From a virus: a stretch of DNA of 41,745 nucleotides. The translations under genes and the position numbers were made by a program. A model generated the notes under the pieces. It was given only the letters and a program-made list of their open reading frames with translations, was not told where the DNA came from and ran no database searches. Below, piece by piece: positions 1 to 41,745 of this stretch; position 1 is the stretch's first letter; every line of letters starts with the position of its first letter. The DNA lies in the IMG/VR virus record IMGVR_UViG_3300048029_000101, positions 1-41,745 of that record. One strand, 5' to 3'.

Positions 1-342
1 CAACCAAACACATCTAATCAAACTATATCTATAATGCCTAGAGTAGACTTATCTACTGCTATAACGGTATCTATTAGACTAAGGAGAGATGGAGATGGAC
101 TGTCTGAAAATATAACACCTCTTGCTGTATCTAGCAATGGTAACTTTACAGACTTAAATATTTCTAGTACAATACTATCTGAAGGCTCTACTTACTTTAT
201 GGAGATAGAAGCTGACGATAATTTAGCTTATAGAGATAAGATATTTTGTACTAGTCAAAATGACTATAGTATAAAGCACGTGGTGGCTCAAACTAATTAC
301 ACACCATATAGCAGTACTGACGATAACACATACATAATATAA
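1..342 (+). CDS. Head/neck-region protein of unknown function, copy 1 (5' end cut by window)
   Basis: The reading frame is open from the first base, and the second copy (36820-37173) shows that the upstream start lies just outside the window. An internal ATG at position 34 (protein starting MPRVDLSTAIT) is an alternative start. The product is about 100-113 residues, rich in Ser/Thr and beta-prone, with no signal peptide or membrane segment. It lies directly upstream of the portal gene and overlaps it as TAATG, so it is probably a structural or neck protein of the head operon. The C-terminal half (from STILSEGSTYF on) is nearly identical in the two copies, while the middle differs. Function is not recognised. 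Confidence 0.75.
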   Translation, partial: QPNTSNQTISIMPRVDLSTAITVSIRLRRDGDGLSENITPLAVSSNGNFTDLNISSTILSEGSTYFMEIEADDNLAYRDKIFCTSQNDYSIKHVVAQTNYTPYSSTDDNTYII

Positions 343-2090
343 TGGAAGATAAGAAAAAGCAACAAAACGTAAGGATACTTAATCTATCATCTTACGAAGC
401 ACCAGAGGTAAAAGAAGTTCACAATAGAGATTGGGTTTCTTGGGGTGATGACAACAATTACTTTGGTAGATTAATTGACTTAGATACTTCTAGCCCAACT
501 AACGCTAGATGTAATAATGGTATTGCTGATATGGTATTTGGTAGAGGTATAGAATCTACTAACTCTGAGTTATTACCAGAACATTATGTAAGAATGAAGA
601 AACTATTAAGACCTAGAGAAATAAAAAAGGTTGTAATCGATAGAAAGAAACTAGGTCAAGCTGCAATTAAACTTACCTATAATAAAAACAAGACTAAGAT
701 ATTAAAAGTATCTCACTTTCCTATGGAGACTTTAAGAGCTGAGAAAGCTAACTCTAAAGGAATTATACAAGCATACTACTATCATCCTAAATGGGCAGAT
801 GCTAAGCCTAATGATAAGCCTAAAAGAATACCTTGCTTCAAGCACGGAAGTAAATCACAAAGAGAAGAGATATATATAATTAAACCTTATAGAAGTGGTT
901 TTTACTACTACTCTACTCCTGATTACCAAGCTTGTTTACAATATGCTGATTTAGAATGCGAGGTGTCGAACTACCATATATCTAATATACAAAATGGATT
1001 AGCTCCTAGTTTATTTATTAACTTTAACAATGGTATTCCTAACGAAGAAACTCAAGGTGCTATTGAGAAAAAGATTAATGATAAGTTTGCAGGTAGCTCT
1101 AATAGTGGTAAGACAATTATTGCATTTAACGAGTCTTCTGAAACGCAAGCTAACATAGAAGCTATACACTTACCTGATGCTCACGCACAATATCAGTTCT
1201 TATCTGATGAAGCTAGAGAAAAGATTATGTTAGGTCACGGTATTGTATCTCCTATCTTGTTAGGTATTAAAGACAACACAGGATTTGGTAACAATGCAGA
1301 GGAATTAAGAACAGCATCTGTATTAATGGATAATGTAATTATTAGACCATTCCAAGATGAGATTAAATATTGTTTAGAAGATATATTAGCTTTTAACGGT
1401 ATTACTCAAGACTTATACTTTGTAACATTACAACCAATAGAGTTTACAGAGCTAGATAACATCTCTACAAAGATTAGAAAAGAAGAAGAAACTGGTGAGA
1501 AATTATCTTCACAAGTTAAGGAAGACTTTTCTGAAGAGGAAGGTGATGATATGCTAGAGCAATTAGAAGGCTTAGGAGAGGTTTTAAGCGATGATTGGGA
1601 AGTTATACATAGCGAAAGATATTCAGAAGATATAAGTGACGTTAGAATGGCTACAATTAAGTCTAGTAACAAATCATCTAAAGAAGATAGCGATGTATAT
1701 AAGATTAGATATGCTTATATGCCTGTAAGAAGTAATCCTAATAGTAGAGACTTCTGTAAAAAGATGGAAACGTTTACTTCTAGAAATATAGTATTTAGAA
1801 AAGAAGATATTAATATGATGTCTTTTAGAGGAGTGAATAGTAAGTTAGGTCATAACGGTCAGAATTATAGTTTGCTAAAATTTAAGGGAGGTAAAAACTG
1901 CCACCATTACTGGGAGTTAAGAGTATTCAAACTTAAAGGAGATAAGAGAGTAGACCCTGATTCAGCTTACGAGAAAGGTTTAAAAGAACCTAAGAATCCA
2001 AGTGAGATGACAGAAAGAATGATTGACAGAGACGATAACGGAGCATACAGAAGTACATTAAGTAAAATTAAAAACATACTAGGACTATGA
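342..2090 (+). CDS. Portal protein with C-terminal Cys/His extension, copy 1
   Basis: Protein of 582 residues resembling the portal proteins of Bacteroidota siphophages. The portal ring sits at one capsid vertex, conducts DNA during packaging and anchors the tail. The portal core covers roughly residues 1-400, including the conserved stretch YQFLSDEAREKIMLGHG near residue 285. It is followed by an acidic linker and a C-terminal domain (about 415-582) with spaced FC (about 470) and CHHYW (about 520) motifs, which looks like a fused minor-head or MuF-like domain; that last point is inference. ATG overlaps the preceding stop (TAATG), and its own stop overlaps the next start (ATGA). Copy 2 is nearly identical through the core but diverges in the C-terminal domain. 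Confidence 0.85.
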   Translation: MEDKKKQQNVRILNLSSYEAPEVKEVHNRDWVSWGDDNNYFGRLIDLDTSSPTNARCNNGIADMVFGRGIESTNSELLPEHYVRMKKLLRPREIKKVVIDRKKLGQAAIKLTYNKNKTKILKVSHFPMETLRAEKANSKGIIQAYYYHPKWADAKPNDKPKRIPCFKHGSKSQREEIYIIKPYRSGFYYYSTPDYQACLQYADLECEVSNYHISNIQNGLAPSLFINFNNGIPNEETQGAIEKKINDKFAGSSNSGKTIIAFNESSETQANIEAIHLPDAHAQYQFLSDEAREKIMLGHGIVSPILLGIKDNTGFGNNAEELRTASVLMDNVIIRPFQDEIKYCLEDILAFNGITQDLYFVTLQPIEFTELDNISTKIRKEEETGEKLSSQVKEDFSEEEGDDMLEQLEGLGEVLSDDWEVIHSERYSEDISDVRMATIKSSNKSSKEDSDVYKIRYAYMPVRSNPNSRDFCKKMETFTSRNIVFRKEDINMMSFRGVNSKLGHNGQNYSLLKFKGGKNCHHYWELRVFKLKGDKRVDPDSAYEKGLKEPKNPSEMTERMIDRDDNGAYRSTLSKIKNILGL

Positions 2091-2599
2091 AAGCATTATT
2101 CATAACAATAGCAGATTTAAAAGCTAAATCTATTATAGATGGTAATACAGATGCAGACAAGCTAATTCATCAAATTGAAGTAGCACAAGATATGCATATA
2201 CAAAACTATTTAGGTGGTAATCTATATGACAAGCTACAGGACTTAATTATATCTGGAGATATAGACTTACCTGCTAATAGCGATTATAAAGCTCTTAGAG
2301 ACTCTTATATTAAACCTATGCTAATATGGTTTACTCAATTAGAATACTTGCCATTTGCTATGTTTAAAATAGATAATGGAGGTATAAACAAGCATAGAGG
2401 GCAAGAGTCAGATACAGTAGACTTTAGAGATGTAGATAGAATGCAAAGTAAGATTACAGATAGAGCTGAGTTCTATACTAAAAGATTCTTAGATTACATT
2501 TGCTTTAATAGTCAGAAGTTTCCAGAGTACAATAATAATAGTAATGGAGATATGTACCCTGATAAAGATGCTAATAGCTTTTCAAGTTTCGTACTATAA
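2087..2599 (+). CDS. DUF6712-like head-tail connector protein, copy 1
   Basis: Protein of 170 residues matching, by recall, the DUF6712 family, which sits just downstream of the portal in Bacteroidota phages and is thought to be a head-tail adaptor. It is mostly helical, without membrane segments, and ends in an Asn/Ser-rich tail. ATGA overlap with the portal gene and a TAATG junction with the next micro-gene place it in one translational unit. Copy 2 differs by only a few residues despite many silent base changes, so it is under strong purifying selection. The connector role is inferred from family and position. Confidence 0.75.
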   Translation: MKALFITIADLKAKSIIDGNTDADKLIHQIEVAQDMHIQNYLGGNLYDKLQDLIISGDIDLPANSDYKALRDSYIKPMLIWFTQLEYLPFAMFKIDNGGINKHRGQESDTVDFRDVDRMQSKITDRAEFYTKRFLDYICFNSQKFPEYNNNSNGDMYPDKDANSFSSFVL

Positions 2600-2718
2600 T
2601 GAGTGTGAGGGCAAAATATAAAACAAAAGTAAAGAATATAATTAAGCTAGAAGCTTTTTATAATAAGATTAATAAACAAACAAAAGACAAAGATGGCAAA
2701 CGAAATATATCCAGTTAG
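2599..2718 (+). CDS. Conserved 39-residue basic micro-protein, copy 1
   Basis: A 39-codon gene starting MSVRAKYKTK. Its ATG overlaps the stop of the connector gene (TAATG), and it ends 26 bases inside the next gene in another frame. The second copy at 39430-39549 has the same length and the same overlaps. Several differences between the copies are silent or conservative (gtg/gta, aca/act, Arg/Lys), which supports real coding. The product is Lys-rich and probably a single helix. It may be structural or serve mainly to couple translation to the next gene. Function unknown. Confidence 0.6.
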   Translation: MSVRAKYKTKVKNIIKLEAFYNKINKQTKDKDGKRNISS

Positions 2719-2884
2719 TTGGTGGGGTAGTCCAGTAGAAAATGGCTGGGGTGGTATCTACTACGATTATGCAATAACAAGTGAAGTACCAAGTTTATTA
2801 TCAACATTACAAGCAAGAGCAGATTACTACGAGAATGTAACTTGTACAACTGCAACATTAACCGAATTAGAAAACATAGAATAA
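2693..2884 (+). CDS. Small structural-operon protein, copy 1
   Basis: A 63-residue acidic protein starting MANEIYPVSWWG, with a Trp/Gly-rich N-terminus and a short helical C-terminal half. It has no signal peptide or membrane segment. It is followed two bases later by the receptor-binding protein gene and is duplicated at 39524-39715 with about nine residue changes. Position suggests a small virion or fibre-assembly protein. Function not recognised. Confidence 0.65.
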   Translation: MANEIYPVSWWGSPVENGWGGIYYDYAITSEVPSLLSTLQARADYYENVTCTTATLTELENIE

Positions 2885-2885
2885 G

Positions 2886-4250
2886 ATGGCAGATAATTTA
2901 TTAGAGAAAGCATCAATATTACTTACACCAACTGCATACAATGATGGAAGTATGTTAAGTGTAAAACCAGAAAACGGAGATGGAGACTTTGACTTTACAA
3001 GAGGTTCTGCTGCAACTAGAGTTAATGCACAAGGTTTAGTAGAGAATGTACAGATAATCAGTTCAGAGTTAGTTTCAAATGGAGATTTTAGTAATGGAAG
3101 CACGGATTGGACTTTAGGAAGTGGATGGAGTATTGGAGATGGTTATGCAGTAACTGATGGAACTATAAACAAAGGTATAAATCAAGAAGGTATTTTAACA
3201 TCGGGAAAATTTTATAAAATATCTTTAGATGTAAATGTATTAAGTGGCTCGTTATCTTCAAGGTTAAGATTTTTTGATTCTAATTCTAGTGGTACTACTA
3301 TATCTAATATTACATCAAGTGGTACTTATACTTTTTACACATCTGCAAATAAGACTGGTTTTCAATTAATTAGCCTTTCTAATAATACTGCTGAATATAC
3401 AGCAACTAATTTTACAGTTAAAGAAATAACAGACGATACAGACATACCAAGAATAGACTACACAGATGGTTGTGGAAGTTGGTTATTAGAACCACAGAGT
3501 ACCAACTTATATCTTAATTCAGACACATTATCAACTCAATCAAGCGCAACAAGTGCTAGTACATACACAGTTTCTTTTTATGGTACTGGAACAATAACTT
3601 TTAGTGGAACACATACTGGAACTTTAGTTGGTACTGCTGCTGATGAGAGGGTATCTGCTACATTTACTACAACAAGTGGAACTTTAACATCTACGATAAG
3701 TGGTACTTGTACTAAAGGTCAGCTTGAAAACCAAGACTACGTAACCTCATACATACCAACTAACGGGAGCATAGCAACTAGACTAGCTGATGAAGCAAAC
3801 AATAGTGGGAACTCTAGTTTAATAAATAGCACAGAGGGTGTATTGTATGCAGAGATAGCAGCTTTGGCTAATGATGGTACTTTTAGATTGATTTCTATTT
3901 CAGATGGAACAAATTCTAATAGAATTTTTTTAGCTTTTTCTAATAATAATAATAAAATAACTGCAAACATAACAAGTGGAGGGGTTTCACAAGGAAGTAT
4001 TCATTATACAAGTACAAATTTATTATTATTTCACAAAATAGCATTAAAATACAAACTTAACGATTTCCAATTATGGATAAATGGAATTAAAGTAGCGACA
4101 GACACAACTGCTACAATGCCAACGGGATTAAATAGATTAAATTTTACGAATGGAGATGGTGTACAAAACTTTTTCCACGGAAAAGCAAAAGCACTAGCAG
4201 TATTCCCTATATTAACAGATGCAGAATTACAATCTTTAACAACACAATAA
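2886..4250 (+). CDS. Modular receptor-binding or tail-fibre-like protein, copy 1
   Basis: Protein of 454 residues. The N-terminus (about 1-38) is shared with copy 2. Next comes a carbohydrate-binding-module-like segment (about 60-175, beginning LVSNGDFSNGSTDW), a short shared block containing PRIDYTDGCGSW, a Ser/Thr-rich beta segment, and a C-terminal LamG/concanavalin-like domain (about 305-454). This fits a virion protein that contacts surface polysaccharides. Copy 2 at 39717 keeps the ends and the central block but carries different sequence between them, a sign of cassette exchange. Receptor binding is inferred from domain type and this pattern. Confidence 0.65.
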   Translation: MADNLLEKASILLTPTAYNDGSMLSVKPENGDGDFDFTRGSAATRVNAQGLVENVQIISSELVSNGDFSNGSTDWTLGSGWSIGDGYAVTDGTINKGINQEGILTSGKFYKISLDVNVLSGSLSSRLRFFDSNSSGTTISNITSSGTYTFYTSANKTGFQLISLSNNTAEYTATNFTVKEITDDTDIPRIDYTDGCGSWLLEPQSTNLYLNSDTLSTQSSATSASTYTVSFYGTGTITFSGTHTGTLVGTAADERVSATFTTTSGTLTSTISGTCTKGQLENQDYVTSYIPTNGSIATRLADEANNSGNSSLINSTEGVLYAEIAALANDGTFRLISISDGTNSNRIFLAFSNNNNKITANITSGGVSQGSIHYTSTNLLLFHKIALKYKLNDFQLWINGIKVATDTTATMPTGLNRLNFTNGDGVQNFFHGKAKALAVFPILTDAELQSLTTQ

Positions 4251-4252
4251 TT

Positions 4253-4549
4253 ATGATACATAAAAGATATACATTTACAGATAAAGCACAAGCAGACTCA
4301 AAGATAAGTAAGTTTTTTGATATAGATGAAGAAGGTAATAAAGTACCTAATGAAAGAGCAGCATTTATATACTTAGATAAGTTTGTGCTTGTTCAAGGAC
4401 AATACGATGAAGAAGGTGATGAGGTAGTAGCTCCTACTTATTCTGAAGGATATGCACTTGATGTTGTTTGGCATAACTTAGAAGAATCTCCTTACGGATG
4501 GAAAACTTATGAAGTAGAACCAGAATCACCTTGTCACACACTATACTAA
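4253..4549 (+). CDS. Small protein downstream of the receptor-binding gene, copy 1
   Basis: A 98-residue acidic protein of unknown function. It is distantly related to the gene at the same place in copy 2 (40846-41175): both contain a run of the type QGxYDxxGxEVxxPxY followed by GxAxD, and a C-terminal YxVxPxSxxH. It could be a fibre chaperone or a small tail component, which is inferred from position only. The stop overlaps the next ATG (TAATG). Confidence 0.6.
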   Translation: MIHKRYTFTDKAQADSKISKFFDIDEEGNKVPNERAAFIYLDKFVLVQGQYDEEGDEVVAPTYSEGYALDVVWHNLEESPYGWKTYEVEPESPCHTLY

Positions 4550-4773
4550 TGATACAACAAGATAAACTATTACATTTCTTTTACGGTAGTATTATGCTAC
4601 ACTTATCTATGGTTTTATTTAATCCATACATATCTATGCTTATAGTAGCTATAATAGGTGCTGGAAAAGAATTAATTTACGATAAATATATGAACAAAGG
4701 GAATTGCGAATGGCTAGACTTTGGTTTTACTATAGCTCCTTGCTTTCTCTATTTAATAACCTTAGTATTCTAA
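4549..4773 (+). CDS. Small membrane protein, YfiM/DUF2279-like
   Basis: A 74-residue protein starting MIQQDKLLHFFYGS. An upstream ATG at 4531 exists, but the start at 4549 gives the TAATG junction typical of this operon. It has two or three hydrophobic segments (about 13-42 and 58-74). The DKLLHF start, a central GAGKELIYDKY and a W-D-F motif recall YfiM/DUF2279-type proteins found near phage lysis genes. It may act in lysis. It is absent from the equivalent place in copy 2. Confidence 0.6.
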   Translation: MIQQDKLLHFFYGSIMLHLSMVLFNPYISMLIVAIIGAGKELIYDKYMNKGNCEWLDFGFTIAPCFLYLITLVF

Positions 4774-4785
4774 TACACTAACCAA

Positions 4786-5409
4786 ATGAAGATAATACTA
4801 CTAAAAGTCTTAGAGGTTATTATGCCTCAATTTATTAAAACCCTATTCAAGAAAAAAGAAAAGAAGAGGTTAATAATAGAATTAGAGAACCACGATATAT
4901 TCGCTACACTTGATAGGGTTAGAACTGAGGTAGCTAACTTAAAGTTTTATACTCACGGAGAGTACGATAAGGTTAAGACTAGAATGTGTTATGACTTCAC
5001 TAAGCATAAGTCGATTAAATGTTCTTCAAGAATGTTAGACATTATAAGAACAAAAGGTATAGACTCTATGGATAGAGATAAGCTAAAGAAACTTATACTT
5101 CTAGAACAAGGAGATATGCACAGAGAATACATAAAGTCTATTAGAATAGAATGGGATTTAAAAGGAGTAAGTCCTCAAGACGTAGATTACGTTATACATT
5201 TATTTGAAAAGTTTAGATACGATGTAATAGTTTCTTTTGAACATAGAATAAACTCTATATTTGGAAGCACCTATAATAAAGATAATTTCTCATTAATGTT
5301 AGCAGTATTTGAAATGTGGGCAATGGGAATTGACTTACTGCCAAGAGATATGTCGACTACGTTTGAGTCTCTTAATGGTAAGTTTAAAGATATAAAATAC
5401 TTGGCATAA
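4786..5409 (+). CDS. Unknown protein of the lysis-side region
   Basis: A 207-residue, mostly helical, Lys-rich protein; no family recognised. The N-terminus is hydrophobic then strongly basic (FKKKEKKR at about 21-28). An internal ATG at 4822 (MPQFIKTLF) is an alternative start. The stop overlaps the ATG of the endolysin gene (TAATG), so the two are translated together. Copy 2 has no counterpart here and instead carries a short coiled-coil/membrane protein, so this is a replaceable module of the lysis region. Confidence 0.6.
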   Translation: MKIILLKVLEVIMPQFIKTLFKKKEKKRLIIELENHDIFATLDRVRTEVANLKFYTHGEYDKVKTRMCYDFTKHKSIKCSSRMLDIIRTKGIDSMDRDKLKKLILLEQGDMHREYIKSIRIEWDLKGVSPQDVDYVIHLFEKFRYDVIVSFEHRINSIFGSTYNKDNFSLMLAVFEMWAMGIDLLPRDMSTTFESLNGKFKDIKYLA

Positions 5410-5732
5410 TGAGTAAATACTTTAAAGAAATAGAATATAAAATGGATAAGAGCTTTTTAGAGAAGTTAGACCAAGCAAGAGAGTTTGCAGGTTTTCCATT
5501 CTTTATTAACTCGGCTTATAGAAGTCCAGACCATCCAGAGTCTATTAAAAACCCTACATCAAGCCATATAAAAGGTTTAGCTGTAGATATTAGAGCTAGA
5601 GATAGTAGAACTAGGTATTTAATTATTGATGCTTTAATGCACGTTGGATTTAATCGTATTGGTATTGCCGATACATTTATTCACGTTGACGATGATAAAG
5701 ATAAGTCTTGTGGTGTAATATGGACTTACTAA
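5409..5732 (+). CDS. Peptidase M15 endolysin (M15_3-like), copy 1
   Basis: A 107-residue zinc peptidase of the M15/VanY type that cleaves peptide cross-links of peptidoglycan at the end of infection. The zinc ligands are visible as H53, D60 (in SSHIKGLAVDI) and H92 (in FIHVD), with the conserved AYRSPDH segment at about 36-42. No signal peptide is present, so it would depend on the downstream holin. It is followed, with a 13-base overlap, by a micro membrane gene and then the holin. A second, truncated copy starts at 41494. Confidence 0.9.
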   Translation: MSKYFKEIEYKMDKSFLEKLDQAREFAGFPFFINSAYRSPDHPESIKNPTSSHIKGLAVDIRARDSRTRYLIIDALMHVGFNRIGIADTFIHVDDDKDKSCGVIWTY

Positions 5733-5863
5733 TATTCTTGTTTAACTTGGTAATGTTGTTTAGTGGAGCTACTGTTCCATTAGATGCTGTTAAATACCCT
5801 AAAACACTAATGCTAATTAATAGATTAGCTTTAATAGGTTTAATAATATACTTAATGATATGA
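5720..5863 (+). CDS. 47-residue membrane micro-protein of the lysis cassette
   Basis: An open frame of 48 codons starting MDLLIFLFNLVMLFSG. It begins inside the end of the endolysin gene and ends with an ATGA overlap on the holin gene. Two hydrophobic stretches (about 3-18 and 30-47) flank a short linker containing Lys/Tyr/Pro. The tight overlaps at both ends argue for a real gene. A second holin, an antiholin or a spanin-like helper are possible roles, inferred from context only. Confidence 0.6.
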   Translation: MDLLIFLFNLVMLFSGATVPLDAVKYPKTLMLINRLALIGLIIYLMI

Positions 5864-6318
5864 GTGATAGAAAATTAAAAAACAATGGTAAAGGTACTTT
5901 CTTTGGAAATCTACTAAGAGGGTTAGTTAAAACTGGTAAGAAAGCATCTCCTATATTCGATGCAATAACTGGTGGTAAAGTATCAGATATATTAAACGCT
6001 ATTGGTAGTAGTAAAGAATTAACAGCTGTAGAAAAAGAAATGTTAGTTAAAGAACTAGAACAAGATGTAATTGAAATGCAAGAAATCTCTAAAAGATGGG
6101 ATTCTGATATGTCTAGTGATTCTTGGTTAAGTAAAAACATAAGACCTCTAAGCTTAGCTTTTCTTACATTAAGTCTATTTCTATACGTTATATTAGATAG
6201 TTCCTTAAACAGCTTTAAAATAGATTCTCAATGGATATCTTTATTAGGTAACTTACTTATGTTGGTATATGGTGGTTACTTTGGTGCTAGAACACTAGAA
6301 AAAATACGTCAGAAGTAA
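5860..6318 (+). CDS. Holin, 3-TM phage holin family-like
   Basis: A 152-residue protein with a soluble, charged N-terminal half and a C-terminal membrane part (segments about 96-113 and 122-142) ending in Lys/Arg. The segment RWDSDMSSDSWLSKNIRPL before the first membrane helix is characteristic, by recall, of the Holin_3TM family. Such proteins form holes in the inner membrane that release the endolysin. It is the last gene of the late operon; the downstream region to 6430 is non-coding. Confidence 0.8.
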   Translation: MSDRKLKNNGKGTFFGNLLRGLVKTGKKASPIFDAITGGKVSDILNAIGSSKELTAVEKEMLVKELEQDVIEMQEISKRWDSDMSSDSWLSKNIRPLSLAFLTLSLFLYVILDSSLNSFKIDSQWISLLGNLLMLVYGGYFGARTLEKIRQK

Positions 6319-6399
6319 AAGACTATTTTTTAATAATACACTACTCTAAAAAAAATTGAACATACCTATCCTAAATTCTTCAATATCTTTTTTTATAAC

Positions 6400-6422
6400 T
6401 ATTTGCCTTTAGGGGCAAATAT
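6400..6422 (+). promoter_or_regulatory. Inverted repeat, possible operator upstream of 6535 gene
   Basis: ATTTGCC (6401-6407) is repeated inverted as GGCAAAT (6414-6420), forming a 7-base hairpin arm pair without a following T run, so it does not look like a terminator. It lies just upstream of a TATCTTTG box and could be a regulator-binding site. The rest of 6319-6430 shows nothing beyond A/T runs. Confidence 0.4.
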
Positions 6423-6433
6423 TTATGATTTAA

Positions 6434-6441
6434 TATCTTTG
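6434..6441 (+). promoter_or_regulatory. Possible host-type promoter, -7 box only
   Basis: TATCTTTG matches the Bacteroidota -7 consensus TAnnTTTG. A TTG at the usual distance (17-23 bases upstream) is not seen; the nearest lies 28 bases upstream at 6403. It could drive the M15-like gene that starts at 6535 and may need an activator or be weak. Confidence 0.4.
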
Positions 6442-6534
6442 CGAGAAGCAAAGGTTGTTATTTCTTTAAATATAAAACAAAGGTACGAAAAAAAATCGAG
6501 AAAGTCAAATTTACTTATTAACAATTTAACTTCT

Positions 6535-7032
6535 ATGTTTATAACTATATTTGGTAGTTTAATTTATTTTACTTATATTTATATTGTGAGAAACAGAAAG
6601 AGACATAATTTTAATGATTTTATTCCTAGATATACAGATACCTATACTAAGGAGATGGACGAGGAAGGTTTAAAGATACTTAAATGGTCTATGTTTGATA
6701 GTCCAGACTCTTTAGGTAGTGGTAAAAGATTTATGGAGAGTGAACCTGTTTTTATATTAGACACTGTTTTTAGAAAGGAAAGATTAAAGGGTTACATACA
6801 TTTAGGCTACACATCGAAGGCTTACGCAGACCGAATAGGACTTGGTTTAGAGTCAGAGCATAGGATAGGCAAGGCGATAAAGTTTAAGTGTATAAATCCT
6901 GCTCATAGGTTTAGATTGGTTAGAGGTCTAATTCAATACGGTATAGAAAGGATAAGATTGTACGACCAGAGTATTTACTTTGATACTGAACACAATCTTA
7001 AAGGTGAAGACCTTAGTTTTAGACATTTTTAG
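6535..7032 (+). CDS. Membrane-anchored degenerate M15-like protein, probably not a zinc peptidase
   Basis: The frame is open from a TTG at 6403, but a promoter-like box at 6434-6441 favours the ATG at 6535, giving 165 residues. An N-terminal membrane helix (about 2-18) is followed by a basic stretch. The C-terminal part aligns with the phage's own M15 endolysin: SEHRIGKAIKF matches SSHIKGLAVDI, and IYFDTE matches IHVDDD. Of the three zinc ligands only His is kept (H109); Asp is Lys (K116) and the last His is Tyr (Y148). A peptidoglycan-binding or superinfection role is possible but unproven. A terminator follows. Confidence 0.6.
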   Translation: MFITIFGSLIYFTYIYIVRNRKRHNFNDFIPRYTDTYTKEMDEEGLKILKWSMFDSPDSLGSGKRFMESEPVFILDTVFRKERLKGYIHLGYTSKAYADRIGLGLESEHRIGKAIKFKCINPAHRFRLVRGLIQYGIERIRLYDQSIYFDTEHNLKGEDLSFRHF

Positions 7033-7052
7033 TTTTTTTGTTTATTAGTTTT

Positions 7053-7085
7053 ATAGGGAAGATTTAATTATTTTCCCTATTTTTT
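7053..7085 (+). terminator. Rho-independent terminator
   Basis: Perfect 8-base stem ATAGGGAA (7053-7060) / TTCCCTAT (7073-7080), 12-base loop, followed by a T run. It ends the transcript carrying the degenerate M15-like gene. Confidence 0.8.
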
Positions 7086-7096
7086 ATGTCTAAAAT

Positions 7097-7127
7097 TTGC
7101 GTATGTCATTTATTTGTTGTATGTTTG
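7097..7127 (+). promoter_or_regulatory. Early promoter with conserved GTATGTCA box
   Basis: TTG at 7097-7099, exactly 20 bases, then TATGTTTG at 7120-7127, matching the Bacteroidota consensus. CGTATGTCA directly follows the TTG, as in the promoters at 7432, 12930 and 21905 (minus strand), and may be an operator. Drives the lipoprotein gene at 7151. Confidence 0.8.
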
Positions 7128-7150
7128 CCTAGAATTTAAAAATATATAAG

Positions 7151-7414
7151 ATGAAAAAATTATTAGTATTAGTATTAGTGTTAGGTTTCTTTAGTTGTTC
7201 AGAGCAAGAAGATGTTTATTGTAACTCAAGCTGTTGGACTGTTATCAACAAGAAAGATAGAATGGTTGGAGACAACATTTATGAGTTTAGTATTAAGATA
7301 CAAAGAAATTGCTCTACTACTAACGAATGGAAAAGAGTTTACTTAAACAATACTAGCGAGCTAGCTATGTATGAATTAGGTGATGTGTTATGTGGTGAAC
7401 AAGTGCCTGAATAA
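7151..7414 (+). CDS. Small lipoprotein
   Basis: An 87-residue protein with a classical lipoprotein signal: MKK, a hydrophobic run of Leu/Val, then the lipobox GFFSC with Cys16 as the lipidation site. The mature part (about 71 residues) has three or four further cysteines and is acidic near its start (SEQEDVY). It has its own early promoter and no co-transcribed partner before the next promoter. Phage lipoproteins expressed early often alter the host surface, for example superinfection exclusion; that is inference here. Confidence 0.75.
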   Translation: MKKLLVLVLVLGFFSCSEQEDVYCNSSCWTVINKKDRMVGDNIYEFSIKIQRNCSTTNEWKRVYLNNTSELAMYELGDVLCGEQVPE

Positions 7415-7431
7415 AATAATTAAAGTTTTTC

Positions 7432-7462
7432 TTGCATATGTCATTTATATTTCGTAAGTTTG
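7432..7462 (+). promoter_or_regulatory. Early promoter with conserved GTATGTCA-type box
   Basis: TTG at 7432-7434, 20 bases, TAAGTTTG at 7455-7462. The element CATATGTCA follows the TTG. It starts the operon of the secreted protein, coiled-coil protein, ERF and DUF3127 genes (7493-8963). Confidence 0.8.
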
Positions 7463-7492
7463 TACTATAATTAAATAAAAATAAATAGAAAA

Positions 7493-7876
7493 ATGAGAAA
7501 ATTAGTATTATTATTAGTAACAGTGTTAGCATTTAACTTATCAAATGCACAAGAGCAAGCAGTATTCAAATTTAAATCCACAAAACAGTTAGTTCACAAT
7601 ATTTATGGAGATGACATATTGAATCAGCTAAACAGATACTTCATATATAATAAGGATGAGAACACTCTATATGAGTACAAGACAAAGAATTTTAAGAAGG
7701 TAATTCAAACAAGAGAACTAGGTAAAGTCTGGATTGAAGGGGACTGGAGACTTAAATGTAACGCAATACAATCAGCTAATGCTAGACAAGGTGAGTCATT
7801 CTTGATAAAAGCTGTAGATAGCTTTACTGGAAAAACCTTTACAATAGAGATTACAGTAAGTAAGTGGATAGAATAA
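7493..7876 (+). CDS. Secreted protein of unknown function
   Basis: A 127-residue protein with a signal peptide: MRK, a hydrophobic core (about 4-16) and a likely signal peptidase site after SNAQ (about 20). The mature domain is beta-prone with a central YxYKTKxFK segment and ends TIEITVSKWIE. It is the first gene of the early recombination operon. Function not recognised; export to the periplasm or outside is supported by the signal sequence. Confidence 0.7.
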   Translation: MRKLVLLLVTVLAFNLSNAQEQAVFKFKSTKQLVHNIYGDDILNQLNRYFIYNKDENTLYEYKTKNFKKVIQTRELGKVWIEGDWRLKCNAIQSANARQGESFLIKAVDSFTGKTFTIEITVSKWIE

Positions 7877-7890
7877 TTAATCTAAAAACA

Positions 7891-8064
7891 ATGAGAGACT
7901 TAGTAGACTTTAAAAACGCACAGATTACAGCACTACAAGAAAGTAATGCAAAGCAGGAAGCAAGAATAGCTATATTAGAAACGTGGATATTCGAGCTTAC
8001 GGACGACAAGTGTCCGAGAGATTATAAACAAGTAATAAGAACAGAATTATTAAAAACCAATTAA
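7891..8064 (+). CDS. Small coiled-coil protein
   Basis: A 57-residue, mostly helical protein starting MRDLVDFKNAQ. An in-frame ATG at 7864 would overlap the previous gene and add nine residues; 7891 is preferred because it has the A-rich leader (aaaaacaatg) typical of this phage. The region QITALQESNAKQEARIAILETWI has heptad spacing of a short coiled coil. It lies just upstream of the ERF gene, so it could be a recombination accessory, though this is only positional. Confidence 0.55.
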   Translation: MRDLVDFKNAQITALQESNAKQEARIAILETWIFELTDDKCPRDYKQVIRTELLKTN

Positions 8065-8065
8065 A

Positions 8066-8608
8066 ATGACAATTTTAGAAAAACTACAAAGGATTCAATT
8101 AGAGCTTAAAGCGCCTAAGAATCAGTACAATTCGTTTGGAAAGTACAAGTATCGTTCAGCAGAAGACATCTTGGAAGGTATCAAGCCATTTGAAGACAAG
8201 TACAGCGTACTATTTAAGATTAGCGATGAGCTAAGAGAAGTTGCTGGTAAAGTATTCGTACATTCAGAAGCCAAAGTAATAGACTTAGATGTTACAGACA
8301 GAGAAAGTTCAATCTCATCTACTGCACAAGCTATTATAGATTTTGATGCTAAGGGAATGCAAATGCCACAACGAACGGGAGCAGCTAGCTCATACAGTAA
8401 GAAGTACAGTCTTGGAAATTTATTATTATTAGACGACACCAAAGATGCTGACGCTGTGAACACACACGGAAAGTCTAAGCCATCATTAAAGCTAGGTAGC
8501 CCAGAGTATAAGAAAGTAAAAGAAGCCTTAGCTGGAGGTAAATTTACTATAGCGCAAGTAAAGACTAAGTATGTAGTATCAGCAGAAATAGAAAAATCAT
8601 TAGTATAA
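8066..8608 (+). CDS. erf: ERF-family single-strand annealing protein
   Basis: A 180-residue protein resembling the ERF (essential recombination function) superfamily, which anneals complementary single strands during phage recombination and replication. Family features include the start LEKLQRIQLELKAPKNQYNSFG followed by KYKYRSAEDIL (about 24-34), a central beta region, and the conserved QxxGAxxSYxxKYxLxxLLxLDD block (about 102-130). A C-terminal Lys-rich tail follows. A neighbouring ssDNA-binding-like gene supports the role. Expressed from the promoter at 7432. Confidence 0.85.
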   Translation: MTILEKLQRIQLELKAPKNQYNSFGKYKYRSAEDILEGIKPFEDKYSVLFKISDELREVAGKVFVHSEAKVIDLDVTDRESSISSTAQAIIDFDAKGMQMPQRTGAASSYSKKYSLGNLLLLDDTKDADAVNTHGKSKPSLKLGSPEYKKVKEALAGGKFTIAQVKTKYVVSAEIEKSLV

Positions 8609-8627
8609 ACAATTAAATAAATAAATT

Positions 8628-8963
8628 ATGAGCTTACAATTAAAAGGAACAATTAAGTTAATCGGAGAGAAACAAGTATTTGATTCTGGATTCCAAAAAG
8701 TAGAATTTGTATTAACAACTAACGATGAGAAATACCCTCAAGATGTTAAGTTTGAAATCGTACAAGATAAAGTAGATGACTTCTTAAAGTACAATAAAGT
8801 AGGGTCTGTAGTAGACGTAGACTTTAATGTAAGAGGTAATGAGTATCAAGGTAAATATTATGTTAGCCTAACAGCTTGGAAAGTGTTTAAATCTCAAGCA
8901 TCTGCACCAGCTACTGATATAGGAGTACCTGCTGAAGAAATACCAGATGACTTGCCATTTTAA
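8628..8963 (+). CDS. DUF3127 single-strand DNA-binding-like protein
   Basis: A 111-residue protein of the DUF3127 type, common next to recombination genes in Bacteroidota phages and thought to be an OB-fold ssDNA-binding protein. The N-terminal domain (about 1-88) starts with a typical LKGTIKLIGEKQVF strand. An acidic tail ends in EEIPDDLPF, like the C-terminal tip of bacterial SSB that recruits partners. It directly follows ERF and is closed by a terminator. Confidence 0.8.
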   Translation: MSLQLKGTIKLIGEKQVFDSGFQKVEFVLTTNDEKYPQDVKFEIVQDKVDDFLKYNKVGSVVDVDFNVRGNEYQGKYYVSLTAWKVFKSQASAPATDIGVPAEEIPDDLPF

Positions 8964-8970
8964 TTATATT

Positions 8971-8996
8971 GGGAGGTGTAAAAGCCTCCCTTTTTA
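8971..8996 (+). terminator. Rho-independent terminator
   Basis: Perfect 6-base GC-rich stem GGGAGG (8971-8976) / CCTCCC (8985-8990) with an 8-base loop and a T run. Ends the ERF/DUF3127 operon; leakage or an unseen promoter must supply the HNH gene downstream. Confidence 0.85.
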
Positions 8997-9017
8997 TTAA
9001 CCTTAAAACAAAACAAA

Positions 9018-9413
9018 ATGAAATGTGCAATATGTAGTAAAAAAACAGAACACTTAGAGCTTCATCATATAATACCTAAATCAAGAGGTGGTAGCGATGA
9101 CTCTAGTAACTTAGTAAAATTATGTTCAGGATGCCACGGACTTGCTCACGATGTTTCCTTTTCCAATGATAGAGGTGGGTTAGTAAAAGAAGGTGCAGCT
9201 AGAAAAAAAATAAAAGGTAAGATAGGTAGAGAATGGTTAGATAGAAATCAAGCATTAGTTCAAGATAAAATGATGGATTTATATAATAGAAATGAAGATA
9301 AGCATATGCTTCTTTTGCTATTGTTAGAAGGAGGTAATTTCACACCTTATCACATTAAGGAGTGGGTAGAGTGCGGAAAGGTCTCTTTTAAAACGTCATT
9401 TACCTTTTCTTAA
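9018..9413 (+). CDS. HNH endonuclease
   Basis: A 131-residue protein with a complete HNH motif in the first 45 residues: a CxxC pair (C3, C6), HH (16-17) in LHHIIPKSRGG, N31, and CxxCH (C36, C39, H40). The cysteine pairs form a zinc knuckle and the His/Asn residues bind the catalytic metal. It lies between recombination genes, so it may act in replication or processing; a free-standing homing endonuclease is the alternative. The C-terminal half is unrecognised. Confidence 0.85.
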   Translation: MKCAICSKKTEHLELHHIIPKSRGGSDDSSNLVKLCSGCHGLAHDVSFSNDRGGLVKEGAARKKIKGKIGREWLDRNQALVQDKMMDLYNRNEDKHMLLLLLLEGGNFTPYHIKEWVECGKVSFKTSFTFS

Positions 9414-9442
9414 ATTTAATTATTAACACATAAACTAAACAA

Positions 9443-10300
9443 ATGAGCGAAGAACAAAAAGAAGAACAACACGAGCATATCTTATCTATGCAAATGATTA
9501 TGGAAGAATGTGCTATCGACATTAATAAAAAGATAGAACACCCTCCAGTAGCAATTAGCTATAAAACTAAAGAAGTAGTAACGAGAGATGGAGAGATTAA
9601 AGAGTTTCCTATACCAATAGGTACTTATGGTAACTTTAGCTTTATACAAGCACCTCCTAAGTCTATGAAGACATTCTTTGTTAGTTTATTAGGTTCTGCT
9701 TACTGTAATCCAGAAGGAAGTCATACATCAGGACTAAGTTCCTTTAGAGAAGATAGAGAGTATATTCACTTTGATACAGAGCAGGGAGACTGGCATTCAC
9801 AGCGTGTGTTTAAACGTATTCAGTGGATGAATAAAACATCTAACTTAGACTTCTATCATACATTTGCATTAAGAAAAATAGGCTTTAGAGATAGAATAAA
9901 CTTTATAGAATATTATTTACAATCATTAACAGATGCTGGTAAGAAGATAGGTGTTGTAGTTATTGATGGTGTGGCAGATTTAGTTTCTGACGCAAACAAT
10001 CTTGAGGAATCAAACCTCGTAGTACAGAAGATTATGGCTTGGACTACTATTTATGATTGTCATATCATTACAGTAATACACTCTAACTTTGGTTCAGATA
10101 AGCCTACAGGGCACTTAGGGAGCTTCTTAGAGAAGAAGGCAGAGACTCAAATACAATTAGAGAGAGACCCTAACAAACTAGGTGCTATAACAGTATCTTG
10201 TAAGAGAAGTAGAAACACACCATTTGAGCAGTTTGATTTTAGGCTAGATGAGAATGGTTTACCTAAAGTAGATAACCCAGATGATGTTTATAGCTTCTAA
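9443..10300 (+). CDS. RecA-fold ATPase, RepA/DnaB helicase-like
   Basis: A 285-residue cytosolic protein resembling the AAA_25/RepA hexameric helicase group. The P-loop is degenerate: APPKSMKTFF (about 70-79) in place of GxxxxGKT, still ending Lys-Thr. A Walker B-like strand ends VVVIDG (about 170-176), followed by the helicase-like ITVIHSNFG. It probably acts as the replicative helicase or loader, with the metallophosphoesterase, nuclease and sigma genes downstream in one plus-strand block. Loss of the Gly before Lys is unusual but is seen in RepA-like phage ATPases, from memory. Confidence 0.75.
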   Translation: MSEEQKEEQHEHILSMQMIMEECAIDINKKIEHPPVAISYKTKEVVTRDGEIKEFPIPIGTYGNFSFIQAPPKSMKTFFVSLLGSAYCNPEGSHTSGLSSFREDREYIHFDTEQGDWHSQRVFKRIQWMNKTSNLDFYHTFALRKIGFRDRINFIEYYLQSLTDAGKKIGVVVIDGVADLVSDANNLEESNLVVQKIMAWTTIYDCHIITVIHSNFGSDKPTGHLGSFLEKKAETQIQLERDPNKLGAITVSCKRSRNTPFEQFDFRLDENGLPKVDNPDDVYSF

Positions 10301-10344
10301 TAACTATAGTTGTAAAATAAGTAAAAATTAATTAAATTTATATA

Positions 10345-11058
10345 ATGAAAGATTTTAGACCAAGATTAAAAGGAAATATCTTAAAAGCTTACAATTACTT
10401 AGTAGGTAAGGAAGATAGAATATTAGTAATTGGAGACTTACACGAACCATTTTGTTTAGATGGTTACTTAGAGCATTGTAAAGAGATTTACGCAAAGCAT
10501 AACTGTAATAAGGTTATATTTATTGGAGATGTTATTGACAACCATTACAGCTCTTATCACGAGCCAGACCCTGATGGATTAGGTGGTGGAGATGAGTTAG
10601 AGTTAGCTATTAGAAGACTAGCTAGATGGTACGAGGCATTTCCAGTAGCAGATGTATGTATTGGTAATCACGACAGAATTATATCTCGTAAAGCATTTAG
10701 TTCTGGAGTACCTAAGAGATGGATTAAGTCATTCGGAGAAGTATTAGAAACTCCTAATTGGACTTATGATACTAGATTTGTATATGATGGTGTTCAGTAT
10801 ATTCACGGAGAGTCTGGTAGAGCTACTAAGAAGTCTAAAGATGATATGATGAGTACAGTACAAGGTCATAGACATACAGAGATGTTTACAGAGTTTGTTG
10901 TAGGTGCTAATTACAAGGTATTTGGTTGTGCAGTAGGATGTGGTATAGATAGTAAATCTTATGCTATGGCTTATGGTAAGAACTTTAAGAAACCTGCTAT
11001 TGGTTGTGCTGTTATATTTGGTGGAACACACGCTATTAACGAACCTATGCACTTATAA
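10345..11058 (+). CDS. Calcineurin-like metallophosphoesterase
   Basis: A 237-residue protein with all blocks of the metallophosphoesterase fold: GDLH (about 29-32), GDVIDN (about 58-63), GNHD (about 107-110), an HGE (about 154) and GHRH (about 174-177), the two-metal site. Such phage enzymes hydrolyse phosphate esters of nucleotides or nucleic acids; the substrate cannot be told from sequence. It ends TAATG on the next nuclease-like gene. The position between helicase and resolvase genes suggests DNA metabolism. Confidence 0.85.
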   Translation: MKDFRPRLKGNILKAYNYLVGKEDRILVIGDLHEPFCLDGYLEHCKEIYAKHNCNKVIFIGDVIDNHYSSYHEPDPDGLGGGDELELAIRRLARWYEAFPVADVCIGNHDRIISRKAFSSGVPKRWIKSFGEVLETPNWTYDTRFVYDGVQYIHGESGRATKKSKDDMMSTVQGHRHTEMFTEFVVGANYKVFGCAVGCGIDSKSYAMAYGKNFKKPAIGCAVIFGGTHAINEPMHL

Positions 11059-11459
11059 TGACAGAGCAGTCAACTATAGACTTCTTAAATAAAAAAGTAG
11101 GAACTAAGTTATCGCTAGTATCTGACAAATATAGCAGTTACGATGCTAGTGATGACAACTACATAGTAGAGATAAAAAATAGAAGAGCTTATTACAGAGA
11201 TAAATTGATAGAGGCGATGAAGTTATACAAAAACTACCAAGCATCACAATTATCTAACAAGCAATTCCTTTATGTAGTTACTGACGAGAAAGGTGTTTGG
11301 GTATTTAACATATCTAAAAATATTAAAGCTGTTGTTGTTATGCCTGTTAAGGGTATAGAATGCCCTAAGACTACAGACTTCAGTTCTAATGACAAGATAA
11401 CTAAATACTCTTACGTTTTACCAGAAATAATGTCTAAACACTTAAAGTATGATACATAA
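11058..11459 (+). CDS. Putative PD-(D/E)XK-type nuclease
   Basis: A 133-residue protein. The segment YDASDDNYIVEIKNRR (about 27-42) has the D...ExK arrangement of PD-(D/E)XK nucleases, followed by a helix with a conserved Lys/Gln pattern (KLYKNYQASQL) and beta strands. It overlaps the previous gene (TAATG) and the RusA-like gene by 11 bases. A role in trimming or resolving DNA is likely, but the family call rests on one motif only. Confidence 0.55.
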   Translation: MTEQSTIDFLNKKVGTKLSLVSDKYSSYDASDDNYIVEIKNRRAYYRDKLIEAMKLYKNYQASQLSNKQFLYVVTDEKGVWVFNISKNIKAVVVMPVKGIECPKTTDFSSNDKITKYSYVLPEIMSKHLKYDT

Positions 11460-11844
11460 AATAGAATCACCATTATTCGTAACACTACCTAGAAAGACTA
11501 CTAAAGATAAAAGGATTTCATTAAATATGAATACTTACAGGAATCTTCACCACAGGACTAATAACGATGCTAAGAAAATGTATCACGAGCTAATGAGATA
11601 CAACTTAGAAGGATTAAAGATAAACACACCTGTAGAGATTACTTATAAAGTATTTAAGGGTTCTAAAAGACGCTTAGACAAGATGAATATAATATCAGTA
11701 GTCAGTAAGTATTTACTTGATTCTATCACAGAGTATGGATGCTGGGAAGATGACAATGATGACTTTGTGAAGAAAGAAACAGTATTACCTACAGAATTAG
11801 ATAGAGAAAGACCAAGAGTAGAAATAACAATTAAAGAGATATAA
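11449..11844 (+). CDS. RusA-like Holliday junction resolvase
   Basis: A 131-residue protein like RusA, the small dimeric enzyme that cuts four-way DNA junctions before packaging. Visible features: an N-terminal PxxxN-type segment (SLNMNTYRNLHH), the central KRRLDKMNIISVVSKYLLDSI (about 75-95), which matches the RusA R-x-D-x-x-N helix, and the acidic pair WEDDNDDF (about 99-106), the metal site. C-terminal strand PRVEITI is also typical. Cotranscribed with recombination genes. Confidence 0.75.
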   Translation: MIHKIESPLFVTLPRKTTKDKRISLNMNTYRNLHHRTNNDAKKMYHELMRYNLEGLKINTPVEITYKVFKGSKRRLDKMNIISVVSKYLLDSITEYGCWEDDNDDFVKKETVLPTELDRERPRVEITIKEI

Positions 11845-12384
11845 ATGTTAGAATTATTAGCTACAAAGCACGATGATTGGGTTAGAATCGCCTTCAGTAT
11901 GACTGGAAATATGGATGATGCTCAAGACTTAGTACAAGATATGTATTTAAGATTAGATAGACTAGGTAAGACTAGAGAGGATGTATCATACAAAGACACT
12001 GTTAATAGATACTTCATATGGACTGTATTATTTAATATGTACAAAGTGTCTAGGAGAACTAAAGTACACAAGAAATTAGATACTTGCGAACTACTAGGTA
12101 ATGAGTATATTCAAGATACAGAATATGATGCAGATGAAAGCTATTCGTTTGAATCTATAACATCTAAGATAGACAACATAGTAAAAGATTGGAAGCCTTA
12201 TGACAAAAAACTATTTGACCTCTACTTTATGCAAGGACTTTCTTTGAGAAAGATAGCTAAAGGAGCAGGAATAGGATTAAACTCAATACATAATTCAGTT
12301 AAAAGCTATAGAGAAGTTTTACGAGAGGAATTATCAGAGGATTTAATGGATTACTTTAACGGAGATTACGATAAAATAGATTAA
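11845..12384 (+). CDS. ECF-like RNA polymerase sigma factor
   Basis: A 179-residue protein with a sigma-70 family layout. Region 2 contains NMDDAQDLVQDMYLRL (about 22-37), the core-binding helix of ECF sigma factors. A variable acidic linker follows (about 90-115). Region 4 has a helix-turn-helix (about 130-160: FMQGLSLRKIAKGAGIGLNSIHN). It begins one base after the RusA-like gene. It is the best candidate to recognise the AAAAATAGTTATCTT motif found before each structural operon, making it a late-gene switch; that link is inference. Confidence 0.75.
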   Translation: MLELLATKHDDWVRIAFSMTGNMDDAQDLVQDMYLRLDRLGKTREDVSYKDTVNRYFIWTVLFNMYKVSRRTKVHKKLDTCELLGNEYIQDTEYDADESYSFESITSKIDNIVKDWKPYDKKLFDLYFMQGLSLRKIAKGAGIGLNSIHNSVKSYREVLREELSEDLMDYFNGDYDKID

Positions 12385-12386
12385 TT

Positions 12387-12884
12387 ATGAAACCAGATAA
12401 ATATTATTTAGATTTAGAAGAAAGAGGTTACTATAACACCATAGATAAAAGGTCGAAAGATTATAGAGAGTACAAGCAATGGAAGGCCACTAAAGTAGAA
12501 GAAGGTTACAAATCACACAAGAAAAGTGTAGAGAAGCAATCTAAAGGACTAGGAGACACTATTGCAAAGATAACTAAAGCAACAGGTATAGATAAGGTTG
12601 TTAAGTTTATAGCAGGAGAGGATTGTGGGTGTGATGAAAGACAGGAAAGGTTTAATAAAGACTTTAAGTACAAAAATGTTAAGTGTCTTAAAGAAGATGA
12701 CTACAAGTATCTATCTAACTTTCTAGCTAATAAGAAAACTACTATTAGTTATGACGATAGGGTTAGGGTTATAGGAATATACAATTATGTCTTTAGTACT
12801 AATGAGAAAAGAACTACAAGTTGCTCGTCTTGTATAAGCAAAATAGTTAAAAACCTAGAGAGGTATATGAAGAATTACCAGTAA
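12387..12884 (+). CDS. Conserved phage protein with Cys pairs
   Basis: A 165-residue, Lys-rich protein. The block KATGIDKVVKFIAGEDCGCDERQ (from about 64) recurs, by recall, in Bacteroidota phages and prophages; its function is unknown. Two Cys pairs (CGC at about 89-91 and CSSC at about 149-152) could bind zinc. It directly follows the sigma gene (2 bases) and precedes a terminator, so it might act with the sigma factor; position is the only support. Confidence 0.7.
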   Translation: MKPDKYYLDLEERGYYNTIDKRSKDYREYKQWKATKVEEGYKSHKKSVEKQSKGLGDTIAKITKATGIDKVVKFIAGEDCGCDERQERFNKDFKYKNVKCLKEDDYKYLSNFLANKKTTISYDDRVRVIGIYNYVFSTNEKRTTSCSSCISKIVKNLERYMKNYQ

Positions 12885-12889
12885 TAATT

Positions 12890-12917
12890 AGCCTAGCAGT
12901 AAAATGTTAGGCTTTTT
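12890..12917 (+). terminator. Rho-independent terminator
   Basis: Stem GCCTAGCA (12891-12898) / TGTTAGGC (12905-12912) with one G-T pair, 6-base loop, then TTTTT. It closes the long replication/sigma transcript. Confidence 0.8.
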
Positions 12918-12929
12918 AGTTAAATAAAC

Positions 12930-12960
12930 TTGCGTATGTCAAATATATTTCGTATGTTTG
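12930..12960 (+). promoter_or_regulatory. Early promoter with conserved GTATGTCA box
   Basis: TTG at 12930-12932, 20 bases, TATGTTTG at 12953-12960, with CGTATGTCA right after TTG as in the promoter at 7097. Drives the exonuclease operon (12984-14383). Confidence 0.8.
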
Positions 12961-12983
12961 CTTAACAATAAAAACCAATAATT

Positions 12984-13211
12984 ATGAGAAGATATGTAAA
13001 ACCCAAGAAATTAACAGATGAGCAAATAACTGAAGGCTTTAACGACTTGTATGATGCTATTTATCGTCTTGAGACTGATGAAAACTACGAAGAGGTATTA
13101 AAAGCTTTAAGACTACATAGAAAACTTCAATCTGGCATTTTGCGTTATGAGGATTACAGGGAGGGTTTTATAAGGTATGAATTTATTGATAAAAAGTTTC
13201 AAAACAGATAA
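12984..13211 (+). CDS. Small unknown early protein
   Basis: A 75-residue, charged, mainly helical protein starting MRRYVKPKKLTDEQ. First gene after the promoter at 12930, with an A-rich leader. No motif or membrane segment seen. Function unknown. Confidence 0.65.
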   Translation: MRRYVKPKKLTDEQITEGFNDLYDAIYRLETDENYEEVLKALRLHRKLQSGILRYEDYREGFIRYEFIDKKFQNR

Positions 13212-13231
13212 ACAATTAAAACTATATAATT

Positions 13232-13438
13232 ATGAAAACAGATTACAGATTTTGGGAACAGAATGTTAACCCAATTACAATGCGGCCAGATGATAAGAAA
13301 AACTATAGTTCATCTTGGGATTTAGACGAGATGGGTAAGTCTCAAAAGAAAAGAGAGGCTATACAAGAGAGACAAGCTATTAGAGCTGCTACAGAGTTAA
13401 AGAATGAAAGAATTAAAAGAGTAGGAAAGTTTTGGTAA
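13232..13438 (+). CDS. Small unknown protein before the exonuclease
   Basis: A 68-residue, highly charged protein with a Trp/Tyr-rich start (MKTDYRFWEQN) and a basic helical C-terminal half (KKREAIQERQAIRAATELKNERIK). Its last seven bases overlap the TTG start of the exonuclease gene, pointing to coupled translation. Function unknown. Confidence 0.65.
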   Translation: MKTDYRFWEQNVNPITMRPDDKKNYSSSWDLDEMGKSQKKREAIQERQAIRAATELKNERIKRVGKFW

Positions 13439-14166
13439 TACTATTTGACGCAGACAGCCTTATTTACGCATCTTGCTTTGATTCTAATAAAGAGTCTGGC
13501 GAGAAGTGGTTAACAATAAATAAGGCTTACGAGAAGTTTCAAGAAGGACTTGATAAGATATTTGCTGAATTAGAAGAGCAGGTAGAAGTGGATAAGTTTA
13601 TAGTATGTAATGGTTCTAAAGGTAATTTTAGGCACGACATATCTAAAGATTATAAAGCTAATAGAACAGGAGAGAAGCCTCCAATACTTGGTAAGCTACA
13701 TAGCTTAGTTAAGAAGAAGTATCTCTCTCATTATGGCTTAGGTATAGAAACAGATGATGTTGTAGCTACATTATGGAAGAGAGTATCTGATAAAAGTGGT
13801 GTAGACTCTGTTATAATAGTATCTATAGACAAAGACTACAAACAATTTCCTTGCTGGTTTTATGATTATCATTGGAAAAAGAAAACATTATCTAAGATAT
13901 CAGAAGAAGAAGCTACTATTAACTTTTATACACAAATGATTGTAGGCGATTCAGCAGACAATATTAAGTACTGCAAAGGTTATGGAAAGGTTTATGCTAG
14001 AAAGCTCTTAGAAGACGTTAAAACACCATTCTCAGCTACAAGAAGAGTTTATACATTGTTTAAAGAAGTGTATGGAGATGAAGCTAAAGAGAAATACAAT
14101 GAGTGTAAAGCATTATTAACATTAAAAACAGATTGCGATGATAGAATCAGAATACAAGGCAAGTGA
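13432..14166 (+). CDS. 5'-3' exonuclease / flap endonuclease (FEN-like)
   Basis: A 244-residue protein of the phage 5'-nuclease family that removes RNA primers and flaps. The expected acidic sites are visible: D6 and D8 in LFDADSL, FRHDISKDYKANR (about 66-78, the arch region), ETDDVVA (about 105-111), SIDKDYKQF (about 131-139) and the helix-3-turn-helix GDSADNIKYCKGYG (about 172-185). The start is TTG: it gives the family N-terminus VILFDAD and overlaps the previous stop by seven bases; no upstream ATG fits. It overlaps the next gene by 29 bases. Confidence 0.85.
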   Translation: MVILFDADSLIYASCFDSNKESGEKWLTINKAYEKFQEGLDKIFAELEEQVEVDKFIVCNGSKGNFRHDISKDYKANRTGEKPPILGKLHSLVKKKYLSHYGLGIETDDVVATLWKRVSDKSGVDSVIIVSIDKDYKQFPCWFYDYHWKKKTLSKISEEEATINFYTQMIVGDSADNIKYCKGYGKVYARKLLEDVKTPFSATRRVYTLFKEVYGDEAKEKYNECKALLTLKTDCDDRIRIQGK

Positions 14167-14383
14167 TGATGAGATAACTAAGGCTTACTATGAGATTTAT
14201 ATGTATAACTTACAGCAAGGCTTTATGACTTTAGAGGAGTGTAATTGGGATTTAGAGATGCTAGAGGAAGAAGAAGAGTATCTTGCTTGTGCTGGAGTAT
14301 TTAGAGCTATGAACAACTACGAAGCTGTTAAGGATGAAAGGTTTAGCGAGTTATGGATAGAGCTTAACGGTAATACAGAATAA
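14138..14383 (+). CDS. Small acidic protein
   Basis: An 81-residue, strongly acidic, helical protein (run LEMLEEEEEYL at about 43-53) starting inside the 3' end of the exonuclease gene in another frame. No family recognised. DNA mimicry is possible for such acidity but not supported by anything specific. The late motif for the terminase genes follows immediately. Confidence 0.6.
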   Translation: MIESEYKASDDEITKAYYEIYMYNLQQGFMTLEECNWDLEMLEEEEEYLACAGVFRAMNNYEAVKDERFSELWIELNGNTE

Positions 14384-14385
14384 TT

Positions 14386-14400
14386 AAAAATAGTTATCTT
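14386..14400 (+). promoter_or_regulatory. Late promoter motif 1 (terminase operon)
   Basis: AAAAATAGTTATCTT, ending three bases before the terminase small-subunit ATG. It is identical to the copies at 22508 and 36802 and nearly so to those at 30936 and 34571. The short distance suggests a leaderless or nearly leaderless mRNA. Confidence 0.7.
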
Positions 14401-14403
14401 ATT

Positions 14404-14787
14404 ATGAATAGTAAAGAAATAAAGCCTACTGATGGCAGAAAGGGTAACTCTAGGAAGAAATCTATACCTAAGCTACCTGTACCTCAAGGAGAGAGGTCTA
14501 ATAAACCAGCACTTAACCAAGCTAAGAAGAGTCGTAAGAAGCAATATGCAAAGAAAGCTATCAAGAATGTATTTGGTAGTGAGGTTGCTATGTTTGAGTC
14601 TATGGCAAAGAAAGCTAAAGAAGGTAGTTACAACCATATGAAGTTGCTTACTGATATGATGTATGAGGAAGATAAAGATAATGTGGGAACAACTGTTAAA
14701 GCTCCTGTTATTAACTTTATAGGTGATAGCGAGATAAGTAAGAAGGTTAAGGAAAAGATTATTGACATAACACCTAATGATGAGTAA
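14404..14787 (+). CDS. Putative terminase small subunit
   Basis: A 127-residue basic protein immediately upstream of, and overlapping by 11 bases, the large terminase gene. The N-terminal 50 residues are very Lys/Arg-rich (RKGNSRKKS, KKSRKKQYAKK), suited to DNA binding; the rest is helical, with an ending (VKEKIIDITPNDE) like small terminases. No clear HTH is visible, so the call rests mainly on position and charge. Small subunits recognise the packaging site. Confidence 0.6.
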   Translation: MNSKEIKPTDGRKGNSRKKSIPKLPVPQGERSNKPALNQAKKSRKKQYAKKAIKNVFGSEVAMFESMAKKAKEGSYNHMKLLTDMMYEEDKDNVGTTVKAPVINFIGDSEISKKVKEKIIDITPNDE

Positions 14788-15991
14788 ACTTAATATACAC
14801 AAAAAATACATACCACTATTTAAAGAACCCTCAAGATACTTCGTTGTAACTGGGGGTCGTGGTTCTGGTAAGTCATTTAGTATTAACGTGTTTCTACTTA
14901 ACTTAACCTATGAGAAAGGTCACAAGGTATTGTTCTCACGTTATACAATGATATCAGCACATACATCTATTATACCTGAATTTATAGAAAAGATTAACCT
15001 AATGGGAGTTCACGAAGACTTTAGGATAACTAAGGACGAGATAATGAACTTAAAGACAGGTAGCTCTATTATATTTAAAGGTATTAGAACCTCATCTGGT
15101 AATCAAACAGCAGCACTTAAATCATTAAACGGTATTACAACATTTGTAGTAGATGAAGCAGAGGAGCTTGTAGATGAAGGTACGTTTGATAAGATTGACT
15201 TTTCTATACGTTCTCAGTTAAAGCAGAATAGAGTTATTTTAATACTGAATCCGACAACTAAAGAGCATTGGATATATAAGAGATACTTTTTAACAGAAAA
15301 CGTCTTAGAAGGCTCTAATTTAACTCAAAACAATACTACTTACATTCATACTGACTATAGAGATAACAAAGACAATCTATCTGAGTCGTTTTTAGAGCAG
15401 ATTTATACAATGAAGAAGAAAAGACCAGATAAGTATGAGCATCAAATACTTGGAGGTTGGTTAAATAAAGCTGAAGGTACTATAATAAGAAAATGGAGAG
15501 TAGGAGATTATATTCCTACAGAGCTTACTTGCTACGGTCAAGATTTTGGTTTCTCTGAGGATTTAAGTACGCTTGTAAAAATATCTGTAGATAAGAATGC
15601 CCGAAAAGTTTGGGTTAAAGAAATATTTGGTCAAAAAGGATTAAATACATCACAAATCTATATGAAGAATAAGTCAGAGTGTGGTTTAGACTTAATTATA
15701 TGTGATAATTCAGAGCCCAGACTAATAAATGAGTTAAAAGTATTGGGTCTTAACATAAAACCTACTATAAAGAAGAAAGGTAGTATATTATCTGGTATAG
15801 CTTTAATGCAGGATTATGAGATAATAGTAGATAGAAACTCTCACGGTATTATAAGAGAGATTAACAATTACGTTTGGAAAGATAAAGGAGAAGTTCCTAT
15901 AGATAAGTTCAATCACTATTTGGATGCGATACGTTATTCTATGATGTACCTGATACAAGGAATAAACTCTGGAGTCTATACCATTAGGTAA
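14777..15991 (+). CDS. terL: Terminase large subunit
   Basis: A 404-residue DNA-packaging motor of the Terminase_3/PBSX type. The N-terminal ATPase has Walker A GGRGSGKS (about 26-33) and Walker B TTFVVDEAEE (about 121-130). The C-terminal RNase H-like nuclease has the acidic residues in YGQDFGFSED (about 254-263), IICDNSEPR (about 308-316) and HYLDAIRY (about 379-386). A second ATG three bases downstream is possible. It is the last gene of this late transcript; no terminator hairpin is seen after it. Confidence 0.95.
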   Translation: MMSKLNIHKKYIPLFKEPSRYFVVTGGRGSGKSFSINVFLLNLTYEKGHKVLFSRYTMISAHTSIIPEFIEKINLMGVHEDFRITKDEIMNLKTGSSIIFKGIRTSSGNQTAALKSLNGITTFVVDEAEELVDEGTFDKIDFSIRSQLKQNRVILILNPTTKEHWIYKRYFLTENVLEGSNLTQNNTTYIHTDYRDNKDNLSESFLEQIYTMKKKRPDKYEHQILGGWLNKAEGTIIRKWRVGDYIPTELTCYGQDFGFSEDLSTLVKISVDKNARKVWVKEIFGQKGLNTSQIYMKNKSECGLDLIICDNSEPRLINELKVLGLNIKPTIKKKGSILSGIALMQDYEIIVDRNSHGIIREINNYVWKDKGEVPIDKFNHYLDAIRYSMMYLIQGINSGVYTIR

Positions 15992-15994
15992 GAC

Positions 15995-16242
15995 GTTTAA
16001 TATGAAGGGTTATGTTTAATATGAAGGGGTCTACTTCCAGCCTTCCTCAATCCACCAATCACAGTTAGGATATAAATCTAGTAAATCATTTACAACCTTG
16101 TCAATTAATTTTGGCGAGGTTTCTGTGTTTAATATGAAGGGTTTAAGTTCTGTTTTGGTTTGAATAAATAAAGTTTCCATTTGTCTTGTGTTTAATATGA
16201 TGCCCTATGTTTAATATGATGGGTTGCGTTTAATATGATGGG
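15995..16242. repeat. Iteron-like array: six GTTTAATATGAWGGG repeats
   Basis: Copies start at 15995, 16014, 16127, 16190, 16209 and 16228. The fourth ends GATGCC instead of GATGGG. Within the two clusters (first pair, last three) the period is exactly 19 bases, about two helical turns, as in iterons bound by replication initiators. The clusters flank a minus-strand open frame, and a long AT-rich stretch follows. Candidate replication origin or partition site; no function is proven. Confidence 0.75.
16031..16180 (-). CDS. Possible 49-residue protein between repeat clusters
   Basis: Minus-strand frame starting METLFIQTKTELKPF and ending CDWWIEEGWK. One repeat copy (16127-16141) falls in frame and encodes PFILN. 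The composition looks protein-like (amphipathic helix LIDKVVNDLLDLYP). A possible minus-strand -7 box TATGTTTG at 16343-16336, with a TTG 23 bases upstream, could transcribe it. It is the only minus-strand gene in this part, so it may be a remnant or chance frame. Confidence 0.35.
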   Translation of the reverse strand: METLFIQTKTELKPFILNTETSPKLIDKVVNDLLDLYPNCDWWIEEGWK

Positions 16243-16280
16243 GTAATTTTGTTATTTGTAACTATTCTAAATAGCTTATC

Positions 16281-16308
16281 TAGAATGAATATAAATAGTA
16301 AATTTATT
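16281..16308 (+). repeat. Dispersed repeat TAGAATGAATATAAATA, copy 1
   Basis: A 28-base copy that continues GTAAATTTATT. It matches 18441-18468 at all but two positions, and its first 17 bases recur exactly at 16459-16475. Confidence 0.65.
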
Positions 16309-16458
16309 TGTATATGTAATATTTTTTTCATACAGCAAACATACAAAATAGATATTCAAAAAAAGGCAAATAAAAATCGGGTTTTGCTTGTGTATTTAAA
16401 AATATTTTTGTATTCGTGCGCGCGTTCATTATATTAGTAATTTTATACCCTTGTTATT

Positions 16459-16475
16459 TAGAATGAATATAAATA
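16459..16475 (+). repeat. Dispersed repeat TAGAATGAATATAAATA, copy 2
   Basis: Exact 17-base copy, starting 42 bases upstream of the TTG of the promoter at 16501; possible activator site. Confidence 0.6.
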
Positions 16476-16487
16476 AAAAATAATATT

Positions 16488-16519
16488 AAATAAATTAGGT
16501 TTGTATTATAAAAAAGACT
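16488..16519 (+). repeat. 32-base promoter-bearing direct repeat, left copy
   Basis: Matches 16901-16932 at all but about four of 32 positions. The two copies include the promoter region and flank the gene at 16565-16906. Confidence 0.7.
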
Positions 16520-16527
16520 TATATTTG
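16501..16527 (+). promoter_or_regulatory. Host-type promoter for 16565 gene
   Basis: TTG at 16501-16503, 16 bases, TATATTTG at 16520-16527. Spacing is one base short of the usual range, but its repeat partner at 16913 has the same register between TATTAT and the -7 box. Confidence 0.65.
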
Positions 16528-16564
16528 TAGAGTAAAACAAAAACAATAATTTAAAATAAATAAA

Positions 16565-16906
16565 ATGAAAAACTTAAATGAATTAACAGACAGACAACTA
16601 GAATTAAAATTAGACAATGCCTATAAGTCTGACAACCACGATTTAATTGATATTATTGAAAATGAACAAAAATTAAGATATATGAATTGGGAAAAACAAT
16701 TTTCACCAAAGAAAACTATTAATAAAAAACACGTAAAAGCAGGTAATTATGAAGGTATAGAATATAGGCAGGAAATGACTTTTAACAGCAAAGGTAGTAG
16801 GATAAGGTACTATATAGATGGCATCGAAGTTACAAATGAAAAAAGAAGTAAAGCTAAGGAAGTAATTTATAATCTTAAAATAAATAACAAACTTAAAACT
16901 AAATAA
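16565..16906 (+). CDS. Unknown early protein, repeat-flanked
   Basis: A 113-residue, Lys/Asn-rich protein. The N-terminal half is helical (LTDRQLELKLDNAYKSDN), the C-terminal half beta-like with a conserved-looking YEGIEYRQEMTFNSKG. No domain recognised. It is flanked by near-identical 32-base repeats that each carry a promoter, so the unit looks like an inserted single-gene cassette (moron). Function unknown. Confidence 0.65.
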   Translation: MKNLNELTDRQLELKLDNAYKSDNHDLIDIIENEQKLRYMNWEKQFSPKKTINKKHVKAGNYEGIEYRQEMTFNSKGSRIRYYIDGIEVTNEKRSKAKEVIYNLKINNKLKTK

Positions 16907-16932
16907 ATTAGGTTGGTATTATAAAAAAGTAC
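16901..16932 (+). repeat. 32-base promoter-bearing direct repeat, right copy
   Basis: Right partner of 16488-16519; it overlaps the stop codon (16904-16906) of the flanked gene. Confidence 0.7.
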
Positions 16933-16940
16933 TACCTTTG
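16913..16940 (+). promoter_or_regulatory. Host-type promoter for the 16976-18377 gene set
   Basis: TTG at 16913-16915, 17 bases, TACCTTTG at 16933-16940, a perfect TAnnTTTG. Confidence 0.75.
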
Positions 16941-16975
16941 ACAAAACAAATAACATTAACTAAAAAATAAACACA

Positions 16976-17134
16976 ATGAGAAAACTAAAAGTAAACACAA
17001 AATTAACAATTAGAAAAGTTAATAGATTAGATAACATCGATAAAACTGGCTTAGCAATAGGAGTATTTTTCATCTTACCTGCTGTAATCGCGATAATAAA
17101 CAATGTAATAGTTAACGGCTCAAATCTTATATAA
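16976..17134 (+). CDS. 52-residue single-pass membrane protein
   Basis: Frame starting MRKLKVNTKLTIRKV, with a basic N-terminal half, then a hydrophobic helix (about 26-46: LAIGVFFILPAVIAIINNVIV) and a short polar end. It is the first gene after the promoter at 16913 and is followed one base after its stop by the next ATG. Function unknown. Confidence 0.6.
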   Translation: MRKLKVNTKLTIRKVNRLDNIDKTGLAIGVFFILPAVIAIINNVIVNGSNLI

Positions 17135-17135
17135 T

Positions 17136-17294
17136 ATGAACGAAACAATCCAAAAATTAAGAGAGTATTTAAACCTTAATGATGATTGGTATATATCAAA
17201 TCAGTTAGACATATTAGAGAAACAAATAGCTTTAGAAATTACAAAAGCAGAATTAAAACAAGTAACAGAATTAAACAACTTTATAAAAAAATAA
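17136..17294 (+). CDS. 52-residue helical protein
   Basis: Frame starting MNETIQKLREYLNLNDDW. It is helical and charged, with no membrane segment. It sits one base after the previous stop and three before the next ATG, and its codon use matches its neighbours. Function unknown. Confidence 0.6.
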   Translation: MNETIQKLREYLNLNDDWYISNQLDILEKQIALEITKAELKQVTELNNFIKK

Positions 17295-17297
17295 ATT

Positions 17298-17522
17298 ATG
17301 ACTTACACAAAAGAATTAAACTTAGTAGAATTTAAATTTTGGTCAGGTGCAATCCAGCACGAATTTACATACAATGAGTTAAAGCAATTAGAGTTTATAT
17401 TAGAGGATTTGTATCACGAAAAACCACTAACAGAAACAGGTATAAACGATTTATTTTGGTTTGAAGATGAATTACTTTGCGAATGGTTAGGAATAGATTT
17501 TAATGAGTACGAAAACAGATAA
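17298..17522 (+). CDS. Small acidic protein
   Basis: A 74-residue acidic protein rich in aromatic residues (WSGAIQHEFTYNELKQLEF, LFWFEDELLCEWLG). No family recognised. It lies in the closely packed run of small genes behind the promoter at 16913; an anti-host role is typical of such genes but cannot be shown here. Confidence 0.65.
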   Translation: MTYTKELNLVEFKFWSGAIQHEFTYNELKQLEFILEDLYHEKPLTETGINDLFWFEDELLCEWLGIDFNEYENR

Positions 17523-17525
17523 AAT

Positions 17526-17735
17526 ATGAAAGCAAAAATAAGTATATCAACAGCGTACAAAATAAGCAAAAGCCAGAAAGATTTTTTTCTCTATAGACTA
17601 AGCAAAGATGAAACAAAAATAGTAGATTACTTACTTACTAATGATTTAAGCAGGTTTAGAGACCACTTTAATAATAAATTTAGATTAGTGGAGGATATTA
17701 AAAAACAAATAAAAAACTTTAAAATACAATTATAA
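17526..17735 (+). CDS. Small basic protein
   Basis: A 69-residue, Lys-rich, helical protein (MKAKISISTAYKISKSQKDF at the start). The stop overlaps the ATG of the next gene (TAATG). Function unknown. Confidence 0.65.
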   Translation: MKAKISISTAYKISKSQKDFFLYRLSKDETKIVDYLLTNDLSRFRDHFNNKFRLVEDIKKQIKNFKIQL

Positions 17736-18025
17736 TGAGACAAATAACAAGAGAAAGTGTAAACGCTTTTATGACTAGGAAAGAATTTAACAAGCAAAAC
17801 ACTAAAGTTTCAACGCTTAAAAATAAATGGTATTTAAAACTACATAACAATATTATAGCAGTTTTACACCCTGATAATACTTTAATGATTACCAGTTCAG
17901 GCTGGTTTAGCAATACGACAAAAGAAAGATTAAACGCCCTGCAAGGTGTTAACATAGTACAAAAAAACTTTGTTTGGTATCTTAATGGTAAGGAATGGAA
18001 CGGAGAATTAACAGAGATAAAATAA
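17735..18025 (+). CDS. Conserved small phage protein of unknown function
   Basis: A 96-residue protein. The C-terminal pattern SSGWFSNTTKERLNALQGV, then VQKNFVWYLNGKEWNG, resembles, by recall, a widespread family of small phage and plasmid proteins without assigned function. The N-terminus (ITRESVNAFMTRKEF) fits the same family. It overlaps the previous gene by TAATG. Confidence 0.7.
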   Translation: MRQITRESVNAFMTRKEFNKQNTKVSTLKNKWYLKLHNNIIAVLHPDNTLMITSSGWFSNTTKERLNALQGVNIVQKNFVWYLNGKEWNGELTEIK

Positions 18026-18062
18026 AAGTATTACATTTACAAAGAATTTAAAAACTATAATT

Positions 18063-18179
18063 ATGAACAACATTAACAACATTAACAACATTATCTATTG
18101 TATTGACGCACATTACAACGAACTAGAAATAAATGATTTCGATTTCTACAATGATTTTACTAACAAATTAAATAAGTAA
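18063..18179 (+). CDS. Possible 38-residue protein with Asn-Asn-Ile repeats
   Basis: Short frame starting MNNINNINNIIYC, built on a 9-base tandem repeat (AACAACATT three times, 18066-18092), with an acidic C-terminal half (NELEINDFDFYNDF). It has an A-rich leader and ends three bases before the next ATG, fitting the local gene spacing. The tandem repeat may vary in copy number. Confidence 0.5.
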   Translation: MNNINNINNIIYCIDAHYNELEINDFDFYNDFTNKLNK

Positions 18180-18182
18180 GAT

Positions 18183-18377
18183 ATGACCGAACAAATAAAT
18201 AACATTTCAAAACAAATAGAATTGACAAAAGACAAAGTGTATCAATCAAACAATATTATAAATATACTACACTTTTACACAAATATAAATAACAATTCTT
18301 CCGTATTAGAGATGCTTGAAGATGTTAAAAAAGAAGTACTACTCCAAGAGGAGTTAATCAAAGAAACTCTTTTGTGA
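18183..18377 (+). CDS. Small coiled-coil protein
   Basis: A 64-residue helical protein with heptad-like spacing at both ends (NISKQIELTKDKVYQSNNII; LEMLEDVKKEVLLQEELIKE). Last gene before a terminator. Function unknown. Confidence 0.6.
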   Translation: MTEQINNISKQIELTKDKVYQSNNIINILHFYTNINNNSSVLEMLEDVKKEVLLQEELIKETLL

Positions 18378-18403
18378 TTAAGTAAACAAATAACAATTAA
18401 ATA

Positions 18404-18438
18404 AGCCTATATTAATTAATTTTAGTATAGGTTTTTTA
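18404..18438 (+). terminator. Rho-independent terminator
   Basis: Stem CCTATA (18406-18411) / TATAGG (18426-18431), extended by AA/TT, followed by a T run. Ends the run of small genes begun at 16913. Confidence 0.7.
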
Positions 18439-18440
18439 TT

Positions 18441-18468
18441 TAGATTGAAAATAAATAGTAAATTTATT
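18441..18468 (+). repeat. Dispersed repeat TAGATTGAAAATAAATA, copy 3
   Basis: 28-base near copy of 16281-16308, starting 37 bases upstream of the TTG of the promoter at 18478. Confidence 0.65.
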
Positions 18469-18477
18469 AAAATATAT

Positions 18478-18508
18478 TTGGTCAGTATTCAAATAAATAT
18501 TATCTTTG
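18478..18508 (+). promoter_or_regulatory. Host-type promoter for 18531 gene
   Basis: TTG at 18478-18480, 20 bases, TATCTTTG at 18501-18508. Lacks the GTATGTCA box of the other early promoters but has the dispersed repeat upstream. Confidence 0.75.
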
Positions 18509-18530
18509 AGTATAATTAAAAACTTATATT

Positions 18531-18884
18531 ATGAAAGAGTATTTTTTAAAAGTTGCTAATAAAGATTTAAGGATAAACAGAGCTTATTTATCAGTTTTTG
18601 AAAACGATAAAGAGACTACTCTAATCGAGTATATAACGCCAGTTACAAAAAACGGATGGGAGTCTTCTAAGAAAATATACGAGAACTTAGATATTTTAGA
18701 GCGTGAAAGTGATTGTGAATTAATAATAACAGAGAATTGTGCTAATATGCTTATTGAAAAATACGCCAATGTAAAAGCTAAGGTATTTAACAAGACACCA
18801 GACTATTACACTTCGTTTAGTAAAGCTCACGCAATAGCTAATTTTATATCTAAAAATGGGACTGACCCATACGACATAGGATAA
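18531..18884 (+). CDS. Unknown early protein, single-gene transcript
   Basis: A 117-residue protein, mixed alpha/beta, starting MKEYFLKVANKDLRIN and containing ELIITENCANMLIEKYA at about 63-79. No family recognised. It has its own promoter and terminator, so it is an independent cassette, as is common for phage accessory genes. Confidence 0.65.
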   Translation: MKEYFLKVANKDLRINRAYLSVFENDKETTLIEYITPVTKNGWESSKKIYENLDILERESDCELIITENCANMLIEKYANVKAKVFNKTPDYYTSFSKAHAIANFISKNGTDPYDIG

Positions 18885-18913
18885 ATAACACATACAATTA
18901 ACTAACCAAATAG

Positions 18914-18936
18914 CCCTCTTAATTGAGGGTTTTTTT
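18914..18936 (+). terminator. Rho-independent terminator
   Basis: Stem CCCTC (18914-18918) / GAGGG (18925-18929), loop TTAATT, then seven T. Ends the 18531 gene. Confidence 0.85.
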
Positions 18937-19279
18937 ATATACAAATATATTGACAAATGTAGTAAGGAATATATGAGAATATAATAGAGACTTAAAACCA
19001 ATAAATAAACTCATCTAACAGCTTATAATCTAACAACAATACTAACATACCAGATAAATATTTAAATAGCTTAGAGAGGCTTAGAATAGATATAGAGTAT
19101 TAACGTAATATGGATAATGTATATGTGTAGTAAGCCGATTAAGTGAATTCAACGTAAAATGAATGTTGGGTATGTGTAGTAACTCAATTCAATGAAATCA
19201 AAATATATCTAAAAAAGGTTCTATAGGGGTTTTTTTATAATTTGTAACTACTTGATTACTAGTGTTTATAAAATAATTT
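18937..19279. other. Non-coding region between convergent transcripts
   Basis: About 340 bases without a plausible gene, between the end of the plus-strand early genes and the end of the minus-strand operon. It contains a 32-base degenerate direct repeat (19102-19133 and 19151-19182, period 49) and an AT-rich remainder. It may hold a DNA site such as an attachment or origin element, or just be junction sequence. Confidence 0.5.
19102..19182. repeat. Two 32-base degenerate direct repeats
   Basis: Copies 19102-19133 and 19151-19182 both begin AACGTAA and end TATGTGTAGTAA, the last 12 bases being identical. Spacing is 49 bases. Probable protein-binding site pair; function unknown. Confidence 0.6.
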
Positions 19280-19315
19280 AGTTCCCCAACTTTTACAAAT
19301 CGAGGAACTTTTTTT
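19280..19315. terminator. Terminator, possibly bidirectional
   Basis: Stem AGTTCC (19280-19285) / GGAACT (19304-19309) with an 18-base loop and a T run on the plus strand. It abuts the end of the minus-strand operon; on that strand the following TAAATTATTTT is a poorer T run. Confidence 0.6.
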
Positions 19316-19715
19316 ATATTCTATGTTTATTTACTGCTCTTGGTGTTATATCTAGTATCTCAGCTATTTCTTTACTACTTATATTTGGTTTTAGATTTAC
19401 TATCTCTCTAACCTTCTCTTTAGTCTTTACTTTAGCTTCTCTACTTATCTCTCTTATCTTAACATCTATATCTAGACTTCTTCTCATATCTGCTAAATAC
19501 TTTTCTTGACGTTGCTTATATTCTTTACCCCAATTATATGTATGGTGATGTATCCAAGACATAGGTTTGTTGTAGTCTTCAAAGTTGCTTATGTAATGCC
19601 TAGACCAAATATTATCTGGTTTAGACATCCACACAAACTCATAACCATCATATACTACTTTATGATTAGTTACTTCTTTCAGGTTCTTTAATTGTTCTGT
19701 AGTCCAGTTAGTCAT
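19314..19715 (-). CDS. HTH DNA-binding protein
   Basis: A 133-residue protein. The C-terminal end (about 104-133) has a helix-turn-helix, NISSKEIAEILDITPRAVNK, of the type that reads DNA. The N-terminal part is aromatic- and His-rich (WIHHHTYNWGKEY at about 54-66) and the middle is a basic helix. Last gene of the minus-strand operon; its ATG overlaps the stop of a membrane micro-gene. Possible transcription regulator; target unknown. Confidence 0.65.
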   Translation of the reverse strand: MTNWTTEQLKNLKEVTNHKVVYDGYEFVWMSKPDNIWSRHYISNFEDYNKPMSWIHHHTYNWGKEYKQRQEKYLADMRRSLDIDVKIREISREAKVKTKEKVREIVNLKPNISSKEIAEILDITPRAVNKHRI

Positions 19716-19795
19716 TAATTACTAATATAAGTTAATACTAATGCTATAATACCTACTATAGCTAATCTAAATACGAATACTAATGGTTCTTTCAT
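19715..19795 (-). CDS. 26-residue membrane micro-peptide
   Basis: Frame starting MKEPLVFVFRLAIVG: one hydrophobic helix with a short charged start and a polar SN end. Its stop overlaps the ATG of the HTH gene (TAATG) and it begins three bases after the stop of another micro-gene. Junction geometry supports it; length makes it uncertain. Confidence 0.5.
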   Translation of the reverse strand: MKEPLVFVFRLAIVGIIALVLTYISN

Positions 19796-19798
19796 AAT

Positions 19799-19903
19799 TT
19801 ATTTATTTAATGCTATTACTGTTAATATTATTACTAACGCTACTACTGAAGATGCTAAGAAGAATGTTATTACTCCTTGTAATGTTGTTGATTTATTTTC
19901 CAT
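19799..19903 (-). CDS. 34-residue membrane micro-peptide
   Basis: Frame starting MENKSTTLQGVITFF: polar start, then a hydrophobic helix (about 10-32) and a basic end. It sits directly downstream of the 74-residue gene and upstream of another micro-peptide. Role unknown. Confidence 0.5.
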   Translation of the reverse strand: MENKSTTLQGVITFFLASSVVALVIILTVIALNK

Positions 19904-19905
19904 AT

Positions 19906-20130
19906 CTATTTGTCTCCACTTAAATCACATAGCCTAGTAATAAATTCCGTTCTAATCTCACTTTCTAGGTTCCCCATAGCTCCATTAAACACTTCCCTCT
20001 CTCTCTCCAGCATTCCTTCTGCTAACCTTATAGAGTTTATTACTCCTCCTTTATACATAGCATCATCTTCTGAGATAGAATCTCTTAAATCCTCTAATTG
20101 CTTTATTAATTCTTGTATTGGTGTTTTCAT
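19906..20130 (-). CDS. Small acidic helical protein
   Basis: A 74-residue, charged, largely helical protein starting MKTPIQELIKQLEDLRD; no family recognised. It belongs to the minus-strand operon, 11 bases after the nucleotide hydrolase-like gene. Confidence 0.65.
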   Translation of the reverse strand: MKTPIQELIKQLEDLRDSISEDDAMYKGGVINSIRLAEGMLEREREVFNGAMGNLESEIRTEFITRLCDLSGDK

Positions 20131-20141
20131 ATCTATTTGCT

Positions 20142-20624
20142 TTAATGTTTGTTAGTTAAATATCTTTCTAATCCTGCTAAAGCTCTCCAAGCTACTTTAG
20201 TTAAGTGTAATACACCATCATCATCTATAGGGTTTATAGTATGGTCTATAAGATGTCTTGTTAAAGCATCATACTCATCTTTAGATTTATCCATATCCCA
20301 ATGTAATGGTTTGTCTGGATGGTGTTGTTTATTTCCAGCTTTACTACATCTAGCCACTTCTTTTAAAGCATTTGGAAAGTATTTTAATACTCCACTAAAT
20401 ACTGGTGTAGCTTTTCTACTAGCAGCTTTATCTGTAGGACTAACAACCTCTGCTTCTACATTGATATCATTAACAGACTTATTAAAGCCATATAACATAT
20501 CTTGTTCGTAAGTCATAGTCTCGGTGTAATGCTCTCCGTTATTACCGTTCTGAGCTATTGTTCTCATTCTTCTTTCGTGTTCTTCTGATTCTAGCATTTC
20601 TGCCATTTTTTCTCTTGTATTCAT
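20142..20624 (-). CDS. dATP/dGTP diphosphohydrolase-like protein (DUF5664/PF18909 type)
   Basis: A 160-residue protein. The C-terminal two thirds resembles, by recall, the all-helical phage (d)NTP diphosphohydrolase-like family: FSGVLKYFPNALKEVAR (about 76-92), KPLHWD (about 105-110), EYDALTRHLIDH (about 117-128) and the ending DDGVLHLTKVAWRALAGLERYL. Related phage enzymes remove normal purine nucleotides or adjust pools. The N-terminal 70 residues are charged and unrecognised. Activity is inferred from family only. Its ATG overlaps the DnaA-like stop. Confidence 0.65.
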   Translation of the reverse strand: MNTREKMAEMLESEEHERRMRTIAQNGNNGEHYTETMTYEQDMLYGFNKSVNDINVEAEVVSPTDKAASRKATPVFSGVLKYFPNALKEVARCSKAGNKQHHPDKPLHWDMDKSKDEYDALTRHLIDHTINPIDDDGVLHLTKVAWRALAGLERYLTNKH

Positions 20625-21040
20625 TATGTTATTATTTTTAGTATTTTATTTAAATGATTTATGTCTTTACCCATAAGAGCGTTATACACCTCTTGTCTAA
20701 TATCGCTTATAACACTATTCCTAGCTATGCTACTATTTTGATACGTGTCAGTAGATTCTATTATAGCTCTTAACTCTAAGTAGTACATTTTATACTTAGG
20801 CATTACTTCTAAATCATTATCTACTACTTTTATGGAGTGCATTACATTATCGTGCTTCTGACCAAATAAGTCTCCTATATCTTGGTATATCATACCAGTA
20901 AGTTCTCTTATAATCTTACAAGCATACATTCTAGGTCTAACTATATTAGTCTTTCTACTCTTTATCCTGCAATCTGTCTCGAAGTATTTGTTTACCTGCA
21001 CTATTACTTCCTTCGCTATCTCGTATTGTTCCTTTGTCAT
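20624..21040 (-). CDS. DnaA domain IV-like DNA-binding protein
   Basis: A 138-residue protein whose segment from about 27 to 75 resembles the DNA-binding domain IV of DnaA: SRKTNIVRPRMYACKIIREL matches the R-x-x-x-x-x-x-R helix, then IGDLFGQKHDNVMHSIK matches the signature that reads the DnaA box (family pattern FGxRDHxTVxHA). No ATPase domain is present, so it is a stand-alone reader. It may control replication initiation or repress transcription, and is a candidate binder of the phage's repeat array; that is inference. Confidence 0.75.
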   Translation of the reverse strand: MTKEQYEIAKEVIVQVNKYFETDCRIKSRKTNIVRPRMYACKIIRELTGMIYQDIGDLFGQKHDNVMHSIKVVDNDLEVMPKYKMYYLELRAIIESTDTYQNSSIARNSVISDIRQEVYNALMGKDINHLNKILKIIT

Positions 21041-21104
21041 ATTGTTCTAGTTTACAGTAGCAACCACCAACTCTTAGTTGGCAGTCGCATATCCTTTGTT
21101 GCAT
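20955..21104 (-). CDS. Possible Cys-rich 49-residue protein overlapping the DnaA-like gene
   Basis: Frame starting MQQRICDCQLRVGGCYC: two CxC pairs in the first 17 residues could bind zinc, followed by a charged tail. The ATG lies just past the stop of the 117-residue gene, while the last 86 bases overlap the start of the DnaA-like gene in another frame. Its start fits the operon spacing well, but the long overlap is unusual. Confidence 0.4.
   Translation of the reverse strand: MQQRICDCQLRVGGCYCKLEQYDKGTIRDSEGSNSAGKQILRDRLQDKE
21067..21081. promoter_or_regulatory. Inverted repeat upstream of the DnaA-like start
   Basis: CCAACT (21067-21072) CTT AGTTGG (21076-21081), a perfect 6-base hairpin about 26 bases before the DnaA-like ATG. 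It may be an operator or an mRNA hairpin affecting that start. Confidence 0.4.
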
Positions 21105-21105
21105 A

Positions 21106-21459
21106 TTATATTTTATCTATTTTAGCTTGAGCATCTTTTAAATATTCCTCTCTATTGTCTTCGTAATCACTTAAAAGACCCTCTATAATAACTAATTCAT
21201 CTAAATCTAATCCAGCTATAGTTGTTACTACAGAATCTATCTTATTTAATATATTAGTAGTCATTTCTGGGTCTGAAGCATAAACTGAATCAAATTCTTG
21301 TCTTACTATAGGTTCTAACATCTTATTAGTCCTATTAATCTGCTGTTTTAAGCTACTTTTATATCTATTTGTTAATACTAGCTCTTCGTTAGCTTCTAAG
21401 AGCAACTGAGACATTAATACTGATTTTAAATAGCTAATTGTTTCTTTACTTACTTCCAT
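21106..21459 (-). CDS. Unknown helical protein
   Basis: A 117-residue acidic, almost wholly helical protein with probable coiled coil (LEANEELVLTNRYKSSLKQQ at about 21-40). ATG overlaps the stop of a 47-residue gene by TAATG. No family recognised. Confidence 0.65.
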   Translation of the reverse strand: MEVSKETISYLKSVLMSQLLLEANEELVLTNRYKSSLKQQINRTNKMLEPIVRQEFDSVYASDPEMTTNILNKIDSVVTTIAGLDLDELVIIEGLLSDYEDNREEYLKDAQAKIDKI

Positions 21460-21602
21460 TATATACCTGTGTTTATACCGTTATCAATTACTTGGATTAT
21501 GTGTCTAAATGTAGACCTTTCTTGTTCGCCAGTTACATCTGTTCCATTTAAGAACAATTTATAATGGTCTTTCTTAGTTTTTCTTAATTCAATGTTATTC
21601 AT
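21459..21602 (-). CDS. 47-residue protein of the minus-strand operon
   Basis: Frame starting MNNIELRKTKKDHYKLF. It overlaps the previous gene's 3' end by 8 bases and its stop overlaps the next ATG (TAATG), so it fills the gap exactly. The sequence is protein-like (KLFLNGTDVTGEQERSTF, beta then helix). Function unknown. Confidence 0.6.
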   Translation of the reverse strand: MNNIELRKTKKDHYKLFLNGTDVTGEQERSTFRHIIQVIDNGINTGI

Positions 21603-21855
21603 TTCTACTTGCTTTTAAATTCATTACGCTTTTAAAGAACTTTCTGTCCTGTACTAGATTATCTTTTATAAATTTCTCTATTAAATAATATTCAGCCATA
21701 AACATCTCTAGCGAATACCTAATTATCTGACCATCTTCAGCCTTCTTATCTTGTATGTGTTTAAGGAAGTGATAGCTACCGTCAGTATCTGTCTCCATAA
21801 AGACTGTTACTTTACTTTTGTCATTCTCATAACTTGTTAAATCTTCTATTTGCAT
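21595..21855 (-). CDS. Unknown protein, first gene after the 21905 promoter
   Basis: An 86-residue protein starting MQIEDLTSYEND. The frame is open further upstream (to 21927), but a promoter occupies 21875-21905, so the ATG at 21855 is chosen. Contains VFMETDTDGSYHFLKHIQDK and a helical, basic end. No family recognised. Confidence 0.65.
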   Translation of the reverse strand: MQIEDLTSYENDKSKVTVFMETDTDGSYHFLKHIQDKKAEDGQIIRYSLEMFMAEYYLIEKFIKDNLVQDRKFFKSVMNLKASRNE

Positions 21856-21874
21856 ATTTAGTTGTTTTGAGTTG

Positions 21875-21905
21875 CAAACATACGATAAATTATTGACGTA
21901 TGCAA
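21875..21905 (-). promoter_or_regulatory. Early minus-strand promoter with GTATGTCA-type box
   Basis: Read on the minus strand: TTG (21905-21903), 20 bases, TATGTTTG (21882-21875), with CATACGTCA after TTG. Same layout as the plus-strand promoters at 7097, 7432 and 12930. Confidence 0.8.
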
Positions 21906-21917
21906 GCTTTTTGTTAA

Positions 21918-22211
21918 TTATCTGCAATAAGTGTCTAAAAAGTCCCTAGTATCCTGCATTGACATCATATCCCTCATATACTCCGTATGTAAATCTACAG
22001 TATAATCAAATAGCTCAGTCATAGTTTTAGCAGTAATCTCTAATGGTGTTTCTCCATATTTAGAATATATCTCTATTGTAAATGAGCAGTCCCAAGACGT
22101 AAATCTTACATCTGCATCGTATTTACCATTATCGTACACTATATCAACCCCTTCGCTATCTACTTCTGGGTGTATGTCTTTTACGAACTCAATAATTTCT
22201 GTTTGTGTCAT
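21918..22211 (-). CDS. Small acidic protein
   Basis: A 97-residue acidic protein with a mixed alpha/beta pattern (VRFTSWDCSFTIEIYSKYGETPLEI at about 35-60, split by a Cys) and a helical end. Its ATG overlaps the previous stop by 4 bases. It ends just before the promoter at 21905. Function unknown. Confidence 0.65.
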   Translation of the reverse strand: MTQTEIIEFVKDIHPEVDSEGVDIVYDNGKYDADVRFTSWDCSFTIEIYSKYGETPLEITAKTMTELFDYTVDLHTEYMRDMMSMQDTRDFLDTYCR

Positions 22212-22453
22212 CTTTTTCTCTTCTTTTTAGTTAAATAATCTTTTTCTGGTATGCCTTCTATATTAGAAAACCTAGTTCTTAACTCTAATCTAGCAAAAGA
22301 CTTTCTTAAACCATCGCTACGAACAAGCGTATCTATGGCATTTTCTACTCTTCTACCCGTACATTCTGTTTGAACAACCTCGTATATCTGATTACTAATC
22401 AGACACTTAAACCTCTTAAATGTTATAATATTATTTGAATCTAATAATTCCAT
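22208..22453 (-). CDS. First gene of the minus-strand operon, probably leaderless
   Basis: An 81-residue basic protein starting MELLDSNNIITFKRF and ending in a Lys/Arg cluster (TKKKRKR). A further ATG two codons upstream (22459) lies inside the -7 box, so 22453 is chosen; even this is only about four bases after TATATTTG, predicting an mRNA that starts at or very near the AUG. Role unknown; basic end suggests nucleic-acid binding. Confidence 0.6.
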   Translation of the reverse strand: MELLDSNNIITFKRFKCLISNQIYEVVQTECTGRRVENAIDTLVRSDGLRKSFARLELRTRFSNIEGIPEKDYLTKKKRKR

Positions 22454-22456
22454 ACG

Positions 22457-22487
22457 CAAATATACGAAAAATAAATGAGACTACCAA
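22457..22487 (-). promoter_or_regulatory. Minus-strand early promoter
   Basis: Minus-strand TTG (22487-22485), 20 bases, TATATTTG (22464-22457). It has GTAGTCTCA where the other early promoters have YRTAYGTCA. It is divergent from the tail operon. Confidence 0.75.
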
Positions 22488-22507
22488 ATAATTAACACAT
22501 ATAATTT

Positions 22508-22522
22508 AAAAATAGTTATCTT
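22508..22522 (+). promoter_or_regulatory. Late promoter motif 2 (tail operon)
   Basis: AAAAATAGTTATCTT, 18 bases before the tail chaperone ATG; identical to motifs at 14386 and 36802. Confidence 0.7.
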
Positions 22523-22540
22523 TATATACAAAAATAATAT

Positions 22541-23251
22541 ATGAATCAAAATTTTAACTTAAACATACCAAAGTCTTTAAGAGGAGTAAAATTAAAGGAT
22601 TGGATTAAGTTCATTGACGTTTACGAGAAAAATAAAGACAACGAGTCTAATGATTTTCTAAATAAGAAGATGTTAGAGATATTTTGTGATGTAGATTTAA
22701 AATCATTACTTAAAATACCAGTATCTAGCTTTGATACTATTATAGCTCACTTATATGACACTTTAAACTCAGATACACCATTAGTTAACACGTTTAAAAT
22801 GGTAGGAACAGATGGAGTAGAGGTTGAATTTGGCTTAATACCTAACCTAGATAAGATGTCTTATGGTGAATGGGAGGATTTAGAGAATTATATTTGGGAT
22901 AATAAGACACTACATAGAGCTATGGCAGTGCTTTATAGACCTTTAATATGGCAAATTGGAGGTAAATATAGAATACACGAGTATAAAGGTACTGATTTCT
23001 ATGCAGACCTTATGAAAGAGATGCCAATAGATATAGCTTTAGGTGCTAGGGTTTTTTTTTATCGTTTAGTGAAAAAATTAGGGGATTATACGATGGACTC
23101 TATACTAAATCAATATCAGAAGGAAATGGAGAGCAACTCAGAAACAGTTTCGGAAGAAAATGGAAAGGCTATCCAGCAATACTTGAGCTTGCGCAAGGAG
23201 ATGTCAGAAGAATTGACGAAGTTACAGCATTACCAGTTCATCAATGCTTAA
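22541..23251 (+). CDS. Tail assembly chaperone, in-frame product (G-like)
   Basis: A 236-residue cytosolic protein that heads the tail operon. Central conserved-looking GLIPNLDKMSYGEWEDLENYI spans about residues 98-118. At 23051 the sequence runs into T9, and the frame after it (about 62 codons) uses CAG, TTG and CGC codons that are rare elsewhere in this phage. The parallel -1 frame reads like a real protein, so a fraction of ribosomes probably shifts there to give a longer GT-like product. Such chaperones guide the tape measure into the tail tube. The family call rests on position and the frameshift. Confidence 0.7.
   Translation: MNQNFNLNIPKSLRGVKLKDWIKFIDVYEKNKDNESNDFLNKKMLEIFCDVDLKSLLKIPVSSFDTIIAHLYDTLNSDTPLVNTFKMVGTDGVEVEFGLIPNLDKMSYGEWEDLENYIWDNKTLHRAMAVLYRPLIWQIGGKYRIHEYKGTDFYADLMKEMPIDIALGARVFFYRLVKKLGDYTMDSILNQYQKEMESNSETVSEENGKAIQQYLSLRKEMSEELTKLQHYQFINA
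23053..23059 (+). promoter_or_regulatory. -1 ribosomal frameshift slippery site (T TTT TTT)
   Basis: Inside T9 (23052-23060); frame-0 codons are GTT TTT TTT TAT. The -1 frame has a stop (TAG) at 23047, just before the run, so it is open only from here on. A weak ATCGT/ACGAT pairing (23061-23065 / 23090-23094) follows. Confidence 0.7.
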
Positions 23252-23319
23252 TGTACTTAGAGTACGCTAAAGAAAAGAACGAATTAGAGAATAAGTTAAT
23301 AAAACAAAGTACAAGATAA
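23059..23319 (+). CDS. Frameshift-encoded C-terminal domain of tail chaperone (GT-like T part)
   Basis: After a -1 slip, translation continues from 23059 for 86 residues to a TAA at 23317-23319, giving a 259-residue fusion (22541-23059 joined to 23059-23319). The stop overlaps the ATG of the next gene as TAATG, exactly the junction used throughout this operon. The sequence is protein-like (WKGYPAILELAQGDVRRIDE, then LPVHQCLMYLEYAKEKNELE) and codon use matches neighbours. It has no ATG of its own at its start. The alternative is a homopolymer sequencing error making this the sole reading frame. Confidence 0.7.
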   Translation, partial: LSFSEKIRGLYDGLYTKSISEGNGEQLRNSFGRKWKGYPAILELAQGDVRRIDEVTALPVHQCLMYLEYAKEKNELENKLIKQSTR

Positions 23320-23777
23320 TGAAACACGTTTACGACATACTAGATGTATTAAGGGATGAGCTTAGAAGTAATCCTTCGGTAAATACGGTCTCCTACGGAG
23401 ACATAACTGACTTAGATTTAGATAAAACGACAATGTTCCCATTGTCGCATCTACTAATCGATAGTGCATCTTACGGAGAAAGAACTATTACATTTAGAAT
23501 AAAGGTGTTATGTGCTGATATAGTAGACTATAATCAACTAGAAAACCAATTTGATGAGTTTTACGGTAATGACAACTTGCACGATGTTATGAATACTCAG
23601 TTTCAAGTAATAAATTCACTTATAATGAAATTAATGCGTGGAGACTTGTTTAAATCTAATTATCAAGTAACTACAACTCCTGTAGCAGAGCCATTTAAAG
23701 AGAAATACGGAAATGTATTAGCAGGATGGGCTACAGATATAGAAATAGAAGTACCTAACGGAATAAGCATCTGTTAA
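23319..23777 (+). CDS. Putative tail completion / neck protein
   Basis: A 152-residue protein with alternating helix and strand, starting MKHVYDILDVLRDEL and ending in a beta strand (ATDIEIEVPNG). Position between tail chaperone and HK97 gp10-like gene, and size, fit tail terminator or completion proteins, which cap the tail tube at the head. No diagnostic motif. TAATG overlaps at both ends. Confidence 0.5.
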   Translation: MKHVYDILDVLRDELRSNPSVNTVSYGDITDLDLDKTTMFPLSHLLIDSASYGERTITFRIKVLCADIVDYNQLENQFDEFYGNDNLHDVMNTQFQVINSLIMKLMRGDLFKSNYQVTTTPVAEPFKEKYGNVLAGWATDIEIEVPNGISIC

Positions 23778-24313
23778 TGGAGAATAAGCACCTAAAAGAA
23801 GCGTTAAGAGAGGCTGGTAGGCTAATAAAAGGAAAGTTAAAGGCAGAAGCATCTAACGACGGGTTTAGAGCTTCTGGAAAGCTAGATAAGTCTTTTAGAT
23901 ATAGAGTCATAAAGAATGAGCTTCATTTGTTTGGAGAAGAGTATGCTAACGCTTTATCTAAAGGTATAACCGATAAAGGTAAGTATAACTATGATATGGC
24001 TGAAAAGCTAGAAAAATGGGCTAGAAGTAAAGGTATGAGACCTTTGTTTAGGAATAAAAAAGGTAGGTTTAGGAACGTAACCACTAGCAGCTGGAAATCT
24101 TTAGGATATGTATTAGCAAGAAGTATAGCTGGTAAATCCCCTTCAGAAAATAGAAAAAACAAAAACGGAGGTATTTCTAAGCGTTTTGGATACAAAGGTA
24201 GTGGGTTTATACAGACCGTAAAGAATCAAATGAAGAAAGAGGTTGCAAGCATCATATCAGCAGGTTACAAAAAGGATATATTAGCAGAATTAGATAAAAT
24301 AAAAAGAATATAA
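23777..24313 (+). CDS. HK97 gp10-like tail/neck protein
   Basis: A 178-residue strongly basic protein. The N-terminal LKEALREAGRLIKGKLKAEA helix, central KGKYNYDMAEKLEKWARSKG and C-terminal helical part resemble the HK97-gp10/tail-completion family. Such proteins join head and tail. The call is by general resemblance and operon position, so moderate. Confidence 0.55.
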   Translation: MENKHLKEALREAGRLIKGKLKAEASNDGFRASGKLDKSFRYRVIKNELHLFGEEYANALSKGITDKGKYNYDMAEKLEKWARSKGMRPLFRNKKGRFRNVTTSSWKSLGYVLARSIAGKSPSENRKNKNGGISKRFGYKGSGFIQTVKNQMKKEVASIISAGYKKDILAELDKIKRI

Positions 24314-24314
24314 T

Positions 24315-25715
24315 ATGGCATTAATACTAACAAGAAGTCCTTATCACATAAGCAGAGGCTCTTTAGACGCTAACGCAGGTTTAATTGTTGAGATATCTAC
24401 AAATGTAGACGGTGTATCAACAATAATAAACTCATATACTCTAAACTTTAGAAATAAAAAGTACATAGATATATCTAGTATAATAGGTAGCGAATTTAAT
24501 TCTACAGATAAAATACTATATGTAAAGATTACTGTGTCTGGAGCTATAAATGGAGTAAGTCAGTCCGACAGCGTGTCTAATTACTATGCTTCAAATGGTT
24601 ACTTGTATAGTTCTGATGATTACAACGAAGATTTTTCATCTACATTAAGAGCTAACGGTTACTACACAGGTAGCTCTGATGTAGTGTATAAATTAAGTAA
24701 TTCTAGTTTAAGCATACCATTACTAAACACTTCTTTAACTACATTAATGGATAATAAAGTAGGAAACCCTGCTTTTGATAGCTCAACTGATTGGCAAATT
24801 CAATCTGGAGACGTTATAGAGGATGGGGTGTTAAAGTGTGGTGGTACTTTTGGTGGTAGGAATTATTTAGGATTTAACCCAACCACAGGATTAGACTACA
24901 AGGTATCATTCGAGATATCAAATTACACAAGTGGAGACATAGCCTTCTTTACGGGAAGTGGTGGTACTAGGATTACAGATTATTTATCAGCTAACGGTAG
25001 TTACGAGTTTAATTACACTCAAGATGCAACAACTCTTAATATGTTTTCGCTATATAGTCCAAGTGGGTTTGTAGGTCACATAGACAATGTATTTTTAGGG
25101 GAGAGAACATCGACAAACTACGAAGAGGTAACCATAGACGCTAAATATAATGGCTCTATAGTAGGAACTAGAAATTTAGAGTTTGATTCTGATACAAACA
25201 CAGCTAGTCAAGAGGTTCAATTCAATATAGACGATATAGATGAGGTTGTTATTACTACAGACCATACGACTAAAACAGTTAAAGTAAATCCAATTACCGA
25301 GTGCAAGTATAGTCCTTACATACTAACATTTAAAAACAGGTACGGTGTAGATGAAGACTTATGGTTTTTCAAGAAATCTAAGAGAAAGCTAACTGTAGAG
25401 GGAGAGGACTTTAGATTTAATCAAATAGACACAAGAATAGCAGGAGGATTAACTAGGTCTATACAAGAATATAATAAAAACGGAAAAGAATCTATAACAC
25501 TTAACTCTGGTTTTGTCGTAGAGGCACTTAACGAGTCTTTTAAGCAACTTTTATTATCTGAAGAGGTGAAACTATATGATTTTGATAATAGTTCAACACA
25601 AGCTGTTAAATTAAGTCTAAGCAGCTTAGATTACAAAACTGTAACAAATGACAAGCTTATAAACTACACAATAGAAGTAGAATTTAGTAATAATATAATA
25701 GACGATATAGTTTAA
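24315..25715 (+). CDS. Tail protein with embedded CBM-like segment
   Basis: A 466-residue beta-rich virion protein. Residues about 1-140 and 260-466 read as one tail domain (with ECKYSPYILTFKNRYGVDED at about 329-348). Between them (about 148-255) lies a segment starting NPAFDSSTDWQIQSG and ending HIDNVFLGE, typical of carbohydrate-binding modules of the CBM_4_9 sort. It is a likely distal-tail or baseplate protein with a sugar-binding insert. Stop overlaps next start (TAATG). Confidence 0.6.
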   Translation: MALILTRSPYHISRGSLDANAGLIVEISTNVDGVSTIINSYTLNFRNKKYIDISSIIGSEFNSTDKILYVKITVSGAINGVSQSDSVSNYYASNGYLYSSDDYNEDFSSTLRANGYYTGSSDVVYKLSNSSLSIPLLNTSLTTLMDNKVGNPAFDSSTDWQIQSGDVIEDGVLKCGGTFGGRNYLGFNPTTGLDYKVSFEISNYTSGDIAFFTGSGGTRITDYLSANGSYEFNYTQDATTLNMFSLYSPSGFVGHIDNVFLGERTSTNYEEVTIDAKYNGSIVGTRNLEFDSDTNTASQEVQFNIDDIDEVVITTDHTTKTVKVNPITECKYSPYILTFKNRYGVDEDLWFFKKSKRKLTVEGEDFRFNQIDTRIAGGLTRSIQEYNKNGKESITLNSGFVVEALNESFKQLLLSEEVKLYDFDNSSTQAVKLSLSSLDYKTVTNDKLINYTIEVEFSNNIIDDIV

Positions 25716-28558
25716 TGAAATTACAACCTCAATTATATATAGACACAAGTGGTAATCCATTAGGAGAGCCTACATTTGAAAGAGTGGACTTCTTTGACTT
25801 TGAATCAATAGAGCTTAACTCTTCGTTTCAAGATATTAGAGATATATCAAAAGTATTTACTGATTACTCTAAGACATTCTCTGTACCTGCATCACCTAAA
25901 AACAATAAAATATTTAGACACTACTATAATTCAAATATAGAAGATGGTTTTGATGCTAGGATAAAACAAAAAGCAGAGATATATCTTAATGGGGTGTTAT
26001 TTAAAGTGGGTTATGTTAGGTTAACTAAATCTACTTTTAAATCATCAAGACCTCATTCTTATAGAATAACATTTTTTGGTGCTTTAACTAAAATACAAAA
26101 CGTAATAGGTGTTTCTGAGCTTTCTGAGTTATCTACTTTAGATAAGTACAATCATACTTATAATATAGACACTGTAAACAATGGTTTTACAACAGGATTA
26201 GAACTTTCTAGTACAGGTATGGTAGCTGGTGCTGGTAAAGATATAGTATATCCGTCTATATCTGCTTCAGAAAAGTGGTTTTATAATTCTTTTGCATCTG
26301 AACCTCCAGAAAAATTTAATCAAGGGTATAGCACTAACATATACGACTCATCTAATGATGGTAGTTACGGAATAAATTGGTTAAACCTAAAACCAGCTAT
26401 AAAAGTTAAACACATAATATCTGCTATTGAAGATAAGTATTCTAGTATAGATTTCTCTGATGATTTCTTTGGAACTGCTGAGTTTGACGATTTATATATG
26501 TTACTACATAGCAATAAAGGAGCTTTATCACCTGCTTCATCTACCAATGCAGATACTTCTGTAACTTATAGGATAGGTTCTGGAGACACTGATTCGGATT
26601 TTAATTTAGATACTGGAAGTACAGAGAGAAGACCTATGTTAACCTATTGGGAGAATGTAGGATTTAACCAAGTTAGAGTATTTCAATATCACGTTATTGT
26701 TGATGTAAGTAATGTAACTAAAAGTGGTGGTGGAACTAACCCTGTATATACCGTAGAAGTATTAGACGGAAATACCGTTATAGATAGGTCTGCAGGTCTG
26801 AATGGAGATGCTCAAGTCACTTCTGTGTTATGTTCTGAGAATAGAAAAGAGTGGGGAAACATAAGTGTTAGAATAAGCTCTACTGAAAACGAATTAGCTA
26901 CTTTTGAGCTAGATGTTGAACTAAAGAAGTTTAGATTTAAGGTAAATAGATTAGGTGTTACTGATGAGTATATCTGTGATGTACAGAATTTTATAAATGA
27001 TGGTGGTACTCCTGTAACAGAATCTAGTCTTTATTCTACAAAAATAGCTGGAACTCAGTCATTAGTTCAAAATATAGAGATAACTAGAAATATGCCTAAA
27101 ATGAAGATAATAGACTTCTTGACAGGTATATTTAAAACATTTAACCTTACTGCTATAGTTGGCAACGATGGTCAAATACAAGTAAAGCCATTAATAGACT
27201 TTTATAACACAGGAAACACTATAGATATAACTAATATGGTTGATAAGAGTGAGTTAGAGGTTAATAGAATGGATTTATTTAAAAACATAAGTTTTGAGTT
27301 CTCAGAGCCTAAAACTTTTGGTATAATAAACAATAACGAGCTAGCTCAAACAGATTACGGTAACTTAGATTACGAATCTGTAGCTAATGGAACGGATGCT
27401 AGTTTAATATTTGATGGAAAAGATTATAAGGTTAAATTACCATTTGAAAAGTTGTATTACGAGAGACTATTTGACGAGAACTCTCCAGAAAGTAGAACTA
27501 GCTTCGGTAATGGTTGGTTAGTAGATAAAGACCAAAACGAAGTTATCACTAAACCTATATTATTCTTTAATGTAGTTCAGCCTGTTGATACTTCTAGGTT
27601 TAGAATAGGTTTCTTAGGTAAATCACTAATAAGTCAATACAACAGAGCTAGTAATTCAAACGCTAGCGAGTATTGGGCAACTTCAGATTGGTATGTAGAG
27701 CAAGGTACAAAAAGCCTTAACTTTAATGGTGAGTTTGACGAGTTTAGCTTTACTTTAGTAGCTAGAGGCTTGTTTAGGAAGTATTATAGTGATTACATAT
27801 CAAGTGTATTTGACAGGAAAACTAGAGTGTTTAAGTTAAAAATGAAGTCTAGTATATCGTTTTTATTAAATTACAAGATTAACGATACTTTAGTTATAGA
27901 CGGTGAGAACTTTTTGATAAACAATATAAGAACAAACCTAAGCACAGGAGTTACAGACCTTGAATTGATACTTAAATTCTTCTCTAGTGAAGATATAGAC
28001 CCTGTTGGAGACCCTTTAACTACACCTACAGGATTGTACTTAATACCAACTATACAAGATGATAGATTAATTATAGGTTGGTTAGCTAATCCAGAAGGTG
28101 AGTTAGTAAAAGGATATAAAGTATATGTAGATGGAGTTTTAACAGCTACACTACTTAGACAAACTTCTTATACTATTCAAGGACTATCAAGTAACACTTC
28201 TTATGATGTTCAGATATCAGCTTATGATTCTCAAGGAAACGAGTCTTCTCTAACTTCAGTACTAACAGCTACTACAGGTTCTTCAGATACAGAAGCTCCT
28301 ACAGCACCATCTAATCTTGCTGTTACTGTTTACTCAGAGTTTTCTGCAAGTTTATCTTGGACTGCAAGTACAGATAATGTTGGTGTTACAGGATATGAAG
28401 TTTATGTTGATGGAGTATTAAATCAAACAGTAACATCTACTACTGCTAACATACTAGGATTAACAAGTAATACAGTTTATGAATTTTATGTTAGAGCTAA
28501 AGATGCAGTACCTAACTATTCAGATATAAGTAACTCAGTACAAGTAAGAACATTATGA
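25715..28558 (+). CDS. Large tail-tip protein with two fibronectin type III domains
   Basis: A 947-residue virion protein, the largest in the window. The N-terminal part starts MKLQPQLYIDTSGNPLGEP and contains a DYSKTFSVPASPKNNKIF segment (about 45-63) seen, by recall, in Bacteroidota phage tail proteins. Two FN3 domains fill the C-terminus (about 770-858 and 863-947), each with the YKVYVDG/YEVYVDG strand and a SSNTSYDVQI/TSNTVYEFYV strand. It probably forms the tail tip and host contact. ATGA overlap with a micro-gene follows. Confidence 0.7.
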   Translation: MKLQPQLYIDTSGNPLGEPTFERVDFFDFESIELNSSFQDIRDISKVFTDYSKTFSVPASPKNNKIFRHYYNSNIEDGFDARIKQKAEIYLNGVLFKVGYVRLTKSTFKSSRPHSYRITFFGALTKIQNVIGVSELSELSTLDKYNHTYNIDTVNNGFTTGLELSSTGMVAGAGKDIVYPSISASEKWFYNSFASEPPEKFNQGYSTNIYDSSNDGSYGINWLNLKPAIKVKHIISAIEDKYSSIDFSDDFFGTAEFDDLYMLLHSNKGALSPASSTNADTSVTYRIGSGDTDSDFNLDTGSTERRPMLTYWENVGFNQVRVFQYHVIVDVSNVTKSGGGTNPVYTVEVLDGNTVIDRSAGLNGDAQVTSVLCSENRKEWGNISVRISSTENELATFELDVELKKFRFKVNRLGVTDEYICDVQNFINDGGTPVTESSLYSTKIAGTQSLVQNIEITRNMPKMKIIDFLTGIFKTFNLTAIVGNDGQIQVKPLIDFYNTGNTIDITNMVDKSELEVNRMDLFKNISFEFSEPKTFGIINNNELAQTDYGNLDYESVANGTDASLIFDGKDYKVKLPFEKLYYERLFDENSPESRTSFGNGWLVDKDQNEVITKPILFFNVVQPVDTSRFRIGFLGKSLISQYNRASNSNASEYWATSDWYVEQGTKSLNFNGEFDEFSFTLVARGLFRKYYSDYISSVFDRKTRVFKLKMKSSISFLLNYKINDTLVIDGENFLINNIRTNLSTGVTDLELILKFFSSEDIDPVGDPLTTPTGLYLIPTIQDDRLIIGWLANPEGELVKGYKVYVDGVLTATLLRQTSYTIQGLSSNTSYDVQISAYDSQGNESSLTSVLTATTGSSDTEAPTAPSNLAVTVYSEFSASLSWTASTDNVGVTGYEVYVDGVLNQTVTSTTANILGLTSNTVYEFYVRAKDAVPNYSDISNSVQVRTL

Positions 28559-28704
28559 TAATAAAACAAGCATTAGAATTACTAGCTGGTGATGACTGGC
28601 TAATAGCAGACAAGGATATACAAATAGCAAAAGGATTGTACGAATTACCTACAACATTTGCTGAATTAAGAATGAATAATAAACGGAAAAAACTACTAAA
28701 ATAA
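28555..28704 (+). CDS. 49-residue protein before the tape measure
   Basis: Frame starting MIIKQALELLAGDDW, helical and ending in a basic cluster (NNKRKKLLK). It fills the gap precisely: ATGA overlap with the tail-tip gene, TAATG overlap with the tape measure gene. Probably a small tail assembly factor; no family recognised. Confidence 0.6.
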   Translation: MIIKQALELLAGDDWLIADKDIQIAKGLYELPTTFAELRMNNKRKKLLK

Positions 28705-30917
28705 TGGCTGACGAAAATAAGATTTTTTATAAAATAGAGGTTCACGGAGAGCAAGGTGTTGCTACTATCCGTAATATGAAAGGTGAGTTCGTAAAGACAA
28801 AAGTACCTGTGCAAGACTTGAATAAAGTTATGTCAGATATGAACGGAACTATGTCTATTACCAGTAGTGAGGCTGGTAGGCAAATGGCTAGGTTGAAAAA
28901 ACTTAGAAGCGATGTTCAGATAAATTCAAAAGAATATCAGAACCTAACTAGGTCTATGATGGGATACCAAAAAGTTCTTGACGGAACAGGTAGAGCTACT
29001 GGAGCTTCTGCTTCTGCTGCTATGGAGCTTGGTAGAGTTGTATCAGATATGCCTTACGGTATTCGAGGTGTTGCAAACAACTTGTCTCAGTTTGCTTCTC
29101 AAATGGCTTTCGCAGCAAAATCAACAGGTAGTTTAAAGTTGGCTATTAAGGATTTATTTACAGCCTTAACAGGTCCTTTGGGCGTACTGTTAGCTATACA
29201 GGCTGTAATTGCTGCGTTTGACCATTTTTCTCAAAAAAAGAAAGAAGCTAAGACTGCATCAGAAGAACACAATAAAGCTCTTAAAGAGGAGATTTCAACT
29301 CTAAAAGGGTTTGTTGATATATTGTCAAATGTAAACTCAACTACTAGCGACAGAAATAGAGTTATAATAGCAGCTATTGCTAGCAACAAGGATTACGCTA
29401 AATCTTTAAATGAAAGCTCTAGTACATTGTTGGCTCAAGAAGAGGCTTTAAGAGATTTACTTGAACAGAAGCAGAAACAGTTAGAATTAGACCAAAAGTT
29501 AATAAAACTAAATGAACTAAATAATAGTGGATTACAAAACGAAAACAGAAGCATAGATGATTTAAAAGAAAGACTTTTAGAACTGAAAGAGATTAGGAAA
29601 AAGGAACTAGAAGATGTTGGAGCTAATAGAGCTAGAGCTATAATAATGTCTTATCAGAAAGAGCTAACTTACTTAGATGACACTATAAGTAAGTTAGAGC
29701 AAAGAAAAAAAATACTTGAAGAGATAGAAAATCTTTTTGAACCTCCCAGACAGGTTGTAGAACGTTCAGTAGAGTGGTATAAACAGCAAATATCTTTCGC
29801 TGAAAAAACTAGAGACCAGTTATCTACGACAAGTAGAGCTTACGCAGACCAAACTAAAGTTATTGAAGGTCTTAGGAAGGAGTTAGAAAAGATTACTGGA
29901 GGAGATGGTAAGAGAAAAAAAGTAAATTACCTTGATTTTAAATCCCTAGAAGAAGGTCGTGGAAAAATCATAGCTGAGATAATGAAGACTGATGAGAAGA
30001 TAGCTTTATTATCTGCTAAAGACAAGAAAAGTAGACTTATTATACAGAGAGACTTCCATTTAAGAAGATTAATGGCTGTAGATGGAGCTAATTCAGAGTT
30101 AATAGCTAAATACAAAGAATATTACGCTAAACTTATTGGTATAGAAGAACAAGCTGAACTAGGAGGTGTATCTATAGTTGATAAAAAACCAACCTCTATA
30201 GGAGCAACTCCAAATCAGATTAGAGAAGCTCATTCTCAAAGAATGATTGCTTTAATGGAAACAAGTTTAGAGTATTCTAACACGGTAGTTAGCTTACTTA
30301 CATCTAACACAGAAAGAGAGATAACGATAGAGCAGAATAAAACTAATGCTCTAAACAATGAACTTAGGGAAAGGCTTAATAATGAAAATTTAAGTGCTAG
30401 TGAAAGAAAACGTATTCAGTTAGAGATATCTAAGAACGATGAAGCTATGAGGGTTAAAAAAGAGAAGCTAGAAAAGAAAGCGTTCAAGATTCAAAAAGCT
30501 GCTAATATAGCTGGAGCTTTGGTTAGTACATACTCTGGAGCAAGTGCAGCTTACTTTAATACCTTGAAAAACCCAATAAACAAAATAGACCCTGCTGCTG
30601 GACTACTTAGAGCTAAGATTAATGCAGGTATAGCTACTGCTGTAGGTCTAGCTAATGTAGCTATGATTGCAAGACAAAAATTTCAATCATCTATAAGTTC
30701 AGCCCCTTCTGCTGGAGCATTAGGTGGAGGTGGTTCTGGTGGTGGTAACGATAGAAGTTTTAACTTTAATTTAGCAGGAGCTTCTAGGGAAAATCAATTA
30801 GCACAAACATTACAAGGTAGGTTTGACCAACCATTACAAGCATACGTTGTAAGTAGAGATATAACAAATCAACAGCAATTAGACGAAGAAATTACGAGTT
30901 CTGCAAGCTTTGGTTAA
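28704..30917 (+). CDS. Tape measure protein
   Basis: A 737-residue protein that would set tail length (siphovirus). The N-terminal part has repeated short helices, then a hydrophobic helix (about 148-172: LFTALTGPLGVLLAIQAVIAAF). Long coiled-coil regions follow (about 185-350 and 540-590). A second hydrophobic Ala/Gly-rich part (about 600-660) precedes a GGGGSGGG linker near 673. This order and length fit tape measures. The gene lies after, not before, the tail-tip genes, which is unlike lambda. Confidence 0.8.
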   Translation: MADENKIFYKIEVHGEQGVATIRNMKGEFVKTKVPVQDLNKVMSDMNGTMSITSSEAGRQMARLKKLRSDVQINSKEYQNLTRSMMGYQKVLDGTGRATGASASAAMELGRVVSDMPYGIRGVANNLSQFASQMAFAAKSTGSLKLAIKDLFTALTGPLGVLLAIQAVIAAFDHFSQKKKEAKTASEEHNKALKEEISTLKGFVDILSNVNSTTSDRNRVIIAAIASNKDYAKSLNESSSTLLAQEEALRDLLEQKQKQLELDQKLIKLNELNNSGLQNENRSIDDLKERLLELKEIRKKELEDVGANRARAIIMSYQKELTYLDDTISKLEQRKKILEEIENLFEPPRQVVERSVEWYKQQISFAEKTRDQLSTTSRAYADQTKVIEGLRKELEKITGGDGKRKKVNYLDFKSLEEGRGKIIAEIMKTDEKIALLSAKDKKSRLIIQRDFHLRRLMAVDGANSELIAKYKEYYAKLIGIEEQAELGGVSIVDKKPTSIGATPNQIREAHSQRMIALMETSLEYSNTVVSLLTSNTEREITIEQNKTNALNNELRERLNNENLSASERKRIQLEISKNDEAMRVKKEKLEKKAFKIQKAANIAGALVSTYSGASAAYFNTLKNPINKIDPAAGLLRAKINAGIATAVGLANVAMIARQKFQSSISSAPSAGALGGGGSGGGNDRSFNFNLAGASRENQLAQTLQGRFDQPLQAYVVSRDITNQQQLDEEITSSASFG

Positions 30918-30935
30918 AAATAAAACGGAAATAAT

Positions 30936-30950
30936 AAAAATAGTTAACTT
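30936..30950 (+). promoter_or_regulatory. Late promoter motif 3 (protease operon)
   Basis: AAAAATAGTTAACTT, one base different from the consensus, 14 bases before the protease ATG. Confidence 0.65.
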
Positions 30951-30964
30951 ATTAAATAAACATT

Positions 30965-31888
30965 ATGGATACAATAGAATTAATTATAGACGAACAACTA
31001 GGTGAAGAAGGTATAAATGCCATCTCTCTAGTAGAGTTTCCTGCTATAGAGGAAAACTTTGTAGCACTTAGTAAAGACCAACATAAAGTTGAGTTTAAAA
31101 CTGTAGATAAAGAGAAAAGAATTATAGTTGGACTTGCATTAGTTCCAGATAAGCTTATATATCGTCGTAGAGGAGATTACGAGTATAATATAACATTCTC
31201 TAAGGAAACTGTAAGAAAAGCGTCTGAACTATACTTAAAACGTCTTAAAAACAATAATACAACATTAGAGCATCAAGAATTTACTTCTGGAGTATCTGTA
31301 ATAGAATCTTGGATAGTAGAAGACCCTAAGCAAGATAAAACTGCTTTATATAACCTAAATGCTAAAGAAGGTGATTGGGCAGTAGTTATGAAGATAGACA
31401 ATGACGCTGTATGGCAAGATGTAAAGAATGGTAAGTACTTAGGTTTAAGTATTGAGGGTATCTTTAGTGATAAGAAGCAAGAAGATATGAGTGCTGTGGA
31501 AGATATAAATATAGAAGATATATCTGAAGAAGAAGCTTACGAAATGATACAAGACATTATAGAGCTTATGGATGAGGAGAAGTTAGCTTCTTATAGTGAT
31601 TATCCTCAAGCTGCTAAAAACAATGCTAAAAGAGCTTTAGCTTACAAGAAAAAGAATGGTTCTAGTTGTGGTACTTCTGTAGGTTGGACTAGAGCTAGTC
31701 AATTAGCTAGTGGTAAAGCGTTATCTCGTTCTACCATTGCTCGTATGGCTTCATTTAAAAGACATCAACAAAACAAAGACGTACCTTACTCTGAAGGATG
31801 TGGTGGTATTATGTGGGATGCTTGGGGTGGTTCTGCTGGTGTTAACTGGGCAATATCTAAATTAAAAAAGATAGATAATGAGAGCTAA
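30965..31888 (+). CDS. XkdF-like prohead protease with C-terminal gp21-type domain
   Basis: A 307-residue protein. The N-terminal part (about 1-175) resembles the XkdF/Phage_XkdF serine-protease family; a His in TTLEHQEF (about 102) and a Ser in YLGLSIEG (about 162) are candidate catalytic residues. An acidic linker follows. The C-terminal domain (about 212-303) carries SCGTSVGWTRASQLA, SRSTIARMASFKRH and GCGGIMWDAWGG, a block also found in T4-like prohead proteases. It would cleave scaffold and capsid during maturation. Confidence 0.8.
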   Translation: MDTIELIIDEQLGEEGINAISLVEFPAIEENFVALSKDQHKVEFKTVDKEKRIIVGLALVPDKLIYRRRGDYEYNITFSKETVRKASELYLKRLKNNNTTLEHQEFTSGVSVIESWIVEDPKQDKTALYNLNAKEGDWAVVMKIDNDAVWQDVKNGKYLGLSIEGIFSDKKQEDMSAVEDINIEDISEEEAYEMIQDIIELMDEEKLASYSDYPQAAKNNAKRALAYKKKNGSSCGTSVGWTRASQLASGKALSRSTIARMASFKRHQQNKDVPYSEGCGGIMWDAWGGSAGVNWAISKLKKIDNES

Positions 31889-32114
31889 GTATTGTAAATG
31901 TAAAAATACATACAGCATAAAAGGTTGTAAATCAAAGAAATGTAAAACTCCCTATTACTGGTCACAAGGTATAGGGAGTATTCATATAAACAATCACGTA
32001 TCTACTATAGTTAATGAAGATACTGAAAGAACTGAAACACATACTGCATCTGTAAAGACTTCTCAAGAAGGTAATGTTACGAATGTAGATACTACGAGAA
32101 TTATTAATAATTAA
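31878..32114 (+). CDS. Small Cys-rich protein
   Basis: A 78-residue protein. The N-terminal 25 residues hold four Cys (MRAKYCKCKNTYSIKGCKSK, then KC), a possible zinc or disulfide motif; the rest is Thr-rich and beta-prone. It overlaps the protease gene by 11 bases. Virion decoration or assembly role possible from position only. Confidence 0.6.
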   Translation: MRAKYCKCKNTYSIKGCKSKKCKTPYYWSQGIGSIHINNHVSTIVNEDTERTETHTASVKTSQEGNVTNVDTTRIINN

Positions 32115-32125
32115 AACTAAGCTTT

Positions 32126-32941
32126 ATGATTAGAAACACTAGCTACAATGTTAGACCAGACAAGCATACATCTAATGAGATAGATTTACTTAGACCAGAA
32201 GAGAGTGTAATTGTTTATGATACTGATAAAAAGATAAATAAGTTTTGGAATGGTTCAAAGTGGGTTGAAGCAAACGGAGAGGTTGGTCAATCTGGTTATT
32301 CACATACTGGAGCATTCGCTGGCAAACCTTTATCAAACAATTATGTATGGGAAGCTGGAGCAGGAATAAATTATACTCAGACAGATGCAGATAATGAGTT
32401 ATACAAAGTATTATCTTTAGACAGAGATGTGCATTTAGCTGTAGATAACCCTTATTGGTCTACACCTACCCCAAGTGGGGTAACAGATATAGGGTTGTTT
32501 CAAGGTGCTAACTTGCCAAAAGATATTAGCTCTTTAGTAGATTATTCATTTGACTTTGATACGGAATACCCTTCATCTAGTGGTACTGGATTTGAAGGAA
32601 GTACGGGTAGAATTAGATTGAATGATTGTGTATATGGCGACCAATTAAGAGTGCGTTTTGATTTCAATACTATACCTCAGATTGCAAACACAACCGTAGA
32701 ACCAGCATTATGGTACAGCAACAGAGATGACAATGACAATATAACATTCACATTCCCATTAACTACTCAGCCTATATTTTACGGAGGAGGAACAGTAGGA
32801 AATACTTACTTAAACAGAGTTGAGATTAGTGCTTGGATAACTTCTAATGAAGATGTTAACGCCTTGACATTACCCTCTATAAAAGCAGATAACCCTATTA
32901 TAATACAACCTTTAGGAATTTTAATAACAATTTTAAGATAA
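32126..32941 (+). CDS. Putative virion surface protein
   Basis: A 271-residue beta-rich protein. An N-terminal YDTDKKINKFWNGSKWVEA (about 31-49) is a short motif common in phage and Bacteroidota fibre-like proteins. The remainder resembles a beta-sandwich without clear family. Its place beside the LamG protein and before scaffold suggests a decoration or fibre protein; inference. Confidence 0.55.
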   Translation: MIRNTSYNVRPDKHTSNEIDLLRPEESVIVYDTDKKINKFWNGSKWVEANGEVGQSGYSHTGAFAGKPLSNNYVWEAGAGINYTQTDADNELYKVLSLDRDVHLAVDNPYWSTPTPSGVTDIGLFQGANLPKDISSLVDYSFDFDTEYPSSSGTGFEGSTGRIRLNDCVYGDQLRVRFDFNTIPQIANTTVEPALWYSNRDDNDNITFTFPLTTQPIFYGGGTVGNTYLNRVEISAWITSNEDVNALTLPSIKADNPIIIQPLGILITILR

Positions 32942-32945
32942 CAGT

Positions 32946-34523
32946 ATGGCGATAAAGATAATTAGAAACGAGGCTGGTAACTGCGTAACCTTTCAAGGTT
33001 CATCTAACCCAGTATATTGGAACTCTTGTTTAAGTGGAGAGGTGGATGCTACAGAGCCTCAATTAATAAATATAAAAAACGATGTAAGAAGTATAGATGA
33101 AGAAGATACTGTTTATGAGTTTTATAGAATACCATATACAGACTTTCAAGATTCTGACGGAAACTCCTTTTCTACTCCTCAAGAATGTGCTACATACATA
33201 ACCAACGAATGTAACGTACTAGGAAGTATAGGCCAACAAGTTGCTTCTGACTCTGATAGTTTTGATTTTTATATTGACTCGAAAGATAATACAGTAATAA
33301 TGAGTACTGGGGATTACTTTCCGATAAACACTATACACGCAGTACTAGAATCATCAACTTTAAGTATAACGTCTATAGTAGGTTCTAAAACGTATTATTC
33401 AAATATAAATTTAAGTAATGTTTCAATAGAAGGTTCAGCAGTTACTGGAACTGATGCAGAAAAGATTAACTCGCTAAACGCTATATTTCAAAACACTGGA
33501 ACTGCGTCTGGAAACATACCCTCAATAACTTCTAGCCTAGCTGTTAGTCTTACTCAAGGAGAAACTTTAAATTACGAGTTAACTGCTAATTATGGAGTTG
33601 GTTATGAATGGGATTTATCTAATGCTAGTGGTGTAACTACAGTTGAAGGTAATATTAGAAAGTTAATTGGAGGTTCTTCTTTAGCCGCAGGCACTTACAA
33701 CATACCTGTTAAAGCAATAAACTACAACGGGGAAGATTCTGAGACAATAGTTTTAACGGTTTCAAACCCTCCTTTTGCAAACACAAAAAGTATTCAGTTT
33801 AGCAATCAAGATTATGCAGGAGCTAACGCTTCATTGCTAGATGGTGTTTTAGGTAGAAGTGGTAACGGTAGTGGAAGTAGTGATGCTTGGACTATATCTT
33901 TTTGGATAAAGCCTACAAACTCATCAAGTGGTAGAGTCATATTCTATTACGGTTCAAATGACACAACTAACGGAGGTTATGTTGAAATAAGACTAACAAG
34001 TGTAAACAAAATAAGGTTACAGTACGGAAGCGATAATAACCACGTTAAAATACTAGCACCTAATGGCTTAAGCGTTGGTACTTGGCAGCAAATAACAATG
34101 ACTTATGATGGAGGTACAACAGGAGCATCAAGTGTAGATGTAAATAATTATTATTCTAGGTTTAAAATTTACATTGATGGTGTTAACCAAACAACCAACA
34201 ATAGTCATTCTAATTACGGATGGAGTGGTGCTATAAGTGGTCAGAACCTAAGAATAGGTAAGTTGGTTAGTGGTAACACGTTAGATGGAGAAAAGGTAGA
34301 TGAGTTTGCGATATGGGATAGTAACCAAAGTAGCAACATCTCTAGCATATACAATAGTGGTTCTACATTTGATTTATCTACATTAACAACAGAGCCTAAG
34401 CATTGGTGGAGAATGGGAGATGGAGATACATACCCTTACTTACAAGACAATGGTACTGAAGCTAGTTGTGCGTTTCAAATGTACAATATGACAAGTGCTA
34501 ACATAGTAACCGACACTCCGTAA
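32946..34523 (+). CDS. LamG-domain virion protein
   Basis: A 525-residue protein. The C-terminal half (about 275-500) is a concanavalin/LamG-like jelly roll: AWTISFWIKPTNSSSG, GTWQQITMTYDGG and a later VDEFAIWD, typical of lectin-like domains in Bacteroidota phages. The N-terminal region includes a Cys-containing beta part and an Ig-like segment (about 195-275). It likely binds host surface glycans. It is the last gene before the scaffold promoter; no hairpin terminator is seen in 34524-34570. Confidence 0.65.
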   Translation: MAIKIIRNEAGNCVTFQGSSNPVYWNSCLSGEVDATEPQLINIKNDVRSIDEEDTVYEFYRIPYTDFQDSDGNSFSTPQECATYITNECNVLGSIGQQVASDSDSFDFYIDSKDNTVIMSTGDYFPINTIHAVLESSTLSITSIVGSKTYYSNINLSNVSIEGSAVTGTDAEKINSLNAIFQNTGTASGNIPSITSSLAVSLTQGETLNYELTANYGVGYEWDLSNASGVTTVEGNIRKLIGGSSLAAGTYNIPVKAINYNGEDSETIVLTVSNPPFANTKSIQFSNQDYAGANASLLDGVLGRSGNGSGSSDAWTISFWIKPTNSSSGRVIFYYGSNDTTNGGYVEIRLTSVNKIRLQYGSDNNHVKILAPNGLSVGTWQQITMTYDGGTTGASSVDVNNYYSRFKIYIDGVNQTTNNSHSNYGWSGAISGQNLRIGKLVSGNTLDGEKVDEFAIWDSNQSSNISSIYNSGSTFDLSTLTTEPKHWWRMGDGDTYPYLQDNGTEASCAFQMYNMTSANIVTDTP

Positions 34524-34570
34524 CCTTTTGGCTATTAGTGTTATAGAGCTGAAAATAAAACAGTTAGAAT

Positions 34571-34585
34571 AAAAATAGTTATATT
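34571..34585 (+). promoter_or_regulatory. Late promoter motif 4 (scaffold/capsid operon)
   Basis: AAAAATAGTTATATT, one base different from the consensus, 21 bases before the scaffold ATG. Confidence 0.65.
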
Positions 34586-34606
34586 AATATATAAAAACAA
34601 TCAATT

Positions 34607-35140
34607 ATGAACAGTAAAGAAATTCTTACAAGCATCAAAGAATTAGTAGGTTTATCTAAAGAGGAAGTTACTACTGAAATTGAAGCTACAGAAGAGGTTG
34701 TCTTATCTACAGAAGAAGTTGTTGAAGAAGTTATCGAAGAAAAAGTTGAAGATGTAGAGTTGTCTACAGAAGAGACTAAAGAAGAGGTAATTGAAGAAAC
34801 AGTTGAATTAGCTGAAGAGAAAGAGGAGCCTAAAAAAGAAGCTGCACCTGCAGTTGAAGCACCAGTTCAAATGAACTTTGCTACTCAAGAAGAGTTATCT
34901 CAAGTTAAACAAGAATTGTTATCTATGATTAAAGCAATGATGGAAGACAAGTCTGATTATAGCGAGGCTGATGTACCTGCTAAATTATCTGCTGAAGAAA
35001 AAGAAGCTGTAGAGCTTTCTGAAGAAGTAGAAGAAGAAGTAGTTCATTCTCCAGAGAGTGTAACTGAGACTAGACAGAAAAACTTTAATAACAAAGGAAT
35101 GACTGCTGCCGAACGAGTGTGGTCAATGATTAATAATTAA
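34607..35140 (+). CDS. Capsid scaffolding protein
   Basis: A 177-residue protein of extreme Glu content (alternating EE-V-E blocks, about 20-80), a central coiled-coil segment (QEELSQVKQELLSMIKAMME, about 98-117), and a conserved end with ERVWSM. Acidic, helical proteins directly upstream of the major capsid gene are typical scaffolds. They guide shell assembly and are then cleaved or expelled, matching the nearby protease. Confidence 0.7.
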   Translation: MNSKEILTSIKELVGLSKEEVTTEIEATEEVVLSTEEVVEEVIEEKVEDVELSTEETKEEVIEETVELAEEKEEPKKEAAPAVEAPVQMNFATQEELSQVKQELLSMIKAMMEDKSDYSEADVPAKLSAEEKEAVELSEEVEEEVVHSPESVTETRQKNFNNKGMTAAERVWSMINN

Positions 35141-35169
35141 TTAAATTAAATTTAAAATTCGCTAAAATT

Positions 35170-36120
35170 ATGGCAACAAGTACAAGTATTACTACTACCT
35201 ATGCTGGAGAAAGTGCTGGGAAATACATCTCGGCAGCTTTATTAGCTGGTAACACAATCGCTAACGGAGGTTTAACTATTAGACCAAACGTTAAATTTAA
35301 AGAAGTTGTAAAAAGATTAGAATTAGACGGTATCGTAAAAGATGGTACTTGTGATTTCGCTGACACTTCTACATTAACACTTACTGAAAGAATCCTTCAA
35401 CCAGAAGAATTTCAAGTAAACTTAGAATTATGTAAGAAAGATTTCCGTTCTGATTGGGATGCTATCTCAATGGGATATTCTGCTTTCGATAACCTACCTT
35501 CTTCTTTCCAAGACTATTTAATCGGTCACGTTGCTGCTAAAGTAGCACAGAAACAAGAAATCAATGTATGGAGAGGAGTTAACGCTACTGCTGGTGAGTT
35601 TGATGGTTTTTCTACTTTATTAGCTGCTGATGCTGATTTACCTGCTGCTCAAGAAGTTGCTGGTACTTCTGTTACTGCTGCAAACGTTGTAGAAGAATTA
35701 GGAAAAGTTGTAGACGCTATTCCTTCTGCTTTATACGGAAGAGATGACTTAATGATTTATGTTGCTCAAAACGTATTTAGAGCTTACAAGAGAGCTTTAG
35801 GTGGTTTTCAAGCTAATGGTCAAGGAGCTGCTGGTTTCCAAGATAAAGGTAACAATCAAGACATCAACATCCAATACTTTGATGGTGTAAAAATCTTTAT
35901 GGCTAACGGACTTGCTTCTGATACTATGATTGCTACTACTAAAGATAACTTACATTTCGGTACTGGACTTATGTCTGACCAAAACGAAGTTAAGATTTTA
36001 GATATGGCTGATTTAGATGGTTCTCAAAACGTAAGAATCATTATGAGATTTACTGCTGGTGTTCAGTATGGAATTGTTGAAGATATCGTAACTTACGGAA
36101 TCGTTAACTCTGCTAACTAA
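35170..36120 (+). CDS. Major capsid protein
   Basis: A 316-residue protein resembling the major capsid proteins of Bacteroidota siphophages, HK97 fold by inference. The start (MATSTSITTTYAGESAGKY), the central cysteine-containing QVNLELCKKDFRSDWDA (about 86-102) and the alternating alpha/beta pattern fit. Codon use is more G/C-ended (atc, ttc, aac) than its neighbours, as expected for a highly expressed gene. It follows the scaffold and is closed by a hairpin. Confidence 0.85.
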   Translation: MATSTSITTTYAGESAGKYISAALLAGNTIANGGLTIRPNVKFKEVVKRLELDGIVKDGTCDFADTSTLTLTERILQPEEFQVNLELCKKDFRSDWDAISMGYSAFDNLPSSFQDYLIGHVAAKVAQKQEINVWRGVNATAGEFDGFSTLLAADADLPAAQEVAGTSVTAANVVEELGKVVDAIPSALYGRDDLMIYVAQNVFRAYKRALGGFQANGQGAAGFQDKGNNQDINIQYFDGVKIFMANGLASDTMIATTKDNLHFGTGLMSDQNEVKILDMADLDGSQNVRIIMRFTAGVQYGIVEDIVTYGIVNSAN

Positions 36121-36143
36121 GATTAGTATAACATAAACTAGAG

Positions 36144-36176
36144 AGGGTAGGTGGTTAATCTGCTTACCCTTTTTTA
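36144..36176 (+). terminator. Terminator after the capsid gene
   Basis: Stem AGGGTA (36144-36149) / TACCCT (36165-36170), T run after it. It may be partial so that capsid mRNA exceeds that of the next gene. Confidence 0.7.
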
Positions 36177-36199
36177 TTAACTTTAAAAAATATAATATA

Positions 36200-36727
36200 A
36201 TGAGTTGTGATATTTCAAGAGGTCGTTTAGAGCCTTGTAAAGATTCAGTTGGTGGATTAAACGCTGTTTATTTCGTTAACAAAGGTGACTTAGGTGCTAT
36301 TACCTATGATGTTACCGACACAGATGTTATTGATGCTGTTGCAGGAACACCTTCTGCTTACAAATTTGATATCAAAGGAGCTTCTACTTATACGGAGAAC
36401 ATTACTTCTTCTCGTGAGAATGGAACTACTACTTTTGAGCAAGTTTTAGAACTTCAATTAACAAAATTAACTAAAGAAGACCATAAGACAGTTAAATTAT
36501 TAGCTTTCGGAAGTCCTACTATTTTAGTAGAAGACAATAACGGAAACGTATTTGTTGCTGGTTTAGAACACGGATTAGATGTATCTGGTGGTACTATCGT
36601 ATCTGGAGCTTCTATGGGAGATATGAGTGGATATACTTTAACATTCTCTGGAATGGAAAAAGCACCTGCTAACTTCTTAGGAGATACTATCTCTGCTGTA
36701 GGATTCTCAGTTACTGAAGGAGTATAA
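36200..36727 (+). CDS. Putative major tail (tube) protein
   Basis: A 175-residue beta-rich protein beginning MSCDISRGRLEPCKDSVGG, a start that is, by recall, conserved in Bacteroidota phages. The rest (ENITSSRENGTTTFEQVLEL, later SGMEKAPANF) is compatible with a tail tube fold. Like the capsid gene it uses optimal codons, indicating high expression. Size and location fit, but no family match can be tested here; a head-completion protein is the alternative. Confidence 0.55.
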   Translation: MSCDISRGRLEPCKDSVGGLNAVYFVNKGDLGAITYDVTDTDVIDAVAGTPSAYKFDIKGASTYTENITSSRENGTTTFEQVLELQLTKLTKEDHKTVKLLAFGSPTILVEDNNGNVFVAGLEHGLDVSGGTIVSGASMGDMSGYTLTFSGMEKAPANFLGDTISAVGFSVTEGV

Positions 36728-36753
36728 TTAAATAATACCCCTAAATATTAATT

Positions 36754-36783
36754 AAGCCTTGCATTATGTGTGAGGCTTTTTTA
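36754..36783 (+). terminator. Rho-independent terminator
   Basis: Stem AAGCCT (36754-36759) / AGGCTT (36773-36778), T run after it. It separates the capsid/tail-tube genes from the portal operon. Confidence 0.75.
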
Positions 36784-36801
36784 TTATAAAACAAAATAAT
36801 T

Positions 36802-36816
36802 AAAAATAGTTATCTT
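36802..36816 (+). promoter_or_regulatory. Late promoter motif 5 (portal operon)
   Basis: AAAAATAGTTATCTT, identical to motifs at 14386 and 22508, ending three bases before an ATG (36820). Confidence 0.7.
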
Positions 36817-36819
36817 AGT

Positions 36820-37173
36820 ATGATAATATTACAACCAAGCACATCAAATCAAACTATATATATAATGCCTAGAGTAGACCTGTCTACAGCTATAACATTA
36901 TCTATTAAGTTAAGAAGAGATGGAGATGCTAAGTCTGAAACAATAACTAATGCAGTAGTAGGTAGTAATGGAAACTTTACAACATTAGATTTATCTAGCA
37001 CTATATTATCTGAAGGTTCTACTTACTTTATGGAGATAGAAGCAGATGATAACTTAGCTTACAGAGACAAGATATTCTGTACTAGTCAAAATGATTATTC
37101 AATTAAGCACGTAGTAGCTCAAACAAACTATACACCTTATAGTGCTACAGATGATAATACATATATTATATAA
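36820..37173 (+). CDS. Head/neck-region protein of unknown function, copy 2
   Basis: A 117-residue homologue of the gene at 1-342. Two starts are possible: 36820 (MIILQPS), three bases after the late motif, or 36865 (MPRVDL). If the motif is a promoter, the second leaves a normal leader. The first 15 codons differ from copy 1 by both silent and replacement changes, so the copies do not decide it. Function unknown. Confidence 0.7.
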   Translation: MIILQPSTSNQTIYIMPRVDLSTAITLSIKLRRDGDAKSETITNAVVGSNGNFTTLDLSSTILSEGSTYFMEIEADDNLAYRDKIFCTSQNDYSIKHVVAQTNYTPYSATDDNTYII

Positions 37174-38918
37174 TGGAAAAAAAACAACAACAAAACGTAA
37201 GAGTACTTAATTTATCGTCTTACGAAGCACCAGAAGTAAAAGAAGTACACAACAGGGATTGGGTTTCTTGGGGTGATGACAACAATTACTTTGGTAGACT
37301 TATAGAGTTAGATACATCAAGTCCAACTAATGCTAGATGTAATAATGGTATTGCTGATATGGTATTTGGTAGAGGTATTGAATCTACTAACTCTGAGCTG
37401 TTACCAGAACATTATGTAAGAATGAAGAAGCTATTAAGACCTAGAGAAATCAAAAAGGTTGTAATAGATAGAAAGAAGTTAGGTCAAGCTGCAATTAAAC
37501 TTACCTACAATAGAAACAAGACTAAGATATTAAAAGTATCTCATTTTCCTATGGAGACTCTAAGAGCTGAGAAAGCTAACTCTAAAGGAATTATACAAGC
37601 ATACTACTATCACCCTAAATGGTCAGATGCTAAACCTAACGACAAGCCTAAAAGAATACCTTGTTTCAAACACGGAAGTAAAACACAAAGAGAAGAGCTT
37701 TATATAATCAAACCTTATAGAAGTGGGTTTTACTACTATTCTACTCCAGATTACCAAGCGTGTTTACAGTATGCTGATTTAGAATGTGAAGTATCTAATT
37801 ACCATATATCTAATATACAGAACGGATTAGCACCTTCTTTATTTATTAACTTTAACAATGGTATTCCTAACGAAGAAACTCAAGGAGCTATCGAGAAGAA
37901 GATTAATGATAAGTTTTCTGGAAGCTCTAATGCTGGTAGAACTATTATTGCATTTAACGAGTCTTCTGAAACACAAGCTAATATAGAGGCTATACACTTA
38001 CCAGATGCTCACGCACAATATCAATTCTTATCTGATGAAGCTAGAGAGAAGATTATGTTAGGTCACGGTATTGTATCTCCTATCTTATTAGGTATTAAAG
38101 ATAACACAGGTTTTGGTAACAATGCAGAAGAGCTTCGTACAGCATCTGTATTAATGGATAATGTAATTATCAGACCATTCCAAGATGAGATTAAATACTG
38201 TTTAGAAGATATATTAGCATTTAATGGTATTAGTCAAGATTTATACTTTGTAACATTACAACCTATAGAATTTACAGAATTAGACAACATCTCTACTAAG
38301 ATTAGAAAAGAAGAGGAAACAGGAGAGAAATTATCTTCACAAATTAAAGAAGACTTTTCTGATGAAGAAGGTGATGATATGTTTAATCAATTAGAAGGTT
38401 TAGGAGAGGTTTTAAGCGATGATTGGGAAGTAATCCATAGTGAAGTATATTCTGAAGATATAAGTGACGTTAGAATGGCTACAATTAAGTCTAGTAACAA
38501 ATCATCTAAAGAAGACAATGATATCTATAAAATTAGATATGCTTATATGCCAGAAAGAAAGTCTCCTAATAGCAGAAACTTTTGTACTAGAATGGAATCT
38601 TTTACTTCAAGAAATGTAGTATTTAGAAAAGAAGATATTAATATGATGTCTTTTAGAGGAGTTAACAAAGAGTTAGGTCATAACAAACAGAATTACAGCT
38701 TACTAAAATTTAAGGGAGGTAAGAACTGCCATCATTACTGGGAATTAAGAGTTTACAAAATGAAAGGTAATAAACAAGTAGACCCTAATTCAGCTTACGA
38801 GAAAGGTTTAAAAGAACCTAATAATCCAAGTGAGATGGAAGAAAGAATGATTGATAGAAAAGATAAAGGAGCTTACAGAAGCACATTAAGTAAAATAGCA
38901 AATATACTAGGAATATAA
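37173..38918 (+). CDS. Portal protein, copy 2
   Basis: A 581-residue homologue of the gene at 342-2090: nearly identical core with many silent base differences, and a more divergent C-terminal domain (for example MPERKSPNSRNFC against MPVRSNPNSRDFC) that keeps FC and CHHYW. As a full portal gene in the same window it signals a second phage genome rather than a functional paralogue. TAATG overlap with the next gene. Confidence 0.85.
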   Translation: MEKKQQQNVRVLNLSSYEAPEVKEVHNRDWVSWGDDNNYFGRLIELDTSSPTNARCNNGIADMVFGRGIESTNSELLPEHYVRMKKLLRPREIKKVVIDRKKLGQAAIKLTYNRNKTKILKVSHFPMETLRAEKANSKGIIQAYYYHPKWSDAKPNDKPKRIPCFKHGSKTQREELYIIKPYRSGFYYYSTPDYQACLQYADLECEVSNYHISNIQNGLAPSLFINFNNGIPNEETQGAIEKKINDKFSGSSNAGRTIIAFNESSETQANIEAIHLPDAHAQYQFLSDEAREKIMLGHGIVSPILLGIKDNTGFGNNAEELRTASVLMDNVIIRPFQDEIKYCLEDILAFNGISQDLYFVTLQPIEFTELDNISTKIRKEEETGEKLSSQIKEDFSDEEGDDMFNQLEGLGEVLSDDWEVIHSEVYSEDISDVRMATIKSSNKSSKEDNDIYKIRYAYMPERKSPNSRNFCTRMESFTSRNVVFRKEDINMMSFRGVNKELGHNKQNYSLLKFKGGKNCHHYWELRVYKMKGNKQVDPNSAYEKGLKEPNNPSEMEERMIDRKDKGAYRSTLSKIANILGI

Positions 38919-39430
38919 TGAAAGCACTATTTATAACAATAGCAGACTTAAAAGCTAAGTCTATTATAGACGGAAACACAGATGCAGACAAGCTAATTCA
39001 CCAAATAGAAGTAGCACAAGATATGCACATACAAAACTATTTAGGTGGTAATCTATATGACAAGCTACAGGACTTAATTATATCTGGAGATATAGACTTA
39101 GCGGCTAATAGCGATTATAAAGCTCTTAGAGACGTTTATATTAAGCCTATGCTAATATGGTTCACTCAGTTAGAGTATTTGCCATTTGCTATGTTTAAAA
39201 TAGACAACGGAGGTATAAACAAGCATAGAGGTCAAGAGTCAGATACAGTAGACTTTAGAGATGTAGATAGAATGCAAAGTAAGATTACAGATAGAGCTGA
39301 GTTCTATACTAAAAGATTCTTAGACTATATTTGCTTTAATAGTCAGAAGTTTCCAGAGTACAATAATAATAGTAATGGAGATATGTATCCAGACAAGGAT
39401 GCTAATAGCTTTTCAAGTTTTGTACTGTAA
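38918..39430 (+). CDS. DUF6712-like connector protein, copy 2
   Basis: A 170-residue homologue of 2087-2599; only about two residues differ (for example LPAN/LAAN and SYIK/VYIK) despite many silent changes. Same operon junctions. Confidence 0.75.
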   Translation: MKALFITIADLKAKSIIDGNTDADKLIHQIEVAQDMHIQNYLGGNLYDKLQDLIISGDIDLAANSDYKALRDVYIKPMLIWFTQLEYLPFAMFKIDNGGINKHRGQESDTVDFRDVDRMQSKITDRAEFYTKRFLDYICFNSQKFPEYNNNSNGDMYPDKDANSFSSFVL

Positions 39431-39549
39431 TGAGTGTAAAGGCAAAATATAAAACTAAGTTAAAAAATATAATTAAGCTAGAAGCTTTTTATAATAAGAT
39501 TAATAAACAAACAATAAATAAAGATGGCAAACGAAATATATCCAGTTAG
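39430..39549 (+). CDS. Conserved 39-residue basic micro-protein, copy 2
   Basis: Counterpart of 2599-2718 with identical length and overlaps (TAATG at the start, 26 bases into the next gene). Starts MSVKAKYKTK. Confidence 0.6.
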   Translation: MSVKAKYKTKLKNIIKLEAFYNKINKQTINKDGKRNISS

Positions 39550-39715
39550 TTGGTGGGGTAGTCCAGTAGAAAATGGCTGGGGAGGTATCTATTATGATTT
39601 ATCAGTAACAAGTGCAATACCTAGTTTACTATCAACTTTACAAGCAAGAGCAACTTATTATGAGAATGTGACTTGTACAACAGCAACATTAACCGAATTA
39701 GAAAACATAGAATAA
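39524..39715 (+). CDS. Small structural-operon protein, copy 2
   Basis: A 63-residue counterpart of 2693-2884. Most changes lie between residues 27 and 43; the N-terminal WWGSPVENGWGG and the C-terminus are unchanged. Confidence 0.65.
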   Translation: MANEIYPVSWWGSPVENGWGGIYYDLSVTSAIPSLLSTLQARATYYENVTCTTATLTELENIE

Positions 39716-39716
39716 G

Positions 39717-40844
39717 ATGGCAGATAATTTATTAGATAAAGCATCAATATTACTTACACCAACTGCATACAACGATGGTAGTATGTTAAGTATTAAGCCA
39801 GAAAACGGAGATGGAGACTTTACATTTAGTAGAGATGGTAATGCTAGTAGAGTTAATTCAGCTGGTAATATAGTTACAGAAAGTGCAAACTTACCTAGAA
39901 TAGACTACACAGATGGTTGTGGAAGCTGGTTGCTAGAGCCACAGAGTACGAACTTGGTAACTTATTCGAGTGATTTTAGTCAGTGGACTCTAGGTAGTAA
40001 CGCAACATTATCATACGAAAGCGACATAGTTGCACCTGATGGAAGTTTAGGGGTTTATAGATTAACTTTACCTGCACAATCAAGCACTTTTTTATTAAGT
40101 AATATTTTTACTGGTCAAAACCCACTAGCCTTAAGTATTTATGCTAAATCTGCTGCAACAAATAATGATTTTAATCTTTTTGATGGAACTACCTCATCTT
40201 CTTTAAAAACTGCAACAAGTGAATGGCAGAGATTTGATTATGTTGGTAGTGGTAGTCAATTAGCTATTGTAAATCAAGGGGATACATTTATAACTGACAT
40301 ATACATTTGGGGTGCTCAAGCAGAAGCTCTATCCTACGCAACCTCATACATACCAACTAACGGAGCTATAGCAACTAGATTAGCTGATGTATGTCAAGGT
40401 GGAGGAGATGCTAGTGTATTTAATGATAGTGAGGGGGTTCTTTATGCAGAGGTTTCTCGGTTAAACGGTGATTTGTCAACAACTACAATAGCGATAAATA
40501 AAGGTGGTTCAGAGTTTTCTGGTTTCTCATTTAGAACTGATGGTAAAATATGGGCTGCGACTTATAATGGGACATCTTATGAAAACATATCACAATATAC
40601 TCCTACGGATTTTTACGACACCTATAAAATGTGTTATAAATACAAATCTAATGATTTTGCTTTATGGGTTAACGGGGTTGAAGTTGATAGTAGTGTTGTC
40701 AATACATTGACATTAACTGGATTGAACAACCTTTCTTTTAGTAGTGGTAATGCAACAAACAAATTTTTAGGAAACGTAAGAGCATTACACTACTTCCCAG
40801 AAGCATTAACAGATGCAGAATTACAATCTTTAACAACAATATAA
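39717..40844 (+). CDS. Modular receptor-binding or tail-fibre-like protein, copy 2
   Basis: A 375-residue homologue of 2886-4250. The start and the PRIDYTDGCGSW block are shared, as are a TSYIPTNG-IATRLAD stretch and the C-terminal TDAELQSLTT. The segments between them differ: the CBM-like insert before the shared block is missing, and another CBM-like segment (WTLGSNATLSYE, LSIYAKSAA) follows it. The LamG part is diverged. This fits exchange of binding cassettes to alter host range. Confidence 0.65.
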   Translation: MADNLLDKASILLTPTAYNDGSMLSIKPENGDGDFTFSRDGNASRVNSAGNIVTESANLPRIDYTDGCGSWLLEPQSTNLVTYSSDFSQWTLGSNATLSYESDIVAPDGSLGVYRLTLPAQSSTFLLSNIFTGQNPLALSIYAKSAATNNDFNLFDGTTSSSLKTATSEWQRFDYVGSGSQLAIVNQGDTFITDIYIWGAQAEALSYATSYIPTNGAIATRLADVCQGGGDASVFNDSEGVLYAEVSRLNGDLSTTTIAINKGGSEFSGFSFRTDGKIWAATYNGTSYENISQYTPTDFYDTYKMCYKYKSNDFALWVNGVEVDSSVVNTLTLTGLNNLSFSSGNATNKFLGNVRALHYFPEALTDAELQSLTTI

Positions 40845-40845
40845 A

Positions 40846-41175
40846 ATGCACATATACAAATTAGTTTTTGATACAGAACAACAAGGCAAACAAGTCTTAA
40901 TAGATAACAACGTTTGGGAAGAAGTAACAATAGAGGGTGTTACAACTATGCAATATATTAACGGAACAAAAGGTGTTGTTTATATTGGTAAGGTGGTAAA
41001 AACACAAGGTACTTATGACCCCGATGGTCACGAGATAACACCTCCAATTTATTACGATGGTGTTGCTTATGATATAATTAGTACTGATGAATTAGACTTA
41101 GAACAATACAGAGTTTATCCAAATGGCTCTGCTGCACATATGTTCTATGGTTATAAAAGAGCAGATGATACCTAG
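40846..41175 (+). CDS. Small protein downstream of the receptor-binding gene, copy 2
   Basis: A 109-residue distant homologue of 4253-4549, sharing the QGxYDxxGxEIxPPxYxxGxAYD pattern and the C-terminal YxVxPxGSxxH. Function unknown. Overlaps the next start by 11 bases. Confidence 0.55.
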   Translation: MHIYKLVFDTEQQGKQVLIDNNVWEEVTIEGVTTMQYINGTKGVVYIGKVVKTQGTYDPDGHEITPPIYYDGVAYDIISTDELDLEQYRVYPNGSAAHMFYGYKRADDT

Positions 41176-41494
41176 AGCTATGACGCAAAAAGAAATAATA
41201 TCAGAAATAAGAGAGGAGCAGAAAACTATGGCAGCAATGCAATATAGATTAGCTGCTGATTTATCTACTTTTTTTAATAAACAAGAACTATTTAACCAAC
41301 GTATATCTGACATATTAGATAATGACGAAAAGACAGACAAAAAAGGTTTAGTTTATGAAGTTGGAGAGTTATCAACTAGAATAGATAAAATTGAATTAAA
41401 AGAAAAAGTAACTGCTGGTAAAATTGCAGTAACTGTAACAATACTAACCTTTATTGGAGGAGTAGTTTTAAAAGCAATAAACATATTTGATTAA
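41165..41494 (+). CDS. Coiled-coil protein with C-terminal membrane helix
   Basis: A 109-residue protein starting MIPRAMTQKEIISEI (an ATG at 41180 is the alternative). The N-terminal part is coiled coil; the C-terminal 25 residues form a membrane helix (AGKIAVTVTILTFIGGVVLKA). This layout recalls haemolysin XhlA-type lysis helpers. It stands where copy 1 has two unrelated genes (4549 and 4786) and abuts the endolysin by TAATG. Probably a holin or holin partner; inference. Confidence 0.55.
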   Translation: MIPRAMTQKEIISEIREEQKTMAAMQYRLAADLSTFFNKQELFNQRISDILDNDEKTDKKGLVYEVGELSTRIDKIELKEKVTAGKIAVTVTILTFIGGVVLKAINIFD

Positions 41495-41745
41495 TGAGTA
41501 AATACTTTAAAGAGATTGAAGCTAATATGGATAAGAAGTTTTTATTTGTATTAGACGAAGCAAGAGAGTTTGCTGGAATACCTTTTATAATAAATAGTGC
41601 GTATAGAAGTCCAGACCATCCAGAATCTATTAAAAACCCTACATCAAGTCACATAAAAGGATTAGCAGTAGATATAAAAGCAACAGATAGTGCAACAAGG
41701 TTTAAGATAGTTGAAGCTCTTGTGAGCGTTGGTTTTACAAGAATT
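41494..41745 (+). CDS. Peptidase M15 endolysin, copy 2 (3' end cut by window)
   Basis: First 84 codons of a homologue of 5409-5732. It shares MSKYFKEIE, AYRSPDHPESIKNP and the zinc-ligand motif SSHIKGLAVDI; the last His lies beyond the window. The two enzymes differ at about one in four residues, more than the portals do. Confidence 0.85.
   Translation, partial: MSKYFKEIEANMDKKFLFVLDEAREFAGIPFIINSAYRSPDHPESIKNPTSSHIKGLAVDIKATDSATRFKIVEALVSVGFTRI

Follow-up and report, generated by a model that had tools for sequence, protein, structure and literature searches.

The E/E+E' proteins of phage P2 form a tail chaperone in which a −1 extension arises at the T-rich slippery heptamer TTTTTTG, and they belong to Pfam family PF10109. 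In phage lambda, the G/GT tail assembly chaperone is produced by −1 ribosomal frameshifting (Levin 1993; Xu 2004; reviewed in PMC5009743). A different source of frame changes is slippage by RNA polymerase, whose RNA:DNA hybrid measures 9–10 bp and which slips efficiently on runs of nine A or T (PMC5009743); runs of this length are selected against in the coding regions of many bacterial genomes (PMC1088944). By the account of Penno 2005 cited in PMC1088944, transcriptional slippage takes place on a U-run in mxiE of Shigella flexneri, and tssM1 of Citrobacter rodentium is expressed by transcriptional slippage on an A11 run (PMC4256274).

The window, by which the whole 41,745-base IMG/VR virus record is meant, contains a gene in which a run of nine T residues marks the junction between two overlapping reading frames. 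The features of this gene and of the genes downstream of it are as follows:

22541–23251, plus strand: 0-frame ORF of 236 aa, the short form, a probable tail-assembly chaperone; PHROG 32199 (unknown function)
23050–23319, plus strand: −1 frame ORF, 89 sense codons and a TAA, encoding the C-terminal helical domain of a predicted 259-aa joined product
23052–23060, plus strand: T9 run, the putative recoding site, with the heptamer T TTT TTT at 23053–23059 inside it
23061–23251, plus strand: dual-coding stretch in which the 0-frame tail (about 62 codons) overlaps the initial two thirds of the −1 domain, with selection acting on both
23319–23777, plus strand: next gene, 152 aa, phrog_30964, a conserved neighbor whose start overlaps the −1 stop (TAATG)
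23777–24313, plus strand: gene for a tail completion or Neck1 protein, 178 aa, phrog_5 (E 8.5e-5), a conserved neighbor
24315–25715, plus strand: conserved neighbor gene, 466 aa, phrog_35281
28704–30917, plus strand: gene for a probable tape measure protein, 737 aa, phrog_18891 (E 5.7e-5)

The run lies in the context GG-TTTTTTTTT-ATCG, within codons 171–174 of the 236-codon ORF (GTT TTT TTT TAT), and the heptamer is in the 0-frame of this ORF. In the −1 frame, a TAG at 23047–23049 is followed by 89 sense codons (23050–23316), 86 of them from the slip onward, and by a TAA at 23317–23319 that overlaps the ATG of the next gene at 23319. A −1 shift within the run would join the two frames into a protein of 259 residues. 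The preliminary description had reported the heptamer at the point where the −1 frame opens, the TAG, the 86 codons, the TAATG overlap and the length of the joined protein, and all of these were confirmed on the sequence. Inspection of the first 20 codons of the window's −1 ORF found no ATG, GTG or TTG start. The run is the sole A or T run of nine or more across the 41.7-kb window, and a first-order model predicts 0.8 T-runs of nine or more in the whole window and 0.015 in the 236-codon gene, which places its position in this gene beyond chance.

Comparison with the systems above reveals both likenesses and differences. A short form with a predicted rarer long form, a −1 shift close to the gene's 3' end and location in a tail module are held in common with lambda G/GT. 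Unlike the lambda pair, however, this gene carries a T9–T10 homopolymer rather than the lambda site, has an overlap of about 60 codons with a conserved 0-frame tail where the annotated G–T overlap is 19 nt, does not directly precede the tape measure gene, and has no homology to lambda G or T that is detectable by sequence. The run as a conserved unit and the long dual-coding overlap are what sets it apart from G/GT. Kinship with P2 E/E+E' is possible: a T-rich site with a −1 extension is shared and two relatives match PF10109 weakly, whereas the P2 heptamer differs from the 9–10 nt homopolymer found here. As in mxiE, an extra nucleotide at a U-run would join two overlapping ORFs and give a longer product, and two features of the mxiE type are present, a conserved run of at least nine at the frame junction and independence of codon phase; mxiE, however, is a cellular regulator gene rather than a phage assembly gene. 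The tssM1 gene likewise yields two length variants from a homopolymer, and both variants and their ratio are needed for a phage-tail-related machine, but its run is of A rather than T and its product is a membrane protein of the type VI secretion system.

Relatives were gathered from viral contigs using N-part and C-part peptide patterns that were run separately; few of these patterns touch the T-run, and the junction itself was mostly unselected. The preliminary description had raised the contrary case of homologues that end with the 0-frame C-terminus only, and both parts were present in 427 of the 428 sequences collected. These sequences gave 324 distinct junctions, nearly all of them from IMG/VR, and in every one, two cultured phages included, the C-part is shifted by −1 from the frame of the N-part, which shows that the arrangement of frames at the T9 run is real. 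The run was T9 in 272 and T10 in 50 of the distinct junctions, so that 322 carry T9 or T10 and 323 carry T9 or longer, counts that suggest more support than they give, as the relatives are not phylogenetically independent; because this applies to the clusters as well, the result is not summed up in one p-value. The relatives' loci, 1.55 Mb in all, contain only 25 other T-runs of at least nine. The two exceptions among the 324 junctions were a T8 run with an intact heptamer (L376) and a T11 run (L322). The sequence of the C-part, the −1 domain, is also conserved. The only isolates found in the set were the Nonlabens phages P12024S, which has T9, and P12024L. A search of a bacterial and archaeal genome collection with two alignments found no relatives, which fits lytic phages, and no phage DNA similar to the window was found. 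That the tail module begins with a recoded gene of two products is well supported.

The conserved unit at the junction appears to be a T9–T10 run that is independent of codon phase, rather than a codon-phased heptamer. The run was found in phase 1 (NNG or NNC before TTT TTT TTT), phase 2 (GTT TTT TTT TAT or CTT TTT TTT TTC) and phase 3 (TGT TTT TTT TTC), while its length stayed at 9–10, and at least 15 phase changes with maintenance of length are required on the N-part tree. Both edges of the run are guarded whatever the codon phase. A G or C stands on its 5' side (position 23051 in the window) in 192 of 197 clusters, and where this base is the wobble position of a leucine codon, the codon is CTG, TTG or CTC in 26 of 27 cases, compared to a 17% share of G/C-ending codons for leucine, A being usual. 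At the 3' edge, the phenylalanine codon is TTC in 17 of 17 cases, against a TTC usage of 26%. Among the inspected junctions, T TTT TTC was never found in place of the run, despite this same usage of TTC among phenylalanine codons. Every run, the T8 outlier included, also holds the ribosomal heptamer T TTT TTT in the frame required. That the signal consists simply of this heptamer, as envisaged in the preliminary description, is not supported by a run of 9–10 T residues that spans three phases and is never replaced by T TTT TTC. No downstream RNA stem-loop was found near the window's run by pseudoknot-free folding (z 0.39; upstream z 0.79), and an RNA alignment of 27 sequences around the run contained no base pair. 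An early +1-frame stop (TTTAG) occurs within six codons in 82% of cases versus 57% in the null; its reading as a safeguard against slippage was set aside, as two coding frames constrain the same bases.

Both reading frames are under selection where they overlap. Downstream of the run, the median open length of the 0-frame is 182 nt over 116 clusters, compared to 18 nt in a null in which the −1 codons were swapped for synonymous ones, and the chance of the opening seen in the window is 0.0006. Slip sites in the SEA-PHAGES training set lie on average 26 nt before the 0-frame stop (PMC10885494). In pairs at 12–25% N-part divergence, third-position differences at same-residue codons of the −1 frame amounted to 7% in the first 12 overlap codons and 15% in the rest of the overlap, as opposed to 25% past the 0-frame stop and 31% upstream. 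Furthermore, codon adaptation in the overlap is 0.46 for the 0-frame and 0.50 for the −1 frame, versus 0.76 before it and 0.86 after it. The open 0-frame, the suppressed synonymous change and the lowered codon adaptation indicate that the 0-frame tail is selected for and that both alternative C-termini are maintained. These values contradict the original contention that the −1 part has the phage's usual codons while the 0-frame continuation uses rare ones, and a dispensable, rare-codon tail is at odds with the long opening and suppressed synonymous change. A well-sampled case of long dual coding is thereby added.

Structure predictions were made on the two parts separately. The predicted 0-frame protein (pLDDT 82) is modeled with confidence over an N-part of about 170 residues and less so in its helical tail, and the predicted −1 part (pLDDT 81.5) forms a small domain of helices. 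In a viral model library, many unnamed proteins from uncultured phages, and one from P12024S, have a fold matching that of the N-part; the best match in this library that is named tail assembly chaperone has low confidence. Sequence comparisons gave weak tail-chaperone matches to PF10109 (E 0.0034, in 2 of 55 relatives) and NF047360 (E 0.029, in one), as well as a weak match to the phrog_166 tail protein (in four). No meaningful match to a solved structure in the PDB was obtained by sequence or by fold, and the long-helix PDB matches of the 0-frame tail were discarded as generic. The recoded gene is the first of a tail/neck module and lies beside TerL in most relatives. In the window, the probable tape measure gene is downstream of it with four other genes between, and the lambda G/GT position, between the major tail protein and tape measure genes, was not observed. 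The window's large terminase gene (14777–15991) is located about 6.5 kb upstream of the recoded gene, from which it is separated by small genes on both strands; it is directly upstream in most relatives.

Tail assembly chaperone is the best name for this product and probably a correct one, based on logic and neighborhood rather than homology, and the gene is best regarded as an analogue of the lambda G/GT system and only possibly as a member of it. Of the earlier proposal of a tail chaperone mirroring G/GT, the conserved two-product −1 gene in a neck/tail module has held up, while the chaperone matches are weak and do not extend to lambda G or T. An alternative, compatible with slippage by either machine, is that the gene encodes another two-form factor of the neck, connector or packaging apparatus. 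In 133 of 197 clusters the recoded gene is preceded, in most cases immediately, by the large terminase gene, a neck or tail-completion gene follows, and neither lambda homology nor a solved relative was found; on the other hand, the weak matches to PF10109, NF047360 and phrog_166 and the status of two-form recoding as a hallmark of tail chaperones (PMC5009743) make this alternative rather unlikely. Other explanations would dispense with the joined product. Mis-assembly of a true T10 sequence, with one continuous ORF and only one product that matters, is suggested by the homopolymer, a typical error site, and by some BFVD single chains that are matched by both the N and C models. Such single chains (A0A516L611, A0A516L5A8, A0A6J5SVK3, A0A6J5N0W0 and A0A6J7WDG4, each matched by the N and −1 C models) may be natural fusions, joined annotations or homopolymer-length errors. 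A sequencing error is ruled out for the family by the 324 distinct junctions, which hold the frames apart in isolates as well, and the 0-frame tail is open and conserved far past chance; mis-assembly is accordingly the least probable of the explanations considered. Independent synthesis of the −1 product from an internal or coupled start, with no fusion, is only slightly less improbable. An ATG, GTG or TTG is present near the run in the −1 frame in 86 of 197 clusters (ATG in 20), and GenBank annotates the P12024S −1 part from a late ATG. However, no usual start codon is found there in the remaining 111 clusters or in the window, for which an internal start was rejected on these grounds; moreover, −1 residues at the junction (FF and a nearby F) are conserved, and the T9–T10 run would be left without explanation.

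The explanation that we favor, with somewhat more than even confidence, is a two-form gene in which RNA polymerase slips and whose products act in the manner of lambda gpG/gpGT. One gene would give rise to two proteins at a set ratio. Standard decoding would yield the 236-aa short form, composed of the globular N-part of about 170 aa and the helical 0-frame tail, and slippage of RNA polymerase on the T9 run would generate a fraction of mRNAs with one extra U (or minus two), from which the 259-aa form would be made, with the −1 encoded helical domain replacing the 0-frame tail. Both forms would most likely function in tail assembly as gpG and gpGT do. The alternative of a −1 ribosomal frameshift at T TTT TTT in the lambda manner, with the flanking T residues a by-product of hydrophobic residues in both frames, is possible but less probable. 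The inspected junctions have the heptamer in the right frame, tail chaperones classically shift by −1 (PMC5009743), and tandem slippage on UUU UUU is efficient in E. coli (PMC4066793). Nevertheless, T TTT TTC never substitutes for the run, even though it belongs to the H_HH.U_UU.Y motifs, which rank among the slipperiest for the E. coli ribosome (PMC4066793). Preservation of both the length and the 5' G/C boundary in all three phases, through at least 15 re-phasings, also argues against it. A stimulatory structure was not found near the run, although such structures may be missing from other phage sites as well, so that their absence counts for little. The strict run length and guarded edges, considered together with the 9–10 bp hybrid and slippage on runs of nine, lead us to lean toward transcriptional over ribosomal slippage, and both may contribute. 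Against the polymerase reading, slippage by polymerase should yield +1-frame products too, and the tail-chaperone frameshifts in the literature consulted on this subject are ribosomal; the literature searched contained no paper on transcriptional slippage in tail chaperones. The chances appear evenly balanced that this large phage group sets the ratio of two tail-assembly proteins by polymerase slippage on a T9–T10 tract tuned to the 9–10 bp RNA:DNA hybrid, in place of ribosomal frameshifting, with about 60 codons double-coded and both C-termini functional. Tail-chaperone recoding is a textbook example of ribosomal frameshifting, and a phase-free homopolymer of polymerase-hybrid length suggests a different machine, by which a similar product ratio would be reached.

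Members of the recoded family are carried by the Nonlabens phages P12024S and P12024L (genus Inhavirus), the only cultured members found; they infect a marine flavobacterium. P12024S resembles the window in its T9 run, its frames and its similar downstream gene order, and differs in being annotated as two hypothetical proteins, P12024S_38 and P12024S_39 (L002, 4558–5252), the second starting from a late internal ATG. This annotation omits the start of the −1 domain and misses the predicted joined product. Finally, weak likeness to the N-part fold (E 9.5e-4) was observed for AGN89393 of Flavobacterium phage 6H (L274, KC959568; 10927–10044, minus strand), which, judged from its length, is probably R9VW65. 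AGN89393 has T TTT TTC near its stop and is followed by an unannotated −1 frame ORF of 105 codons, and a direct −1 shift at the T6C runs into a TAG. The phage 6H gene is possibly related, with a different arrangement.
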